Origin: Frankiales bacterium
GTDB lineage: Bacteria > Actinomycetota > Actinomycetes > JAFAQI01
Assembly: GCA_025980465.1 (NCBI GenBank)
Contig: JAICXJ010000013.1
Coordinates: forward strand, 1 to 64,000
Reading direction: 5' to 3'
DNA: 64,000 bases
Below are positions 1-64,000 of the stretch, one piece after another. The notes under the pieces are model-generated. The model was not told the origin of the DNA, did not search any database, and saw only the letters and a list, made by a program, of their open reading frames with translations. How positions within the stretch are numbered: position 1 is the stretch's first letter; each line of letters opens with the position of its first letter. The translations under genes and the position numbers were made by a program.

Positions 1-357
1 ACTGCGTTCGGCCGGCCGTTGCTTCATCACCCGCTGCTGCTGGTGGTGCTGCAGTGGGCGACTCTGGTCGCTGAGCTGCTCAGCCCGGTGGCGCTGTTCC
101 TGCGCGACCGATGGGTCTACCCGGCGGTCGGCGCGATGCTCACCTTCCATCTGTTCTCCGAGGCAACGATCACGATCAGCTTCCTGCCGCACGTCCTGTG
201 CATCCTGGCGTTCCTTCCGCTCGAGCGCATCGCGTTGCCCGCACGCCTACGAGGCGGTCGGCCGACGCCGGTTTCTGTGATGGCTCAGCCGACCGCCGAG
301 ACCCGGGCCTACGGTGGCGCGCTAGGACTCGTCGCGGTTGACGAGCAGCCGCCGTAG
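1..357 (+). CDS. Membrane protein C-terminal fragment (HTTM-like), truncated by window edge
   Basis: Frame open from base 1; hydrophobic helices (LLLVVLQWATLVAELLSPVALFL, ITISFLPHVLCILAFLPL); stop at 355-357. Confidence 0.5.
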   Translation, partial: TAFGRPLLHHPLLLVVLQWATLVAELLSPVALFLRDRWVYPAVGAMLTFHLFSEATITISFLPHVLCILAFLPLERIALPARLRGGRPTPVSVMAQPTAETRAYGGALGLVAVDEQPP

Positions 358-1347
358 CGAGTCGAGTCGCGCGGCGGAGGCGTTGCCCGCGGCAACCCAA
401 GCGTCCAGCTCGCAGACCTCGGGATCGAGGTGATCACAGTCGGTCGGGCACGCTGCGGTGCCCGGGACGAGGTCGGGGAAGCAGTGCACCAGCCGATCCC
501 GGTCGACGTGCGCCAGACCGAACGACCGAATCCCGGGTGTGTCGATCACCCATCCGCCGTCGGGTAGCGGCAGCGCGATCGCCGCGGTCGTGGTGTGCTG
601 ACCCTTGCCGGTGCGAGCGCTCACTTCGCCGATGCGTTGGGTTGCGTCAGGCACCAGCGCGTTGACCAGCGTCGACTTGCCGACGCCTGACGATCCGACC
701 AGCACCGTCACGTGACCGATGAGCCGCGCTTTCAGCTCGGCGACCGCTCGGGCGCGATCCGGCTTGCTGCTACGCACCATCGGCAGGTCGAGCCGCGAGT
801 ACCCCTCGACGAGTTGGTCGGGAACGGCGAGGTCCACCTTCGTGATGCACAGAATCGGCGTGATCTCGGCGTCGTACGCCGCGACCAGGCACCGATCGAT
901 CAGTCGCGGCTGTGGTGCCGGGTCGACGGTTGCACACACCACGACGAGTTGCTCTGCGTTCGCGACCAGCACTCGCTCGACCGGATCCGCGTCGTCGGCA
1001 CTGCGACGCAACACCGACCGGCGAGGAGTGATCCGCACGATCCGAGCGAGTGCATCCGGCCCTCCGGTGGTGTCGCCGACGACCTCGACCTCGTCACCGA
1101 CGGCGATCGCGCGGCGACCCAGCTCGCGAGCGCGCATCGCGACACTCAGCGCTCCGTCCGCAAGCAGGCAGCCGTAGCGGCCACGGTCGACCGACACGAC
1201 GCGGGCGGTCAACGCATCGTCGTGCTTCGGGCGCAGCCGACTCCGCGGCCGCGACCCCCCTCGGCCGCTTCGACCGAGTCGATCCTCGTCGTCGACCGGT
1301 TGCCGGGTCAGTGCGGCGCTCCCTGGCCCGCGAGGGCGTCGTGCCAC
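322..1347 (-). CDS. rsgA: Ribosome small subunit-dependent GTPase A
   Basis: VLVGSSGVGKSTLVNALV P-loop, circularly permuted GTPase order, TKVD and DTPGIRSFG motifs, C-terminal Cys/His (CPTDCDHLDPEVCELD). Start uncertain: GTG at 1347 would overlap aroA; homologous N-terminus seems to begin near 1300. Confidence 0.9.
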   Translation of the reverse strand: MARRPRGPGSAALTRQPVDDEDRLGRSGRGGSRPRSRLRPKHDDALTARVVSVDRGRYGCLLADGALSVAMRARELGRRAIAVGDEVEVVGDTTGGPDALARIVRITPRRSVLRRSADDADPVERVLVANAEQLVVVCATVDPAPQPRLIDRCLVAAYDAEITPILCITKVDLAVPDQLVEGYSRLDLPMVRSSKPDRARAVAELKARLIGHVTVLVGSSGVGKSTLVNALVPDATQRIGEVSARTGKGQHTTTAAIALPLPDGGWVIDTPGIRSFGLAHVDRDRLVHCFPDLVPGTAACPTDCDHLDPEVCELDAWVAAGNASAARLDSLRRLLVNRDES

Positions 1348-2597
1348 AGCTGTGCGAAGCCAGGCAGCGTCTTCGCTGTCGTCTCGATGTTCTCGACCTC
1401 GACGTCCGGTACGACGAGCCCGATGACCGCAGCCGCCATCGCCAGTCGGTGGTCGTCGTACGTCGCGAACACACCGCCGTGCATCGGTCGCGGCGAGATC
1501 GCGAGGCCGTCGCGCAGTTCGGTGACGTCGGCACCGAGGGCGTTCAGCTCGTTGGCCAGGGCAGCGAGCCGATCGGTCTCGTGGCCGCGCAGGTAGTCGA
1601 TGCCGGTCAACCGGGAGGGCGACGAGGCGACCGCCGCGACGGCGGCGAGGACCGGGGTCAGCTCGCCTGCGTCGCGCAGGTCGAGATCGGCACCCGCGAT
1701 GGTCCCGGGGCCGCTGAGGTGCAGGCCGTCCGGTTCGACCCGCGAGGTCGCGCCGAACGCCCCGAGCAGCTCCGGCAGCAGGGCGCCGGGCTGCGCCGAG
1801 CGCTGTGGCCAGCCATCGATCACGACTTCGCCGCCGGTCACGACCGCCGCCGCCAGGAACGGTGCGGCACTTGAGAGGTCCGGCTCGATCGTCTCCTCCA
1901 TCGCGGCGAGCTCGCCCGGCGCGACCCGCCAATGATCTGCGGTCGACTCGACCGAGGCACCGCGGCTCCGCAGCATCTGTGCCGTCATCGCCAGGTGCGG
2001 TGCGTTCGGCACCGGACGACTGCCGATGTGTTTGATGTCGACGCCTCGCTGGTAGCTGGCACCGCTGAGGAGCAACGCGCTGACCAGCTGGCTCGAAGCG
2101 GATGCGTCGACGCTGACCGCTCCGCCGGGTAGCTGACCGGCGCCATGAACGACGAAGGGCGCCGCGCCGCGGCCGCCGTCGTCGATGTCGGCGCCGAGGC
2201 CACGCAATGCGCCGAGCAACGGCGCGACCGGTCGCCGTCGTACTGCGGCGTCGCCGTCGAAGCCGATCGAGGCGTTGGCCAGCGTGGCGAGCGGGGGGAC
2301 GAACCGGAGCACGGTGCCGGCATTGCCCACATCGATCTGCGCACCGGTGTCGGTGAAACGTCCGCCGCTGACCGTCCATGCGTCGTCATCGCGATCATCG
2401 ATGTCGGCTCCGACCGCCCGCAGCGCCGCGGTCATGAGCGAGCTGTCTCGGCTGAGCAGCGGACGTCGAATCCGCGACTGGCCCGGTGCCAGGGCGGCGA
2501 GGACCAGGGCGCGGTTGGTCATCGACTTGGAGCCTGGAAGCCGCACCGTCGCAGCGGCTGGCGCGGCGGCCAGCGGCGCCGGCCAGGTCGATCCCAC
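1308..2597 (-). CDS. aroA: 3-phosphoshikimate 1-carboxyvinyltransferase (EPSP synthase)
   Basis: TVRLPGSKSMTNRALVLAALA, GNAGTVLRFVPPLA, YDDHRLAMAAAVIG motifs. GTG start at 2597 chosen; ORF is open further upstream. Confidence 0.92.
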   Translation of the reverse strand: MGSTWPAPLAAAPAAATVRLPGSKSMTNRALVLAALAPGQSRIRRPLLSRDSSLMTAALRAVGADIDDRDDDAWTVSGGRFTDTGAQIDVGNAGTVLRFVPPLATLANASIGFDGDAAVRRRPVAPLLGALRGLGADIDDGGRGAAPFVVHGAGQLPGGAVSVDASASSQLVSALLLSGASYQRGVDIKHIGSRPVPNAPHLAMTAQMLRSRGASVESTADHWRVAPGELAAMEETIEPDLSSAAPFLAAAVVTGGEVVIDGWPQRSAQPGALLPELLGAFGATSRVEPDGLHLSGPGTIAGADLDLRDAGELTPVLAAVAAVASSPSRLTGIDYLRGHETDRLAALANELNALGADVTELRDGLAISPRPMHGGVFATYDDHRLAMAAAVIGLVVPDVEVENIETTAKTLPGFAQLWHDALAGQGAPH

Positions 2598-2717
2598 GTC
2601 TAGATCGTCCCATCGTGTCGGCGGCAGGTGTTGTGGGAACACCTCTGGGACAGACTGGAGCGTGCCGGCGTGAGCCGGTGGCTTCGGGGTGCCTCGCCAC
2701 CGACAAGGAGACAGCAG

Positions 2718-3065
2718 GTGAATCAGCAAGCGGTACGCAGCAGGCTCGAGACGCTGCTCGCGGACCTGGACCGGTCAGCGAGCGTGCTCACGCGCGAGCG
2801 CGAGTCCGGTGGCGAGACCGAGCAACTCGACCAGCATCCGGCTGACTACGCCTCGAACGTGGGCGAGGTCGATCGCGAAGAGGCGTCCTTGGAGGTCATC
2901 GACGCGCAACGTTCCCGCGTCAAGGACGCGCTGAAGCGGCTGGCGGCCGGCAGCTACGGCCAGTGCATCGACTGCGGTCGTGACCTCCCCGAGGAGCGCC
3001 TCGACGCACGGCCGGAGGCGGAGCGCTGCGTCAACTGCCAGCAGCGGCATGAGGCCCGCAGGTAG
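2718..3065 (+). CDS. TraR/DksA-family C4 zinc-finger protein
   Basis: CIDCGRDLPEERLDARPEAERCVNCQ C4 zinc finger after coiled-coil N-terminus; GTG preceded by AAGGAG. Confidence 0.85.
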   Translation: MNQQAVRSRLETLLADLDRSASVLTRERESGGETEQLDQHPADYASNVGEVDREEASLEVIDAQRSRVKDALKRLAAGSYGQCIDCGRDLPEERLDARPEAERCVNCQQRHEARR

Positions 3066-3675
3066 CCGACGGCTCGCCGCCCGGGCACGGGAGGTCGACA
3101 CCCCGAGCGGTACGGCGCGGGTCTCGCTGTCGACCAAGGGCACTGGCTGCGGCCTGATCGTCCTGGGTCATGGCGCCGGTGGTGGGATCGACGCGGTCGA
3201 CCTCGTCGCGGTCGGCACCCGGCTGCTCGACGACGGCTGGACGGTCGCCCGCATTGAGCAGCCCTATCGGGTCCAAGGCCGCCGGGCGCCTGAACCGGCG
3301 GCCCGCCTGGATGCGGCGTGGACCGCCGCCGTCGCCGCGCTCGCCACGGAGCGAGGCGACCAGCTGGTGGTCGCCGGTCGCAGCAGCGGTGCGCGGGTCG
3401 CTTGCCGAACCGCGACGGCGGTCGGCGCCGACGCCGTGGTGGCACTCGCGTTCCCGCTTCACCCGCCGGGCCGGCCGGAGAAGTCCCGGGCCGATGAGCT
3501 GACCGCGGTGGGCGTCCCGAGCCTGGTCGTTCAAGGCGATTCCGATCCCTTCGGCACCCGCGCGCAGTTTCCGGCGGGCGCCAATGTGATCGAGGTTCAC
3601 GGTGATCATTCGCTGCGGCGCGTAGCAGGCGAGGCCGCTGCCGTCGTCGCTGATTGGCTGGGCACCCTACGCTGA
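3049..3675 (+). CDS. Alpha/beta hydrolase (KANL3/Tex30-like)
   Basis: VLGHGAGGG, VVAGRSSGARVA nucleophile elbow, VQGDSDPFG and HGDHSL motifs. Confidence 0.8.
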   Translation: MRPAGSRRLAARAREVDTPSGTARVSLSTKGTGCGLIVLGHGAGGGIDAVDLVAVGTRLLDDGWTVARIEQPYRVQGRRAPEPAARLDAAWTAAVAALATERGDQLVVAGRSSGARVACRTATAVGADAVVALAFPLHPPGRPEKSRADELTAVGVPSLVVQGDSDPFGTRAQFPAGANVIEVHGDHSLRRVAGEAAAVVADWLGTLR

Positions 3676-3688
3676 GCGGGTGCGACCG

Positions 3689-3714
3689 GGAATCGGCCGC
3701 GACCGTCGGGCGTT
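3689..3714 (+). promoter_or_regulatory. Candidate SigR/SigH-type promoter GGAAT-N18-GTT
   Basis: GGGAAT at 3688-3693, 18-nt spacer 3694-3711, GTT at 3712-3714; upstream of sigR. Confidence 0.7.
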
Positions 3715-3930
3715 GACCCATCCGTGACCGGCCTCACGTCTCGAGCGAACGATGCTGATCGTCGGCGTTCGGCTGCTGCGAGGGTCAGGCCTCGGCGTAC
3801 AGGGTCCCCGGGCCGCGACGCGGCAGGGATAGGGTCGTCGCGAACTCGCGTGTCAGCATCCGCTGTGCGCCCCGCCGTACCCGGGGGCTTCGCGACGTGG
3901 CGGGGATCGGCCAACCTGAAAGGCAGCAAC

Positions 3931-4530
3931 GTGGCGGAGGAGACGGTCGAGGAGCGCAGCGCGCGATTCGAGCGCGACGCGTTGCCCTTCCTCGATCAGC
4001 TGTACTCCGCGGCGCTGCGGATGACGCGCAACCCGAGCGACGCCGAGGACCTCGTCCAGGAGACCTTCGTCAAGGCGTTCGCGGCGTTCCACCAGTTCCA
4101 GGAAGGCACCAACCTCAAGGCCTGGCTCTACCGGATCCTCACCAACACCTTCATCAACAGCTACCGGAAGAAGCAGCGCCAGCCGCAGGAGTCGGGAGAT
4201 GCCGACGTCGAGGACTGGCAGCTGGCGAGCGCCGAGTCCCACACCTCCTCCGGTTTGAAGTCGGCCGAGGCCGAGGCACTCGATCACCTGCCGGACAGCG
4301 ACATCAAGGAAGCCCTTCAGTCGCTGCCGGAGGAGTTCCGCATGGCGGTCTATCTCGCCGACGTCGAGGGATTCGCCTACAAGGAAATCGCCGAGATCAT
4401 GGATACGCCGATCGGCACCGTGATGTCTCGACTTCATCGCGGTCGGCGGCAGCTGCGCGATGCCCTGGAGAGCTACGCCCTCGAGCGTGGCTTCATCCGT
4501 CCGAACGCCGATGCAGGGAGTACGACGTGA
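3931..4530 (+). CDS. sigR: ECF sigma factor SigR/SigH family (thiol-oxidative stress)
   Basis: [35 protein letters not shown]...[18 protein letters not shown]...[37 protein letters not shown]. Frame is open to GTG 3724 (possible long isoform). Confidence 0.92.
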
Positions 4531-4543
4531 CGGGGTGGAGCAG

Positions 4544-4831
4544 ATGAGTTGCGGCAACCCGCATGATGTCGACTGCGTCGAGGTGATTCGACAGGTCTAC
4601 CTCTACCTCGACAACGAGGAACTCGACGAACACGGCCGCGCCGAAGTCCGCGACCATCTCGACGAGTGCGGGCCCTGCCTGCGCGAGTTCGGCATCGAGA
4701 AGGAGGTCAAGGCTCTCGTCGCCCGTTGTTGCGGGAGCGACGCTGCGCCCGAGGACCTGAAGGAGCGCCTGCGCGCCAAGCTCGCCGAAGTGCGGGTCGA
4801 GATCACCAGCGTGGAATATCGGGTTGACTAG
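4544..4831 (+). CDS. rsrA: Mycothiol-system zinc anti-sigma factor RsrA/RshA
   Basis: HLDECGPCLREF (HX3CX2C ZAS motif), directly downstream of sigR. Confidence 0.9.
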   Translation: MSCGNPHDVDCVEVIRQVYLYLDNEELDEHGRAEVRDHLDECGPCLREFGIEKEVKALVARCCGSDAAPEDLKERLRAKLAEVRVEITSVEYRVD

Positions 4832-4837
4832 CGCCCT

Positions 4838-5809
4838 ATGACCTCATGGCTGGTCACCGGCGGTGCCGGATACATCGGCGCCCACGTCGTCAAGGTGCTC
4901 CGGGACCAGGGCGAGCCGGTGGTGGTTCTCGACGATCTTTCTACCGGTGACGCGCGGCGGGTAGGCGACGCGCCACTGGTCCGCGGAAGCGTGCTCGACA
5001 CCGATCTCGTGCGCGCCACCCTTCGCGACCATGGCGTCGCCGGCATTGTTCACATCGCGGCGAAGAAGCAGGTCGGCGAATCGGTGGAGCAACCGCTCCT
5101 GTACTACCGGGAGAACGTGGCCGGGCTGCTCTCGTTGCTCGAGGCAGCGACCGAGACCGGTGTTGACTCGTTCGTGTTCTCCTCGAGCGCCGCGACCTAC
5201 GGCATGCCGGACGTCGATCTCGTCACCGAGGACACCCACGGCCTGCCGATGAGTCCTTACGGCGAGACCAAGGTCATCGGGGAGTGGATGTCTCGCGCGG
5301 TCGCCGAGGCCGCGAAGATGCGGGTCGTCTCGTTGCGGTACTTCAACGTCGCGGGCGCCGCGGCGCGCGACCTCGGTGATCCCGCCGCCTTGAATCTGAT
5401 CCCGCTCGTGTTGCAGGCGCTGACGGCCGGCGAGCCACCGAGGATCTTCGGCGACGACTATCCGACCCCCGATGGCACCTGCATCCGCGACTACGTCCAC
5501 GTCGCCGATGTCGCAGATGCTCACGTCGCGGCGCTGAAGCACCTGAGCGACGGTGGCGGCACGGCGACGTACAACATCGGGCGTGGCAGCGGGTCAAGCG
5601 TGCGTGAAGTGGTGGACCTGGTGACCGCCGTCACGGGGATCGACATTCCCCCCGTCGTTGTCCCGCGTCGGCCCGGCGACCCGGCCCGCATCGTCGCCTC
5701 GGTCGACCGGATCCGCGACGAGCTCGGCTGGACCGCGAAGTTCGACCTCGGACAGATCGTGGAAAGTGCTTGGGACGCCTGGCAGGCGTCCCCTGTCACG
5801 AGGCGCTAG
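4838..5809 (+). CDS. galE: UDP-glucose 4-epimerase
   Basis: VTGGAGYIGAHVV, SSSAATYG, SPYGETKVIGE, LRYFNVAGA, GTCIRDYVHVADVADAH motifs. Confidence 0.92.
   Translation: MTSWLVTGGAGYIGAHVVKVLRDQGEPVVVLDDLSTGDARRVGDAPLVRGSVLDTDLVRATLRDHGVAGIVHIAAKKQVGESVEQPLLYYRENVAGLLSLLEAATETGVDSFVFSSSAATYGMPDVDLVTEDTHGLPMSPYGETKVIGEWMSRAVAEAAKMRVVSLRYFNVAGAAARDLGDPAALNLIPLVLQALTAGEPPRIFGDDYPTPDGTCIRDYVHVADVADAHVAALKHLSDGGGTATYNIGRGSGSSVREVVDLVTAVTGIDIPPVVVPRRPGDPARIVASVDRIRDELGWTAKFDLGQIVESAWDAWQASPVTRR
5772..5792. terminator. 9-bp GC-rich hairpin GGGACGCCT-GGC-AGGCGTCCC inside the galE 3' end
   Basis: Perfect inverted repeat, 3-nt loop; lies 24 nt after the bL37 stop in the minus orientation. Confidence 0.45.
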
Positions 5810-5815
5810 CTCGCG

Positions 5816-5890
5816 CTACGCGTTCGGGCGACGGCCGTGGTTGGCCTTGCTCTTCTTGCGGGCGCGACGCTTACGGGCCTTCTTGGCCAT
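5816..5890 (-). CDS. 24-aa ribosomal protein bL37 (missing from ORF track)
   Basis: Minus-strand ATG at 5890 encodes MAKKARKRRARKKSKANHGRRPNA*; matches mycobacterial bL37 pattern (MAKRGRKKRDRKYSKANHGKRPN-). GAGGAG SD upstream of ATG. Confidence 0.88.
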   Translation of the reverse strand: MAKKARKRRARKKSKANHGRRPNA

Positions 5891-5925
5891 GTGAGTGCTC
5901 CTCGGCGATTCAGCGGCAGATCTGG

Positions 5926-6513
5926 TCAACCCGGCAACGCTACGGCAGATTCGCGCGGTTGCGTGACCGGGGCGGGCTGGGGACGCCGTCGCATCACCGC
6001 GATCGCCAGCTCGCCGAGACCCGCCGCGACGAGCACGTCGCCGGGGCTGGCCACCTCCGGCACCACCGGAAGCGGCACCGGGATGACATCGCCGAGGGTC
6101 CGCCAGGTCGAGCCGTAGCCGGCGATGGTGTGACGCGGATCGTTGCCCTCCGCGATCGTGCCGATTGATACGCCCGCACGTGACGCGGCGAAGATCGATA
6201 CCGGCATCGCGCCGTTGAGGCCGACGACGAGTGCGTTGGCGGCGAGTCCCAGGGTGACCAGCGGTACGCCGGGAAGGGCGAAGTTGAGCAGGCAGAAGGC
6301 CAGCGCGCCGGCGGCGGAAAGCGCCAGCCCGGCGAGGTAGTAGGTCCCTGATTGCGTCGTAGCCGCCAGGACGGCGCCGATTGCTTGTCCTGCTATCGCG
6401 ATGACGACATATCGCAGGCCCCGCACCCGCAGCTCGGTGAAGGCCGCGAGCCGGCCACCGGTGATTCTGGCGAGGATCACGGCGCCGACGAGGATCACCA
6501 GCGCCAACACCAT
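5926..6513 (-). CDS. DUF5317-like membrane protein
   Basis: MVLALVILVGAVILARITGGRLAAFTELRVRGLRYVVIAIAGQ... polytopic; ATG at 6513. Confidence 0.75.
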   Translation of the reverse strand: MVLALVILVGAVILARITGGRLAAFTELRVRGLRYVVIAIAGQAIGAVLAATTQSGTYYLAGLALSAAGALAFCLLNFALPGVPLVTLGLAANALVVGLNGAMPVSIFAASRAGVSIGTIAEGNDPRHTIAGYGSTWRTLGDVIPVPLPVVPEVASPGDVLVAAGLGELAIAVMRRRPQPAPVTQPRESAVALPG

Positions 6514-6567
6514 GCCGTCCAGTGTCCCGTGGCGGCGCGAATAGCGCGGGACACTAGTGTCCTTCCC

Positions 6568-7908
6568 GTGTTCGAGTCGCTGCTGATCGCCAACCGGGGG
6601 GAGATCGCTCGGCGGGTGCTGCGAAGCGCCACCGCCCTCGGAGTCCGCACCGTCGCCGTGTACTCCGAGGCCGACGAGGCACTGCCGTTCGTTCGGGAGG
6701 CGGACGAGGGGATCCTGCTCGGACCGGCGGCGCCGGCCGAGTCCTACCTCGACATCGCGAAGGTCCTCGAAGCAGCGAAGCGCTCCGGCGCCGAGGCGAT
6801 CCATCCGGGCTACGGCTTCCTTGCCGAGAATGCCGAGTTCGCCCAGTCGGTGATCGACGCCGGCCTTGGCTGGGTGGGTCCGCCGCCGGCAGCCATCACC
6901 GCGATGGGCGACAAGATCAACGCCCGGAACCTGATGGCCGACGCCGGCGTTCCGGTGGCCGCTGGAACGAGCCAGCCGGTCCAGGACGTCGCCGCGGCGG
7001 TCGCCGCCGCCACCGACATCGGATACCCGGTCATGGTCAAGGCCGCGGCGGGCGGCGGCGGCATCGGCATGGGCGTTGCCAACGACGAGGCCGAGTTGCG
7101 GTCCGCGTTCGAAACCGCGCGCTCGCGGGCCGAGCGGTTCTTCGCCTCGCCCTCGATCCTGCTCGAGCGCTACATCTCCGGCGCCCGCCACGTCGAGGTG
7201 CAGGTCCTGGGGCTCGCGAACGGGCGGATCGTCGCACTCGGTGAACGCGACTGCTCGGTCCAGCGCCGCCATCAGAAGGTGGCCGAGGAAACGCCCTCTC
7301 CGGGTGTGTCCGAGGAGCTGCGGAAGCGGATGCTCACCGGCGCCGTCCTCGCCGGCGAGGCGGTGGGCTACCGCAACGCCGGCACCGTGGAGTGCCTGGT
7401 CGATCCGATCGCAGGGGACTACGTCTTCCTCGAGATGAACACCCGGCTGCAAGTCGAGCATCCGATCACCGAGATGGTGACCGGCATCGACATCGTCGCC
7501 GAGCAGCTACGGATCGCGGCCGGCGACGAACCCGGTGTCGACATGACCGCGATCAGATCCGAAGGGCACGCGATCGAGCTCCGGGTGTACGCCGAGGACG
7601 CGAAACGGTTCCTGCCGTCGCCCGGTCACATCACGGTGTGGGAGGAGCCGAAAGGAGATCACGTGCGGGTCGACGCCGGGTATGCCGCCGGGACGACCAT
7701 CACGCCGTACTACGACCCGCTGCTCGCCAAGCTCTGCGTGTGGGGCCCGGACCGCGAGGAGGCGATCAGCCGAGCCCGCGAGGCGGTGAAGGCGTTCCGC
7801 ATCGAAGGCCCGAAGACGAACCTGTCGTTCTTCACCGAGTTGCTCGACTCGGCGGAGTTCACCTCGGGCGACTACGACACCGCGATCATCGAGAGAATCC
7901 GTTCATGA
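6568..7908 (+). CDS. Biotin carboxylase subunit (acetyl/propionyl-CoA carboxylase), no fused BCCP domain
   Basis: FESLLIANRGEIARRVLRSA, AIHPGYGFLAENAEFA, VMVKAAAGGGGIGMG, ERDCSVQRRHQKVAEETPSP, FLEMNTRLQVEHPITEMVTGID. Confidence 0.93.
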   Translation: MFESLLIANRGEIARRVLRSATALGVRTVAVYSEADEALPFVREADEGILLGPAAPAESYLDIAKVLEAAKRSGAEAIHPGYGFLAENAEFAQSVIDAGLGWVGPPPAAITAMGDKINARNLMADAGVPVAAGTSQPVQDVAAAVAAATDIGYPVMVKAAAGGGGIGMGVANDEAELRSAFETARSRAERFFASPSILLERYISGARHVEVQVLGLANGRIVALGERDCSVQRRHQKVAEETPSPGVSEELRKRMLTGAVLAGEAVGYRNAGTVECLVDPIAGDYVFLEMNTRLQVEHPITEMVTGIDIVAEQLRIAAGDEPGVDMTAIRSEGHAIELRVYAEDAKRFLPSPGHITVWEEPKGDHVRVDAGYAAGTTITPYYDPLLAKLCVWGPDREEAISRAREAVKAFRIEGPKTNLSFFTELLDSAEFTSGDYDTAIIERIRS

Positions 7909-8684
7909 CTGACCTGCTGACCGAGCGCAGCGACGGCGTGCTACGCCTGACGATCAACCGTGAGGACAAGCGCAATGCACTGTCCGCCGAGGTGATGCGA
8001 GGCTTGCTCGACGGCGTACGGGCAGCGTCGGCCGACGACGAGGTTCGGGTGGTCGTGGTCGGATCGGCGGGGGAGAAGATCTTCTGCGCCGGCGCCGACC
8101 TCGCGGTCATGTCGGAGGACTCGACCGGCCTCGAGCAGCACGAGGGTCGCGGGCTGCTCGCCAAGCTGGTCGTCGCGATGCGGGAATGCCCGGTGCCGGT
8201 GGTGGCGCGGGTGCAGGGCCTGTGTCTCGCCGGTGGCATCGGCCTGGCCAGCGGATGTGACGTCGTGCTGGCCCAACAGAGCGTCGAGTTCGGGATGCCG
8301 GAGGTCGACCGGGGCCTCTGGCCGTTCATGGTGAGTGCGCTGCTCGCCCGGCACATTTCGCCGAAGCACGCGATGGACCGGATGCTGATCGGCGATCGGT
8401 TCGACGCGAACACGGCGTACCAGATGGGTCTGGTCTCGCGGGTCTTCCCCGACGACAGCTTTGACGCCGATGTTGACGCGTACGTCGGCAAGCTCGCCAG
8501 CTCTGCGCCGGTGGCGATTCGGCTCGGCAAGGCGGCGTGGACCGCAGCGATGGAGACCGGTCCGCTGCCGGTCGCGCTCGAGGCAATGCAGGCGCAGCTG
8601 TCGTTGCTGACGACGACGAAGGATGTGACCGAGGGCATCAGCGCGTTCTTCGAGAAGCGTCCCCCGAAGTGGTCGGGGCGATGA
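7905..8684 (+). CDS. Enoyl-CoA hydratase/isomerase family protein
   Basis: EDKRNALSAEVM, FCAGADLAVM, VQGLCLAGGIGLASGCDVVLA motifs; ATGA overlap with preceding gene. Confidence 0.9.
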   Translation: MTDLLTERSDGVLRLTINREDKRNALSAEVMRGLLDGVRAASADDEVRVVVVGSAGEKIFCAGADLAVMSEDSTGLEQHEGRGLLAKLVVAMRECPVPVVARVQGLCLAGGIGLASGCDVVLAQQSVEFGMPEVDRGLWPFMVSALLARHISPKHAMDRMLIGDRFDANTAYQMGLVSRVFPDDSFDADVDAYVGKLASSAPVAIRLGKAAWTAAMETGPLPVALEAMQAQLSLLTTTKDVTEGISAFFEKRPPKWSGR

Positions 8685-8705
8685 CACTGCGGAGAACCTG
8701 ACCCG

Positions 8706-8936
8706 GTGGGCAAGGTCGTGGTCGCCGGCGTCTTCGTCGTCATCGTCGTCGCGATAGTCGCCGCGGCGTACGTCGTGTCTCGCCGGCAGGCTCGAGCCGT
8801 CGTACCCGGTGAACCTGATCGGGTCTCGGAGGAGGTCATGGGCCGGCTGATGACTGAGCTTCGCAAATGGCAGGCCGAGGCGGAGCACTGGAAGTCGACG
8901 GCGGAACGACTTCAGCGCGAGATCGACAACCGTTAA
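8706..8936 (+). CDS. Small single-TM protein with coiled-coil C-terminus
   Basis: VVVAGVFVVIVVAIVAAAYVVSRR then charged helix; GTG start. Confidence 0.6.
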   Translation: MGKVVVAGVFVVIVVAIVAAAYVVSRRQARAVVPGEPDRVSEEVMGRLMTELRKWQAEAEHWKSTAERLQREIDNR

Positions 8937-8987
8937 CGGCGTCCCCGATAGAGTCCGGGACGGTCGTCATCGTCGGGAGGATTACGG

Positions 8988-9197
8988 GTGGCTGAGGTTC
9001 GGGCCGAAATGGTCGCCAACGTCTGGAAGGTCGTGGTTGCCCAGGGCGATCAGGTCGCCGATGGTGACACCCTCGTGATTCTCGAGTCCATGAAGATGGA
9101 AATTCCGGTGCTGGCCGAGGGTTCGGGCACCGTCGACCTCAAGGTCGAGGAGGGCCAGGTCGTCCAGGAAGGGGACCTGATCGCGACGGTGGAGTGA
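8988..9197 (+). CDS. Stand-alone biotin/lipoyl carrier protein (TB7.3/Rv3221c-like)
   Basis: 69 aa with biotinylation motif ESMKMEIPVLAEGSGTV. Confidence 0.9.
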   Translation: MAEVRAEMVANVWKVVVAQGDQVADGDTLVILESMKMEIPVLAEGSGTVDLKVEEGQVVQEGDLIATVE

Positions 9198-9292
9198 CCC
9201 GGCGCCGGGAGATCGGGCCCGGTAGGCCGTTCGGCTCAACCCCGCGCCCGAAATGAGTCAAGGTCGCACTCGTTCGCGCCGAAGCATTCCGT

Positions 9293-10378
9293 GTGACCAC
9301 GGGACTGATCATCGAGCCGTTTCTGCGGGCGCTCGTCGACTGCGGGGGATCCGACTTGCACTGCAAGGTGGGCTCACCCCCGAGGGTCCGGATCGACGGC
9401 CGACTACGCAAGCTCGAAACCCGCGATCTGACGCCTACCGACACCGATCAGATGGTGCGCGAGGTGCTCCGGGAGGACCTCGTCGAGGAGTTCGACCGGA
9501 CGAGTGAGGCGGACTTCGCCTACTCCCTCGCCGGGGTGGGCCGATTCCGTGTCAACGCGTTCCGGTCGCGCGGTTCCTGCGGTTTGGTCTTCCGGCGGGT
9601 CTCGGTGGGTGCGATCCCGCTGCAGGATCTCGGGCTTCCGCCGGTCCTCGAAAGCCTCGCACTCGAGCCACGCGGCCTGGTGCTGGTGACCGGTCCGACC
9701 GGTTCGGGTAAGACCACCACGCTGGCCGGAATGATTGATCACATCAACGCCAACCGCGAGGTCCACTGCGTCACGATCGAGGACCCGATCGAGATCCTGC
9801 ACTTCGACAAGCTGGCGATGATCAACCAGCGTGAGGTCCGCGTCGACACCGACGACTTCAACGTCGCGCTTCGTGCTGCGATGCGGCAGGACCCCGACGT
9901 GATCCTCGTCGGTGAGATGCGTGACCAGGACACCGTCAAGGCGGCGCTCGCCGCGGCCGAGACCGGTCACTTCGTGATGTCGACCCTGCACACCACGGAC
10001 GCTCAGGAGACGATCACTCGCATCGTCGACTTCTTCCCGCCACACGAGCAGAAGCAGGTCCGGATCTCGCTCGCCGGCGCGCTTCGCGGCATCATCTGCC
10101 AGCGGCTGGTGCCGCGGGCCGACGGTGAAGGGCGTTGCGTCGCGATGGAGGTCTGCGTCAACACCGGCCGCGTCGCCGACGCAATCGTCGACGCCGAGAA
10201 GTCCTCGACGATCAACGCGTTGATTGCCGACGGCTCCTACTACGGCATGCAGACCTTCGACCAGCACCTGGTCTCGCTGATCCGCGACGGCGTGATCACG
10301 CTGGACGCGGCGATGACGGCCTCGACCAACCCGCACGACCTGACCGTCGAGCTTCGGCGGGTCGGCCTCGTCGCCTGA
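9293..10378 (+). CDS. pilT: PilT-type twitching motility ATPase
   Basis: GSDLHCKVGSPPRVRIDG, GPTGSGKTTTLAGMIDHIN Walker A, REVRVDTDDFNVALRAAMRQDPDVILVGEMRD, STLHTTDAQETITRIVDFFP. Confidence 0.88.
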   Translation: MTTGLIIEPFLRALVDCGGSDLHCKVGSPPRVRIDGRLRKLETRDLTPTDTDQMVREVLREDLVEEFDRTSEADFAYSLAGVGRFRVNAFRSRGSCGLVFRRVSVGAIPLQDLGLPPVLESLALEPRGLVLVTGPTGSGKTTTLAGMIDHINANREVHCVTIEDPIEILHFDKLAMINQREVRVDTDDFNVALRAAMRQDPDVILVGEMRDQDTVKAALAAAETGHFVMSTLHTTDAQETITRIVDFFPPHEQKQVRISLAGALRGIICQRLVPRADGEGRCVAMEVCVNTGRVADAIVDAEKSSTINALIADGSYYGMQTFDQHLVSLIRDGVITLDAAMTASTNPHDLTVELRRVGLVA

Positions 10379-10397
10379 TCGGTCTTCCGGCACGACG

Positions 10398-11222
10398 TCA
10401 GCCGGCCTGGCTGACGACCTCGCTGACCAGGTCTGCCACCACATCCGGCTGGTCCAACGACGGCAGGTGGGCGGTTCCGGGCAGAGTGCGAAACGCGCCG
10501 TCGCCGAGTCGTTCACCGAGGGTGCGCGAGCGATCGATCATCAGTGGTACGTCGTACTCGCCCGCGACGACGAGCGTCGGGGTCTGGATCTCACCGAGCC
10601 GGTCCCAGGCGGCAATGCCACTCGCACCGGCGCCTTCCGCAGCGTTGTGGGACAGCACCCGCCGGTTCATCTCCTGGGCCAGCCGGCGGGGCGCTCCGCT
10701 CACCCGGCCCTCGGGCGCGCCCGGTCCGTCGAGCCACAGCCAGGTCTCGAGACGGACCAGTAGCTCCTTGTCGGCGTCCTGATACGCGCGCTCGATCCGG
10801 TCACCGAGCACCAACGTGGCGGGATCGAGGCTCTCGAACTCCGGCGCGCCGCTGATCGCGGGTGCGATCAGCAGCATCGCCGCGACCCGTTCGGGCGCCG
10901 TGATCGCGTAGTCGAGCGCCAGCCCGCCGCCCATCGAGTTGCCGACCAGTACCACCGGCTCATCACCGAGCGAGCCAGCGACCGCGTCGAGGTCGTCGAG
11001 ATGGCGGAAGCCGGTGCTGCCCGGCGGAGTCGCGCCGTACCCCCGCCGGTCATATGTCACCGCGTCAACCGCCGACTGGAGTCGATCGATGACGGCGTAC
11101 CAGGACCGCTGATCGGTCACGCCGGAGTGAAGGAAGACCACCCGAGGAGCCGAGCTCTTCCAGCGTTGCCCGGCCAGCACCGCACCGTCGACGGCGACAT
11201 CGAACCGGGCCCCGAATCCCAC
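10398..11222 (-). CDS. Alpha/beta hydrolase
   Basis: FLHSGVTDQRSW, LVGNSMGGGLALDYA, PTLVVAGEYD, TAHLPSLDQP. Confidence 0.85.
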   Translation of the reverse strand: MGFGARFDVAVDGAVLAGQRWKSSAPRVVFLHSGVTDQRSWYAVIDRLQSAVDAVTYDRRGYGATPPGSTGFRHLDDLDAVAGSLGDEPVVLVGNSMGGGLALDYAITAPERVAAMLLIAPAISGAPEFESLDPATLVLGDRIERAYQDADKELLVRLETWLWLDGPGAPEGRVSGAPRRLAQEMNRRVLSHNAAEGAGASGIAAWDRLGEIQTPTLVVAGEYDVPLMIDRSRTLGERLGDGAFRTLPGTAHLPSLDQPDVVADLVSEVVSQAG

Positions 11223-11272
11223 GTCCCTGAGCCTCCCAGACGGCGGTCTGGACCACTGATCTGCTCAGCTGC

Positions 11273-11301
11273 TTGACGATTACATACCGAGTATGCATAC
11301 T
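11273..11301 (+). promoter_or_regulatory. Candidate padR promoter: TTGACG (-35), 17-nt spacer, CATACT (-10)
   Basis: -35 at 11273-11278, -10 at 11296-11301; the -10 is inside the operator repeats. Confidence 0.55.
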
Positions 11302-11325
11302 GCGTATGGCTACATACCGAGTATG
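11283..11325. repeat. Three CATAC-N3-GTATG palindromes (candidate PadR operator)
   Basis: CATACCGAGTATG 11283-11295; CATACTGCGTATG 11296-11308; CATACCGAGTATG 11313-11325. Confidence 0.85.
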
Positions 11326-11351
11326 TAGCTCTCGACAGGCAGGAGAGCGGA

Positions 11352-11948
11352 ATGTCGATCCGGCAGGGGATCCTCGCGATGCTCGCCGACGGGCCGCGTC
11401 ACGGCTATCAGCTTCGAGTGGACTTCGAGGAGCGGACCGGCTCGACCTGGCCGCTGAACATCGGCCAGGTCTACACGACGCTGTCCCGGCTCGAGCGCGA
11501 CGGGCTGGTGGTCGCCCTCGACGGGGGTGACGACGACACCCACAAGCCGTATGCGCTCACCGAGCTCGGTCGGGCGGAGCTTGCCGCGTGGTTCGCCACT
11601 CCGGTGCACCGCGAGGACCGGCCGCGCGACGAGCTCGCGATCAAGCTCGCGATGGCCGCTGAGATGCCCGGCGCCGACTTGCATGCGGTGGTGCAGGCCC
11701 AACGCACCGACACCATGCGTGCACTGCAGGACTACACGCGGTTGCGTCGCGCAGCCGATGCCGCGGGCGACGACCTGTCCTGGCCGATCGTGCTCGATTC
11801 ACTGATTTTTGCCACTGAGGCGGAGGTGCGGTGGCTGGACGCCACCGAGGAGCGGCTCGCCCGTCGCCGAGCCACGACGGCACGTACGACGTCCGATGGG
11901 GCCGCCGAGGCCGCCGCTACTGCTGACGATGGGGAGGCCGTGCGATGA
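11352..11948 (+). CDS. PadR-family transcriptional regulator
   Basis: ILAMLADGPRHGYQLRVDFEERTGSTWPLNIGQVYTTLSRLERDGLV wHTH; strong SD. Confidence 0.92.
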   Translation: MSIRQGILAMLADGPRHGYQLRVDFEERTGSTWPLNIGQVYTTLSRLERDGLVVALDGGDDDTHKPYALTELGRAELAAWFATPVHREDRPRDELAIKLAMAAEMPGADLHAVVQAQRTDTMRALQDYTRLRRAADAAGDDLSWPIVLDSLIFATEAEVRWLDATEERLARRRATTARTTSDGAAEAAATADDGEAVR

Positions 11949-12670
11949 CCGCGGTTCTGGAACTTCTCGAGGTCTCACGAGTCCACGGCTCGGGCGCGAC
12001 GGCGGTGAACGCCTTGCGAGGCGTCTCGCTGCAGGTCGGAGCCGGAGAGTTCGTCGCGGTGATGGGCCCCAGCGGATCCGGCAAGTCGACGTTGCTCAAC
12101 ATCGCCGGCGGGCTCGACAGTCCGAGCGCCGGCGAGGTGACCGTCGAGGGTGTCGCGCTTGCCGGCATGACCCGGGCCGACCTGGCGCAGGTGCGCCGCC
12201 GAAGCGTCGGCTACGTCTTCCAGGAGCTCAACCTCATCCCGGCTCTCACCGCCGCTGAAAACGTTGCGTTGCCGCGCGAGCTCGACGGAGTGAGCACCCG
12301 CAAGGCACGCGCCGAAGCGTTGGCAGCACTGAAGGACGTCGACCTCGCCGGCGTGGCGGGTCGGTTCCCCGACGAGCTGTCCGGCGGTCAGCAGCAACGC
12401 ATAGCGATTGCTCGGGCCCTGGTCGGCCCGCGGCGGCTGCTCCTCGCCGACGAGCCGACCGGCGCCCTCGACTCCGTCACCGGCGAGGACGTGATGAAGC
12501 TGCTGCGATCACGTTGCGATGAGGGCGCCGCGGCCGTTCTCGTCACCCACGATGCCCGGCTGGCCGGGTGGTCCGACCGCGTGATCTTCCTGCGTGACGG
12601 CTTGATGGTCGACGACACCGGCACGCCGCCGACTGCCGGCTCGCTGCTCACTGGGGGAGCGGGTCGATGA
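11945..12670 (+). CDS. ABC transporter ATP-binding protein (MacB/LolD type)
   Basis: [50 protein letters not shown] overlap with padR. Confidence 0.93.
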   Translation: MTAVLELLEVSRVHGSGATAVNALRGVSLQVGAGEFVAVMGPSGSGKSTLLNIAGGLDSPSAGEVTVEGVALAGMTRADLAQVRRRSVGYVFQELNLIPALTAAENVALPRELDGVSTRKARAEALAALKDVDLAGVAGRFPDELSGGQQQRIAIARALVGPRRLLLADEPTGALDSVTGEDVMKLLRSRCDEGAAAVLVTHDARLAGWSDRVIFLRDGLMVDDTGTPPTAGSLLTGGAGR

Positions 12671-15231
12671 GAGTCAGTGCGTGGCGCGCCGCGTTGCGCG
12701 TCGCGCGCCGCGACGCCTGGCGACACAAAGGCCGCAGTGTCCTGATCATCGCGATGGTGGCGATCCCGGTTCTTGGCCTGACCGGGGCCGACGTCCTGGC
12801 GCGCACGATGCAGCTGAGCCCGAGCGAGCGGGTGACCCGCGAGATCGGCCAAGCGGACGCGGCAATCGCGCTGGTGGGTGGCAACGTGCAGCAGACCGTC
12901 GACCCGCTGTACGGCGGGTTCTCCAACGACGCCTCATCGGCCAGCGCCCAGGTCCCCAACTTGACGGTCGGCAGTCCGCGCTATGCGGCGCTGTCCCGGC
13001 GGGCACTGGGCGTGCTCGGTGCGACGTCGTCGACGGCCCTCGCCCAGTTCACGGGGGTCGTCGGCGCTAACGACCTGCGCGTCGTGACCACGATCACGCA
13101 GCTGGCGCTGGACAAGCCGGTGACCAAGGGCATCGTCTCGCTGCAGTCCGGGCGGATGCCGCAGAACGCCTCCCAGGTCGCCGTCACGTCACGGCTTGCC
13201 CAGCGGCTCGGTTTGCACGTCGGAGCGCGGCTGACCGTTGGCGCTGAGTCACGGACCGTCACAGCGATCGTGCGCGACCCGGTCGACCTGCGCAACGAGG
13301 CGCTGTACGTGTTGCCGGGCGCGGTTGCCCTGCCGCACACGGACAACTACGGCGACACGGCGGTGATCGAGCTGGTTCAGACCAGACGCCCGGTGACCTG
13401 GCGCGAGGTCGCGATGCTCAACGGAATGGGGGTCGTGGTCGCGTCGCGAGCCGCTATCGAAAACCCGCCGCCGGGCGTGCCGTCCTACTCCTCGCACAGT
13501 CAGCTCACCACCCGTGACGCAGTAGGTGTCGAGACGGTCGCGATCGGCATGGCGATCCTCGAGGTCTGCCTGCTTGCGGGTGCCGCGTTCGCGGTCGGAG
13601 CGCGCCGGCAGCGTCACGACCTCGCGGTGGTCGCGGCCGCCGGCGGCGGCGCGGCCGACGTACGTCGGATCGTGCTGGCCGGCGGGGTGGTTCTCGGGCT
13701 GATCGCAACGCTGATCGGTGCGGCGCTGGGAATCGCGTTGTCACCGGCCGCGCTGCCGTACGTGGCGAATTGGGCGCACCACTCGCCCGGACACTTCGAC
13801 TTGCGATGGGTGGACATTCTGGGCGTCATCTTGCTCGGCCTGGTGACCGGCATCCTGTCCGCGGTACTTCCGGCAAGGTCAGCCGCTCGGGACGACGTGG
13901 TGCTCGCGCTGTCTGGGCGTCGCGGCGTTGTGCGTAGCCCCCGCCGGGTTCCGATCGTCGGGATCGTCATGATTGTCGCCGGCGTCGTGATCGCCTATCG
14001 CGCGACGCTGAACTTCCACTTCCGGGTCATCCTGGTCGGCGCCGTCGTGTCTCAGCTCGGCTTTGTGTTGTGCGCGCCCTCCTTGGTCGGCCTGATCTCG
14101 CGGCTCGGCAGGTACGTCGGCCTGGCACCGCGGCTGGCGCTTCGCGACGCCGCGCGCCACCGGGGCCGCTCGGGTCCGGCCGTGGCCGCCATCATGGCCG
14201 CGGTCTCCGGCGCGGTCGCAGTGTCGACGTACCTCGCGACGACCGACCACAACGAGAAGGCGTCCTTCATGCCGTTCGGTCGGATCGGCCAGCCGGTGCT
14301 CTATCTCAACAACCCGCAACCAGCGGCAACGCTCGCTCGGATCGACGCGACATTGCAGCGCGACCTCGCTGCCACCGGAGTCCTCGATGTGCCACAGGTG
14401 AACTGCGTCAGGGTGCGGTCGGGGTGCGCGCAGATCTACATCAACGGCTCCGTTGGCAGCTACCAAGGCATCGCGGTCGGCGGACCTGCCCTGTTGCGGC
14501 TCCTGATCCAGCGCACCGATGCAGCGGCCGAGCAAGCGCTTCGGGCCGGTCATCCGCTGGTCTTCTCCGACGCAGCACGCGGTCCGGCGGCAACGCAGAT
14601 CGGGTACACCGGCAACAACGGCTTCGTGCCCGCGGCAGCCGTGGGCTCGCCGTACGTCGTCGATATCGGCAACCGCGGATCCGCAACCAGCGCGCTCATC
14701 AGTCCAGGGGCGGCGGCGCGAATGCATGCCCGGACTTCGCTGGTGATGCAGATCCCGGTAACGCCGACGACGCCAACGCAGAAGCAAATCGACCGTGCCA
14801 ACGCACAGATCCCGCCGACCACCTCGATCGCCATGGAGACCGGCTACCACTCCCGTTACTCGACGGGGCTCATCATTCTCGCGATCGCAGCCGCGATCGT
14901 GATGCTCGGCGCCACCGCGGTCTCGGTCGGCCTGTCGATGGCGGAGAGCAAGCCCGACCTCGTGACCCTGTCAGCCGTCGGCGGTCGTCCGATGACCCGA
15001 CGGCTGCTGGTAGCCAGCCAGGCCGGCACCGTGTCGCTTCTCGGGGCGGTGCAGGGTCTGGTCGCCGGCCTGATACCGGCCTGGGCCGTGCTTCACGCGC
15101 TACGCCGGCCGCACTTCACCCTGCCGTGGCAGACGATGCTGCTGATCGTCGTCGCGATCCCGCTGCTGTCGATGATCGGTACGGCGCTGTTCGCGGGAAA
15201 CCGGCTGATCCTCGACCGGCGTACGACGTGA
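12667..15231 (+). CDS. FtsX-like ABC transporter permease (854 aa)
   Basis: Two FtsX-type TM blocks around large extracytoplasmic regions; ATGA overlap with ATPase gene. Confidence 0.88.
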   Translation: MRVSAWRAALRVARRDAWRHKGRSVLIIAMVAIPVLGLTGADVLARTMQLSPSERVTREIGQADAAIALVGGNVQQTVDPLYGGFSNDASSASAQVPNLTVGSPRYAALSRRALGVLGATSSTALAQFTGVVGANDLRVVTTITQLALDKPVTKGIVSLQSGRMPQNASQVAVTSRLAQRLGLHVGARLTVGAESRTVTAIVRDPVDLRNEALYVLPGAVALPHTDNYGDTAVIELVQTRRPVTWREVAMLNGMGVVVASRAAIENPPPGVPSYSSHSQLTTRDAVGVETVAIGMAILEVCLLAGAAFAVGARRQRHDLAVVAAAGGGAADVRRIVLAGGVVLGLIATLIGAALGIALSPAALPYVANWAHHSPGHFDLRWVDILGVILLGLVTGILSAVLPARSAARDDVVLALSGRRGVVRSPRRVPIVGIVMIVAGVVIAYRATLNFHFRVILVGAVVSQLGFVLCAPSLVGLISRLGRYVGLAPRLALRDAARHRGRSGPAVAAIMAAVSGAVAVSTYLATTDHNEKASFMPFGRIGQPVLYLNNPQPAATLARIDATLQRDLAATGVLDVPQVNCVRVRSGCAQIYINGSVGSYQGIAVGGPALLRLLIQRTDAAAEQALRAGHPLVFSDAARGPAATQIGYTGNNGFVPAAAVGSPYVVDIGNRGSATSALISPGAAARMHARTSLVMQIPVTPTTPTQKQIDRANAQIPPTTSIAMETGYHSRYSTGLIILAIAAAIVMLGATAVSVGLSMAESKPDLVTLSAVGGRPMTRRLLVASQAGTVSLLGAVQGLVAGLIPAWAVLHALRRPHFTLPWQTMLLIVVAIPLLSMIGTALFAGNRLILDRRTT

Positions 15232-15297
15232 TCCTCGCCGAGCGGCTTCGCAGCGCTCGAAAGCAGCGGCGCGCCGCGATCCTTCTAGCCTTGATGC

Positions 15298-16806
15298 GTG
15301 CCGACGATGGACGAGCTGCTGGCGGCGCGCGGGTTCGCCGACGCGGCGAGGCCGCGGGCCGGCGGCGTCGCCGAGACGCTGCACCGACTGGTCGGTGACT
15401 GGCAGCTCCTCGCCGACCTCTCGTTCGCCGACCTGTTGCTTCTGGTCCCGGACGAAGACGCGGAGAAGTTCGTCGTCGTCGCGCAGATGCGCCCCACGAC
15501 CGGTCCGACCGTCTACCAGGATGACCTGGTCGGTCGGGCCGTGACCGCCCGCGAGCGACCCCAGCTGGCGCTCGCGCTGACCGAGGGCCGAATCTGCCGC
15601 GAGGGGGACCCGGTGTGGTCGGAGGTCCCGGTGCGACAGGAGGCGCTACCGGTTCGGGTAGCCGGTGAGGTCGTAGCGGTTGTGGCGCGAGACACCAACC
15701 TGGCAGCCGCGCGCACCCCGAGCCAGCTGGAGATCGCCTACCTTCGTAGTGCCAACGATCTCGCCCAGATGCTCGCCGAAGGTTCCTGGCCGTACCCGGG
15801 GGAAGCGGCGGCTGAGGGCAGCGGACCCAGGGTCGGCGACGGGTTCATCCGGATCGATGCCGACGGGGTGGTCGCGTTCGCGAGTCCCAATGCGTTGTCG
15901 GCGTACCGACGGCTCGGCCATCCCGGCGACCTGAGCGGCCATTCGCTGGTGGCGGTCACGACCGCCCTCTCCGGGCGGGTCGCCGGGCCGCTCGGTGACC
16001 CGGCAGTGTTGGTCACCCGGGGGCGGACACCGGCCGGCGCCGACGTCGAGGCCGCCGACGCGGTGATCGCGCTACGCGCGCTGCCGCTTCAGCTCGACGG
16101 CGACCACATCGGCGCGGTCGTGCTGGTGCACGACGTCACCGAGCTCCGGCGGCGGGAGCGCGCGCTGCTCAACAAGGACGCCACGATCCGCGAGATCCAC
16201 CATCGGGTGAAGAACAACCTGCAGACGGTCGCGGCACTTCTGCGGCTGCAGGCCCGCCGGGTCGGCGTCGAGGAGGCGCGCTACGCGCTCGAGGAGTCGG
16301 TTCGCCGGGTCTCCTCGATCGCCGTGGTCCACGAGACCTTGTCCGGCAGCATCGAGGAGGCGGTCAGCTTCGACCAGGTCGCCGACCGGGTGCTGACGAT
16401 GGTCACCGAGGTCGCCGGTTCACATGTGCCGGTCAGTCGATCCGGATCGTTCGGCGTACTTTCGGCGGAGGTGGCGACTCCGCTGGCGATGGTGCTCGCC
16501 GAGCTGGTCCACAACGCCGTCGAGCACGGGTACGGGCCGGCGAGCGAGGCAGGCGCCGCGGCCGGGTCGGTCACTGTCGCAGTCGGCCCCGGTGCCGACC
16601 ACACCCTTTCGGTCGATGTCATCGACGACGGTCGCGGCCTGCCAGCGGGGTTCGCCATCGAGCGATCGGACCGGCTCGGGCTCCAGATCGTGCGCACTCT
16701 CGTCGAGGGCGAGCTCGCCGGCTCGCTCAGCCTGGTCGCCCGGCCCGAGGGCGGGACCCGCGCCTCCATCGTGATCGCCATCCCGACAGACCGGCCCGAG
16801 CACTAG
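15298..16806 (+). CDS. pdtaS: PdtaS-like sensor histidine kinase (HisKA_2/HWE type)
   Basis: REIHHRVKNNLQTVAALLRLQARR H-box, LVHNAVEHG N-box, DDGRGLP and RLGLQIVRTLV; N-terminal GAF-like domain. Confidence 0.88.
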   Translation: MPTMDELLAARGFADAARPRAGGVAETLHRLVGDWQLLADLSFADLLLLVPDEDAEKFVVVAQMRPTTGPTVYQDDLVGRAVTARERPQLALALTEGRICREGDPVWSEVPVRQEALPVRVAGEVVAVVARDTNLAAARTPSQLEIAYLRSANDLAQMLAEGSWPYPGEAAAEGSGPRVGDGFIRIDADGVVAFASPNALSAYRRLGHPGDLSGHSLVAVTTALSGRVAGPLGDPAVLVTRGRTPAGADVEAADAVIALRALPLQLDGDHIGAVVLVHDVTELRRRERALLNKDATIREIHHRVKNNLQTVAALLRLQARRVGVEEARYALEESVRRVSSIAVVHETLSGSIEEAVSFDQVADRVLTMVTEVAGSHVPVSRSGSFGVLSAEVATPLAMVLAELVHNAVEHGYGPASEAGAAAGSVTVAVGPGADHTLSVDVIDDGRGLPAGFAIERSDRLGLQIVRTLVEGELAGSLSLVARPEGGTRASIVIAIPTDRPEH

Positions 16807-16816
16807 ATTCCGCGTC

Positions 16817-17149
16817 ATGGCATACGACGAGGATCTCGCGAACCGGGTCCGCGAGCAGCTGTCGGGCGAAACCGTGGTCGAGAAGAAGATGTTCGGCGGG
16901 CTGGCGTTCCTGATCGGCGGCAACATGAGCGTGGCGGTGAGTCATCAGGGTGGGCTGTTGGTGCGGATCGACCCGGAGCAGACCGAGGCGCTGCTCACCG
17001 AGCCGGGGGCCGAGGAGTTCGAGATGGCCCGCGGCCCGATGAAGGGCTGGCTGCGGGTGAGCCCGGACGTGGTTGCTGACGACCCGGCGTTGGCGGCCTG
17101 GGTCCGTCGCGGTGTCGGCTACGCCCGGACGTTGCCGGCGAAGAAGTAG
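16817..17149 (+). CDS. TfoX N-terminal domain protein
   Basis: KKMFGGLAFLIGGNMSVAV...GPMKGWLRV motifs. Confidence 0.85.
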   Translation: MAYDEDLANRVREQLSGETVVEKKMFGGLAFLIGGNMSVAVSHQGGLLVRIDPEQTEALLTEPGAEEFEMARGPMKGWLRVSPDVVADDPALAAWVRRGVGYARTLPAKK

Positions 17150-17346
17150 TTGTGCGGAGCCTGGATCAGGCCGCCGACGACGCCGTTGTCATTGCTGTTG
17201 CCGGTGACGGCTGTGAAGATCAAGACGATCCCCACCACGAGCAGCGCCACGGCGATGATCACGTAGATCCGGAATCGCCAGATCGCAGCCCGGCGGTTGG
17301 GAGCCTCGCTCGCGACGATCGGTGGGCGGATGTAATCCTCCGCCAT
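17119..17346 (-). CDS. Small single-TM protein
   Basis: MAEDYIRPPIVASEAPNRRAAIWRFRIYVIIAVALLVVGIVLIFTAVTG; 3' overlap with TfoX gene. Confidence 0.65.
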   Translation of the reverse strand: MAEDYIRPPIVASEAPNRRAAIWRFRIYVIIAVALLVVGIVLIFTAVTGNSNDNGVVGGLIQAPHNYFFAGNVRA

Positions 17347-17354
17347 CGTCGGAC

Positions 17355-17606
17355 CTAGGCCGTTCGGAGGGCGGTGCGGACCCGGCGCCGCTTCACGGCG
17401 CGGCGCTCGTCCTCCGACAACCCGCCCCACACTCCGGCGTCCTGGTCGCTCTCGAGCGCCCACGACAGGCACGCGTCGACCGCTTCACAGCGCCGGCAGA
17501 CGGCCTTGGCCTCGTCCACCTGCAGGAGGGCCGGCCCGGTGGTGCCGATCGGGAAGAACAACTCCGGATCCTCGTCACGGCAGGCGGCTCGGTGTCGCCA
17601 GTCCAT
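17355..17606 (-). CDS. whiB1: WhiB-family iron-sulfur regulator (WhiB1-like)
   Basis: CX27CX2CX5C cysteines (C9, C37, C40, C46) and GVWGG turn. Confidence 0.9.
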   Translation of the reverse strand: MDWRHRAACRDEDPELFFPIGTTGPALLQVDEAKAVCRRCEAVDACLSWALESDQDAGVWGGLSEDERRAVKRRRVRTALRTA

Positions 17607-17660
17607 GCGTTACGTCCTTCCGTCAGGGCGCGGCGGGGGTGGCCGCGTCCGTCTGCTACC

Positions 17661-17704
17661 CACTTCGTGGCGCTGTCCACCTTTGTGAACAGTTTCACGA
17701 AGTG
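17661..17704. repeat. Inverted repeat CACTTCGTG / CACGAAGTG enclosing the CRP-like site
   Basis: CACTTCGTG 17661-17669, CACGAAGTG 17696-17704, perfect 9-bp arms. Confidence 0.7.
17684..17699. promoter_or_regulatory. CRP-like site TGTGA-ACAGTT-TCACG upstream of whiB1
   Basis: Matches TGTGA-N6-TCACA except the last base; 78-93 bp upstream of the whiB1 start. Confidence 0.7.
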
Positions 17705-17927
17705 CTCCGGACTTCCTGCCGGGTCTTGGTCTAACCGGGCTTCCGGCACGCTATTGCGTTGCCGGGGGGCTGTCCAGAGCTCTCCGCCTGACGCTAGATC
17801 CTGACTTAGCTCGGAGCAAGCATCCTCAGCCGAATCTGGCGGCCAAACCCTGTGTTACATCTCACACCGTGATCCACAAGGCGCCCACCATCTAACTGAA
17901 TGCGCTGTTTGACCAGTCGTTGAGGGG

Positions 17928-18857
17928 CTAGGCGATCACCCGGAGGGCGTGCGGGACCGCCTGGATCGCGGCAGCGTCGCAGGTGCCGAGGTAGTCGCCG
18001 TCGACCTGGAGATGCACCGGCTCGTCGGCGACGAGCCGGAACTCGCTGAGATCGACGAAGCGCCGGGTCTTGCGACCGCGGATGCCGCTGTGGGTCAGCA
18101 TTCCGCCGGCCGCCCACAACGTGCCGACCAGCCCCATCCGTTGCCGGATCACGAGGTCCAGTCCGGTCTCGAAGGAGGCATCCGGGGTGAGCACGATCGG
18201 GTGGGACCGGAAGTAGGTCCACGGCGAGGTGTTGCCGGTGATGCCGAAAAAGACCCCTTCGATCGGCTCCTCTCCCGGAATCTCCAGCCGGAGGTGCGGC
18301 TGGTGGTGATCGGCGGCGAAGTACGCCCGAAGGGCGCAGCGGGTATATCGCGACGGCGTCGCTCGCTTGCCCTTGGCCCGCGCGAGCTCGACCCGGCGTA
18401 CCGCATCGGCGTCGAGCCCGAGCCCGGCGGTGAACGTGAACCAGCGACCGTTGACCCGCCCCAGCCCGAGCCGTCGGCTCCGGCCGGCACGCAGCGCCTC
18501 GAGCAGCTCGCTGGTCGCCTCGACCGGATCACGCGAGATCCCCAACGCCCGGCTGAAGACATTGGTGCTGCCGCCCGGTACGACGGCGAGCGCCGGCGTG
18601 GTGGCCGACGGGCCGGACCACTCACCCGGTCCGAGCAGGCCATTGATGACCTCGTTGATCGTGCCGTCGCCGCCGAGGACGACGACTAGGTCCTGGCCGG
18701 TCTCGACCGCCTGCGCCCCGAGCTCCGCGGCGTGGCCGCGGTGGGTCGTCTCAGCGAGGTCGATCTTCAGGTCACTGCCGAGGGCGCGCACGAGGATGTC
18801 GCGTTCGCGCGCCGACGTGGCGGTCGCCTTCGGATTGACCACCAACAGTGCCCGCAT
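17928..18857 (-). CDS. Diacylglycerol/lipid kinase family protein
   Basis: RALLVVNPKA, VVLGGDGTINEVINGLLG, VVPGGSTNVFSRALG motifs. Confidence 0.9.
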   Translation of the reverse strand: MRALLVVNPKATATSARERDILVRALGSDLKIDLAETTHRGHAAELGAQAVETGQDLVVVLGGDGTINEVINGLLGPGEWSGPSATTPALAVVPGGSTNVFSRALGISRDPVEATSELLEALRAGRSRRLGLGRVNGRWFTFTAGLGLDADAVRRVELARAKGKRATPSRYTRCALRAYFAADHHQPHLRLEIPGEEPIEGVFFGITGNTSPWTYFRSHPIVLTPDASFETGLDLVIRQRMGLVGTLWAAGGMLTHSGIRGRKTRRFVDLSEFRLVADEPVHLQVDGDYLGTCDAAAIQAVPHALRVIA

Positions 18858-18938
18858 CTGAAGAGGATATCGGTCCGCTCTGAGCCCGCCCGTGGTGGCG
18901 ATCGCACCGTGGCGCGTCGTCTACCGTCAGTCGCTGAG

Positions 18939-19310
18939 ATGCAACGTCCTACCAGCTTGTCCGTCACCGCGCTCCTGGTCGCGGTGCAGGCGGCTGCCCT
19001 GGGCGTCTACGGCATCGTCGAGCTGCTGCGCGCAGTGTTCGGGCATCCGCACGATCGTGGCACGGCGGTGCTTCTCGGCGTCCTGTTGGTCGTGTACTCC
19101 GGCGCGATCCTGGTCGCTGCTCGCGGAATCTGGCAGGTCCGGCGGTGGGCGCAGACCCCGACGTACCTGGTGCAGTTCTTCTCGATCGTGATCGGCATCG
19201 GCCAGATTCACACCCTGCCCTACCTGATGGCGCCGCTGATCGCGGTCGGGGTCGCCACCCTGGTGGCGGTCTCGCTGCCCGCGAGCCGCCAGGCGCTGGG
19301 CGGCATCTGA
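18939..19310 (+). CDS. Small 4-TM hypothetical membrane protein
   Basis: Hydrophobic helices; ATG at 18939. Confidence 0.65.
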   Translation: MQRPTSLSVTALLVAVQAAALGVYGIVELLRAVFGHPHDRGTAVLLGVLLVVYSGAILVAARGIWQVRRWAQTPTYLVQFFSIVIGIGQIHTLPYLMAPLIAVGVATLVAVSLPASRQALGGI

Positions 19311-19319
19311 GCCCGGCCG

Positions 19320-20204
19320 TCAGCCCTCGGCGAGCAAGCCCTCGCGAAGCTGGGCGAGGGTCCGCGTGATCAGCCGCGAGACATGCATCTGTGAGATGCC
19401 GAGCTCGGCAGCGATCTGCGACTGGGTCATGTTCGCGAAGAACCGCAGCAGCAGGATGCGCTTCTCCCGTGGCGGCAGCTGCTCCAGCAGCGGCTTGAGC
19501 GACTCGCGGTACTCGACGCCCTCGAGCGCCTGGTCGGTCATGCCGAGGGTGTCCGACATCGCCGAGGAGTCGTCGTCGCCCAGGTCCGGCGCGTCGAGGG
19601 AGATCGCCGAGTAGGCGTTGGAGGACTCCAGGCCCTCGAGCACCTCGTCCTCGGTGAGCTCGAGGTGGGCAGCGAGTTCGGCGACGGTCGGCGCCCGACC
19701 GTTGCGTTGCGAGAGCTCGCTGCTCGCCTTGGTGAGTGCGAGCTTGAGCTCCTGGAGCCGGCGCGGCACTCTGATCGCCCAGCCTTTGTCGCGGAAGTGC
19801 CGCTTGACCTCGCCGACGATGGTCGGCGTCGCGTACGTCGAGAACTCCACGCCCCGCTCGAGGTCGAACCGGTCGATCGACTTGATCAGCCCGATCGTCG
19901 CGACCTGGACCAGGTCGTCGAACGGCTCGCCGCGGTTGCGGAATCGGCGGGCGAGGTACTCGACGAGCGGCAGATGCATCTCCACGAGCTGGTCGCGCAC
20001 CTGGCGGTGACGCGGATCGTCGTCGCTGGTAGCGGCGAGTTCGCCGAACAGCTCGCGGGCAAGTGCGCGGTCTGGTCGGTCGGTGCTCTCGATGATCACC
20101 GGCTCATCGGTCTCAGGTGCGTCCGACGGCGACACCGGGCTGGCTTCTGACACCGTGTCGGCCTCGCCGGCGCGCGGGGCTTGCGCGACGGGGTCGCTGG
20201 TCAT
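19320..20204 (-). CDS. sigF: Sigma factor SigF/SigB family
   Basis: FDDLVQVATIGLIKSIDRFDLERGVEFSTYATPTIVGEVKRHFRDKGWAIRVPRRLQEL; LPPREKRILLLRFFANMTQSQIAAELGISQMHVSRLI. Confidence 0.93.
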   Translation of the reverse strand: MTSDPVAQAPRAGEADTVSEASPVSPSDAPETDEPVIIESTDRPDRALARELFGELAATSDDDPRHRQVRDQLVEMHLPLVEYLARRFRNRGEPFDDLVQVATIGLIKSIDRFDLERGVEFSTYATPTIVGEVKRHFRDKGWAIRVPRRLQELKLALTKASSELSQRNGRAPTVAELAAHLELTEDEVLEGLESSNAYSAISLDAPDLGDDDSSAMSDTLGMTDQALEGVEYRESLKPLLEQLPPREKRILLLRFFANMTQSQIAAELGISQMHVSRLITRTLAQLREGLLAEG

Positions 20205-20623
20205 CGGACCGACCCACCGCCGCGCTTGCGAAGGGTGATGGTCACCCGCTGGTCGGGATCGGAGTGACTCGACACGTCACCGGCGAGGGCGGCCAACACG
20301 GTCCAGGCGAACGTGTCGCGCGACGGCTCCTCGCCGTCGAGGGTCAGCACGCTGACCGACACCGTCATCGTGTCGCCCTCGAGCGCGAACTCGCAGCTGA
20401 TCTCCGCTCCGGGCACGGCCTGCGGCAGCATCATCGCGCACGCCTCGTCGACCGCGATCCGAAGATCCTCGATCTCGTCGATCGTGAAGTCGAGCCGTGC
20501 GGCGAGGCCGGCCGTCGCGGTTCGCAGCACCGACAGGTAGGCGCTGGACGCGGGCAGGGTGATGACGACCACGTCGCGCGGCTTGGCGCCGGCGACGTCC
20601 GTGGTCTGGGTGGCCTCTGTCAC
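20201..20623 (-). CDS. RsbW/UsfX-like anti-sigma factor (GHKL)
   Basis: DFTIDEIEDLRIAVDEACAMML; ATGA overlap with sigF. Confidence 0.88.
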   Translation of the reverse strand: MTEATQTTDVAGAKPRDVVVITLPASSAYLSVLRTATAGLAARLDFTIDEIEDLRIAVDEACAMMLPQAVPGAEISCEFALEGDTMTVSVSVLTLDGEEPSRDTFAWTVLAALAGDVSSHSDPDQRVTITLRKRGGGSVR

Positions 20624-20682
20624 TCCCGATTCCCCTGAGACGATGATCGCGTGCTTTGAGACCAAAAGTAGCCCACGTTCCT

Positions 20683-20707
20683 GTTTTCATGCCGACACTG
20701 CGGGTGA
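20683..20707 (+). promoter_or_regulatory. Candidate SigF-type promoter GTTT-N15-GGGTGA
   Basis: GTTT 20683-20686, GGGTGA 20702-20707; upstream of the MBL gene. Confidence 0.4.
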
Positions 20708-20733
20708 ATTGTTCGCTCCGGTACGGTGCCGCG

Positions 20734-21471
20734 GTGCAGGTTGCAGAGGGAGTTCACCGGCTCGGCCCGGACCTGGTCAACTGGTACGCCGTGGTCGACG
20801 GCGGGCGGGTCACGCTCATCGATTCCGGACTCACGGGTGACGCTTCCCAGATCGCGGGCGGTCTGGCCGCGATCGGGATCATGCCCGAGCAGGTCGAAGC
20901 TGTGGTGCTGACCCACGGACATGCCGATCACGCCGGGGGCGCCGAGCTGGTGCGCACCACATCCGGCGCGCACGTGCACGTGCATCGCGCCGACGCGAAG
21001 ATGGCGGCCGGCCGGCCGCCGCTGAAGTCTGCGGTGAAGGCGCCGCTCGTCGTCCGTCACCTGTCCCGTGAGTTCGTGGGGACGATGCGCTACTTCGTCG
21101 GCCACGGCATCCTCCGCCCGGCAGCCGTCAAGGAGCTCACCGAATTCGACGACGGCGTCGTACTACCGGTCCCTGGCGCACCGCGGGTGGTGCATGTCCC
21201 GGGCCACACCGCCGGCTCCTCGGCACTGCTGCTGGAGGCCCGCGGCGTGGTGTTCACCGGAGACGCGCTCGTCACACATGACTGCTACAGCGGCGCTCGC
21301 GGACCTCGCCTGCTGGCCCGCGTGTCGAACGACGACAGCGGCCAGGCGCTGGCCTCGCTCGACGCGCTCGCGGGGCTCCGGGCTCGCGTCGTCCTTCCCG
21401 GCCACGGCGAGCCGTTCAACGGTGAGGTTGGCGAGGCGGTCGCCGCAGCCAAAGCCGCAGGCGCTGCCTAA
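20734..21471 (+). CDS. MBL-fold metallohydrolase
   Basis: VVLTHGHADHAGGAEL, HVPGHTAGSSALLL, VFTGDALVTHD, VLPGHGEPF motifs. Confidence 0.9.
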   Translation: MQVAEGVHRLGPDLVNWYAVVDGGRVTLIDSGLTGDASQIAGGLAAIGIMPEQVEAVVLTHGHADHAGGAELVRTTSGAHVHVHRADAKMAAGRPPLKSAVKAPLVVRHLSREFVGTMRYFVGHGILRPAAVKELTEFDDGVVLPVPGAPRVVHVPGHTAGSSALLLEARGVVFTGDALVTHDCYSGARGPRLLARVSNDDSGQALASLDALAGLRARVVLPGHGEPFNGEVGEAVAAAKAAGAA

Positions 21472-21478
21472 CACCACC

Positions 21479-21520
21479 TGTCAGCGTTAGCGGGGGCTAT
21501 GACACCCGGAGACGCTGACA
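21479..21520. terminator. Possible bidirectional terminator: TGTCAGCGT / ACGCTGACA
   Basis: 9-bp perfect inverted repeat between convergent genes; 24-nt spacer. Confidence 0.45.
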
Positions 21521-21530
21521 ACTTTCGTCG

Positions 21531-21989
21531 TCACGGGATGAGCCGCCAGGTAGTCCACTCCTCGTTGGGAGTCGCCCCGAGCGAGCGGTAGAAGTCGTGT
21601 GCCGGGGTGTTCCAATCCAGCACCGACCACTCGACGCGCCCGTAGCCACGGTCGCGGGCGATGTCGATCAAGGTGGCGAGTAGTGCCTTGCCGAGGCCGG
21701 TTCCGCGCGCTTCTGGGCGAACGAAGAGGTCCTCGAGGTAAATGCCGTGCTTGCCGAGCCAGGTCGAGAAGTTGAGAAACCACAACGCAAATCCGACCAC
21801 CTCGCCGTTGAGCTCGGCGACATGACAGAAGGCTTTCGGGGCTTCGCCGAACAACGCGCCGAGAATGTCCTGCTCGGTCGCTGCGGCGGCCCCGGGCTCG
21901 CGTTCGTAGGCGGCGAGCTCTTTGATCAGCGAGACGACGATGGGCACGTCATCCGGCGTCGCTGGACGCACCGATGAGGTGCCCACCAC
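21531..21989 (-). CDS. GNAT N-acetyltransferase
   Basis: YLEDLFVRPEARGTGLGKALLATL acetyl-CoA motif; WNTPAHDFYRSLGA. Confidence 0.9.
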   Translation of the reverse strand: MVGTSSVRPATPDDVPIVVSLIKELAAYEREPGAAAATEQDILGALFGEAPKAFCHVAELNGEVVGFALWFLNFSTWLGKHGIYLEDLFVRPEARGTGLGKALLATLIDIARDRGYGRVEWSVLDWNTPAHDFYRSLGATPNEEWTTWRLIP

Positions 21990-22031
21990 GTCGTACCTGA
22001 AGGGTCTAGCTCGGCGTCCGCTGCGCCGGCT

Positions 22032-22433
22032 TTACGCCTGCTTGGTTTCCCAGAAGATCTTGTCGATCTCGGCGATCTTGTCGAGCAGCTTCTGACCCTC
22101 GGCCGGGTCGACGGTTCCCTTGCCGCCCGCTGCGCCGGCGGCCTTGGTCGCCTCGTTGAACAGCTGATGCAGCTGCGGGTACTTCTCGAAGTGCGGCGGC
22201 TTGAAATAGTCGGTCCACAGCACCCAGAGGTGGTGCTTGACGAGTTCGGCGCGCTGCTCCTTGATCAGCAGGGCGCGGGTGCGGAAGACCGCGTCGTCGT
22301 TGTCCTGGTACTTCTCCATGATCGCCTTCACCGACTCGGCCTCGATCCGGGCCTGCGCCGGGTCGTAGACACCGCAGGGCAGGTCGCAGTGGGCGGAGAC
22401 GACAAGGCGCGACGAGCGGGTCCTAGGCAGCAT
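22032..22433 (-). CDS. sodN: Nickel superoxide dismutase precursor
   Basis: MLPRTRSSRLVVSA|HCDLPCGVYDPAQARIEAESVK nickel hook after short propeptide. Confidence 0.95.
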   Translation of the reverse strand: MLPRTRSSRLVVSAHCDLPCGVYDPAQARIEAESVKAIMEKYQDNDDAVFRTRALLIKEQRAELVKHHLWVLWTDYFKPPHFEKYPQLHQLFNEATKAAGAAGGKGTVDPAEGQKLLDKIAEIDKIFWETKQA

Positions 22434-22509
22434 GAGTCCTCCTGATAATTGTTGCTCTCCCCAGGACACTATTCCGCGACAGAATCCCGCTACACATCAG
22501 GGAGTGATC

Positions 22510-22824
22510 ATGCGCTGGCCGCTGCGGATCGCGCTGGTGCGCGGTCCGTCGATGGTGCCGACGCTCCACGACGGGGACCGGGTCCTGGTGCTTCACGGGC
22601 GGCCGCGTCGTACCCCACGCGTCGGGAGGGTGGTGCTTGTGGCGCTTCCCGATCGGCCGCTGTCGATCAAGCGGATCACGGCTGTCGACCCAGCCGGTCA
22701 CATCGAGGTGGGTGGCGACAACCCGTACGGAAGTACCGATAGTCGCGACCTCGGCGCGTTGCCGACCGACGCCATTCTCGGGATCGGGCTGCTCAGAGTC
22801 TGGCGGCGTCCGGGGCGGCTGTAG
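22510..22824 (+). CDS. sodX: Nickel-type superoxide dismutase maturation protease
   Basis: VRGPSMVPTLHDGDRVLV (S26 peptidase Ser motif), IKRITAV, VGGDNPYGSTDSRDLG; divergent from sodN. Confidence 0.92.
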   Translation: MRWPLRIALVRGPSMVPTLHDGDRVLVLHGRPRRTPRVGRVVLVALPDRPLSIKRITAVDPAGHIEVGGDNPYGSTDSRDLGALPTDAILGIGLLRVWRRPGRL

Positions 22825-22826
22825 AT

Positions 22827-23600
22827 CTAGAGGACCTTCGACAGGAAGTTGCGGGTCCGTTCGTGCTGTGGATTGGCGATCACGTCGCGGGGTACGCCTG
22901 CCTCGACGACCACGCCGTCGTCCATGAACACCAGCTTGTCGCCGACCTCCCGCGCGAAGCCCATCTCGTGCGTGACCACGAACATGGTCATTCCTGACCT
23001 GGCGAGATCCCGCATCACGTCGAGAACGTCTCCCACCAACTCAGGGTCGAGCGCGCTCGTTGGCTCATCGAAGAGCATCAGCTTTGGTTCCATGGCAAGT
23101 GCTCGCGCGATTGCGACGCGCTGCTGTTGCCCGCCCGACAGTTGACGTGGGTAGGTGTCCTCGCGTCCTGCCAACCCGACTTGGTCCAGCAGCCGCTTCG
23201 CCCGCTCGATCGCCTCATCCCTCGCCACCTTCTTGACGCGGCACGGCGCCTCGATGATGTTGCCGAGGACCGTCATGTGCGGAAACAGGTTGAAGTGCTG
23301 AAACACCATCCCGATCTCGGCCCGTTTGCGCGCGACCTCCCGCTCCCGAAGCTCGTAGAGCCTGTCGCCCCGCTGCTGGTACCCCACCAGCTCGCCATCG
23401 ACGCTGAGCCGGCCGCCGTGGATCTTCTCGAGGTGGTTGATGCAGCGGAGCAGGGTCGACTTGCCCGAGCCGGATGGTCCGATCACGCACAGGACCTCGC
23501 CGCGCCCGACCTCCAAGTCGATGCCCTTGAGCACCTCAGTGACGCCGAAGCGCTTGCGAACACCCTCGGCCCGCACCATCGGCGCATCGGGGTTAGTCAC
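22827..23600 (-). CDS. Polar amino-acid ABC transporter ATP-binding protein
   Basis: [55 protein letters not shown]. Confidence 0.94.
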
Positions 23601-24564
23601 CGTTGTTGCCGGTCGAAAGGACCATCTGGTCACGCCCTGGTAGCCACGGGCGACCGAATCGCAATGCCCGCCCCATCCGTTCGAGGAAACCCCCGGATGG
23701 TGGGTTGCGGTTCGAGCCCCGGCCGTAATACCGCTCGATATAGCCCTGACCGATTGTCAGGACGCTCGTCATCGCGAGATACCAGATGCAGGCGACGATG
23801 AAGTAGGGGATCGAGACAAAGGTGGTGTTGATGTAGTTCTGCGCGCTTGTGAACAGCTCCGGCAGCGCGATGTAGATGACGATAGATGTCGTTTTCAGCA
23901 TGGAGATTGTCTCGTTGCCGGTCGGCGGCACGATGATCCGCATCGCCTGCGGAAGGACGATCCGGCGCATGATCAGCGAGCTCGGCATGCCGAGAGCCGA
24001 GGCCGCTTCGGATTGCCCTTCGTCGACCGACAGAATTCCAGCGCGCACGATCTCAGCCATGTACGCCGCCTCGTTAAGACCAAGGCCGAGGATTGCGGCG
24101 CCGAACTGGCTGATCAATGTGTTCGTCGAGAACGTCACGAACGTGACGTGCACGAATGGCAGCCCGAGCGAGATGTGCTTGTACAGGTAGCTGAGGTTGT
24201 ACCAAATCACGATCTGGACCAGAACCGGCGTACCGCGGAAGAACCAGATGTAGAACGCGCTCGACGCCGATAGCACTGGGTTCGGCGACAGGCGCATAAC
24301 CGCGAGGAGGATGCCACCCGCAATACCGACCACCATCGCGAGGACGGTGAGCTCGAGCGTTTTTAGGGTGCCGCGAAGGATCGGTGCGGCGAACAGCGTG
24401 CGACCGATCCGCCCCCAGTCGTACAGCGGGTTGGCGAGGAAGGAGTGGATCAGCATCGCCACCACAACCGCAATGACTGCGGCTGCGACCCACCGGCCGG
24501 GGTGCCGCACCGGCACCGCCTTCAGATGCGAGGCGGCGCCGGTGCTGTCGTCGGCGGCGGTCAC
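23593..24564 (-). CDS. Polar amino-acid ABC transporter permease
   Basis: [47 protein letters not shown] (EAA loop). Confidence 0.93.
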
Positions 24565-24571
24565 CTGAGTG

Positions 24572-25471
24572 TCAGCTGATCGCTCCGTTGATGACCGGGG
24601 TGGTGATCGCGCCAGACTGGATTCCCCAGTGGGTCAGGATCCGGGTGTACGTGCCGTTGGCGATGAGAGCCTTCAGCGCGTCCAGGATCGCTTGATCAAG
24701 GGTGCCGGCTGACTTCGGGACGGCGATTCCGTAGGGGGCCTGGCCGTAGGAGCTCGGAGAGAGCTGGAAAGCGCCGTTCGACTGCTTCACCTGGTAGGCC
24801 GCCACCGGGGAGTCGGCCATGGCGACATCAGCGCGGCCACTGCTCAGGGCAAGGTTCGCGCCGCTCTGCGTCGGAAATGACTCGACGTTGACTGTTCCGC
24901 TCGTGCACTTCTTCGCCTCTGCCTTGGCATCGGTCTCCTGCGTCGTGCCGCTCTCGACGGCGACCTTCTTGCCACACAACTGTCGGAGCGAGTTGATGAC
25001 CGGACTGCCCTTCTTCTCGAAGAAGGAAGTCCCGGCGCTGAAGTACGTGACGAAGTTGACCTGGCGCTCCCGCTGCTTGTTATCGGTGAACGAGGACATT
25101 CCGAGGTCGTATTTGCCTGAGACAAGGCCGGTGATGATCGAGTCGAAGGTGACGTTCTTCACCTGGATCTTGAGCCCAAGGGCACTGCCGAGCGCCTTCG
25201 CCAGGTCCGGGTCCATGCCGATGACCGTCTTCTGGTCGCTCGAAAGAAACTCGTTAGGCGCATACGACGCATCGGCCGCGACTATCAGCGTCCCCTTGGA
25301 CTTGATGGCGGCCGGCACGAGAGCGGCGGCGGTCTTGTCGACGCCGCTCGATCCCGACGTGACGGTGCTGCTGTTTCCCCCGGACGAACTGCTGCTGCAG
25401 GCAGCCGTAACGCCGAGGGTGACGACGAGCAGGCCCGCGGAGATGGTGAAACGGCGGTTGTTCCAGGGCAT
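24572..25471 (-). CDS. Amino-acid ABC transporter substrate-binding lipoprotein
   Basis: Lipobox VTAAC|SSSSSGG; SBP_bac_3 type (LIVAADASYAPNEF, GMDPDLAKALG, VAVESGTTQETDA). Confidence 0.92.
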   Translation of the reverse strand: MPWNNRRFTISAGLLVVTLGVTAACSSSSSGGNSSTVTSGSSGVDKTAAALVPAAIKSKGTLIVAADASYAPNEFLSSDQKTVIGMDPDLAKALGSALGLKIQVKNVTFDSIITGLVSGKYDLGMSSFTDNKQRERQVNFVTYFSAGTSFFEKKGSPVINSLRQLCGKKVAVESGTTQETDAKAEAKKCTSGTVNVESFPTQSGANLALSSGRADVAMADSPVAAYQVKQSNGAFQLSPSSYGQAPYGIAVPKSAGTLDQAILDALKALIANGTYTRILTHWGIQSGAITTPVINGAIS

Positions 25472-25670
25472 TCGGGCTCCTTTTTGTGATCGCTTGGATC
25501 GCATTCTGCACCCCATACCGACGAGCGGACGGCAACGATCGTGTGACAAGATAGGGGCTTACCGGGTGATCCCCGCACACCGTGTCCCTCAGCGGCATAC
25601 GCCGCAGACGCCTGATCGGCTGTCTTTTCGCCTCACCGCCACTGCTGTGGCGCCATTTGGGAATGCCTTC

Positions 25671-26855
25671 ATGACGTTGGAGACTGTGACCATGACGTCG
25701 CGCGACGACACGCCGCTATTTGCGCTGCACAAGGGCGGCAAGATCGAGATGCAGTCGACCGTGCCGCTGCGCGACCGCGACGACCTCTCGCTTGCCTACA
25801 CGCCCGGCGTGGCTGAGGTCTGCATGGCGATCTACCACGAGCCGGACCTCGTCAACGACTACACCTGGAAGAACCAGGTCGTGGCGGTTGTGACGGACGG
25901 TACGGCTGTGCTCGGGCTCGGCGACATCGGGCCGGAGGCATCCCTGCCGGTCATGGAGGGCAAGGCGCTGCTGTTCAAGCAGTTCGGCAATGTCGACTCG
26001 GTGCCGATCGCATTGGCTACGAAGGACGTTGACGAGATCGTCGACACCGTCATCCGGATGGCGCCGAGCTTTGGCGGGATCAACCTCGAGGACATCAGCG
26101 CGCCGCGCTGCTTCGAGATCGAGGACCGGCTCAAAGCCGCCCTCGACATCCCGGTCTTCCACGACGACCAGCACGGTACGGCGATCGTCGCGTTGGCGGC
26201 CATGAAGAGTGCTGCGAGAGTCACCGGCCGCGATCTGCACGAGCTGCGAGTTGTCGTCTCCGGCGCCGGGGCGTCCGGGGTTGCAGTTTCCAAGATCATC
26301 CTCGAGGCCGGGATCGGTGACATCGGTCTGGCAGATAGCAAGGGCATGATTCACAAGGGCCGCACCGACCTGACGCCGATCAAGGCGCAGATGGCCGCGA
26401 TCACCAACCGGTCCAACTACACCGGCACGATCGAGGAAGCGATGATCGGCGCCGACGTGTTCATCGGCCTGTCCGCCGGCAAGATCGCTGAGGAGAACGT
26501 CGCCAAGCTCGCGCCCAACGCGATGATCTTCGCGATGGCTAATCCCGATCCGGAGATCCACCCCGACGTCGCGAAGCACTATGCGCGGGTGGTGGCCACC
26601 GGCCGCAGCGATTTCCCCAACCAGATCAACAACGTACTGGCGTTCCCGGGGGTGTTCCGTGGCGCGCTGGACGTCCGGGCCAGCGCGATCACCGAGCACA
26701 TGAAGCTCGCGGCCGCGGATGCGTTGTGCGAGGTCGTCGGTGACGACGCCGCGGAGGACTACGTGATCCCGAGTGTGTTCGACCCGCGGGTCGGTCCGTC
26801 GGTCGCGGCCGCGGTCGCGAAGGCCGCCCATGAGGACGGCGTCGCCCGCATCTAA
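25671..26855 (+). CDS. NAD(P)-dependent malic enzyme
   Basis: [69 protein letters not shown]. Confidence 0.94.
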
Positions 26856-26887
26856 CCGCGTTCTCGGCGGTCGATAAGGTCGCTCTC

Positions 26888-27856
26888 GTGCTTGCTGCCT
26901 ACGCTGCCCGGCTCAACAACGACGACCCGCTGGCCGCGCTCGAAGTCGGTGACATCGACCCGCCCGATGCACCCGATGGCTGGATCTGGGTCGATGTCAA
27001 AGCTGCCGCTCTGAACCACCACGACCTGTTCTCGCTGCGCGGAGTCGGACTCGGCGAGGACAAGCTGCCGATGATCCTCGGCTGTGACGCGGCGGGTACG
27101 ACGGCCGACGGTAGGGAAGTTGTCGTCCACGCCGTCATCGGTGACCCGGCGCGCGGCGGTGGCGACGAGACGCTCGACCCGAAGCGGTCGTTGTTGTCCG
27201 AGGTCCACCCCGGCACGCTCGCCGAGCGGGTCGCGGTTCCCGCCGGCAACGTTGTCGCGAAGCCGGCGGAGCTCTCCTGGGAAGAGGCCGGCTCGGTCTC
27301 GACCGCCTGGTTGACGGCGTACCGGATGTTGTTCACGAAGGCCAGGCTGGAGCCGGGACAGACCGTGCTGGTCCAGGGCGCCGGCGGCGGGGTCGCGACT
27401 GCCGCGATCGCGCTGGCGCACGCGGCGGGGGTGCGGGTCTTCGCCACCTCACGCTCCGAGGACAAGCGGAAGCGGGCGACCGGGCTCGGCGCTGACGAGG
27501 TGTTCGAGCCGGGCGCGAGGCTGCCCGACCGCGTCGACGCGGTGGTCGAGACGGTGGGCGATGCCACCTTTGGGCACTCGCTGAAGTCGATTCGTCCCGG
27601 TGGACGGGTGGTGGTCTGTGGCTCGACCAGTGGTGGTGTCACTCCGCTCGAGCTGCAGCGGTTGTTCTTCCTTCAGCTCGAGGTGCTTGGTTCGACGATG
27701 GGTACCAAGGCCGAGCTCGAGTCGCTTCTCGGGTTCCTGGTCGAGGCGAAGGTCCGCCCGGAGATCGACTCGACCCTGCCGTTGTCCGAGGCGCGGGCGG
27801 GGCTCGAGAAGATGCACAGTGGTGAGGTCTTCGGCAAGATCGTCCTCACGACGTAA
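26888..27856 (+). CDS. Zinc-binding alcohol dehydrogenase/quinone oxidoreductase family (MDR)
   Basis: ALNHHDLFSLRGVG, ILGCDAAGTT, VLVQGAGGGVATAAIALAHAAGVRVFATSRS. Confidence 0.9.
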   Translation: MLAAYAARLNNDDPLAALEVGDIDPPDAPDGWIWVDVKAAALNHHDLFSLRGVGLGEDKLPMILGCDAAGTTADGREVVVHAVIGDPARGGGDETLDPKRSLLSEVHPGTLAERVAVPAGNVVAKPAELSWEEAGSVSTAWLTAYRMLFTKARLEPGQTVLVQGAGGGVATAAIALAHAAGVRVFATSRSEDKRKRATGLGADEVFEPGARLPDRVDAVVETVGDATFGHSLKSIRPGGRVVVCGSTSGGVTPLELQRLFFLQLEVLGSTMGTKAELESLLGFLVEAKVRPEIDSTLPLSEARAGLEKMHSGEVFGKIVLTT

Positions 27857-27871
27857 CAACCCGAACCCGGG

Positions 27872-28048
27872 TTACTCGTCTTCGTCCTCGGTGCGAGCCA
27901 GCCAGGTCGCCAGCCGCTCGACGGGGACCTCGAACTCCGGGTGGAGATCGACGAAGGTCTGCAGCCGTTCGGCCAGCCACGCGAGTGAGACCCTCTCCTC
28001 GCCGCGTCGCTGCTCGAGCTCCTCGATGCCGCGGTCGGTGAAGTACAC
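27872..28048 (-). CDS. DUF6104-like small protein
   Basis: VYFTDRGIEELEQRRGEERVSLAWLAERLQTFVDLHPEFEVPVERLATWLARTEDEDE; GTG 1 nt after the kgd stop. Confidence 0.75.
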   Translation of the reverse strand: MYFTDRGIEELEQRRGEERVSLAWLAERLQTFVDLHPEFEVPVERLATWLARTEDEDE

Positions 28049-28049
28049 G

Positions 28050-31000
28050 TCAGGCGAACGCGGCCTCGAGCAGAGCCGCCTGCTCGATCTCATGCGTGTT
28101 GTGCGATCCGGTCGCCGGCGACGCCGAGGCGTTGCGGGAGACCCGCAGCAGCGGGCGGCCGCCGAGTTGCTCGGGAAGCCGCAGCGCGATGAACGGCCAA
28201 GCGCCCTGGTTGGCCGGCTCCTCCTGCACCCAGGTGACCGTCGCATCGGCCGGGTAAGCATCGAGCGCGGCGCTGATCTCGATCGAGGGCAGCGGGTAGA
28301 GCCGCTCGACGCGAAGGATCACCGAGTCGGTGATCCCGGCCTTCTCCCGGTGCTTGACCAGGTCGTAGTAGACCTTGCCGGTGCAGAGGATGACCCGTCG
28401 CACTGCTGACGGGTCGGCGACCGGCTCGATGATCAACGGCTGGAACGAGCCGCTGGTGAACTCATCCGGCATCGAGGTTGCCGCACGCAGCCGCAGCATC
28501 GACTTCGGCGTGAAGACGATGAGCGGCCGCTTGCGGGCACCGAGGGTGTGCAGTCGCAGCAGATGGAAGTAGTTGGCCGGAGTGCTCGGCATGGTAATGA
28601 CCCAGTTGCCCTCGGCTGACATGGTCAGGTAGCGCTCGATGCGCGCCGAGGAGTGGTCCGGGCCCTGACCTTCGTACCCGTGAGGAAGCAGCAGGACGAT
28701 GTTGCAGGTCTGCCCCCACTTCACCTCGCTGGCCGAGATGAACTCGTCGATGACCTCCTGCGCGCCGTTGGCGAAGTCACCGAACTGCGCCTCCCACGCG
28801 ACCAGTGCGTCGGGTCGCGCGACCGAGTATCCGTACTCGAAGCCCATTGCGGCGTACTCGCTGAGGAGTGAGTCGTACACGTAGAACGGCGCTTGGTCGC
28901 CCGAGAGGTTGGCGAGCGGGGTGTGCTCGGCCGCGGTACGACGATCGACGATCACCGAGTGACGCTGACCGAAGGTGCCGCGCCGCGAGTCCTGACCGGC
29001 AAGCCGCACCGGGTGGCCGTCGAGCAGCAGCGAGCCGAAGGCCAGCGTCTCTGCCATCGCCCAGTCGATGCCACCATTGGTGACCATCTGCGCTCGCTTC
29101 TCGAGCTGCGGCAGCAGCCGGGGGTGAATGGTGAATCCCTCGGGCATTGACACCTGCGCGTCGCCGACCCGTTTGAGCACCTCGTCGGTGATCGCCGTCG
29201 GTGGAGGCGCTCCGGTCGGTACCTCCGGAACTTCCTCGAGCGGCGCCGGGGTGACGTCGCGACTCTCGGCGAACACCCGCTCCAACTGGCCCTGGTAGTC
29301 GCGTAGGGCGGCTTCGGCCTCCTCGACGGTGATGTCGCCCCGGCCGATCAGCGACTCGGTGTAGAGCTTGCGGACACTGCGCTTCGCGTCGATCAGGTCG
29401 TACATCACCGGCTGGGTGAAGCTGGGCTCGTCGACCTCGCTGTGACCGCGGCGGCGGTAACAGAGCATGTCGATGACGACGTCCTTCTTGAACGCCTGCC
29501 GGAACTGGTAGGCCAGCTCCGCGACGCGTACGACGGCTTCGGGGTCGTCGCCGTTCACGTGGAAGATCGGCGCCTGGATCATTCGCGCCACGTCGGTCGA
29601 GTAGACGCTGGAGCGAGCGCTGGCAGGTGAGGTGGTGAACCCGACCTGGTTGTTGATCACGACGTGGATCGAGCCGCCGGTGCGGTAACCGCGAAGCTGC
29701 GAGAGGTTCAACGTTTCGGCCACGACACCCTGGCCGGCGAAGGCGGCGTCGCCGTGTATCAGCACGGGCAGCACCGTGAAGCCGGTCTCGCCGCGGTTGA
29801 TCACGTCCTGCTTCGCACGGGCGATCCCTTCGACGACCGGGTCGACGGTCTCGAGGTGCGACGGGTTCGACGTCAGCGTCACCCGCACTGTCTCGCCGTC
29901 GAGCGCGGTGTAGGTGCCCTCAGCACCGAGGTGGTACTTCACGTCGCCGGAGCCGTGCGCGGTACGTGGGTCGAGGTTGCCCTCGAACTCACTGAAGATC
30001 TGGCGGAACGACTTTCCGACGATGTTGGTGAGGACGTTGAGCCGGCCGCGATGCGCCATCCCGATCACGACCTCGTCCATGTCGTCGTGCGCGGCTTCTG
30101 ACGCGATGGCATCAAGGAGCGGGATCACCGACTCGCCGCCCTCGAGCGAGAACCGCTTCTGCCCGACGAACTTGGTCTGCAGGAACGTCTCGAACGCCTC
30201 GGCCTGGTTGAGCTTGCCGAGAATGCGCAGCTGCTCCTCCCGCGCCGGGCTCTGGTGCCCGCGCTCCACCCGGTCCTGGATCCACTTGCGCTGCTCCGGG
30301 TCCTGGATGTGCATGTACTCGATGCCGACCGTGCGGCAGTAGGAGTCGCGAAGCACGCCGAGGATCTCCCTGAGCTTCATCAGCGCATGTCCGCCGAACC
30401 CGCCGGACGGGAACTCGCGGTCGAGATCCCACAGGGTGAGGCCGTGAGTGACGACGTCGAGGTCGGGGTGGCGGCGCAACTCGAATTCCAGCGGGTTGGT
30501 GTCGGCCATGAGATGGCCCCGCACCCGGTACGCGTGGATGAGCTCGATCACCCGGGCCGGCTTGCCGACCTCCTCGTCGTGGCTGACCGCGATGTCACTG
30601 GTCCAGCGGATCGGCTCGTAGGGGATGCGAAGCGCCGCGAAGACGCCGTCCCAGAAGCCGTCGCCGAGCAGCAGCTCGTGCATGCGACGAAGGAACTCGC
30701 CGGACTCAGCGCCCTGGATGATCCGATGGTCGTAGGTCGACGTCAGCGTCATGATCTTGCTGACCGCCAGCCGTGCCAACGTCTCCGGAGCGGCGCCCTG
30801 GTACTCGGCCGGATACTCCATGGCGCCGACGCCGACGATCGTGCCCTGGCCCTGCATCAACCGCGGTACCGAGTGGACGGTGCCGATCGTGCCCGGGTTG
30901 GTGAGGCTGACCGTCGTACCGGCGAAGTCATCAGCGGTCAGTTTGCCGGTGCGCGCCTTCCGCACCACGTCCTCGTACGCCGCCCAGAACCTGGCGAAGT

Positions 31001-31664
31001 CGAGCGTCTCGGCGTTCTTGATCGCCGGCACCACCAGCGTGTGGCTGCCGTCGTCCTTGGTCAGGTCGATGGCGAGACCCAGGTTGATGTGCTCCGGCTC
31101 GATGACGGTCGGCTTGCCGTTGACCTCGGCGTAGGCCCGGTTCATCGCCGGCATGTCCAGCAACGCCTGCACCATCGCGAAGCCGATCAGGTGGGTAAAG
31201 CTGACCTTGCCGCCCCGGCCGCGCCGCAGGTGGTTGTTGATCACCGTCCGGTTGTCGATCAGCAGCTTCGCCGGCACCGCCCGAACGCTGGTCGCGGTCG
31301 GCACCTGGAGGCTGGCCTCCATGTTCGCGACGGTGCGGGCGGCTGCGCCCTTCAACGCCCGGCTCGTGACCGCGGGAGGCTCCGCGGCGGGGGCGGAGGC
31401 GGTCGGGGCGGCGGCTGGTGCCTTCTCGGCGGGCGCGGGCTGCGCGGCGGCTGAGTTGTTCGACGATGGCGCCGCTGGTTCTGCCTGCGTGGGCGGGCTG
31501 GTGCTGGTGCTCGCGCCGGGCGCGTCACCCGGCGAGTAGTCGGCGAAGAAGTCCCACCAGGCCTTGTCGACGGACTCGGGGTCCTTCAAATAGGACTGGT
31601 ACATCTCGTACACGAGCCACTCGTTGGGTCCGAACCCTGCGAACTGGCCGGCGTCGACAGCCAT
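28050..31664 (-). CDS. kgd: Multifunctional 2-oxoglutarate metabolism enzyme (KGD/OdhA)
   Basis: E2-like catalytic domain ([17 protein letters not shown]) fused to E1o ([33 protein letters not shown]). Confidence 0.95.
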
Positions 31665-31710
31665 GGGGAGCGTCGCCTCTTTCACCTGTGACGTGAGCGA
31701 ACAGTGCGAT

Positions 31711-33285
31711 TTACAGGCTAGTGCTACCCAGGCTCGGCCGGCCGAGGTCGGTGAGGACGCGGTTGGCGGCGTTGTGGCCCGCGGCCCCGATCACTGACCC
31801 GGCCGGGAAGCAGCCGGCGCTGCACGCGTACAGTCCGTCGATCCCGGTCGCATAGGGCATCCGCCGATCGAAGCCGATCGAGTTGTCGACGTGGTGAATG
31901 TGCCCGTGTCGGATGCCGAAGTGCTGCTCGATTCCCGGCGGCGTCAGCGGAAAAGTATCGACGACCAGGGACGACGTGCCGGGGGCGAACCGGTCGCAGA
32001 CCTCGAGCAGGTGCGCGACGTAGCCGTCGAGCTCGACGTCCCAGCTCGAGCCGGCGGGTTGCCACGGCACCGACTGTACGAACAACGCGGACGAATGGTG
32101 CCCCGCGTCGTCCTGGAGCGACGCGTCGGCCGTCGTGTGCAGGTACCACTCGATCGTCGGGAAGTCGGGAAGCCGTCCGGCCTGCACATCCGCCCACATC
32201 TCGCGGACCGCCTGCATCGGGGAGTCCTGCGAGAGCAGATGGATGGTCGATCCGAACGGCGAGGGCGCGAGGTCAGGCAGGCAGCTGAACCTCGGCAGGT
32301 CACGCAGAGCGAGGTTGACCTTCAACGTCGTGCCGGGCCGCTGGAGGCTCGCGAGGTGGTCTCGCAACGCCTCGGGAAGCGGTGCGAGATCGGCGAGCGT
32401 GAACGGGTCGCAGGCGCCGAGCACGACGGTCGCGTCGATCGTCCTGCCGTCGCTCAGCGCGACGCCGCGGGCGACGCCGTCGCTGACGATCACGCGATCG
32501 ACCGGCGCGCCCGCAACGATGGTGGCACCGGCAGCGCGGGCTCGGTCGGCGATCGTCGCGGTCACCACGCCCATCCCGCCCCGCACGATCATCCAGGTGC
32601 CGTCGGCACCCGGCAGGCGACACATGTTGTGGGCAAGGAAGTTGTGACCGGTGCCGGGGTCGTCGGGCCCGGCATGCAGGCCGGACAGCCCGTCCGTGAC
32701 GACGTACATCGCCGTGATCAGCTCGCTGACGAACCCGAATCGGCCGAGGTACGACGTGACATCACCCCGGCACAGCTCGATGAACGTCGTCCGCAGCTCC
32801 GGACGGATGTAGCGCTCGGCGGTGTCCTCGAGCGAGAGCGGCTCGACGAGCCACGCCGGGGCCAGGTCATCGCGTAGCTGAGCGATCTCAGCCGCCAGTC
32901 GCTCGTCGGCCGCGGCATCGGCGTCGGAGAAGAAATCGACGAACTGGCGGTGGGTGGCCTCCCGGTCGCTTCCCATCAGGAGGTAGCGGCCGGTCATGGT
33001 CGGCAGGAAGTAGTGCGGATCGCGTCGTACGACGGGCAGTCGCAGATCGAGTTGCCGCTCGAGCTCTGGCGGCATCAGACCGAGCAGGTAGGAGCCGGTC
33101 GACTGGCGCAGCCCGGGCACCTTCCCGAACGGCTGTTCGGTGCGGGTGGCGCCGCCGATCACGCTGTCACGTTCGACCACGGTGACGGTCAGCCCGGTGC
33201 GGGCGAGAAGGGTGGCCGCGACGAGACCGTTGTGGCCCGCGCCGATGATGACGACGTCGGCGCGCCCGGGCAGTGCGATCGTCAC
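31711..33285 (-). CDS. NAD(P)/FAD-dependent oxidoreductase, phytoene dehydrogenase-like
   Basis: [31 protein letters not shown] dinucleotide fold; [27 protein letters not shown]-terminal motif. Confidence 0.9.
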
Positions 33286-33315
33286 GCGAGGAACCCTAGT
33301 GACGCCGGGAGGCCC

Positions 33316-33708
33316 TCACGACCGCGATCGGTCGGCGAGCCGTCGGACGAAACGCAGCCCCGACCAGTTCTCGTCAATGGCGGCGATCTTGACGTCGACC
33401 AGACCGGTCGCCAGTCCGGCCTGGTGCACGTCGGCTTCTCCGATATCGGTCGGAACACCACTGGCTCGCTTGAGCCAACACAGCCAGAGGCCGCCGGCGG
33501 TCGCCAGTCGATCGGGCAGCGAGGCCGCGTGGCGGTCGAGCTCGCGACGGCTGGGGCAGAACGCGACGATCACGTCGTACGGCCGAGGTGTCGGACGCCG
33601 TGCCGGCTCCAGCAGCGCGGTCACGACGTCGGTCGGTGCGGGACCGACCACCAATGTGCGCGACCCTTCGCGTACGCCGAGCTTCGCGGCGAGGGTTGTC
33701 GGGGCGAT
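33316..33708 (-). CDS. DUF3052-like protein; apparent ATC start
   Basis: Reads IAPTTLAAKLGVREGSRTLVVGPAPTDVV...; no ATG/GTG/TTG upstream of TTG 33654 in frame; AGGAGG at 33715-33720 is 6 nt before ATC 33708. Confidence 0.6.
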   Translation of the reverse strand: MAPTTLAAKLGVREGSRTLVVGPAPTDVVTALLEPARRPTPRPYDVIVAFCPSRRELDRHAASLPDRLATAGGLWLCWLKRASGVPTDIGEADVHQAGLATGLVDVKIAAIDENWSGLRFVRRLADRSRS

Positions 33709-33734
33709 GAGGCACCTCCTGCGACCATTCTCTC

Positions 33735-35198
33735 GTGGCTATCTCGACCGACCCGAGCTTCACCGTTGACGAAAGCAGCGCGAGCGGGCTCACGCACCCT
33801 GGCCTCGCACTCACGGTGATCGCCGCAGCGCAGCTGATGGTCGTGCTTGACGCCACGATCGTGAACATCGCGCTGCCGCACATTCATCGCGCCCTTCATT
33901 TCTCCGCCACCGGTCTGTCATGGGTCCTCAATGCCTACACACTCGTCTTCGGCGGCCTGCTTTTGCTGGGCGGGCGGATGGGCGACCTGTTCGGCCGGCG
34001 CCGGATGTTCTGCCTTGCCGTATTGCTGTTCGCGGCGGCGAGCCTGGCTGGCGGGTTCGCGCAGGACAAAGGCTGGTTGCTCGCGATGCGCGCCTTGCAG
34101 GGTGTGGGGGGAGCGGTCGCGTCGCCGACCGCGCTGTCGTTGGTCGCCACGACATTCGCGGAGGGACCGGCGCGCAACCGGGCGTTCGGGGTGTACGCGG
34201 CGGTGTCAGGCGCGGGCGCTGCGATGGGTCTGATCCTCGGTGGCATCCTCGTGGATTTCCTGTCATGGCGCTGGGTGCTGTTCGTCAATGCACCGATCGG
34301 GGTCGCGATCGCACTTGCTGCACCTCGCCTGATTCCTCACGGCCGACGGCGCGACGTCGGGGCGCTGGACATTCCGGGTGCGCTCACTTCGACCGGGGGT
34401 ATGGCTGCACTGGTCTACGGCTTCATCCACGCTGCGACCAAAGGCTGGGCGTCGCAGGTGACGGTGGAGTCCTTCGCCGGGGCAGCGATCCTGCTCATCG
34501 GCTTTCTCATGATCGAGGCGACCTCGGACCGACCGTTGATGCCGCTGCGGCTGTTTCGGAACCGGACCCGGGTCGGCAGCTACCTCGTGATGTTGATTCT
34601 CGGGGCGGCTGTGTTCGCGATGTTCTACTTCCTGACCCAGTACATCCAGCAGGTGAAGGGATTCACGCCACTCGAGGCGGGATTCTGCTTCTTGCCGATC
34701 AGTGTCTGCATCGTGACGACGGCGCAGATCGCGAGCCGCGTGATCGCGAAGATTGGTCCCCAGCCACTGATCCTCACCGGCACGACCCTGGCCGGCTTCG
34801 GCCTGCTGGTGTTGTCGTCGCTGACCCCCGCCTCCTCCTATCCGCTGCATGTGCTTCCAGGGATCATTCTCATCGGTCTAGGGATGGGCTGCGTCTTCGT
34901 GCCGATCACGGTGACAGCAGTCAGCGGGGTGTCCGACGAGGACTCCGGCATCGCATCGGCGATGCTCAATGTCGGCCAGCAGGTAGGCGGAACTCTCGGC
35001 TTGTCCGCGCTCGTGACGGTGTTCAGCCACGCTGCGCAGAGCGCGGCGACGCATCCGGGAAATCGGCGTGGCGCTGCCCTGGTCGACCACGTGTTCTCCC
35101 ACGGCGCCGATGCGGCGTACCGGGCGGGCGCGGTGTTTGCCCTGGTCGGGCTCGTCGCGGCGCTGGTGTTCGTGCGACAGGACCAGGTGCCGCAGTGA
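33735..35198 (+). CDS. MFS transporter, DHA2 drug:H+ antiporter type
   Basis: LMVVLDATIVNIALPHI, LVFGGLLLLGGRMGDLFGRRRMF; ~14 TM segments. Confidence 0.92.
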   Translation: MAISTDPSFTVDESSASGLTHPGLALTVIAAAQLMVVLDATIVNIALPHIHRALHFSATGLSWVLNAYTLVFGGLLLLGGRMGDLFGRRRMFCLAVLLFAAASLAGGFAQDKGWLLAMRALQGVGGAVASPTALSLVATTFAEGPARNRAFGVYAAVSGAGAAMGLILGGILVDFLSWRWVLFVNAPIGVAIALAAPRLIPHGRRRDVGALDIPGALTSTGGMAALVYGFIHAATKGWASQVTVESFAGAAILLIGFLMIEATSDRPLMPLRLFRNRTRVGSYLVMLILGAAVFAMFYFLTQYIQQVKGFTPLEAGFCFLPISVCIVTTAQIASRVIAKIGPQPLILTGTTLAGFGLLVLSSLTPASSYPLHVLPGIILIGLGMGCVFVPITVTAVSGVSDEDSGIASAMLNVGQQVGGTLGLSALVTVFSHAAQSAATHPGNRRGAALVDHVFSHGADAAYRAGAVFALVGLVAALVFVRQDQVPQ

Positions 35199-35866
35199 GC
35201 GCGAGCTACCTGCTTCGGGTCCGGCTGCCGGACCGTCCCGGGGTGCTCGGTCAGGTCGCGACCGCGCTCGGGTCCGCCGGCGCCGACATCGACAGCATCG
35301 TGGTGGTCGACCGTACCTCCGGCTACGCCGTCGACGACCTGGTGGTCGCGCTTCCAGACGGGTCACTTGCGGACCGGCTCGTCAGCGCGGCGACGTCGGT
35401 GCCCGGCGTTGTGGTGGACATCGTTCAGCGCCATCACGGGCGGCGGCGAATTCATGATGATCTGAGCCTGCTCGATGCCGCGGCCACCGCGGAGCAGCCG
35501 CTGTCGACACTGGTCGAGGGGCTACCGGCACTCATGCAGATCAGCTATGCGCTGGTGGTGACCGCGCTCGACCTGGGCCTCGCCCGACTGGACGCGGCGA
35601 GTTCAGGAGCCCCCCTCGACGGGCTTCGCACCGACTGGATCCCGGTGGCCGGGCCGGCCGTGGTGCCCCTCGACACGGTCTACGACGATCCGGCGACGGC
35701 TGGTCCGGATGCGGTTGTCGTGGCGGTGCCGTTCGGCCGGGCGAGCGCGCTCGTGGCGGGCCGGATTGGGGGTCCCGACTTCCTACCGGCCGAGTTGCAG
35801 CGACTGGAGCACCTCACCCGCGTCGCCCGCGCGCTGCTACCGGTCAGGTCGGTCCCACGCCGCTGA
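35195..35866 (+). CDS. ACT-domain protein
   Basis: YLLRVRLPDRPGVLGQVATALGSAGADIDSIVVVDR ACT motif; GTGA overlap with MFS gene. Confidence 0.85.
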   Translation: MSASYLLRVRLPDRPGVLGQVATALGSAGADIDSIVVVDRTSGYAVDDLVVALPDGSLADRLVSAATSVPGVVVDIVQRHHGRRRIHDDLSLLDAAATAEQPLSTLVEGLPALMQISYALVVTALDLGLARLDAASSGAPLDGLRTDWIPVAGPAVVPLDTVYDDPATAGPDAVVVAVPFGRASALVAGRIGGPDFLPAELQRLEHLTRVARALLPVRSVPRR

Positions 35867-35916
35867 TCGACAGGGTGGCCGCGAACCGGGAGGGACGCAC
35901 CCGCGAAGATCTACCT

Positions 35917-36687
35917 GTGAAGCGTCAGCGTGAGTGGGTTTATCGACCGGTCATCCGAGTAGCGCTGTTCCTGTTCCGGCTGCTCGGCTTCCGGTTCACC
36001 GTGGTCGGCATCGAGCACATTCCTCGGAGCGGTGGCGCGGTGCTGGCGTCGAACCACGTCAGCTACTTCGACTTCATGTTCGTCGGGTTGACCGCGCACT
36101 TCCGCGAACGTCGGCTGGTGCGGTTCATGGCGAAGAAGGAAGTCTTCGACAACTCGGTCTCCGGCCCGTTGATGCGTGGCATGCACCACATTCCGGTCGA
36201 TCGCGCCGCCGGGCTTGCTGCCTATCGGGCGGCAGTCGAGGCGTTGCAGCAGGGGGAGCTGGTCGGGGTCTTTCCCGAGTCCACGATCAGCCGTGCGTAC
36301 GTCCCGCGGCCCTTCAAGTCCGGCGCGGCGCGGATGGCCATCGAGTCCGGCGCGCCGCTGCTGCCGGTGGTGGTGTGGGGCGGCCACCGGGTCTGGACCA
36401 CGGGACGTAAGCCCCGGATTCGTCGCGGCGTACCGATCGTCATCGAGGTAGGGCCGCCGCTTCACATCGCGGCGGGTGCCAGCACCGCCGATGTCACAGC
36501 GGCGCTGTACGACGCGGTCACCACTCTTGCCGAGAAGGTGCAGCGCTCCTATCCGGCGCCGACCACCGCCGACGAACTGTGGTGGCAGCCCGCCTACCTC
36601 GGCGGTGCGGCGCCGACCCTCGAGGCCGCGCGACCCATCGAGCAGGCATCGATCGAGGAGCGGCGGGCCCGCAAGCAGCGCCGATGA
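35917..36687 (+). CDS. 1-acyl-sn-glycerol-3-phosphate acyltransferase family
   Basis: LASNHVSYFDFMFVG (HX4D-like), FPESTISRAYVPRPFKSGAARMA. Confidence 0.9.
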   Translation: MKRQREWVYRPVIRVALFLFRLLGFRFTVVGIEHIPRSGGAVLASNHVSYFDFMFVGLTAHFRERRLVRFMAKKEVFDNSVSGPLMRGMHHIPVDRAAGLAAYRAAVEALQQGELVGVFPESTISRAYVPRPFKSGAARMAIESGAPLLPVVVWGGHRVWTTGRKPRIRRGVPIVIEVGPPLHIAAGASTADVTAALYDAVTTLAEKVQRSYPAPTTADELWWQPAYLGGAAPTLEAARPIEQASIEERRARKQRR

Positions 36688-37337
36688 CGAACACCGCCGA
36701 CCGGCTTGCCGATCGGCAGGCGACCGTGGAGACGTGGCCGGCGAAGGAGCCGGTGACCGCGGTGGTCCTCGTGCTCCCAGGCGGCAAGGCCCACAGCTTC
36801 GCTCCGACAACGCGCCGGCAACTCACCCGGACGCGGATGCGGCCGTTCGCCCGTGCGCTGTCGCGCCGCGGTGCCCGGCATGGCGTCGAGGTGTGGCTTC
36901 TGCGGTACCGCTGCCGCGGCTGGAACGCGCCGGAGTGCTCGCCGGTAGCCGACGCTCGATGGGCACTAGCCGAGGCGCACCGCCGGCACGGCGACGTACC
37001 GGTTGTGGTGCTCGGTCACTCCATGGGCGGTCGCACGGCGCTCGCGGTCGGCGGCGACGACGCCATCGTTGGAATCTGCGCACTCGCGCCGTGGTGTGAG
37101 AAGGGTGATTCGGCTGAGCACCTGGCTGGTCGGACGATGTTGATCGCGCACGGTACGGCGGACCGCGTTACCTCGCCGCGCGCATCGCGGCGGTTCGCCG
37201 AGCGAGCCGCCGCCGCAGGCGCAGAGGTCGAGTACCTGCCGATCCGCGGTGAGATGCATGCAATGGTCCTCAGATGGCGGCTCTGGCATCGCCTCGCCGT
37301 CGACTTCGCAATGACGAGACTCGGCATCGGTTACTAG
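36684..37337 (+). CDS. Alpha/beta hydrolase
   Basis: VVLGHSMGGRTALAV; MLIAHGTADRVTSP; ATGA overlap. Confidence 0.85.
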   Translation: MTNTADRLADRQATVETWPAKEPVTAVVLVLPGGKAHSFAPTTRRQLTRTRMRPFARALSRRGARHGVEVWLLRYRCRGWNAPECSPVADARWALAEAHRRHGDVPVVVLGHSMGGRTALAVGGDDAIVGICALAPWCEKGDSAEHLAGRTMLIAHGTADRVTSPRASRRFAERAAAAGAEVEYLPIRGEMHAMVLRWRLWHRLAVDFAMTRLGIGY

Positions 37338-37347
37338 CCCGGCGCAT

Positions 37348-37389
37348 GCGAAAGGGCGGGGGACCGGCTTCGGTCTCCCGCCCTTTCGC
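37348..37389. terminator. Strong 19-bp stem-loop terminator between convergent genes
   Basis: GCGAAAGGGCGGGGGACCG-GCTT-CGGTCTCCCGCCCTTTCGC (one G-U), followed by GTTCTTGCT. Confidence 0.85.
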
Positions 37390-37402
37390 GTTCTTGCTGT
37401 GC

Positions 37403-37636
37403 CTAGACCATGGTGCGGCGACGCGTGACTACCTCATCCTGCGGGTAACCGGCGTCAACGACCGTGGAGCGGCGGCGCGGCGCGAAGATGATGAGGTCGA
37501 GCAGCAGCCCGAGCCCACCGACGATCATCAGAATGATTCCGATCGTCTGGATGTTCGCGACGCTCGTCCACGCATTCACGGCGAACGCAAGAATCGCGCC
37601 GACCGCGATGAGAAACAGACTCACACCCATACCCAT
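37403..37636 (-). CDS. DUF6458-like small membrane protein
   Basis: MGMGVSLFLIAVGAILAFAVNAWTS...IGIILMIVGGLGLLLDLIIF. Confidence 0.75.
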   Translation of the reverse strand: MGMGVSLFLIAVGAILAFAVNAWTSVANIQTIGIILMIVGGLGLLLDLIIFAPRRRSTVVDAGYPQDEVVTRRRTMV

Positions 37637-37705
37637 TTTGTTCCTCCTGTATCCCGAGCGGTGACGCCACGTCTGATTGGGCGCTCGCCATCGTCGAGGA
37701 TGTAA

Positions 37706-37730
37706 ATTCCCTTGATTTGCAGCGAGAAAC
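37706..37730 (-). promoter_or_regulatory. Candidate SigF/SigB-type promoter GTTT-N15-GGGAAT
   Basis: Minus strand: GTTT 37730-37727, GGGAAT 37711-37706; about 70 bp upstream of the DUF6458 gene. Confidence 0.5.
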
Positions 37731-37836
37731 CACCCCTCACCCGTCCGGTGTAACGCGAGCGGTGCGGGTGCCGATTAAACGGTTGAGCGAATTGTGTGGG
37801 TTTGTTCCGCGGCCAAGATCACGGTTCAGAGCATCG

Positions 37837-37862
37837 GTTTATCGACTGCCCGGCGACGGAAT
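37837..37862 (+). promoter_or_regulatory. Candidate SigF-type promoter, GTTT-N16-CGGAAT (one -10 mismatch)
   Basis: GTTT 37837-37840, CGGAAT 37857-37862. Confidence 0.35.
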
Positions 37863-37909
37863 CCTGCCGAAACAAGAAGCCCGTCCGGGCCTCAGAAATG
37901 GAGTCGGTC

Positions 37910-38068
37910 ATGGGTCTCATCCTGGCGGTTCTGCTACTCGCGATTCTCTTCGGCGCAGTCGGGTTCGCCGTACACGTCCTGTGGATCGTCGCCGTCGTAC
38001 TGCTCGTTGCCTGGATCGTGGGCTTCGTGGCCCGGGGTGGTAGCGGAGCCCGCTGGTATCGCTGGTAG
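37910..38068 (+). CDS. 52-aa hydrophobic stress-type protein
   Basis: MGLILAVLLLAILFGAVGFAVHVLWIVAVVLLVAWIVGFVARGGSGARWYRW; alternate ATG at 37898. Confidence 0.65.
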   Translation: MGLILAVLLLAILFGAVGFAVHVLWIVAVVLLVAWIVGFVARGGSGARWYRW

Positions 38069-38116
38069 CCGGGTCGATGCCCGGTGCAGTGACCGCTGCT
38101 GCATCTCCTCAGTCGG

Positions 38117-38151
38117 TCGGCGCCTGCTCAAGGTAAGCGGGTAGGCGCCGA
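38117..38151. repeat. Inverted repeat TCGGCGCCT / AGGCGCCGA
   Basis: 9-bp arms, 17-nt spacer, outer CAGT/ACTG pair; between 38068 and 38186. Confidence 0.5.
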
Positions 38152-38185
38152 TCTACTGACGTACGGCGGTATTCGGGAGGGACAG

Positions 38186-38587
38186 ATGACGGCGCCAGCT
38201 GCAGGTTGGTATCCAGATCCGGCGGGCAGCGGATCGCTCCGCTGGTGGGACGGGCAGGCGTGGTCGGCCTCGACCACTCCAGCTGGGCCGCAGCCGGTCG
38301 TGGCCACCATGCCGACTCCGGGCTATCAGGCGGCAAGCCCCAGCTATCAGGTCACTCCGACCGTCCACCGGGCTACCCGCAACCCCAACCATTACGCGTT
38401 CCTCACCTTGGGCGTTGTCGCCCTCTACATCGTGTTGGCGGTGTCGACCGGCATCGTGTTGCTGGGCGTGTTCCCGGTGCTCATGTCGCTGCGCAGCAAG
38501 CAGGCCGGCGAACCGCTCGCGCCGCTGGCGATCCTTGCGGCGGTGATTGCCGTCATCGTGGCGGTCGCCACGCTTTCCGGTCACTAG
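38186..38587 (+). CDS. DUF2510-domain membrane protein
   Basis: AGWYPDPAGSGSLRWWDGQAWSAST plus two TM segments. Confidence 0.85.
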   Translation: MTAPAAGWYPDPAGSGSLRWWDGQAWSASTTPAGPQPVVATMPTPGYQAASPSYQVTPTVHRATRNPNHYAFLTLGVVALYIVLAVSTGIVLLGVFPVLMSLRSKQAGEPLAPLAILAAVIAVIVAVATLSGH

Positions 38588-38594
38588 TACCCCA

Positions 38595-39863
38595 TCAGTC
38601 GGTCACGCCTTTGGGCTTCTGCTGGGACATGAAACCGAACATGTAACCGGCGACCCGTCGCATCTGGATCTCCTCAGCGCCCTCAGTGATCCGATAGCGG
38701 CGATGGTGCCGGTAGATGTGCTCGAACGGCTTGTGACGGGAGTAGCCCAGGCCGCCATGCACCTGCATCGCGCGGTCCGCCGCCTCACAGCACAGCCGGT
38801 TCGCCCAGTAGTTGCACATCGACACGTTTCGTGACGCGGCGAAAACGCCGTCGGTGTCCATCTGCCAGGCCGTCTGTCGGATCAACGCGCGCAACATCTC
38901 GCACTGGGTCTGCAACTCGACCAACGGGAACTGGATTGCCTGATTGGTTGCGAGGGGCTTGCCGAACGGCGCCCGGACCTTGGCGTATTCGACGGACTCG
39001 TTGATGCAGAACTGAGCTGCGCCCAGGCTGGACGCGGCCTGGCGGATGCGGTTCTCATTGAAGAAGTGCTGCACCACCTGCAGGCCGCGCCCCTCGCCCC
39101 CGAAGATCGCCGAGTCCGAAACCCGTACGTCGCTCAGTCGCACATGGGCGTGGTCGGTCGGCATGTTGAAGGTCCAGAGAAACTCGACGACCTCGAAGCC
39201 TGGACAGTCCGTCGGGACCAGGAACGCGGTGATGCCGTGGCCGTCGCCGGCAGATCCGCTGGTGCGCGCCATGATCATGTCGAACTGTGCGACATGGATG
39301 CCGGTGTTCCAGGTCTTCTCGCCGTTGATGACCCACTCGTCGCCGTCGCGGACTGCTGTCGTCTCCATGTGGGTTGCGTCGGATCCGTGAGCCGGCTCGG
39401 TGATTCCGAACGCGAAGTGGCGTCGCCCCGCGAGCAGAGCGTCGATCCAGTCCGCTTTCTGTTGCTCGCTGCCGTAGTGGAGCATCAGCAGTAGGGCGAC
39501 GTTGTTGCCGACGATCGAGTGCTCGTTCTGTAAGTCGTTGTGCAGTCCGAGTCCCTTGGTGGCGAGATGCTCGCGGATCACCGCCATCGCGAGGTTCGAG
39601 CCGTCCTGGCCGCCGTACTCCTTGGGATAGGGAAACCGATAGTGCCCCGCGGCGTCGGCACGCTTCCGAGCCTCGAAAAGCAGCGCCTCCCATTCGTGAT
39701 TCGGAAGACCACCCCGTTCCCAGTCGGTACGGGCGTCCTCCCGACGATGGTCGAAGAAGCGGATGTTGTCGTTGGAGTTCTCCAACGGCTTGATCTCCCG
39801 CTCGATGAACTCGTCGAGCTCGGCGAGATAGCTGACCAGGTCCGGCGGCAACGCGAAGTCCAT
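38595..39863 (-). CDS. Acyl-CoA dehydrogenase family (LvaC/ACAD10-11-like context)
   Basis: AFGITEPAHGSDATHMETTA, WVINGEKTWNTG, VHGGLGYSRHKPFEHIYRHHRRYRITEGAEEIQ. Confidence 0.92.
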   Translation of the reverse strand: MDFALPPDLVSYLAELDEFIEREIKPLENSNDNIRFFDHRREDARTDWERGGLPNHEWEALLFEARKRADAAGHYRFPYPKEYGGQDGSNLAMAVIREHLATKGLGLHNDLQNEHSIVGNNVALLLMLHYGSEQQKADWIDALLAGRRHFAFGITEPAHGSDATHMETTAVRDGDEWVINGEKTWNTGIHVAQFDMIMARTSGSAGDGHGITAFLVPTDCPGFEVVEFLWTFNMPTDHAHVRLSDVRVSDSAIFGGEGRGLQVVQHFFNENRIRQAASSLGAAQFCINESVEYAKVRAPFGKPLATNQAIQFPLVELQTQCEMLRALIRQTAWQMDTDGVFAASRNVSMCNYWANRLCCEAADRAMQVHGGLGYSRHKPFEHIYRHHRRYRITEGAEEIQMRRVAGYMFGFMSQQKPKGVTD

Positions 39864-39872
39864 GCCGGATTC

Positions 39873-40211
39873 CTATCGCGCCCACTTGGGGTTGGCGACG
39901 GCGACCTTGTCCGCGACTGACTGTCTCAATGCCTCGATGACCTCGCCGAACCGGTCGTCCATCGCTCCGCTGCGGATGACCGCCGCGAGCTGGGCATCGT
40001 CCGCGACGCCGAGACCGCTGAGGCGTTCGCGATGGCCTCGCTCCTGCGCCGGCCCGAGGCTCAGCTCGCGGCCGATGATCGCCATGACGTTCGCGGCGAC
40101 GAGCGCTTGGAACTTCAGCGGACCGTCGACTGCCGGCATCACATCGGTGCGCAGGAAGTCCTCAACCGCGGCCGCGAGCTCCGCCGCGGGTGGGGTGTCA
40201 TGCAGTCCCAC
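39873..40211 (-). CDS. DUF6285-like small protein (LvaB-like position)
   Basis: 112 aa, LAAAVEDFLRTDVMPAVDGPLKFQALVAANVMAIIGREL; between APH-like kinase and ACAD genes. Confidence 0.75.
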   Translation of the reverse strand: MGLHDTPPAAELAAAVEDFLRTDVMPAVDGPLKFQALVAANVMAIIGRELSLGPAQERGHRERLSGLGVADDAQLAAVIRSGAMDDRFGEVIEALRQSVADKVAVANPKWAR

Positions 40212-41232
40212 GTTCGCCTCCTCGCCGACCGCCGGCAGCCTGGAGCAGCTCTTCGAGCAGTCCCAAGGTGTCGTACTCCTGCTCGCACAACCGGCGGCCG
40301 ATCGCAGCGAGCTCGATGGAGCGTTCGGCTCCTTTGAGATGCCGGTTGGCCTGCAGGATGCAGATCACTCCCCAACGCACCGTGCCGTACAACTCCCACC
40401 ATTTGGCGACGGTGCGGTCCACGGGGTGACCGGAGGTCTGCTCGTACGCCGTGAACAACTGGTCGTAGGTCCCGACGCCGGCAACCGGCTGCTCGCCGCC
40501 GAACCGCCACGCCCGAACACAGAGCCATCCCAGGTCCTCCATCGGATCGCCGAGATGAAGCAGCTCCCAGTCGAGAACGGCGGCGACGCCGGAACGGTCG
40601 ATGATGAGATTTCCGAGCCGGAAGTCACCGTGCACGACCACCTTGCGGCTGCTCTCGGGCCGATGCGTCGCCAGCCAGCGGAACGCGAGCTCCAAGGTCG
40701 GACTCACGACGCCGGTCTCCTCGAACATCGCGCGCAATGCCGCGAGTGCATCGAGATCCGGCGCGCCGGCCACGGTTTTCGGATCCATCGTGTGGAGCGC
40801 GCCGAGGATCGCGCCGCACTGCGAAGCGATGCGCGGGCGCGCGTCGACGTACTGCTCATCGCGCAGGATTCGCCGCCCGATGGTCTCGCCGTCGATCCGC
40901 CGCATCACGATGAACGGTGCCCGGAGCTCGGAGGAGTCGTCGCCGGTCGCGAGCAGCTCCGGCTCGGGTACGCCGACCCGGCTCGCCTCGCGCATCGCCG
41001 CCGCCTCACGCAACATGAGGTCCGCGGAGGCCTTGTCGGCGGGTGCCCCGGCCGGCGCTCGACGAAGGATCAGCGGGTCGATGCCATCGGCGTGCGCGGC
41101 ATCGAACGACCAGGTCTCGCGGCTTGCGCCGCCGGTCAGCCGACGCAGATCGCGGATCTCAACTGCTTCACCAAAGGAAGGCATGAGCACTGATGCGAGC
41201 TGGTCGCGAAGCTCCTCGACGGTCCCGCCCAC
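40198..41232 (-). CDS. APH-family phosphotransferase (LvaA/ACAD10-11 kinase-like)
   Basis: VVHGDFRLGNLIID Brenner motif and VLDWELLHLGDPMEDLGWL. Confidence 0.9.
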   Translation of the reverse strand: MGGTVEELRDQLASVLMPSFGEAVEIRDLRRLTGGASRETWSFDAAHADGIDPLILRRAPAGAPADKASADLMLREAAAMREASRVGVPEPELLATGDDSSELRAPFIVMRRIDGETIGRRILRDEQYVDARPRIASQCGAILGALHTMDPKTVAGAPDLDALAALRAMFEETGVVSPTLELAFRWLATHRPESSRKVVVHGDFRLGNLIIDRSGVAAVLDWELLHLGDPMEDLGWLCVRAWRFGGEQPVAGVGTYDQLFTAYEQTSGHPVDRTVAKWWELYGTVRWGVICILQANRHLKGAERSIELAAIGRRLCEQEYDTLGLLEELLQAAGGRRGGERGTA

Positions 41233-41260
41233 GGTGCACAGACTCGCACGTCAGATCCGG

Positions 41261-42064
41261 TCACACCTTCTTTGGGGGGAGTGGGAAGAAGCCGCTGGTT
41301 CGCCGCACATACTCGGCGTAGCCGGGTTTGGTGCGTGACATGTGCTTTTCGAGTAGCGGCTTACCGGTCTTGCAGCTGAGGAACCAGGTCATCAGCGCCG
41401 GCGAGGCAAACGTGAGCGCGCCGATCCAGTGTTCGGCGGCGATCAACCACAACCCGGCCCATACGGCGGCGTCGCCGAAGTAGTTGGGATGGCGCGTGTA
41501 GCGCCACAGACCGCGGTCCATGACCTGGCCCTGGTTGGCCGGATTGTTGCGGAAGGCGTTCATCTGGGCGTCGCCGACCGCCTCGAAGAGGACCCCGAGC
41601 AGCCAGACGACGGTGCCGACGATTGCGAGGAAGGACCACCCGGACCGGATGTACATCGCTGCCTGGATCGGCAGCGACACGAGCCAGGCCACCGCCGCCT
41701 GCAACAGGAACACGACGCCGAGGGCGTGCAGTGCTCGGTTGGACGCGTTGCGCAGCATCGCGTCGTACCTCGGGTCCTCACCCTCCCCGACGCTGCGCAG
41801 CCCGATGTAGAGGGCAAGCCGCGCACCCCATATCGCGACGAGATCGAGCACCAGGAGGCGGCGCCAATGATCCGCGCCGTGGCCCGCTGACCACGCGAAC
41901 GACGTCGCCCCGATCGCAACGAACGACAGTCCCCAGACCACATCGACGACGTTGAAGCGACCGACCACCAGCGCCACCAGCCACGAGACGACGAAGAGTG
42001 CGACCGACACGGCGGCGGTGACGCCGAGCCCGGTGAGGAAGGGGTGGACCGCGAATGAGTTCAC
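41261..42064 (-). CDS. DUF1295-domain membrane enzyme (steroid 5-alpha-reductase-like)
   Basis: DRGLWRYTRHPNYFGDAAVWAGLWLIA, GARLALYIGLR; GTGA overlap with methyltransferase. Confidence 0.88.
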   Translation of the reverse strand: MNSFAVHPFLTGLGVTAAVSVALFVVSWLVALVVGRFNVVDVVWGLSFVAIGATSFAWSAGHGADHWRRLLVLDLVAIWGARLALYIGLRSVGEGEDPRYDAMLRNASNRALHALGVVFLLQAAVAWLVSLPIQAAMYIRSGWSFLAIVGTVVWLLGVLFEAVGDAQMNAFRNNPANQGQVMDRGLWRYTRHPNYFGDAAVWAGLWLIAAEHWIGALTFASPALMTWFLSCKTGKPLLEKHMSRTKPGYAEYVRRTSGFFPLPPKKV

Positions 42065-43371
42065 GCGCGCGCGACGTCCCAGCGGATGGGGTCGTCGGGT
42101 GCCTCGCCGCTGCGGGCGAGAGTCAGCTGAGCGACGTCGAGGTATCCGGCTCGGAAGCCGGCCTCGCAGTAGGCGAGGTAGAACGTCCACATCCGCCGGA
42201 ACGTTCGGTCGAAGCCGAGCGCCGCGATCTCACCGGCTCGAGCGGTGAACCGCTCCCGCCACATCCGCAGTGTCTCGGCGTACGACGAACCCATATGTAG
42301 CCGGTCGATGACGCGCAGCGAGGTGTGCTCAGCACAGATGTCATCGATTGCTCGCTCGGACAGCACCAGGCCGCCCGGGAAGATGTACTTGTGAATCCAG
42401 GTCCATGACCGACGGCTCGCCATCAACCGGTCGTGTGACGACATGAGTATCGCCTGCAACCCGACCCGGCCGCCGCGAGCGAGGCGGGCGTCGAGGGTGC
42501 GGAAGTACGTCGGCCACCAGCGCTCGCCGACCGCCTCGATCATCTCGACGCTGACAATGGCGTCATAGCTGCCCCGGACGTCGCGATAGTCCTCGATCCG
42601 TACGTCGACGCGGTCCGCGACTTCGGCCGCCGCGATTCGCTGCCGCGCCAGCGACGCCTGCTCGACCGACAGCGTCACGGACGTGACGTCCGCGCCGCGG
42701 TTGGCCGCCGCGATTGCGAGCTCGCCCCAACCAGTACCGATCTCGAGCACCCGGCTGCCCTCGGTGACGCCCGCCTGATCGAGGATTCGGCCGACCTTGC
42801 GCCGCTGCCCGGACGCCAGGTCGTCATGGTGATCGCTCAGCAACGCCGAGGAGTAGGTCATCGTCTCGTCGAGGAAGGCCGCGAATAGGTCGTTGGACAG
42901 GTCGTAGTGGCGCGCGATGTTGCGTCTCGCGCCCCGATGGTCGTTGTCCTCGGCGGCCGGCTGGCGCGCGACGTACCAGCGGCGAATCCACCGCAGTGGC
43001 TTCGGGACCAGTGATCCCAGGTCGCGAGCCATCGGAGTGAGCACTGCCACCAGGTCGTCGCTGTCCCAGTCACCGGCCATGTAGCTCTCGCCGAAGCCGA
43101 TCAGACCGTCCCGACCGAGCCGGGTGAGGAAGCGGTCGGGGTGGATCACCCGCAACGTCGGGCCATCGTCCCGGCCGATCGACGTACCGTCCGGAAAGCT
43201 GATCCGGATGCCTGTCTTGCTCGTGATCCGCCGCAGCATCACCTGCGCGACCGCTGCCCGCAAGGGTGCGGGCCGCGGCGGCCGCATCGCGGGCCAGCGG
43301 TCGACGTTGATGCTCGCCTCATCGCCGGGATCGACACCGCGATCGGGACCGGAGTCCGTCAGGGTGCTCAT
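42061..43371 (-). CDS. Cyclopropane-fatty-acid synthase family SAM methyltransferase
   Basis: HYDLSNDLFAAFLDETMTYSSALL, VLEIGTGWGELAIAAANRGADVTSVTLS, YDAIVSVEMIEAVG. Confidence 0.92.
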   Translation of the reverse strand: MSTLTDSGPDRGVDPGDEASINVDRWPAMRPPRPAPLRAAVAQVMLRRITSKTGIRISFPDGTSIGRDDGPTLRVIHPDRFLTRLGRDGLIGFGESYMAGDWDSDDLVAVLTPMARDLGSLVPKPLRWIRRWYVARQPAAEDNDHRGARRNIARHYDLSNDLFAAFLDETMTYSSALLSDHHDDLASGQRRKVGRILDQAGVTEGSRVLEIGTGWGELAIAAANRGADVTSVTLSVEQASLARQRIAAAEVADRVDVRIEDYRDVRGSYDAIVSVEMIEAVGERWWPTYFRTLDARLARGGRVGLQAILMSSHDRLMASRRSWTWIHKYIFPGGLVLSERAIDDICAEHTSLRVIDRLHMGSSYAETLRMWRERFTARAGEIAALGFDRTFRRMWTFYLAYCEAGFRAGYLDVAQLTLARSGEAPDDPIRWDVARA

Positions 43372-43445
43372 GACTCCTTCTCCTTCGTGCTCCTCGAATC
43401 CCTGCCCGCAACCGTCGTCATGGAACCCCCAACGTCCGCGGGTGA

Positions 43446-44756
43446 TCAGGCGTTGCGCAGTCTCCGGAGTAGGCCGAGTGAGAGCAGATTGGGCAGCCCG
43501 ATCACGAGCCACATCATCGCGTAACCGTGGGTGTGAGCGAGGAACCAGAACGAGCTGGCTCCGGTGACAGCTGCTCCGACGAGGACCGGCCCCAGCACGA
43601 CGCCGATGCCGCGGGAGAAGTCGACCAGGCCGGCGGCCGCGCCTTGGGCACTGTCCGGCGCCAAGGTGAATGCCAGTGCCTGCGGCAGCGTCATCAGGAT
43701 CGCGCCCGCGATCGCCCCGACCGGTAGCAGGACGAGCATCGGGGTGACGGTCCGCGCAAGCACTCCCAGCGACAGCACCGCGCCGTAGACCCCGGCCGAC
43801 CAGGCCATCACCGGGATGATGCCGAACCGGTCGGCGAGCCGGCCGGCGATCGGCGCGCCGACGATGTACGCAACGGCGACGACGGCGATCACTGCCGAGG
43901 CGAGTCGGCTCGACTGGCCGAGTCCCTTCGTGACGTAGAGCACGATGAAGACCTTCAGGCCGGCGAAGCTGAACTCCCACAGCGCATTCGCGGCGGAGAA
44001 CAACTGCAGCTTGCGGTTCTCCAGAAACAACTCTCGGGTCGACGTCCCCGACTCGTGGTCCGGCTCCCGGTCACCGCAGTGCTTCTGGAGCCGAAGCACC
44101 GGCTTCAGCGCGAGGGTGGCGGCTCCCAGCACAGCGGCGCCGACCACGAAGGGGAGCGCAGTCCACACCGAGAGCAGCAGGCCGCCGGTGACAAGCGCGA
44201 TCCCGAGACCGGCACCACGCAGCAGGGCTTGACTCGCCTGGGCGCGGGCGAGCATCCGCTTCGGCAGCAGGTCGGCGTAGATCGCGCGGTACGGCGGGTA
44301 ATACAGGTAGTACCCCACGAAGAACACCAGCACGGTGAGGCCGCCGAGCTGCACGTCTGGGGCGAACGGCAGCAGCGCGAGGCCCCCACCGCACAGCGGC
44401 GCACCCACAAAGACGAACGGCATCCGGCGCCCGGACGGGGTGGAGGACGGAAGGCGGTCTGACAGCGCACCGGAGATCAGCGGGATGACCAGAGCGAAGG
44501 CGCCCTCGCCCCCGATCAGTGCGCCGACCTTGGCGGGCGAATGGGTGAGCGACAGCAGGATGGTGGGGCCGTAGGTCGTGAGGACCGTGATCGCGAAGGC
44601 CAGGCCGAAGGTCGGCAGGCCGAGCGTCAGCAGTAGCGGTCGGGCGTCGTGGGAGCTGGTTTGCTCAGTGGGAAGCTCGAGTCGAAACCGACCCGCTCGC
44701 CGGCCGGCTGGAAATGTCGGGGCCGCGGGCTCCGATGCCGTGGTCCCAGACGTCAC
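43446..44756 (-). CDS. MFS transporter (GPH/sucrose-symporter-like)
   Basis: LPTFGLAFAITVLTTYGPTILL, YYLYYPPYRAIYADLLPKRM; ~12 TM; GTG start. Confidence 0.85.
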   Translation of the reverse strand: MTSGTTASEPAAPTFPAGRRAGRFRLELPTEQTSSHDARPLLLTLGLPTFGLAFAITVLTTYGPTILLSLTHSPAKVGALIGGEGAFALVIPLISGALSDRLPSSTPSGRRMPFVFVGAPLCGGGLALLPFAPDVQLGGLTVLVFFVGYYLYYPPYRAIYADLLPKRMLARAQASQALLRGAGLGIALVTGGLLLSVWTALPFVVGAAVLGAATLALKPVLRLQKHCGDREPDHESGTSTRELFLENRKLQLFSAANALWEFSFAGLKVFIVLYVTKGLGQSSRLASAVIAVVAVAYIVGAPIAGRLADRFGIIPVMAWSAGVYGAVLSLGVLARTVTPMLVLLPVGAIAGAILMTLPQALAFTLAPDSAQGAAAGLVDFSRGIGVVLGPVLVGAAVTGASSFWFLAHTHGYAMMWLVIGLPNLLSLGLLRRLRNA

Positions 44757-44766
44757 CTCTCAATTA

Positions 44767-44788
44767 TTTCTGAGCGGACGATCAGAAA
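44767..44788. repeat. Palindrome TTTCTGA-N8-TCAGAAA upstream of the MFS gene
   Basis: TTTCTGA 44767-44773, TCAGAAA 44782-44788; 10 bp before the MFS start. Confidence 0.6.
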
Positions 44789-44843
44789 CCGTTTGGCGGC
44801 CGGCCCGGCGCGCCCGCGCGCCTCGGAGATCCGCTTCGGCGGC

Positions 44844-45305
44844 CTAGCTGGCTCCTGCCGCGGTGCCGCGGGAGACCACGACGTTGATCGCGTCGCAGAT
44901 CGGCTCGCCATCGGTCGTGCGAATCTCCTGTCGCAACTTCATCAACTCGTTCGCGCCCGCGTCTCGAATCTCCTCGATGACCGTCGACGCCGTGAGTACG
45001 TCACCGGGGCGCGCGGGTCGGTGGTGGGTGAAGTGCTGCTCACCGTGTACGACGAGCGCGTAGTTGAGGCCGAGCCCCTCGTCACCGATCGGGCCGCCGC
45101 CTCGAAGCGCCATGCCGATCGTGGTGAGGAAGGTGGGCGGTGCGACGACATCGGGATGGCCGGCGGCTTGCGCGGCGGCCTTGTCGCGGTAGATCGGGTT
45201 CGGGTCGCCGATCGCGTCGGCGAACTGGCGAATGTGCTCGCGCCCGACCTCAAAGGTTCCTTCCGCGTCGTACCTGCGACCGATGTAATCGCGGTTGAGG
45301 GGCAC
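44844..45305 (-). CDS. MaoC-family dehydratase N-terminal (HadA-like)
   Basis: GREHIRQFADAIGDPNPIYRD, VVAPPTFLTTIG hot-dog motifs. Confidence 0.88.
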   Translation of the reverse strand: MPLNRDYIGRRYDAEGTFEVGREHIRQFADAIGDPNPIYRDKAAAQAAGHPDVVAPPTFLTTIGMALRGGGPIGDEGLGLNYALVVHGEQHFTHHRPARPGDVLTASTVIEEIRDAGANELMKLRQEIRTTDGEPICDAINVVVSRGTAAGAS

Positions 45306-45401
45306 CGCATCCTCCCAATGTCCAGGCAGCATTTCGAACGGCGGTCAGGAAACTCGAATGACCGTATACCGTGCCAGGAACGAGATCTGAAAAGGGGTCA
45401 G

Positions 45402-46613
45402 ATGGCGGTCGCGGCAGCAGCTGAAGGCCTCGGGGAGGCGCCGAGCCGGCCCCCGAGTGCTGCTGTGCTGCGCCCGTGGTGGCTGGAACTCGCAAGCGTG
45501 CTTCCCCGGTCGGTCAGGTTCGCCGCTCGCGCCAGCCGGGCGAGCGCCGAGACCCCTGGGCTGGCACCGAACCCGCTGACGTGGGCGACGGTCGCCGTCG
45601 ATGAGCTGACGCTGTCGACCGCCTATCTCATGAGTCGTCGTACGGCGGAGGCGATGACCGATGACCGGCTCGGAGAGGCGGTCGAGGCGCTGGAGCTGCT
45701 CACCGCCGCCGGTGTGGCGAGCGACCCGGTCCGCTGGCATCCCGACCCGCCCCCGATGGCCGCGACCCGGCTCAGCCAACGTCGCGGCTTCGAACAGCTG
45801 TCCTTCGCGAGCGGATACCAGCCGCCGGTCGAGGTGCCCGGGATGCGGCGCTGGTGCGACGTCGAGATCAACCAGCGGGGCCACGCGTTCCTGTTGCGTC
45901 ACGGCGACCGGCCGCGGCCGTGGCTGATCGTCCTCCACGGCCATCGGATGGGGGAGCCTCGTGACCTGCGGCTGCTCGCGAGCCACCGGATGCACCGCGA
46001 GCTGGGAGTTGACGTGGCGCATCTCGTGCTCCCGATGCACGGCCCCCGGGGGCGCGGCGGTGCGCCGATGTTCCCCGGTGTGGATCCGATCGCGAACCTG
46101 CTCGGGATGGCGCAGTCGGTGTCCGACGCCCGTTCGCTTCTCGGCTGGATCCGGGAGCGGAGCGAGTTGCCGGTCGCAGCCTTCGGCATCTCCCTCGGTG
46201 GTCACGTCGCGTCGCTGTTCGCATCGTTGGCCGGCGGGCTGTCGGCCGTTGTTGCCGGCGTACCGACCGCGGACGTCGCGACCATGCTCGGTGCGACAAT
46301 GCGCGCCCGCTGGGGTCAGCAGGCTGTTATTGACAGTCACGTTCTCGACCCGGCGCCGTTGGCGCTGAGCCGAATCGTTTCACCGCTGTCATTCGCGCCG
46401 CGGGTCGATCACGACCGGCGCTTCCTCTACGCCGCAGTCGGCGACCGGCTCGTCACCGCCGGCCAGGCGGTCTCGCTGTGGGAACACTGGGAGCGCCCGA
46501 CCATCTTGTGGCTGCAGGGCGCCCACATCCTCAACAACGGTCTCGCGAGCCGCCGCTTTGTCGCGTCGTCACTGGTCTCTGCCGGGGTAGGACAACTCCA
46601 GTGCGACAGCTGA
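45402..46613 (+). CDS. Alpha/beta hydrolase (adjacent to wax-ester synthase)
   Basis: LIVLHGHRMGEP, AAFGISLGGHVASLFASL nucleophile elbow. Confidence 0.8.
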   Translation: MAVAAAAEGLGEAPSRPPSAAVLRPWWLELASVLPRSVRFAARASRASAETPGLAPNPLTWATVAVDELTLSTAYLMSRRTAEAMTDDRLGEAVEALELLTAAGVASDPVRWHPDPPPMAATRLSQRRGFEQLSFASGYQPPVEVPGMRRWCDVEINQRGHAFLLRHGDRPRPWLIVLHGHRMGEPRDLRLLASHRMHRELGVDVAHLVLPMHGPRGRGGAPMFPGVDPIANLLGMAQSVSDARSLLGWIRERSELPVAAFGISLGGHVASLFASLAGGLSAVVAGVPTADVATMLGATMRARWGQQAVIDSHVLDPAPLALSRIVSPLSFAPRVDHDRRFLYAAVGDRLVTAGQAVSLWEHWERPTILWLQGAHILNNGLASRRFVASSLVSAGVGQLQCDS

Positions 46614-48007
46614 GCGGAGTCGACGCCTTACACGTGCTGGAGGAGACGGCCGGCCAGCACATGCACACGATCAAGATCGCGATCCTCGGTCCGCGCGACG
46701 GTCAGCCGGTGCCGGCCGAGGAGATTCGGCGATGGGCCCGCGAACGGCTGCCGCTGCTCCCGCCGATGCGCTGGCAGGTCCTCAAGATCCCGATGGGATT
46801 GGGCCGGCCGGTCTTCGTCGACACCGGAGGCTTTGATGTCGACCGACACGTGTTCGTGGAACGGCTGCCTACGCCGGGCGGCGAGGCGCAGTTCGAGGAG
46901 GTCGTCTCGCGAATCGCGAGCATCCAGATCCAGCGGGACCGGCCGTTGTGGGAGTTGACGATCGTCGAGGGTCTTGAAGCCGGCCGGGTAGGCCTGATCT
47001 TCAAGATCCACCACTCGATCATGGACGGCACGGCGAGTGTGCGGTTCTTGGAGATCGCATTCGACGGCGAGGAGGAGATGCCGTTCGACCGGGTGCCGCC
47101 GCCGGAGCCGATGCCCACCCGTGGCCAGCTCGCGCGCTTCGCGCTGCGAGGCCAGGGCCGGCAGTATCGCCAGCTGCCGGCGGTCGTCCGCCGCTCGCTG
47201 GTCGCGGGCCGGGACAACCGGGCCCGTAAGGCCTCCGGTGCGCCGTCGGTGGTCAATCCGTTGTCGGGACCCTCAACCCGCTTCAACCTGCTGCCGCGGC
47301 CGGAACGGGTGTACGTCGACGTCACGTTGCCGTTCGCGCAGATCCAACAACTGAGAAGTATCACCGGCGCGACGATCAACGAGGTGTTCGTGACGCTGTG
47401 CGGCGGGGCGATCCGCAGATACCTCGCAGCGCGCGACGAGACCCCGCAACGTGGCCTGACCTGCGCCCTTCCGGTGTCACTGCGCCGCCCAGAGGAGATC
47501 GACGACTTCGGTAATCGGACGTCGTACTGGTACGTCGCGCTCGGCACCGAGATCGAGGATCCGATGCAGCGCCTGCGGTTCGTCAAGGACAGCCTCGATG
47601 CAGCGAAGGAGTGGGCGCGAGGCGACACCGAACTGTTCGCGGTGTGGCAGGACTACTACCTGCTGTTCGGCAAGATGACCCTGAAGATGCTCAGTGTCTT
47701 GGAGCGGGTCGCGAAGCGTCCGGCGTTCAACGCCGTTGTGTCGAACGTCAGGGGGCCCAGGCCGCTGTCGTTGCTCGGCGCGCCGGTCGTTGCGGTCCGG
47801 TCGATGGGTCCGATCACGCGGACGCTCGGACTGAACATGACGGCGTGGAGTTACGGCGAGACCTTCTCGATCGGGCTGCAGTCATGCCGCGACTTCATGC
47901 CTGACCTGCGCCAGCTTGGCGACTGCCTGCGGGAGGAGCTCAGTGCCTTCGAGCGGGGAGCGTCACGTGCCGCGGCGGAAAAGCAGGACGCCGCTAAGTC
48001 CGGCTAG
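46601..48007 (+). CDS. Wax ester synthase/diacylglycerol acyltransferase (WS/DGAT)
   Basis: IFKIHHSIMDGTASVRFL (HHXXXDG), N-terminal LSGVDALHVLEE; overlaps upstream hydrolase by 13 nt. Confidence 0.92.
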   Translation: MRQLSGVDALHVLEETAGQHMHTIKIAILGPRDGQPVPAEEIRRWARERLPLLPPMRWQVLKIPMGLGRPVFVDTGGFDVDRHVFVERLPTPGGEAQFEEVVSRIASIQIQRDRPLWELTIVEGLEAGRVGLIFKIHHSIMDGTASVRFLEIAFDGEEEMPFDRVPPPEPMPTRGQLARFALRGQGRQYRQLPAVVRRSLVAGRDNRARKASGAPSVVNPLSGPSTRFNLLPRPERVYVDVTLPFAQIQQLRSITGATINEVFVTLCGGAIRRYLAARDETPQRGLTCALPVSLRRPEEIDDFGNRTSYWYVALGTEIEDPMQRLRFVKDSLDAAKEWARGDTELFAVWQDYYLLFGKMTLKMLSVLERVAKRPAFNAVVSNVRGPRPLSLLGAPVVAVRSMGPITRTLGLNMTAWSYGETFSIGLQSCRDFMPDLRQLGDCLREELSAFERGASRAAAEKQDAAKSG

Positions 48008-48020
48008 TGGCCTCGTCGCG

Positions 48021-48320
48021 CTAGCCCTGCTCCGGCACCATCACGGGGTGGTTGGCGACTCGCGTGAGCAGCCGGTGAAACGCGCTCAAGTGCTCGGGCG
48101 GAAGCACATGCGACGGCCCCACGTATCCGGCAGCGCGGGCATGGGTCAGGCAGAAGATCGAGGTCGCCGGCTCGACCGGAGGAGCAATCTCCCCGCGCAA
48201 GTTTGCGCGGACTTCGACGACTTCCCCGAAATCGTCACAGCCGACCGCTCCACATCGCCCTCGATCGGTCAGTGGGACGTCGGCCGGGTACAGGTGCCAG
48301 GTGGGCGGACGGCGGTACAT
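48021..48320 (-). CDS. Hypothetical 99-aa protein with spaced Cys/His
   Basis: CGAVGCDDFG...FCLTHARAAGYVG; no family recognised. Confidence 0.5.
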   Translation of the reverse strand: MYRRPPTWHLYPADVPLTDRGRCGAVGCDDFGEVVEVRANLRGEIAPPVEPATSIFCLTHARAAGYVGPSHVLPPEHLSAFHRLLTRVANHPVMVPEQG

Positions 48321-48357
48321 AGCCGCTTTGTTCCCAGTTATGCCGAAGTGATTCGCC

Positions 48358-48864
48358 TCAGGCGAGCGGCTGTGTCATCGCGGTAAGCGCGATCAGCGGG
48401 GTGACAAGTGCGCCGAGGGCCACCGCGAGGACGACGTGGTAGGTGACGAAGGCGCCGTGGCTCATCCCGTGGGTGGCGGCCAGCGCGGTAGCAAGCACGA
48501 GCGGTGGCGCCAGTATCGCGAAGGTGACGGCGGCGAACCGAAGTCCCCGGCGGCCGGCGCCGCTCACTGCGAACCGCGACAGCCGGCCGAGCGCCGCCGG
48601 GTCGAGCCGGGGCAGCTGCCGGTTGGCCTGCTCGCGCCTGATCGCCGCCGACACCGTGAGGCAGGTGATGAGCGGCAGCGTGATCAGGATTCCCATCGCA
48701 TCGCTGGTGACGCTGGGGTGAACGGCGCTGATCCCCCAGGTCGGCACGTGATGCTGACCGCGAGCCTCGAACAGCCCGATCGCGAGGTTGAGGGCGGTGT
48801 TGATCACCGCGGTCGCAAGCAGCCCGTTGAGCAGGACCCAGCGCCGCTGCTCGGCTGTGATCAT
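48358..48864 (-). CDS. Hypothetical membrane protein
   Basis: Four hydrophobic segments; ATG start at 48864. Confidence 0.65.
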   Translation of the reverse strand: MITAEQRRWVLLNGLLATAVINTALNLAIGLFEARGQHHVPTWGISAVHPSVTSDAMGILITLPLITCLTVSAAIRREQANRQLPRLDPAALGRLSRFAVSGAGRRGLRFAAVTFAILAPPLVLATALAATHGMSHGAFVTYHVVLAVALGALVTPLIALTAMTQPLA

Positions 48865-48910
48865 CCGCCGAGAATGGCATGTGGCGCGCGTCGGCGCGCC
48901 CGAGGTCCGG

Positions 48911-50005
48911 TTAGGCGAGCACCACGGCGTCGCCGGCCTCGGGGCGAGACACGAGCGCCTCGCCGAGCTCGGCCAGAAGCGCTGAGGCGCCGCCGGTCAG
49001 CAGCTCGATCTGCTTGCCCCACAGGAAGTAGCGGTGCACCGGGTAGGTGATGTCGGCACCCATCCCGCCGTGCAGGTGCTGGGTGAGGTGCACGCAGTGC
49101 TGGCCCGCCTCGGCGGCCCACCAGGCCGCGGTCAGCACCTCGAGCAGCGCGGCGGACCCGCCGCCGCTGTTGTCGAGCTTCCAGGCGGCCTGGCGGGCAG
49201 CGGCGCGGATGGCGGTGCTGTCGAGGTAGGCGTCGGCCGCCTTCAGTGCCACGCCCTGGAATGTCGACAGCGGCTTGTCGAACTGCTCGCGGGCCGAGGT
49301 GTACGACGCGGTGAGCCGCACCGCGCCGTCGGTCACGCCGGCCGCAGTAGCGGCGAGAAGGGTGAGCCAGCGCTGGCGCAACCACTCGGCGGCTCCGTCG
49401 CCGCCCAGCGGCTCGGCCGCGACGCCGTTCAGCTGTAGGTCGAGGGCGACGGCGCGGGACGTCGTGATACCTCGTTCGGCCGTGACCGCGGGCGAGGCCG
49501 GGTCGATCAGGTAGAGCCGCCCGCCGTACGGGACGAGCAACAGGGTGGCGACGTGCGCCCAGGGCACGCCGATCAGGTTGCCGCTCACGGTCGGGGGATC
49601 ACCGTCGGTGCGCAGATCGGCAACGGACTGCGGCGGTGCGATTGCAGCCAGTACCGACCCGTCGGCGAGACCGGGAAGCCACCGGGCCGTCTGCTCCACG
49701 GTTCCGTGCTCGGCAATCACCATGCCGGTCAGGGCGGTCGTGATGAGCGGAACCGGAGCGACGACCTTGCCGAGCTGCTCGCACACCAGAGCGAGCTCGG
49801 TGATCCCGAACCCGAGACCGCCGGCCGCTTCCGGCATCGCAACGCCGAGCAGACCTGCGTCGCCGAGCGCGGTCCACAGATCGGGATCGAAACCGTCGGC
49901 CGTCTCCTCCGCCTTCGTCACCTGCTCGGGGGAGCCGTTACGACCGAAGACGTCGGCGGCCAGACCGGAAAGATCGCGTTGGGTCTCGGACAGGTTGGAG
50001 ATCAT
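48911..50005 (-). CDS. Acyl-CoA dehydrogenase, FadE28/ChsE1-like
   Basis: DLWTALGDAGLLGVAMPEAAGGLGFGITELALVCEQLGKVV; HCVHLTQHLHGGMGADITYPVHRYF. Confidence 0.88.
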   Translation of the reverse strand: MISNLSETQRDLSGLAADVFGRNGSPEQVTKAEETADGFDPDLWTALGDAGLLGVAMPEAAGGLGFGITELALVCEQLGKVVAPVPLITTALTGMVIAEHGTVEQTARWLPGLADGSVLAAIAPPQSVADLRTDGDPPTVSGNLIGVPWAHVATLLLVPYGGRLYLIDPASPAVTAERGITTSRAVALDLQLNGVAAEPLGGDGAAEWLRQRWLTLLAATAAGVTDGAVRLTASYTSAREQFDKPLSTFQGVALKAADAYLDSTAIRAAARQAAWKLDNSGGGSAALLEVLTAAWWAAEAGQHCVHLTQHLHGGMGADITYPVHRYFLWGKQIELLTGGASALLAELGEALVSRPEAGDAVVLA

Positions 50006-51204
50006 CGGGCCCGCCTCGCCATCTTCAGCCCGGCGGCCGCGACGATCTCGCGCTGGATCTCGTTGACCCCGCCCCCGAAGGTGTTGATCTGGGCGCTGCG
50101 ACCGGCCCGTTCGACCGCACCGCGCAGCGCGGCGCTCGGTGCGCCGCTGCGCATCCATCCCGCAGCGCCGAGGATGGCGAGCAGCTTGCGATACACGAGG
50201 ACATGCGTCTCGGTGCCGTAGAACTTCGCCACCGAGGCGTCCTGTGGCTGGAGCCGCTCCTCGTTGACCGCCTCGACCAGCTGCCAGTTGATCAGCTTCA
50301 TCGCCTCGAGCCGCGCATAGCATTCGGCCAGGTCGGCGCGGACCCACGGCAGGTCAATGACTTTCGTCGTCGTACCCGCAGCCTCGTGCTCGGCCGCCCA
50401 TTCCCGGACCTCGCCCCACAGCCGCCACGCCAGCCCGCCGAGAGCGGCCAGGCCGACCCGCTCGTGGTTGAGCTGGGTCGTGATCATCCGCCAGCCACCA
50501 CCGCGCTCGCCCACCAGACTCGTCGCCGGGACGTGCACGTCGTCGTAGTACGTCGTGGTGGTGACGATGTCGCCGACGGTGACGATCGGGGTGTAGCGGA
50601 ATCCGGACGAGGACGTCGGCACCATGATGATCGAGAGTCCGGCGTGCTTCGGCGCCTCGGGTTCGGTACGGCAGGCGAGCCAGATGAAGTCGGCCTGGTT
50701 GGCGCCGGAGGTGAACACCTTCTGTCCGTTGATGACCCACTCGTCGCCGTCGATGCGCGCCGAGGTGCGCAGCGAGGCGAGGTCGGTGCCCGCCGAGGGC
50801 TCGGTGTAGCCGATCGCGACGTTGATCTCGCCGGCGAGGATGCCGGGCAGGTACGCCGCCTTCTGCTCCTCGGTGCCGAAGCGCATGATCGTCGGGCCGA
50901 CGGTGTTGATCGTGACGAACGGGAACGGCACGCCCGCGCGCTGGATCTCGTCGAAGACGATGTACTGCTCGATCGGCGAGCGGCCCTGGCCGCCGTACTC
51001 GGTGGGCCAGCCGAACCCGAGCCAGCCGTCCTTGCCGAGCCGGCGGATCGCCTCGCGGAACGCGGCCGCGTTCTCGCCGGGCGCCGCTAGCGCGGCCACG
51101 CTCTCGGCCCCCGCCTCGTCGACTCCAGAGCTGTCGAAGGTGGCGAAGTACTCGCGCAGCTCGCGCCGCAGCGCGACTTCCTCTTTGGTGTCCTCGAACC
51201 GCAT
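50002..51204 (-). CDS. Acyl-CoA dehydrogenase, FadE29/ChsE2-like
   Basis: IGYTEPSAGTDLASLRTSARIDGDEWVINGQKVFTSGANQADF; FGGGVNEIQREIVA; ATGA overlap with 48911..50005. Confidence 0.9.
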   Translation of the reverse strand: MRFEDTKEEVALRRELREYFATFDSSGVDEAGAESVAALAAPGENAAAFREAIRRLGKDGWLGFGWPTEYGGQGRSPIEQYIVFDEIQRAGVPFPFVTINTVGPTIMRFGTEEQKAAYLPGILAGEINVAIGYTEPSAGTDLASLRTSARIDGDEWVINGQKVFTSGANQADFIWLACRTEPEAPKHAGLSIIMVPTSSSGFRYTPIVTVGDIVTTTTYYDDVHVPATSLVGERGGGWRMITTQLNHERVGLAALGGLAWRLWGEVREWAAEHEAAGTTTKVIDLPWVRADLAECYARLEAMKLINWQLVEAVNEERLQPQDASVAKFYGTETHVLVYRKLLAILGAAGWMRSGAPSAALRGAVERAGRSAQINTFGGGVNEIQREIVAAAGLKMARRAR

Positions 51205-51253
51205 TGTGATAGATACATTACTCGATGACACGGAATTATCTAGAGGTGGCTGA

Positions 51254-52684
51254 ATGAGCGACGAGCTGCTCTCGCGGATGCGGGAGGTGGTCGGCCAGCA
51301 CAGCGAACCGTCGCTCGCCCGGCACGCGATCGGCACCGCCGCCATCGCGGACTGGTGCGATGCGATGGGCGAGGACAACCCCTGCTACACCGATCCGGAG
51401 TTCGCGGCGAAGTCGCGGCACGGCGGCATCGTGGCGCCACCCGCAACCCTCGACATCTGGACTCGGCCGGGATTGCCGGCGCAGGCCTCGCTCGCCCGCC
51501 GCTGCGGGAAGGACCCGCTGAGCCGCGTGATGGCGATGGTCGAGGCCGAGGGGTTCATCGGTGTCGTCGCCGTCAACAGCGAGCTGGAGTTCGCTCGATA
51601 TCTACGGCCAGGTGACCTGCTGCAAGGCGTCCAGGTGATGGAGGACGTCTCCGAGGAGAAGCAGACCGCACTCGGCATTGGGCACTTCGTCACCACCCGC
51701 ACCAAGTACTCGACCGTCGAGGGCGAGCACGTCGGCGATCTGCTGTTCCGGATCTTGAAGTTCCGGCCCGGCACCGGCGCGCGGCCCGCCGCGGCGACTG
51801 ACGACGAGCCGAAACCGCCGGATGCCTCACCCGCGCTGCGGCCGCGCCCGGCCATCAACCGTGACAACCAGGCGTTGTGGGATGGCTACCGCACGCACGA
51901 GCTGCGGTTGCCGCAGTGCCAGGGCTGCCAGCGGGTGTTCTTCCCGCCGTCGCCGCGGTGCGCACAGTGCGGCTCGTTCGACATGGCCTACGTCGTGTCA
52001 GAAGGCCACGGCACGGTCTACTCGCACGTCGCCGTCCACTACCCCCAGGCGCCCGGGTTCGCCTACCCCGTCCCGGTGGCCCTGGTCGAGCTCGATGAGG
52101 GACCGCGGATGGTGGCCGACCTGGTCGGTGTCAGCCGCGACCAACTCGAGATCGGGATGCCGGTCGAGGTCGACTGGCTGGACAGCCATCCGGCCGTGGT
52201 CGACGGCGCGACAGACTCCCGCGGGCCGGTGACGCTGCCGCGGTTCCGGCCGGCGGCACCGCCGCGGCGTACCGAAACCCGCACCGTCGGATCGGTCAGT
52301 GAAGGCGACCCGCTGCCGCTGTGGGTGTTGCCGATCACCCCGACCCGGATCGTCGCGGGAGCGCTCGCGACCCGCGACTTCCAAGACGTGCACCATGACC
52401 GCGACCTGGCCCACAAGAAGGGCTCGGCGGACACCTTTCTCAACATCAACACCTCGATGGGCTTCATGGAGCGCTACGTCTGCGACTGGGCCGGCCCGGA
52501 GGCCGTCGTCACTGCGCTTCGGGTCAAGCTTGGTGCCCCGGCGTACCCCTACCACCCGTTGACGTTCACCGGCTCGGTGAAATCCGTCGATGCCACGACC
52601 GGCCGGGTCGTGGTCGAGGTCGCGGCCACGAACACGCTCGGCAGACACGTCGCCGGCACGGTCGAGTTGGAGCTCAACCCGTGA
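51254..52684 (+). CDS. Fused MaoC-DUF35(OB)-MaoC hydratase, ChsH2-ChsH1-like fusion
   Basis: N-term MaoC (ADWCDAMGEDNPCYTDPEF), rubredoxin-like C4 (CQGCQRVFFPPSPRCAQC), C-term MaoC (RIVAGALATRDFQDVHHDRDLAHKKG). Confidence 0.88.
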   Translation: MSDELLSRMREVVGQHSEPSLARHAIGTAAIADWCDAMGEDNPCYTDPEFAAKSRHGGIVAPPATLDIWTRPGLPAQASLARRCGKDPLSRVMAMVEAEGFIGVVAVNSELEFARYLRPGDLLQGVQVMEDVSEEKQTALGIGHFVTTRTKYSTVEGEHVGDLLFRILKFRPGTGARPAAATDDEPKPPDASPALRPRPAINRDNQALWDGYRTHELRLPQCQGCQRVFFPPSPRCAQCGSFDMAYVVSEGHGTVYSHVAVHYPQAPGFAYPVPVALVELDEGPRMVADLVGVSRDQLEIGMPVEVDWLDSHPAVVDGATDSRGPVTLPRFRPAAPPRRTETRTVGSVSEGDPLPLWVLPITPTRIVAGALATRDFQDVHHDRDLAHKKGSADTFLNINTSMGFMERYVCDWAGPEAVVTALRVKLGAPAYPYHPLTFTGSVKSVDATTGRVVVEVAATNTLGRHVAGTVELELNP

Positions 52685-53862
52685 GCAAGCACACCTACGC
52701 CGGGAAGGCCGCGATCGTCGGTATCGGGGCGACCGAGTTCTCGAAGGACTCCGGACGCAGTGAGTTGCGGCTTGCACTGGAGGCGTGCGCCGCGGCCTGT
52801 GACGATGCCGGCATCTCGCCGTCGCAGGTCGATGGGCTGTCGACGTTCACGATGGAGACCAACCCGGAGTCCGAGATCATGCGCGGGCTCGGGATCGACG
52901 AGTTGACGCATTTCAGCCGGATCCACTTCGGTGGCGGTGCGCCGTGCGCGACGATCCAGTACGCCGCGATGGCCGTCGCGACGGGGGTGTCGGACTACGT
53001 CATCGCGTATCGGGCCTTCAACGAGCGATCCGGTCGCCGGTTCGGCGCGGGGGTGCAGGACCGGCCGGCGGGCGCGACTGCAGAAGAGGCGCAGTTCGCC
53101 TGGACGTCACCGTTCGGTCTGCTCACGCCCGCCTCGTGGGTGGCGATGTTCGCGACGCGGATGATGCACGAGTACGGCGTCACCAGCCGCGACTTCGGGG
53201 CGGTTGCGGTTGCTGACCGGCGCCACGCGGCGAACAACCCGGCCGCACATTTCTACGGCCAGCCGATCACCATCGACGACCATCAGAACTCGCGTTGGAT
53301 CATCGAGCCGTTGCACCTGCTCGACTGCTGTCAGGAGACCGATGGCGGCCAGGCCATCCTCGTCACGTCGGTCGAGCGGGCGCGTGACCTCAAGCAGCCG
53401 GCAGTGATCATCGAGGCCGCAGCGCAGGGGATGGCGGATGACCAGCAGATGATGCGCTCGTTCTTCCGCGACTCACTCGTCGGGCTGCCCGAGATGGGCA
53501 CCTGCGCGCGACAGATCTGGGAGACCTCCGGGCTCGGACCGGACGACGTGAAGACGGCAGTGCTCTACGACCACTTCACGCCATTTGTGTTGGCCCAGCT
53601 CGAGGAGTTCGGGTTCTGCGGCCGCGGCGAGGCGAAGGACTTCATGGCGAACGGCAACATCGAGATCGGCGGCCGGCTGCCGGTCAACACCCACGGCGGT
53701 CAGCTCGGCGAGGCCTACCTCCACGGCATGAACGGCGTCGCCGAGGGAGTTCGCCAGGTCCGCGGTACCTCGGTCAATCAGGTCGAGCGCGCCGAGCATG
53801 TGCTCGTCACGGGCGGCACCGGTGTGCCGACGAGCGCCGTGATGCTGGGGGCCGATCGATGA
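52681..53862 (+). CDS. Thiolase-like lipid-transfer protein, Ltp2-like
   Basis: AAIVGIGATEFSKDSGRSELRLALEA; EEFGFCGRGEAKDF; NTHGGQLGEAYLHGMNGVAEGVRQ; GTGA overlap. Confidence 0.9.
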   Translation: MSKHTYAGKAAIVGIGATEFSKDSGRSELRLALEACAAACDDAGISPSQVDGLSTFTMETNPESEIMRGLGIDELTHFSRIHFGGGAPCATIQYAAMAVATGVSDYVIAYRAFNERSGRRFGAGVQDRPAGATAEEAQFAWTSPFGLLTPASWVAMFATRMMHEYGVTSRDFGAVAVADRRHAANNPAAHFYGQPITIDDHQNSRWIIEPLHLLDCCQETDGGQAILVTSVERARDLKQPAVIIEAAAQGMADDQQMMRSFFRDSLVGLPEMGTCARQIWETSGLGPDDVKTAVLYDHFTPFVLAQLEEFGFCGRGEAKDFMANGNIEIGGRLPVNTHGGQLGEAYLHGMNGVAEGVRQVRGTSVNQVERAEHVLVTGGTGVPTSAVMLGADR

Positions 53863-54770
53863 AGCCGCTCATCCCGTCGTTCACCGGGGCCGAGCTGGAG
53901 CGGGGCGTTGCCCTCGTCACCGGGGCCGGCGTCGGGCTCGGGCGCGCCGAGGCGCTGGGGCTTGCTGCCGCCGGCGCGAAGGTCGTCGTCAACGACATCG
54001 GCGAGGCCGCGGAGTCGGTCGCGGCCGAGATAGCCGCCGCTGGTGGCGAGGCGGTCGGCGTACCGGGCGACATCGGCGACTGGGACTTCGCGACCACGCT
54101 GGTACGCACTGCCATCGACACCTACGGCGACCTCAACATCCTCGTCAACAACGCCGGCGTGCTGCGTGACCGGATGATCTTCGGCATGTCGGCCGAGGAG
54201 TGGGACACCGTGATCCGGGTGCACCTTCGGGGACACGCCGCTACCTGTCAGGCGGCGACGGCGTACTGGCGGAACCAGTCCAAGGCGACCGACTCGCCGC
54301 AGTGGGCGCGGGTGATCAACACGGCGTCTGAGGCGTTCTTGTTCGGATCGCCCGGTCAGCCCAACTACTCCGCGGCGAAGGCCGGGATCGCTGCGCTGAC
54401 GTTGTCGGTCGCGCACGGTTGCGGCAGGTACGGCGTGCGCGCGAACGCGTTGGCGCCGCGTGCCCGCACCGCGATGACCGAGGCGACCTTCCCGCCGCCG
54501 CCCGAGGGCGACGAGGTCGACCCGTGGGCCGTCGAGCACGTCGTACCGGTCGTCGTCTGGTTGGGAACGAGGGCCGCCGACCACGTCTCCGGCAACGTCT
54601 TCGTGGTGTACGGCGGCAAGGTCGGCGTCATGGCGGCACCGACGCTCGACCGCTCGTTCGGGACGGTCAACGAAACCTGGACGGTCGACGAACTGGAGAA
54701 GACCGTCGGCGCCTACCTAGGCGCCGGCGGCCGCCACACGTTCGCCGTCGGCAACGACCTGAAGCTGTAG
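53859..54770 (+). CDS. SDR-family oxidoreductase (17-beta-HSD-like)
   Basis: ALVTGAGVGLGRAEALGLAAAGAKVVVND; ILVNNAG; PNYSAAKAGIAALT; ATGA overlap. Confidence 0.9.
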   Translation: MKPLIPSFTGAELERGVALVTGAGVGLGRAEALGLAAAGAKVVVNDIGEAAESVAAEIAAAGGEAVGVPGDIGDWDFATTLVRTAIDTYGDLNILVNNAGVLRDRMIFGMSAEEWDTVIRVHLRGHAATCQAATAYWRNQSKATDSPQWARVINTASEAFLFGSPGQPNYSAAKAGIAALTLSVAHGCGRYGVRANALAPRARTAMTEATFPPPPEGDEVDPWAVEHVVPVVVWLGTRAADHVSGNVFVVYGGKVGVMAAPTLDRSFGTVNETWTVDELEKTVGAYLGAGGRHTFAVGNDLKL

Positions 54771-54781
54771 TCGCGCCAGCG

Positions 54782-55000
54782 CTAGCGGGGGTCGGTCATC
54801 ACGCGGTCGACGATCACACTTACCCGCCGCTCGAGTTCGTCGGCCGACTCGGTGGACTGCCACACGATGGCGACCTCCTCGGACACGAGCCGGTAGGTGA
54901 AATACACCTCTAGCCAGTTCATCAGAAGCGTCAGCCCGAACAGCCCGGGGATGAGCAGCAACGAGACCAGCCACCACGGTGACATCATCGCGGTGACCAT
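54782..55000 (-). CDS. Small hypothetical TM protein
   Basis: WWLVSLLLIPGLFGLTLLMNWLEVYFTYRL; convergent with the SDR gene. Confidence 0.55.
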   Translation of the reverse strand: MVTAMMSPWWLVSLLLIPGLFGLTLLMNWLEVYFTYRLVSEEVAIVWQSTESADELERRVSVIVDRVMTDPR

Positions 55001-55066
55001 AAACTGGCCGGCTCGGTCAGCGACTCCGAGCGTCCTGTCATGCCAGAGGCTTATCCGCTTTAGCGG

Positions 55067-56056
55067 TCAGCAATCGTCGCGGCCCTCACCACCTGCCGGT
55101 TCGCCGCGGCGTCGCGAACCGGGACCGGGGCGGGTGCCGAGCTCGGCGTGCGCCGTACCGCGGAGCGACCATTCCTGTTCGACTCGCCAGCGCCCGCGGA
55201 AGGTCTCGACTACGGCGTGGACGTCTGCGGTCTCGCTGTTGGTGCAGACGGCACCCGCACCGTCCGGATCGGTGTAGTCGAGGGTGACGCATCGATGGTC
55301 CGGCTGCGTGACGGTGGCGGTGAGCCGGCGCGCCCCGACGACGCCGCGGACCCGCCAGGTCGGTGACCCGAGCCGGGCCCGGAACAGCGGTGCCGCAAGC
55401 AGCGGGTTGGCCGGCCAGTCCGGCTGGCCTCGACGCCGTAGCTGCACGAACGACAGCGGCGGGATTCGCCGCATTCCGGGCCGGCGGCTGACCGCAACCA
55501 CGATCTCGAGAATGGTGTCGTCGTCGAGGTCGGCGTGCAGCCAGGCCCAACGCTGCGCGTTGCCATGACCGTAGATGTGCGCGACGTTGCCGACCCCGTC
55601 GAAGGGCAGGACCAGGCAGCCACTCCTGACGAAGCCGGCGAACGTTGCGCCCGGCGCGACCACGACGTGCGCGGAAGGCAGCGCTTCGCGCTCCCACATC
55701 GACCGCGGCAGCGTCCAGATCGGCGGCGCGTCGCTGGTGTAGGTGAGATCCCACTCGACGTGTTCGGACCTGCCACATAGCCGGCCCGGGCCGGACGTGG
55801 CAGCCGAACCCACCAGCCAGGTCGACGGCGCGTTCACAACCGTCGCCCGATCCGGCCCGAAGCGGGTGAGCTCCGGCGCTCCACCGGCCGGGTAATGGGC
55901 GATCCAGCCGTGGCTGTAGGGCTCGCCCTCGGTAGGCGCGACCCGCTCGTGATGGATCCAGATCCCGTCACCGGTACGCCGGTCCGTCGCAGTGGCGTAC
56001 CAGACCTCGAGGCGGCCACCCTGACCTCGCCATCGCGGAGCCGCCGGATCCATCAT
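55067..56056 (-). CDS. Hypothetical protein, AttH/tocopherol-cyclase-like beta-barrel (tentative)
   Basis: GIWIHHERVAPTEGEPYSHGWIAHYP, HVEWDLTYTSDAPPIW, GVGNVAHIYGHGNAQRWAWLHADL. Confidence 0.7.
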   Translation of the reverse strand: MMDPAAPRWRGQGGRLEVWYATATDRRTGDGIWIHHERVAPTEGEPYSHGWIAHYPAGGAPELTRFGPDRATVVNAPSTWLVGSAATSGPGRLCGRSEHVEWDLTYTSDAPPIWTLPRSMWEREALPSAHVVVAPGATFAGFVRSGCLVLPFDGVGNVAHIYGHGNAQRWAWLHADLDDDTILEIVVAVSRRPGMRRIPPLSFVQLRRRGQPDWPANPLLAAPLFRARLGSPTWRVRGVVGARRLTATVTQPDHRCVTLDYTDPDGAGAVCTNSETADVHAVVETFRGRWRVEQEWSLRGTAHAELGTRPGPGSRRRGEPAGGEGRDDC

Positions 56057-56081
56057 GCGCAGAGTATCTACTTCGGGGGAC

Positions 56082-57695
56082 CTACTTCGGGTGGTGAAGC
56101 GAGCCGCTGCCCGGCGGCGGCGTCTGGTCGGTGTGCACGTTGATCCCCACCTGATGCGCGTAGCGCACGATGTGGCGACTGGCCTGCTCGGCCAACGCGG
56201 CGATGGTCAGCGACGGGTTGACGCACAGCGACGTCGGCACCGACGAGCCGTCCGTCACGTACAACCCTGGATGGCCACGTAGCTGATGGGTCGGCTCGCA
56301 GGCCGAGATCGCGGGATCATCTCCGATCCGGCACGAGCTGAGTGGATGTGCCGTCAGTGCATTCGGCGTCGCGCTCCAGTCCAGATGGGTACCGATCCGG
56401 TCCTTCTCGATGATCGACTTGATCGCCCGGTCGGAGCGGGCCCACGCCTTGCGAGTGCGCGCAGTCGGGTGGTAGGTGAGCAGCGACAGTGCGGCCGCGG
56501 AGTCAACCCGGATGAAGGCACCGGTCGGTGGGGGCGTGCCGAACACGCCCTCGTTGCCGTCCTCCACCATCGCGAGCAGCGTCAGCCACGACCGCCAGCG
56601 GTCGGTGAGCCGCTCCTTGCCGGGTCCGAACCAGTCGCCGCCCGGGCGCGCCTCGGACAGGATGTTCGTGATGGTGGGAAAGTAGATCTGCTGAAGCCCG
56701 TAACGGTCGCCGGCGCGGCGCTTCGGGTCGAGATAGTCATACGTCATCGAACCGATCGGCTTGCCGATCGGGAACGCCTCGTAGGCCACGCCGGGCTTGC
56801 GCTCGAGCTTCAACACCTCGTGCAGCTTGCGCTCGTCGAGGACGGCCATCGATACCCGGTCGCCGTTGGGCGAGAAGTAGCGGCCGACGGCACGTGGTAG
56901 GCCGCCGAGGGTGACCGCAGATCGTTGCAGGATCGCCGGCGTCGCCACTGCGCCTGCCGCGACGATCACGACCTTCGCCTCGATCACCCCGGCACCCGTG
57001 GTCAGCCGGTAGTCAGTTGCGTCGACGTTCGTGTAGCTGACGGCGTAGGAGTAACCGGGCGTTACTGCCGGGCTGATCAGCTGTACCTCGTGCAGCGGCC
57101 GGATGGCTGCGCCGTGCGCCTGTGCCGCCGGCAGGTAGTTGAGCAACATCGACCGCTTGGCGCCGAAGCGACAGCCGTTCAGCATCCAGTTGCAGTTCGT
57201 GCACTCGCGAAGGTTGACCGCGAGCGGCACCGGGTTGCAGGTATGGCCGGCGTGATGGCAGGCCGCCGCCCATACCCCGCCGGCGTACGGCACGTCATCC
57301 CAGGTCTGCTCAGCGACCGGCAGCGTGTGCTCAACCACGTCGTACCAGCGATCCAACAGCTCGCGCGTGAAGGACTTCGGCCAGATCCGACGTCCGCTCG
57401 CGTCGCGTCGGCGAAAGACGAACGATGGCGCGCGGAGCGCCGCAGCGAAGTAGACGACACTCGAGCCGCCGACGCAGTTGCCGGCGACGATGCTGACCCC
57501 GTTCGCGGTGATGTAGTCGACGATGCGGGTGTAGGTCCCGATCTGCAGCGAGTGCTCGAAGTCCTGGGTCTCCAGCCACGGCCCGCGTTCGAGGACGACG
57601 ACTTTGGCGCCCGCCGCTGCGAGTCGGTACGCCGGGATCGCGCCGCCGGGGCCCGACCCGATGACCAGGACGTCGGTCGTTTCGATGACACTCAC
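56082..57695 (-). CDS. GMC oxidoreductase (cholesterol oxidase/FAD-dehydrogenase-like)
   Basis: VLVIGSGPGGAIPAYRLAAAGAKVVVLERG; NCVGGSSVVY; TAHPLSSCRIGDDPA; YVTDGSSVPTSLCVNPSLTIAALAEQ. Confidence 0.92.
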   Translation of the reverse strand: MSVIETTDVLVIGSGPGGAIPAYRLAAAGAKVVVLERGPWLETQDFEHSLQIGTYTRIVDYITANGVSIVAGNCVGGSSVVYFAAALRAPSFVFRRRDASGRRIWPKSFTRELLDRWYDVVEHTLPVAEQTWDDVPYAGGVWAAACHHAGHTCNPVPLAVNLRECTNCNWMLNGCRFGAKRSMLLNYLPAAQAHGAAIRPLHEVQLISPAVTPGYSYAVSYTNVDATDYRLTTGAGVIEAKVVIVAAGAVATPAILQRSAVTLGGLPRAVGRYFSPNGDRVSMAVLDERKLHEVLKLERKPGVAYEAFPIGKPIGSMTYDYLDPKRRAGDRYGLQQIYFPTITNILSEARPGGDWFGPGKERLTDRWRSWLTLLAMVEDGNEGVFGTPPPTGAFIRVDSAAALSLLTYHPTARTRKAWARSDRAIKSIIEKDRIGTHLDWSATPNALTAHPLSSCRIGDDPAISACEPTHQLRGHPGLYVTDGSSVPTSLCVNPSLTIAALAEQASRHIVRYAHQVGINVHTDQTPPPGSGSLHHPK

Positions 57696-58396
57696 CGCGG
57701 GTTACCGCCCGGCGTCGTGTGGGGATGGCGACGAGCGAGCTTGCGGCGGTAGGAGAAGTCCGGAAACCGCCAGAGGCCGTCGCGGTCGGGCTTCGGAAAC
57801 CCGATCGCCTTCAGTCCGGGATGACCGTCGCGGACCGCCTTGGCCGTCGGGAGGTAGCCGGCGGTGTGGTAGGCGAGGAACACCAGACCGGCGAATGCGA
57901 ACCAGAACAGCTGTTCGTCGCCGGATTCCTTCTTGCCGTTCAGCAGATGGTCGAGCATCGCCTTGCGATGGTGGTAGGAGAGCCCGACGAACGGCGGCAG
58001 CGTCGGATCGACGCTCGTCTGGTGTGACGCGATGTAAGCGACGGCTGCGGCATCGAGCGCGGCGACGAATGCCGGCAGCGCCGGCGCGACGCCGACCGGG
58101 CCGAAGCGCATGAACGGCAGCGCGCCCGCCTGAACCGCTCCGGCCTGATGCGAGACGCCCGCGACCGCGTAGTCGGCGGCGTACCGCTTGTGCCCTGGGA
58201 TCAGGGTGTCGGCGAACGCCTCGATCGTCATCGTCAGCGGGTCCGACGTCAGCCCGTCCGGCCCGGCGCTCGGGCGGGCGTCCGCGGCATCGGAATTCGG
58301 CGTGACTGCGTCGACCAGCGACATCCCAGTCGCCCCGATCGAGGCGAGCCACAACAGCTGTCGTCGCGTCAGCGACACAGCGTCCTCACCGGGCAC
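57692..58396 (-). CDS. DUF5987-like protein with Tat signal
   Basis: LTRRQLLWLASIGATGMSLVDA twin-arginine signal; IEAFADTLIPG start resembling gluconate 2-dehydrogenase subunit 3; ATGA overlap with GMC gene. Confidence 0.78.
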   Translation of the reverse strand: MPGEDAVSLTRRQLLWLASIGATGMSLVDAVTPNSDAADARPSAGPDGLTSDPLTMTIEAFADTLIPGHKRYAADYAVAGVSHQAGAVQAGALPFMRFGPVGVAPALPAFVAALDAAAVAYIASHQTSVDPTLPPFVGLSYHHRKAMLDHLLNGKKESGDEQLFWFAFAGLVFLAYHTAGYLPTAKAVRDGHPGLKAIGFPKPDRDGLWRFPDFSYRRKLARRHPHTTPGGNPR

Positions 58397-58408
58397 CGCG
58401 TCATCGCA

Positions 58409-58960
58409 TCAGCAGGGGATCGGCGCCGGCAGCACCAGGGTTGCTCCGCCGCCTGATCCGGAGCCGCCGTACTTGCGGATTTCGTGGGCCACGGGTGGGC
58501 TCAGCGTGGCGATGGCGGCCGCCGCCTGCGCCGCGCCTACCGGCTGGCCGGCGATCCGGAAGTGGCGGAGGATCGCGCCGCCGATGCCCGTCTTGAGGTC
58601 CCACCAGTAGCTACCGTCCCACTGCACGAGGGGGCGCATGCCGCGGTCGATCCTGATCCGCCAGTGGTCCCGCTGCCAGTACTGGCACTTCCCCGCAACA
58701 GCGAACCGTGCCGGCTCGGCCAGCAGGAACCGGATCGCGCCGCCGTTGTCGATCGTGATGTCACGCTTGTTGTAAACGACGCACAGCGGGTCGTCCGTCA
58801 GCGTCAGCGGGTTGGGCGCGATGCCGTTTCCGTAGTGGTGGACGACTTCGCACCGGAAGGTCGGCGACTGGTACGGCGCGAGACCCGGGGCGGCCGACGC
58901 GCCGTTCAGGCTCGTGGCGAGCACGCAGCTCAGCGCAACGAGTACGGCGAGGCGGCGCAC
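58409..58960 (-). CDS. Hypothetical secreted protein upstream of DUF5987/GMC
   Basis: Signal peptide VRRLAVLVALSCVLATSLNGASA; four Cys in the predicted mature part including the C-terminal residue. Confidence 0.65.
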   Translation of the reverse strand: MRRLAVLVALSCVLATSLNGASAAPGLAPYQSPTFRCEVVHHYGNGIAPNPLTLTDDPLCVVYNKRDITIDNGGAIRFLLAEPARFAVAGKCQYWQRDHWRIRIDRGMRPLVQWDGSYWWDLKTGIGGAILRHFRIAGQPVGAAQAAAAIATLSPPVAHEIRKYGGSGSGGGATLVLPAPIPC

Positions 58961-59006
58961 CCGAGAAGTATTCGCCGGTTGTGCGGCGCGTCCTCCTGCG
59001 CCGGCC

Positions 59007-62000
59007 TCAGACCGGCTGGGCGGAGCGGGTCGCGGCCTGCTTGGCGAGCGGCGCACTTCCGAGGCGCTCAGCGATCGCGGCGGCCTCAGCAAGGTCGCCG
59101 TCGCGACCGCGGTGGACCAGTGCCCACCCCAGGTTGTACGGCGCGGGCAGGTCTCGGAGCGTGCTGATCACCCGCTCGTAGGTGGCATCAACCTCCGCCG
59201 GTGACACGTCGCCGAGGTCGATGCGGGCCAGGTCTGCCTCGGCTCGCAGTACCGGGGGAATGTGGCCGACCGGGTGGTCGTCGATCACGCCTACCAGATT
59301 GCGCAGGGCGGCGTCGTCTCCCAAAGCGCGTGCCGACCGGGCGGCCAGCGGCCATGCCCACCTGATCGAGTCCTGCCGGATGCCGAGCGCGTCGGCGTGG
59401 GAAACGGCGGCGGTTGCGTGGTGGAGCGCCAGCGCGTGATCACCATCGGCGTGCGCGATCCCGGCCCGTACCCACGCAACGAGCGCTAGGTCCTGCGGGT
59501 CCTCACTGTCGGTGCCGGACTCCACCCGATCCCACGCAGCGCGCGCGGCATTCGCCTCGCCCTGCAGCGCCGCCAGCATCGCGGACAGGCCGGCGACGAA
59601 GTGCAGGCCACCAAGCCCACCGGCCGCTGTTTCCTCGAGCAGGACCCGGGCACGGTCCCATTCACCGACCGTGAGCATCGCCTCGGTGAGGTTGGCCACC
59701 GTGATGGCCACCATCCTCGGCGCCCCCAGGGCCCGTCCGACGTCGAGCGCCTGCTGCGCTGCCGCCATGCCGTAAGCCGGATCGAAACCTGCGACCACAT
59801 CGCAGATATTGCTCAGCGCCCTCGCCTGGGAGAAGCGGTCGCCGGCTCGCTCCGCGAGGCGGGCCGAGTACTCGAAGAGGGCAGCGGCGTGCGCGATTCG
59901 CCCGGACGACGAGTAGGCCAGGCCGGCGTGGGTGAAAACGGCCGAGACATCTGCCTGGTCGAGGCCGAGGGCCTGCGCCAGATCCAGCGCCTCCAGTGCG
60001 AACGTGTCCACCTCGCGCTCACCGGCGAAGGCACGCATGCTGGCAAGTTCGCCCATGGCACGCACCGTGTCGCGGTCCGGCGATTGGCGGAGGACCCCGA
60101 CCGCGGTCTCAAGCGCTTCACATGCCTCCGACACCCGCCCGAGATGTCCAAGGGCCCTACCCATGGTGGTCTGCGCCCGAGCCGCCGCGCGCGGGTTTCC
60201 GGTTGCCTCGTACAACTCCCGCGCCTTCTGGGCAAGGTCGATGGCGCGGTCGAATTGGCCGGCGATGTCCGCCATTTCCGCTGCTTGCTCCCACCAGCTG
60301 CCGGCGTCCGCAAGCCCGGCTTCGACTCCGAGGGTCGCAGCGACGAGGAACGAGTCAGCCGCCGCGGCGGGCGATCCGGCGCGCCTGGCCCGGCGCCCGG
60401 CTCGGCCCGACATCGCGATCGCCTCGCCGCGGATGGTGTCGACGTCCGGGTCGTCAGCCACCGCGGCTAGCGCGTCCCGGTAGTGCCGGGCCACCGCGTC
60501 GGCGACCTCTTCGCCGTCGTCGGCGAAGCTCTCGCGCAGGTGGGCCGCGACGGTGAGATGCCTGGCCTTGCGGTCGCGGCGGGAGAGTGTGTCGTAGGCG
60601 ACCTGCCGGAGCAGGTGCTGAGCGAAGCGGTATGCACCGCGTTCGGGGGACAGCCGGTCCGCCGAGACCTCCAGCACCTCGCGCCGGACCAGGTCGTCCA
60701 GGCCGCGGCGTACGTCGTCCTCGGCGAGGTCTGACACGGCGACCAGGGCTTCGGCCGGGAAGCTGGTGCCGAGCACAGCGGCGTCCGCGACGAGCGCCCG
60801 CACTGGCGGATCGAGCGCGTCGAGCCGCGCGGCGAGCAAGCCGTGCAACGAGTCCGGTACCGACAGCTCGCCGACCTCGCCGACCAATCGGTAGACCCCG
60901 TCGATCGGCTGGACCACGTCGCGGTCCACCAGCGATCGGATCGTCTCGACGGCGAACAGTGGGATGCCCTGCGCGTGCGCGGTGATGGCGGCGCGCGCTG
61001 GCTCGGGCATGCCGGGCACGAGCGATTCGACCAACGCGTCCATCGACGCGGGGTCCAATGGGTCAAGCGCGAGCAGGCTGCGATTGCGGCCGACGCCGAA
61101 TCCGGGCCTGGTTTCGGTGAGCTCGGTGCGGGAGAGGACGAGCACGAAGATCGGCAGGTCGCGCGCCCAATCAACGAGGTGGTCGACGAAGTCGAGCAGT
61201 CCGGCGTCGGCGTGCTGGGCGTCCTCGATCAGCCAGACGACCGGATCCACATCGGCCATCCGCTCGAACAGCAGTCGCCAGCCGGCGAACAGCTCCTCGC
61301 GGGCCAGTGGCGCGCCGGTGTCTCCGGCCACTGGTGCGCCGAGCAACCGGCCGATGCGCACGGCGGCAAACTCCCGCTCACCGGGATTCGGAATCAGCTC
61401 GTTCAGTCCGTCGACGATCTTCCGGGCTGCACCATCGGTCGAATCGTCCTCGGCGATGCCGAGGCGTTGCCTGATCGCCTGCGCCAACGCCCAGAATGCG
61501 ACGCCTTCGCCGTATGACAGGCAGCGGCCGCGATGCCACCACATGGTTCGGGCGAGCCCGTCGATGTGCTTCTCGAACTCCCAGCCCAGCCGAGATTTCC
61601 CGACCCCGGCGGCACCGGTGACGAGGACCAGTCGCGGGGTACGCCGGTCAGCGCCGGCGTGGAAGAGTTCCTTGATCAGCCGCATCTCGGCGTCGCGTCC
61701 GGTGAGCGGCGCCTCCAGCCCGTCGATTCGCTGGTTGCCGCCGACGCCGGCAATGACTCGAGCCGCCCGCCACAGCTGCTCCGGCTCGGCCTTGCCCTTC
61801 AACGTGTGCTCGCCGGCGTCGTCGAAACTCACCGCCGCGGCCGCCAACCGCCGGGATGCGGTGTCGACCAGGACCGTCCCGGGCTGGGCCACCGACTGCA
61901 CCCGCGCGGCGGTGTTCACCGCGTCGCCGGCCACCATGCCCTCTTGCTGCGCCCCCACGGTGACGGCGACCTCACCGGTGACCACACCGGCTCGCGCGGC

Positions 62001-62507
62001 GAGTTCGGTGATCCCGGTCTCGGCGCCGAGTGCGGCGACCGCGTCGACGACATCGAGCGCCGCCCGCACCGCGCGCTCGGCGTCGCCCTCGGCGGCGGTC
62101 GGGGTGCCCCACACGGCCATCACGGCGTCACCGATGAACTTCTCGACGACCCCGCCGTAGCGCGCAATGACCTGCCGGGCTACCTCGAAATAACGAGAAA
62201 GCAGCTCGCGAACCTCCTCCGGGTCACGGGCCTCCGAGATCGGCGTGAAGCCCACCAGGTCGGCGAACAGCACCGAGCAGACTCGGCGTTCCGAGACCGG
62301 AGTCGCCGCTGACGCCGGCGTGCTCGGCGGGGTAACCGTGGCGTTCGGGTCGCCGTTCAGCGGGGTCGCGCATTGACCGCAGAAGCGCTGTCCGGATTCC
62401 GCCGCTGCACCGCAAGCGGGGCACGTGACGGCGAGCGGTGCCGCGCACTGACCGCAGAACCGATTAGCCCCCGGATTTTCGGTGCCGCAGGCGGCGCACG
62501 TCACCAT
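59007..62507 (-). CDS. Class III adenylate/guanylate cyclase-AAA ATPase-TPR protein with double zinc ribbon
   Basis: CAACGTENPGANRFCGQC and CPACGAAAESGQRFCGQC; VCSVLFADLVGFTPISEARDPEEV...GDAVMAVWG; LVTGAAGVGKSRLGWEF; 1166 aa. Confidence 0.92.
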   Translation of the reverse strand: MVTCAACGTENPGANRFCGQCAAPLAVTCPACGAAAESGQRFCGQCATPLNGDPNATVTPPSTPASAATPVSERRVCSVLFADLVGFTPISEARDPEEVRELLSRYFEVARQVIARYGGVVEKFIGDAVMAVWGTPTAAEGDAERAVRAALDVVDAVAALGAETGITELAARAGVVTGEVAVTVGAQQEGMVAGDAVNTAARVQSVAQPGTVLVDTASRRLAAAAVSFDDAGEHTLKGKAEPEQLWRAARVIAGVGGNQRIDGLEAPLTGRDAEMRLIKELFHAGADRRTPRLVLVTGAAGVGKSRLGWEFEKHIDGLARTMWWHRGRCLSYGEGVAFWALAQAIRQRLGIAEDDSTDGAARKIVDGLNELIPNPGEREFAAVRIGRLLGAPVAGDTGAPLAREELFAGWRLLFERMADVDPVVWLIEDAQHADAGLLDFVDHLVDWARDLPIFVLVLSRTELTETRPGFGVGRNRSLLALDPLDPASMDALVESLVPGMPEPARAAITAHAQGIPLFAVETIRSLVDRDVVQPIDGVYRLVGEVGELSVPDSLHGLLAARLDALDPPVRALVADAAVLGTSFPAEALVAVSDLAEDDVRRGLDDLVRREVLEVSADRLSPERGAYRFAQHLLRQVAYDTLSRRDRKARHLTVAAHLRESFADDGEEVADAVARHYRDALAAVADDPDVDTIRGEAIAMSGRAGRRARRAGSPAAAADSFLVAATLGVEAGLADAGSWWEQAAEMADIAGQFDRAIDLAQKARELYEATGNPRAAARAQTTMGRALGHLGRVSEACEALETAVGVLRQSPDRDTVRAMGELASMRAFAGEREVDTFALEALDLAQALGLDQADVSAVFTHAGLAYSSSGRIAHAAALFEYSARLAERAGDRFSQARALSNICDVVAGFDPAYGMAAAQQALDVGRALGAPRMVAITVANLTEAMLTVGEWDRARVLLEETAAGGLGGLHFVAGLSAMLAALQGEANAARAAWDRVESGTDSEDPQDLALVAWVRAGIAHADGDHALALHHATAAVSHADALGIRQDSIRWAWPLAARSARALGDDAALRNLVGVIDDHPVGHIPPVLRAEADLARIDLGDVSPAEVDATYERVISTLRDLPAPYNLGWALVHRGRDGDLAEAAAIAERLGSAPLAKQAATRSAQPV

Positions 62508-62554
62508 GTCCGAAGATTAGCGGGGTCCGCACCGCCTGGCGGAGCGTGACGACA

Positions 62555-63592
62555 TCAAGAGCTCGCTGCGAGGCGCCCGACCTGCTTGGCGGTGAGGATG
62601 CCGTAGGCGTACATGCCTCGGATCGAGGCCTCGATCGACTCCGCCGGGTCGCGGTAGCCCACCCCGAGCTCGGCATGCACGGCGGTGTCGTCGGTGAGTC
62701 GGGGCTGGGTCAGCAGCGACATCGCCTCCGCGGTGTAGACCGACTCGAACGGCACCACTGTCCGCACGGCGTCGAGGACGTGACCGAAGCCGCGGAACAC
62801 GCTGCCCGGTACGCCGAGCACCGGGAACCGTCGACCGGTGAGCCGCCGGATGATGTCTGCGATCTCGTTGAGCGAGATGAGGTCACCGCCGGCCATGAAA
62901 CGACGTCCGTCGAGGCCGGGCCGCATCGCGGCGATGAGGACCTGGGCCAGATCGCGCGCGTCGATCGCTCCGATCCCACCGTCGTGCAGCGGAAGGAAGC
63001 CGGTCCGCAGCATGCTGGCGAAGCCTTCGGCCGCGTCGCCGAAGACCTCGCCGATCGGCGGTCCGATCACGCCACCCGGATAGACGATGACGACCGGATC
63101 TCCCGCCGCCTGGCGCTCGCGCACCCACCGCTCGGCCAGTGCCTTCGACCTGGTGTAGGGGTTCGCGGCGTCGACCACCGGCGGCAGATCGGCGTGGATC
63201 ACCTCGTAGCGGGGTGAGAAGACGGCGGCGACGCTCGACACGTGAACGATGCTGCGGCAGCCCGCCTCGAGGGCAGACTCGATCACGGCCTGCGTTCCGC
63301 GGACATTCGTCTCGACCGACCCGCTGGCGTGCTTGCGATCAAGAGCGGCAACTACCGCCGCCGCGTGGATGACGGCGTCGGCGCCGGTCACGGCGCGCCG
63401 TACCGCCGCTCGGTCGGTCATGTCCCCGCCGACGATGTCCAGTGACTCGATGTCGACACCGATCGCGCCGAGCGTCGTCGCGAGGCGCTCCGGGCGACGC
63501 ACGAGCAGCCGCGGCTCGTGGCCGGCGGCACGCAGCGCCACCACCGTGTGCGCGCCGACGAACCCGGTGCCGCCGGTCACCAGGACCTTCAT
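62555..63592 (-). CDS. NAD-dependent epimerase/dehydratase (extended SDR)
   Basis: MKVLVTGGTGFVGAHTVVALRAAGHEPRLLVRRPERL; VHVSSVAAV; NPYTRSKALAERWV. Confidence 0.9.
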   Translation of the reverse strand: MKVLVTGGTGFVGAHTVVALRAAGHEPRLLVRRPERLATTLGAIGVDIESLDIVGGDMTDRAAVRRAVTGADAVIHAAAVVAALDRKHASGSVETNVRGTQAVIESALEAGCRSIVHVSSVAAVFSPRYEVIHADLPPVVDAANPYTRSKALAERWVRERQAAGDPVVIVYPGGVIGPPIGEVFGDAAEGFASMLRTGFLPLHDGGIGAIDARDLAQVLIAAMRPGLDGRRFMAGGDLISLNEIADIIRRLTGRRFPVLGVPGSVFRGFGHVLDAVRTVVPFESVYTAEAMSLLTQPRLTDDTAVHAELGVGYRDPAESIEASIRGMYAYGILTAKQVGRLAASS

Positions 63593-64000
63593 CTGTGCTG
63601 GTCCCGGAGAAGTCGTCGCAGCAGCTTGCCGGTCTGGTCGCGAGGGATCGCTTCGATCACCGTGACGCTTCGTGGGCACTTGTACGGCGCCAGCCGACCA
63701 GCGGCGGCCGTCTCGATTGCCGCGAGGGTCGCCACCTCGTTGGCATCCGGCAGAAGTGCGACGAAGAGCGTGATGACCTCGCCGCGTTCGTCGTCCGGGA
63801 CTCCGACAGCGCACAGGTCGGCGATGCCGGGAACATCGCAGAGCGCTTGCTCGATCTCCGCCGGGTAGACGTTGACGCCGGCCGTGATGACGACGTCGGC
63901 GACCCGGCCGCATAGATAGAGGTATCCGTCGTCATCGAGATAGCCGATGTCGCCGACGGTGAACGACTCACCGTGATGTGCCTCGTCGGTCTTGTTGTCG
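63589..64000 (-). CDS. AMP-dependent acyl-CoA synthetase/ligase, C-terminal part, truncated by window edge
   Basis: Minus frame reads DNKTDEAHHGESFTVGDIGYLDDDGYLYLCGRVADVVITAGVNVYPAEIEQALCDVPG...PRDQTGKLLRRLLRDQHR*; ATGA overlap. Not in ORF track (start outside window). Confidence 0.9.
   Translation of the reverse strand, partial: DNKTDEAHHGESFTVGDIGYLDDDGYLYLCGRVADVVITAGVNVYPAEIEQALCDVPGIADLCAVGVPDDERGEVITLFVALLPDANEVATLAAIETAAAGRLAPYKCPRSVTVIEAIPRDQTGKLLRRLLRDQHR

Follow-up and report, generated by a model that had tools for sequence, protein, structure and literature searches.

Four genes on the minus strand of a Frankiales bacterium contig (JAICXJ010000013.1, of which positions 1 to 64,000, hereafter the window, were analysed) raise the question of whether a GMC oxidoreductase without a signal peptide is carried out of the cell by a Tat-tagged partner, a protein of the Pfam family DUF5987. 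The initial annotation proposed these four genes from the sequence, and all are real: open reading frames of 183, 234, 537 and 329 amino acids lie at the coordinates first given, separated by 12 bp, then by a 4-base stop/start overlap, and then by 25 bp. The overlap between the DUF5987 and GMC genes exists as proposed, but it reads GTGA in the window rather than ATGA, which is the form found in most relatives. The features of the locus are as follows.

58409..58960, minus strand: four-Cys protein, putatively secreted (183 aa, GTG start)
57692..58396, minus strand: DUF5987 protein, predicted Tat-tagged small (hitch-hiker) subunit (234 aa, PF19449)
58286..58396, minus strand: Tat signal region of the DUF5987 protein, MPGEDAVSLTRRQLLWLASIGATGMSLVDA..., read from the sequence
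56082..57695, minus strand: GMC oxidoreductase, predicted catalytic flavoprotein subunit (537 aa; the GTG start overlaps the DUF5987 stop)
57171..57203, minus strand: Cys165-x2-Cys168-x6-Cys175 motif of the GMC protein, where glucose dehydrogenase has its 3Fe-4S cysteines
56217..56348, minus strand: GMC active-site region, His450 (HPLSSC) to Asn493 (VNPSLT), from the alignment
55067..56056, minus strand: 329-aa CrtC/AttH/tocopherol-cyclase-like protein (weak matches), an accessory neighbour

We consider it likely that these genes code for a flavin oxidoreductase module that is exported, in which the GMC protein would leave the cell on Tat-tagged DUF5987. What was observed directly is the order of the genes and their co-occurrence, the signal motifs, the remote homology and the conservation of motifs.

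The three-gene core and its neighbours

The 183-aa protein carries a signal peptide of the Sec type (judged by eye) and had no family match in Pfam or NCBIfam. Its mature part contains exactly four cysteines, of which Cys60, Cys92 and Cys183 are invariant in the 30 relatives and Cys37 is present in 28 of them, together with the invariant motifs DHW and WDG.Y..D. The core of its predicted model has a pLDDT of about 90, and no convincing match was found to PDB sequences or folds. A scan with this protein recovered 29 homologous loci, in all of which DUF5987 and GMC genes adjoin it. The three-gene set is thus not a chance arrangement, and the initial suggestion that the protein is a component of it is supported. 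In unseeded searches, it was present at six of the seven Tat-tagged DUF5987 loci and at none of the 28 untagged loci, a contrast that comes close to a single evolutionary event, as the untagged set forms a single clade; one locus (L033) has a Tat-tagged DUF5987 without the secreted protein. Three of 396 genomes of the class have a Tat-tagged pair, and matches were confined to these three, apart from one copy truncated at the end of a contig. The secreted protein thus co-occurs strictly with the Tat-tagged pair, and the core module consists of three genes: the secreted four-Cys protein, Tat-DUF5987 and GMC.

The fourth gene has a different distribution. No signal peptide was seen in the 329-aa protein of the window, and no family match was obtained for it in Pfam; the label “AttH-like” derives solely from weak matches to Tocopherol_cycl among its relatives (5 of 16, best E 0.0017). 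It is the only gene other than the trio to recur around the 29 loci, and lies near 16 of them (13 strong matches and three at 26-28% identity), but the family is also present in 31 of 296 genomes of the class, most of which lack the module, which argues against a core role. Co-occurrence of the four families elsewhere, set beforehand as a test, was therefore found for three genes and not for the AttH-like gene. Genes for a MaoC-DUF35 protein, an SDR and a thiolase of the “lipid-transfer protein” type also lie beside the module in the window, and recur at one other module locus only, in the same family. The genes in another module neighbourhood have no relation to these and include gas vesicle and allantoicase genes.

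Export signal and putative electron relay

The DUF5987 protein of the window matches PF19449 with an E value of 5e-64 (215.8 bits, cut-off 27) and contains both the Tat motif (LTRRQLLWL) and the IEAFADTLIPG segment noted in the initial annotation. Tat-type signals were also read at the N-termini of DUF5987 proteins from relatives bearing the secreted protein, whereas they are missing from relatives in enediyne clusters. The GMC protein (GMC_oxred_N, 3e-23; GMC_oxred_C, 1e-14 in Pfam) has no signal of its own, as had been proposed, its start directly preceding the FAD motif. At each of the 35 DUF5987 loci that were found independently, a GMC gene adjoins the DUF5987 gene, and in most cases the two overlap by 4 bases.

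Profile-profile comparison (hhalign) of 32 DUF5987 sequences with 32 small-subunit sequences, with the signals removed, linked DUF5987 to Gluconate_2-dh3 with a probability of 95.3% and an E value of 2.1e-8; three column-shuffled controls and one reversed control all scored below 1%. This score depends on alignment depth, as an earlier, shallower comparison that used 11 small subunits from actinobacteria gave a weak result (probability 1.2%, E 0.046). Two of the 32 DUF5987 members matched PF13618 directly, but weakly (best 0.054), and the Pfam threshold for the small-subunit family was not reached. No match to PDB sequences was obtained with DUF5987 as a single sequence or as a profile. The structure model built from 16 sequences (pLDDT 61) lacked the quality needed to confirm the fold, and a Foldseek search of the PDB gave no match, hits being meaningless at this pLDDT. 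Judged from the profiles, DUF5987 appears to be remotely homologous to the small subunit that serves as Tat hitch-hiker in gluconate, glucose and fructose FAD-dehydrogenases. The proposal that DUF5987 may act as an export carrier for the GMC protein is well supported by this remote homology, with the signal on DUF5987 and none on the GMC protein.

In glucose dehydrogenase, the small subunit is the hitch-hiker and a 3Fe-4S cluster is the first electron acceptor (PMC9727119). The cysteines CCGNNNCMPIC of the solved glucose dehydrogenase align with the C-x5-C-x3-C motif of a GMC protein that is paired with a true small subunit, and deep exported relatives of the window GMC protein have this canonical motif. 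In the window, the motif C-x2-C-x6-C covers the same 11-residue span with another spacing: Cys165 and Cys175 are invariant in 16 of 16 aligned sequences, and the second cysteine lies at +3 in the window and in the enediyne type, but at +6 in the deep exported relatives. The motif probably holds an iron-sulfur cluster. CXXCH is absent from all four protein families, as was initially observed; the three conserved cysteines at the place of the 3Fe-4S site had been overlooked in considering the electron acceptor. No gene for a cytochrome c or another acceptor lies close by, and none for a cytochrome recurs across the module neighbourhoods.

We propose that the GMC protein would take up FAD as it folds in the cytoplasm, probably along with an Fe-S cluster on the three-Cys motif, and would then bind DUF5987. 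The pair would leave through the Tat pathway on the DUF5987 signal, as glucose, fructose and gluconate FAD-dehydrogenases do, and would oxidise an alcohol-type substrate outside the cell. The four-Cys protein would be exported separately, probably by Sec, and might serve the pair as an anchor, an adaptor or a third subunit, where known relatives have cytochrome c.

Enediyne clusters and alternative readings

The 35 independently found DUF5987 loci comprised 28 without and seven with a Tat signal. All 28 untagged loci lie inside gene clusters of the type that makes enediyne antitumour antibiotics, and the secreted protein is missing from every one of them, whereas none of the seven tagged loci lies in such a cluster; the window likewise has no enediyne genes nearby. 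The C-1027 plasmid carries one such pair (WP_029181884/WP_010056312), which we take to be E8/E9. An assignment to anthraquinone-fused enediynes was dropped, as E6/E7-type genes and the C-1027 record fit instead. The enediyne pair presumably has a cytoplasmic biosynthetic role. Trees inferred with FastTree and IQ-TREE nest this pair within the exported clade, but a monophyletic origin of the exported proteins of the C-x2-C type was not rejected in the AU test (p 0.30), and we therefore make no claim about the direction of change. The open-access literature yielded no paper naming DUF5987 and none on SgcE8/E9, NcsE8/E9 or KedE8/E9. The occurrence of a DUF5987 and GMC pair in both the exported module and enediyne clusters is new here, as is the conserved three-Cys motif that the GMC protein has in the place of the 3Fe-4S site of glucose dehydrogenase.

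The absence of a recurring cytochrome and the non-canonical cysteine spacing of the window would also fit an exported, O2-using oxidase of the cholesterol oxidase type, in which the cysteine motif would be structural and an acceptor protein needless. The solved structures nearest to the GMC protein are cholesterol oxidase (E 1e-33) and then glucose dehydrogenase (8e-20), and His450 and Asn493, invariant in the GMC alignment, align with the equivalent cholesterol oxidase motifs. Nevertheless, two cysteines do not vary among the aligned family members and the deep relatives have exactly C-x5-C-x3-C, whereas cholesterol oxidase has no cysteines at the aligned place and, to our knowledge, no small-subunit partner; the NCBIfam cholesterol oxidase model (NF058674) was missed by far (90 bits against an equivalog cut-off of 850). 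An oxidase is thus a possible but clearly less favoured reading. The cholesterol oxidase structures, together with the thiolase, SDR and MaoC-DUF35 genes adjoining the module in the window and in a single relative from the same family, would fit the initial suggestion of a sterol or steroid substrate. This link is not supported, because those genes recur at only one other locus; neighbours of the lipid or steroid type are absent from the remaining module loci, one of which has quite unrelated surroundings, and we regard a sterol substrate as improbable.

It also seems improbable that DUF5987 is exported alone, with the GMC protein remaining in the cytoplasm and the pair kept together through regulation or shared metabolism. 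DUF5987 is untagged in enediyne clusters and its role there cannot, therefore, be export, but an untagged pair is compatible with an enzyme complex that functions without export, and both the homology to a hitch-hiker subunit and the retention of the stop/start overlap at Tat-tagged loci argue against separate fates. Under our preferred reading of an exported GMC-DUF5987 module, DUF5987, a Pfam family of unknown function, gains a testable role: it would be the smaller of the two subunits of a GMC enzyme. For the enediyne DUF5987 and GMC proteins, the prediction is then a single complex bearing an Fe-S site. A family of secreted proteins that lacks annotation, mainly from actinomycetes, would be tied to an exported redox enzyme, raising the question of where electrons go without a cytochrome. 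More tentatively, the module may represent an undescribed class of exported flavo-Fe-S dehydrogenases, in which the four-Cys protein replaces cytochrome c and of which the enediyne pair is an export-loss descendant, the altered spacing of the Fe-S ligands being common to both.

Comparison with known systems

The FAD-dependent glucose, gluconate and fructose dehydrogenase complexes, among them Burkholderia FADGDH (PDB 6a2u) and FDH (PDB 7w2j), resemble the window in having a signal-less GMC subunit beside a Tat-tagged small subunit, a three-Cys motif at the 3Fe-4S place and a small subunit that appears remotely homologous to DUF5987. They differ in having a multihaem cytochrome c subunit, in place of which the window encodes the small secreted four-Cys protein, in that the putative small subunit of the window falls outside the PF13618 thresholds, and in the cysteine spacing, which is C-x2-C-x6-C in the window. 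The window GMC protein is closer to cholesterol oxidase (PDB 4rek and others) than to FADGDH and shares its FAD-binding and His/Asn active-site motifs; cholesterol oxidase differs in lacking the three-Cys motif, and the window protein is far below the cut-off for that family. The pair from the 9-membered enediyne C-1027 has no Tat signal or secreted protein and is embedded among PKS, E6, P450, thioesterase and E11 genes, but it has the gene order, the 4-base overlap and the C-x2-C-x6-C motif of the window pair, with identities of about 45% and 54%.

The gene group in the window and its recurrence

The four minus-strand genes described in the initial annotation are all present:

58409-58960, minus strand: secreted four-Cys protein, 183 aa, without a Pfam or NCBIfam family
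57692-58396, minus strand: DUF5987 protein, 234 aa (Pfam DUF5987, 5e-64)
56082-57695, minus strand: GMC protein, 537 aa (Pfam GMC_oxred_N/C, 3e-23/1e-14)
55067-56056, minus strand: 329-aa protein, without a Pfam or NCBIfam family

The stop codon of the DUF5987 gene overlaps the start codon of the GMC gene (GTGA in the window, ATGA in most relatives). The GMC protein, which starts immediately before its FAD motif, carries no signal. The DUF5987 N-terminus, MPGEDAVSLTRRQLLWLASIGATGMSL, has an apparent twin-arginine signal; Tat assignments were made by eye from the motif and a hydrophobic stretch, that of the relative's locus L127 from RRRLLVGLTAAVAAL, read at L073 (apparently the same contig).

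The grouping of these genes is more than chance. DUF5987 is rare (over the cut-off in 14/396 class genomes and 3/298 phylum genomes), with a single copy in the window's genome; a sample of 298 genomes from one genus, apparently Streptomyces, yielded 21 with it. A GMC gene adjoined DUF5987 at all 35 distinct full-length loci obtained with the DUF5987 model alone, and DUF5987 and GMC genes adjoined each of the 29 loci found by a secreted-protein-seeded scan of the genome collection (Streptomyces, Kitasatospora, Actinacidiphila, Allokutzneria, Nocardioides, Planosporangium and MAGs). Among the 396 class genomes, the secreted-protein profile matched only the window's genome, both of the other genomes that carry a Tat-tagged DUF5987, and a single copy truncated at a contig end. 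In one genome, fragments of a second DUF5987 gene, not all in one frame, lie about 27 kb away from the complete one (L130-L132, G722:C2:115095-115631) and apparently represent a broken duplicate.

The 329-aa gene, proposed as a fourth member, lies near 16 of the 29 module loci and occurs in 31/296 class genomes, most of them without the module; it is an accessory neighbour, and the module comprises three genes, a refinement of the original four-gene proposal. Its “AttH-like” label would fit at the level of fold, given weak Tocopherol_cycl matches (best 0.0017) in five relatives; the two families belong to one superfamily. All-against-all neighbourhood comparison revealed no further recurrent neighbour, and the other ORFs that recur are apparently antisense shadows. 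The same comparison found no counterpart at other module loci for a 1166-aa protein (window 59007-62507, minus strand) with, by eye, a zinc-ribbon-like N-terminus, a cyclase-like domain and an ATPase/TPR-like regulator region.

DUF5987 and the cysteine motif of the GMC protein

Profile comparison (hhalign) of 32 DUF5987 sequences, signals removed, with 32 Gluconate_2-dh3 sequences gave a probability of 95.3% (E 2.1e-8) over most of the length, opening with TLEAFADTiIPG opposite the corresponding small-subunit motif, whereas three column shuffles and a reversed profile all gave probabilities below 1%. A smaller alignment had yielded a mere hint of homology, and two DUF5987 relatives had sub-threshold PF13618 matches. 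The GMC catalytic subunit of Burkholderia glucose dehydrogenase needs the small subunit as a hitch-hiker for its secretion through Tat; the catalytic subunit carries FAD and a 3Fe-4S cluster, whose ligand cysteines have Cys213 as a neighbour, and hands electrons on to a subunit with three haems (PMC9727119). The proposal that DUF5987 is a Tat-carrying small subunit is therefore well supported at the sequence level, and its probable placement in the known small-subunit superfamily goes beyond the initial annotation.

The best profile matches of the GMC protein were cholesterol oxidases (1e-33), followed by glucose dehydrogenase (8e-20); the active-site His450 and Asn493 are invariant. Its motif CTNCNWMLNGC (Cys165-x2-Cys168-x6-Cys175) retains Cys165 and Cys175 in 16/16 sequences. 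The deep exported relatives (L033, L034, L077 and L078) have CVNAKWCHTGC and similar motifs (C-x5-C-x3-C); the three-Cys motif was not found by pattern in the GMC protein of L080. The window's own genome encodes two true Gluconate_2-dh3 small subunits (L039 and L040; G000:C70:87668-88048 and G000:C27:20075-20569), adjoining GMC genes with the motifs CIYRGFCLQGC and CNDCGQCSDYGC, respectively; the latter, with four Cys, may hold a different cluster. CIYRGFCLQGC aligns to CCGNNNCMPIC of the solved glucose dehydrogenase, the region of that enzyme's 3Fe-4S ligands. Relative to the C-x5-C-x3-C motifs, the window type thus keeps the outer two cysteines and the 11-residue span, with the middle cysteine shifted three residues. 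A putative Fe-S relay in the GMC protein is likely.

Kinship with enediyne clusters

An annotated-plasmid protein search identified relatives of the DUF5987/GMC pair (WP_029181884 and WP_010056312) in the C-1027 producer Streptomyces globisporus (plasmid NZ_CP013739.1, L082:19408-21650), between P450/regulator genes and the enediyne-cluster thioesterase, with DUF1702, PKS and SgcE6 genes also there. This kinship is an unexpected advance over the initial annotation. We take the two genes for the E8 and E9 members of the 9-membered enediyne cassette, although no paper in the open-access library searched names them. Among the 35 unseeded loci, the 28 without a Tat signal all lay beside enediyne cassette genes (E11 homologue at 28/28, PKS at most) and lacked the secreted protein, whereas none of the seven tagged loci was near enediyne genes and six had the secreted protein (Fisher's test 5e-6, calculated for 6/7 against 0/27 untagged loci; the final count is 28). 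This contrast is close to a single evolutionary event, because the untagged set is one clade. In the tree, the enediyne GMCs formed one clade (support 100), but the AU test (p 0.30) did not discriminate between an origin inside the exported set and one outside it; a deep exported clade branched outside both sets, a placement that carries a long-branch warning. From this kinship, enediyne biosynthesis is predicted to use a flavoenzyme of two subunits, possibly with Fe-S.

The secreted protein, the substrate and known dehydrogenases

In 30 secreted-protein sequences, Cys60, Cys92, Cys183, DHW and WDG.Y..D were invariant, Cys37 was present in 28, and CXXCH was absent. The model (pLDDT 77.6 overall) is good in its core, a helix and three long strands, with values of about 90 across most of the stretch from residue 91 to 160; PDB matches did not go beyond E 0.02 and TM 0.24. 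The protein is an undescribed family with respect to Pfam, NCBIfam and the PDB. A homologue in a MAG labelled Deltaproteobacteria (L055:2287-3285) has a long Cys-rich C-terminal extension and 24 Cys in the entire protein.

The gene group itself is confirmed, and its initial interpretation is supported in part. Steroid side-chain or lipid breakdown would suit the thiolase (lipid-transfer type, PRK07855, 664 bits), SDR and MaoC-DUF35 genes of the window, but the only other module locus that has them belongs to the same family, and we regard a sterol substrate as a weak guess.

By analogy, the secreted protein would occupy the place of the relatives' cytochrome subunit, but need not carry electrons. 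The module is not classed with the gluconate/glucose dehydrogenases, because a search for a cytochrome subunit found none and the window's GMC protein does not have the canonical spacing of Fe-S cysteines, but it would work much like their export pair.
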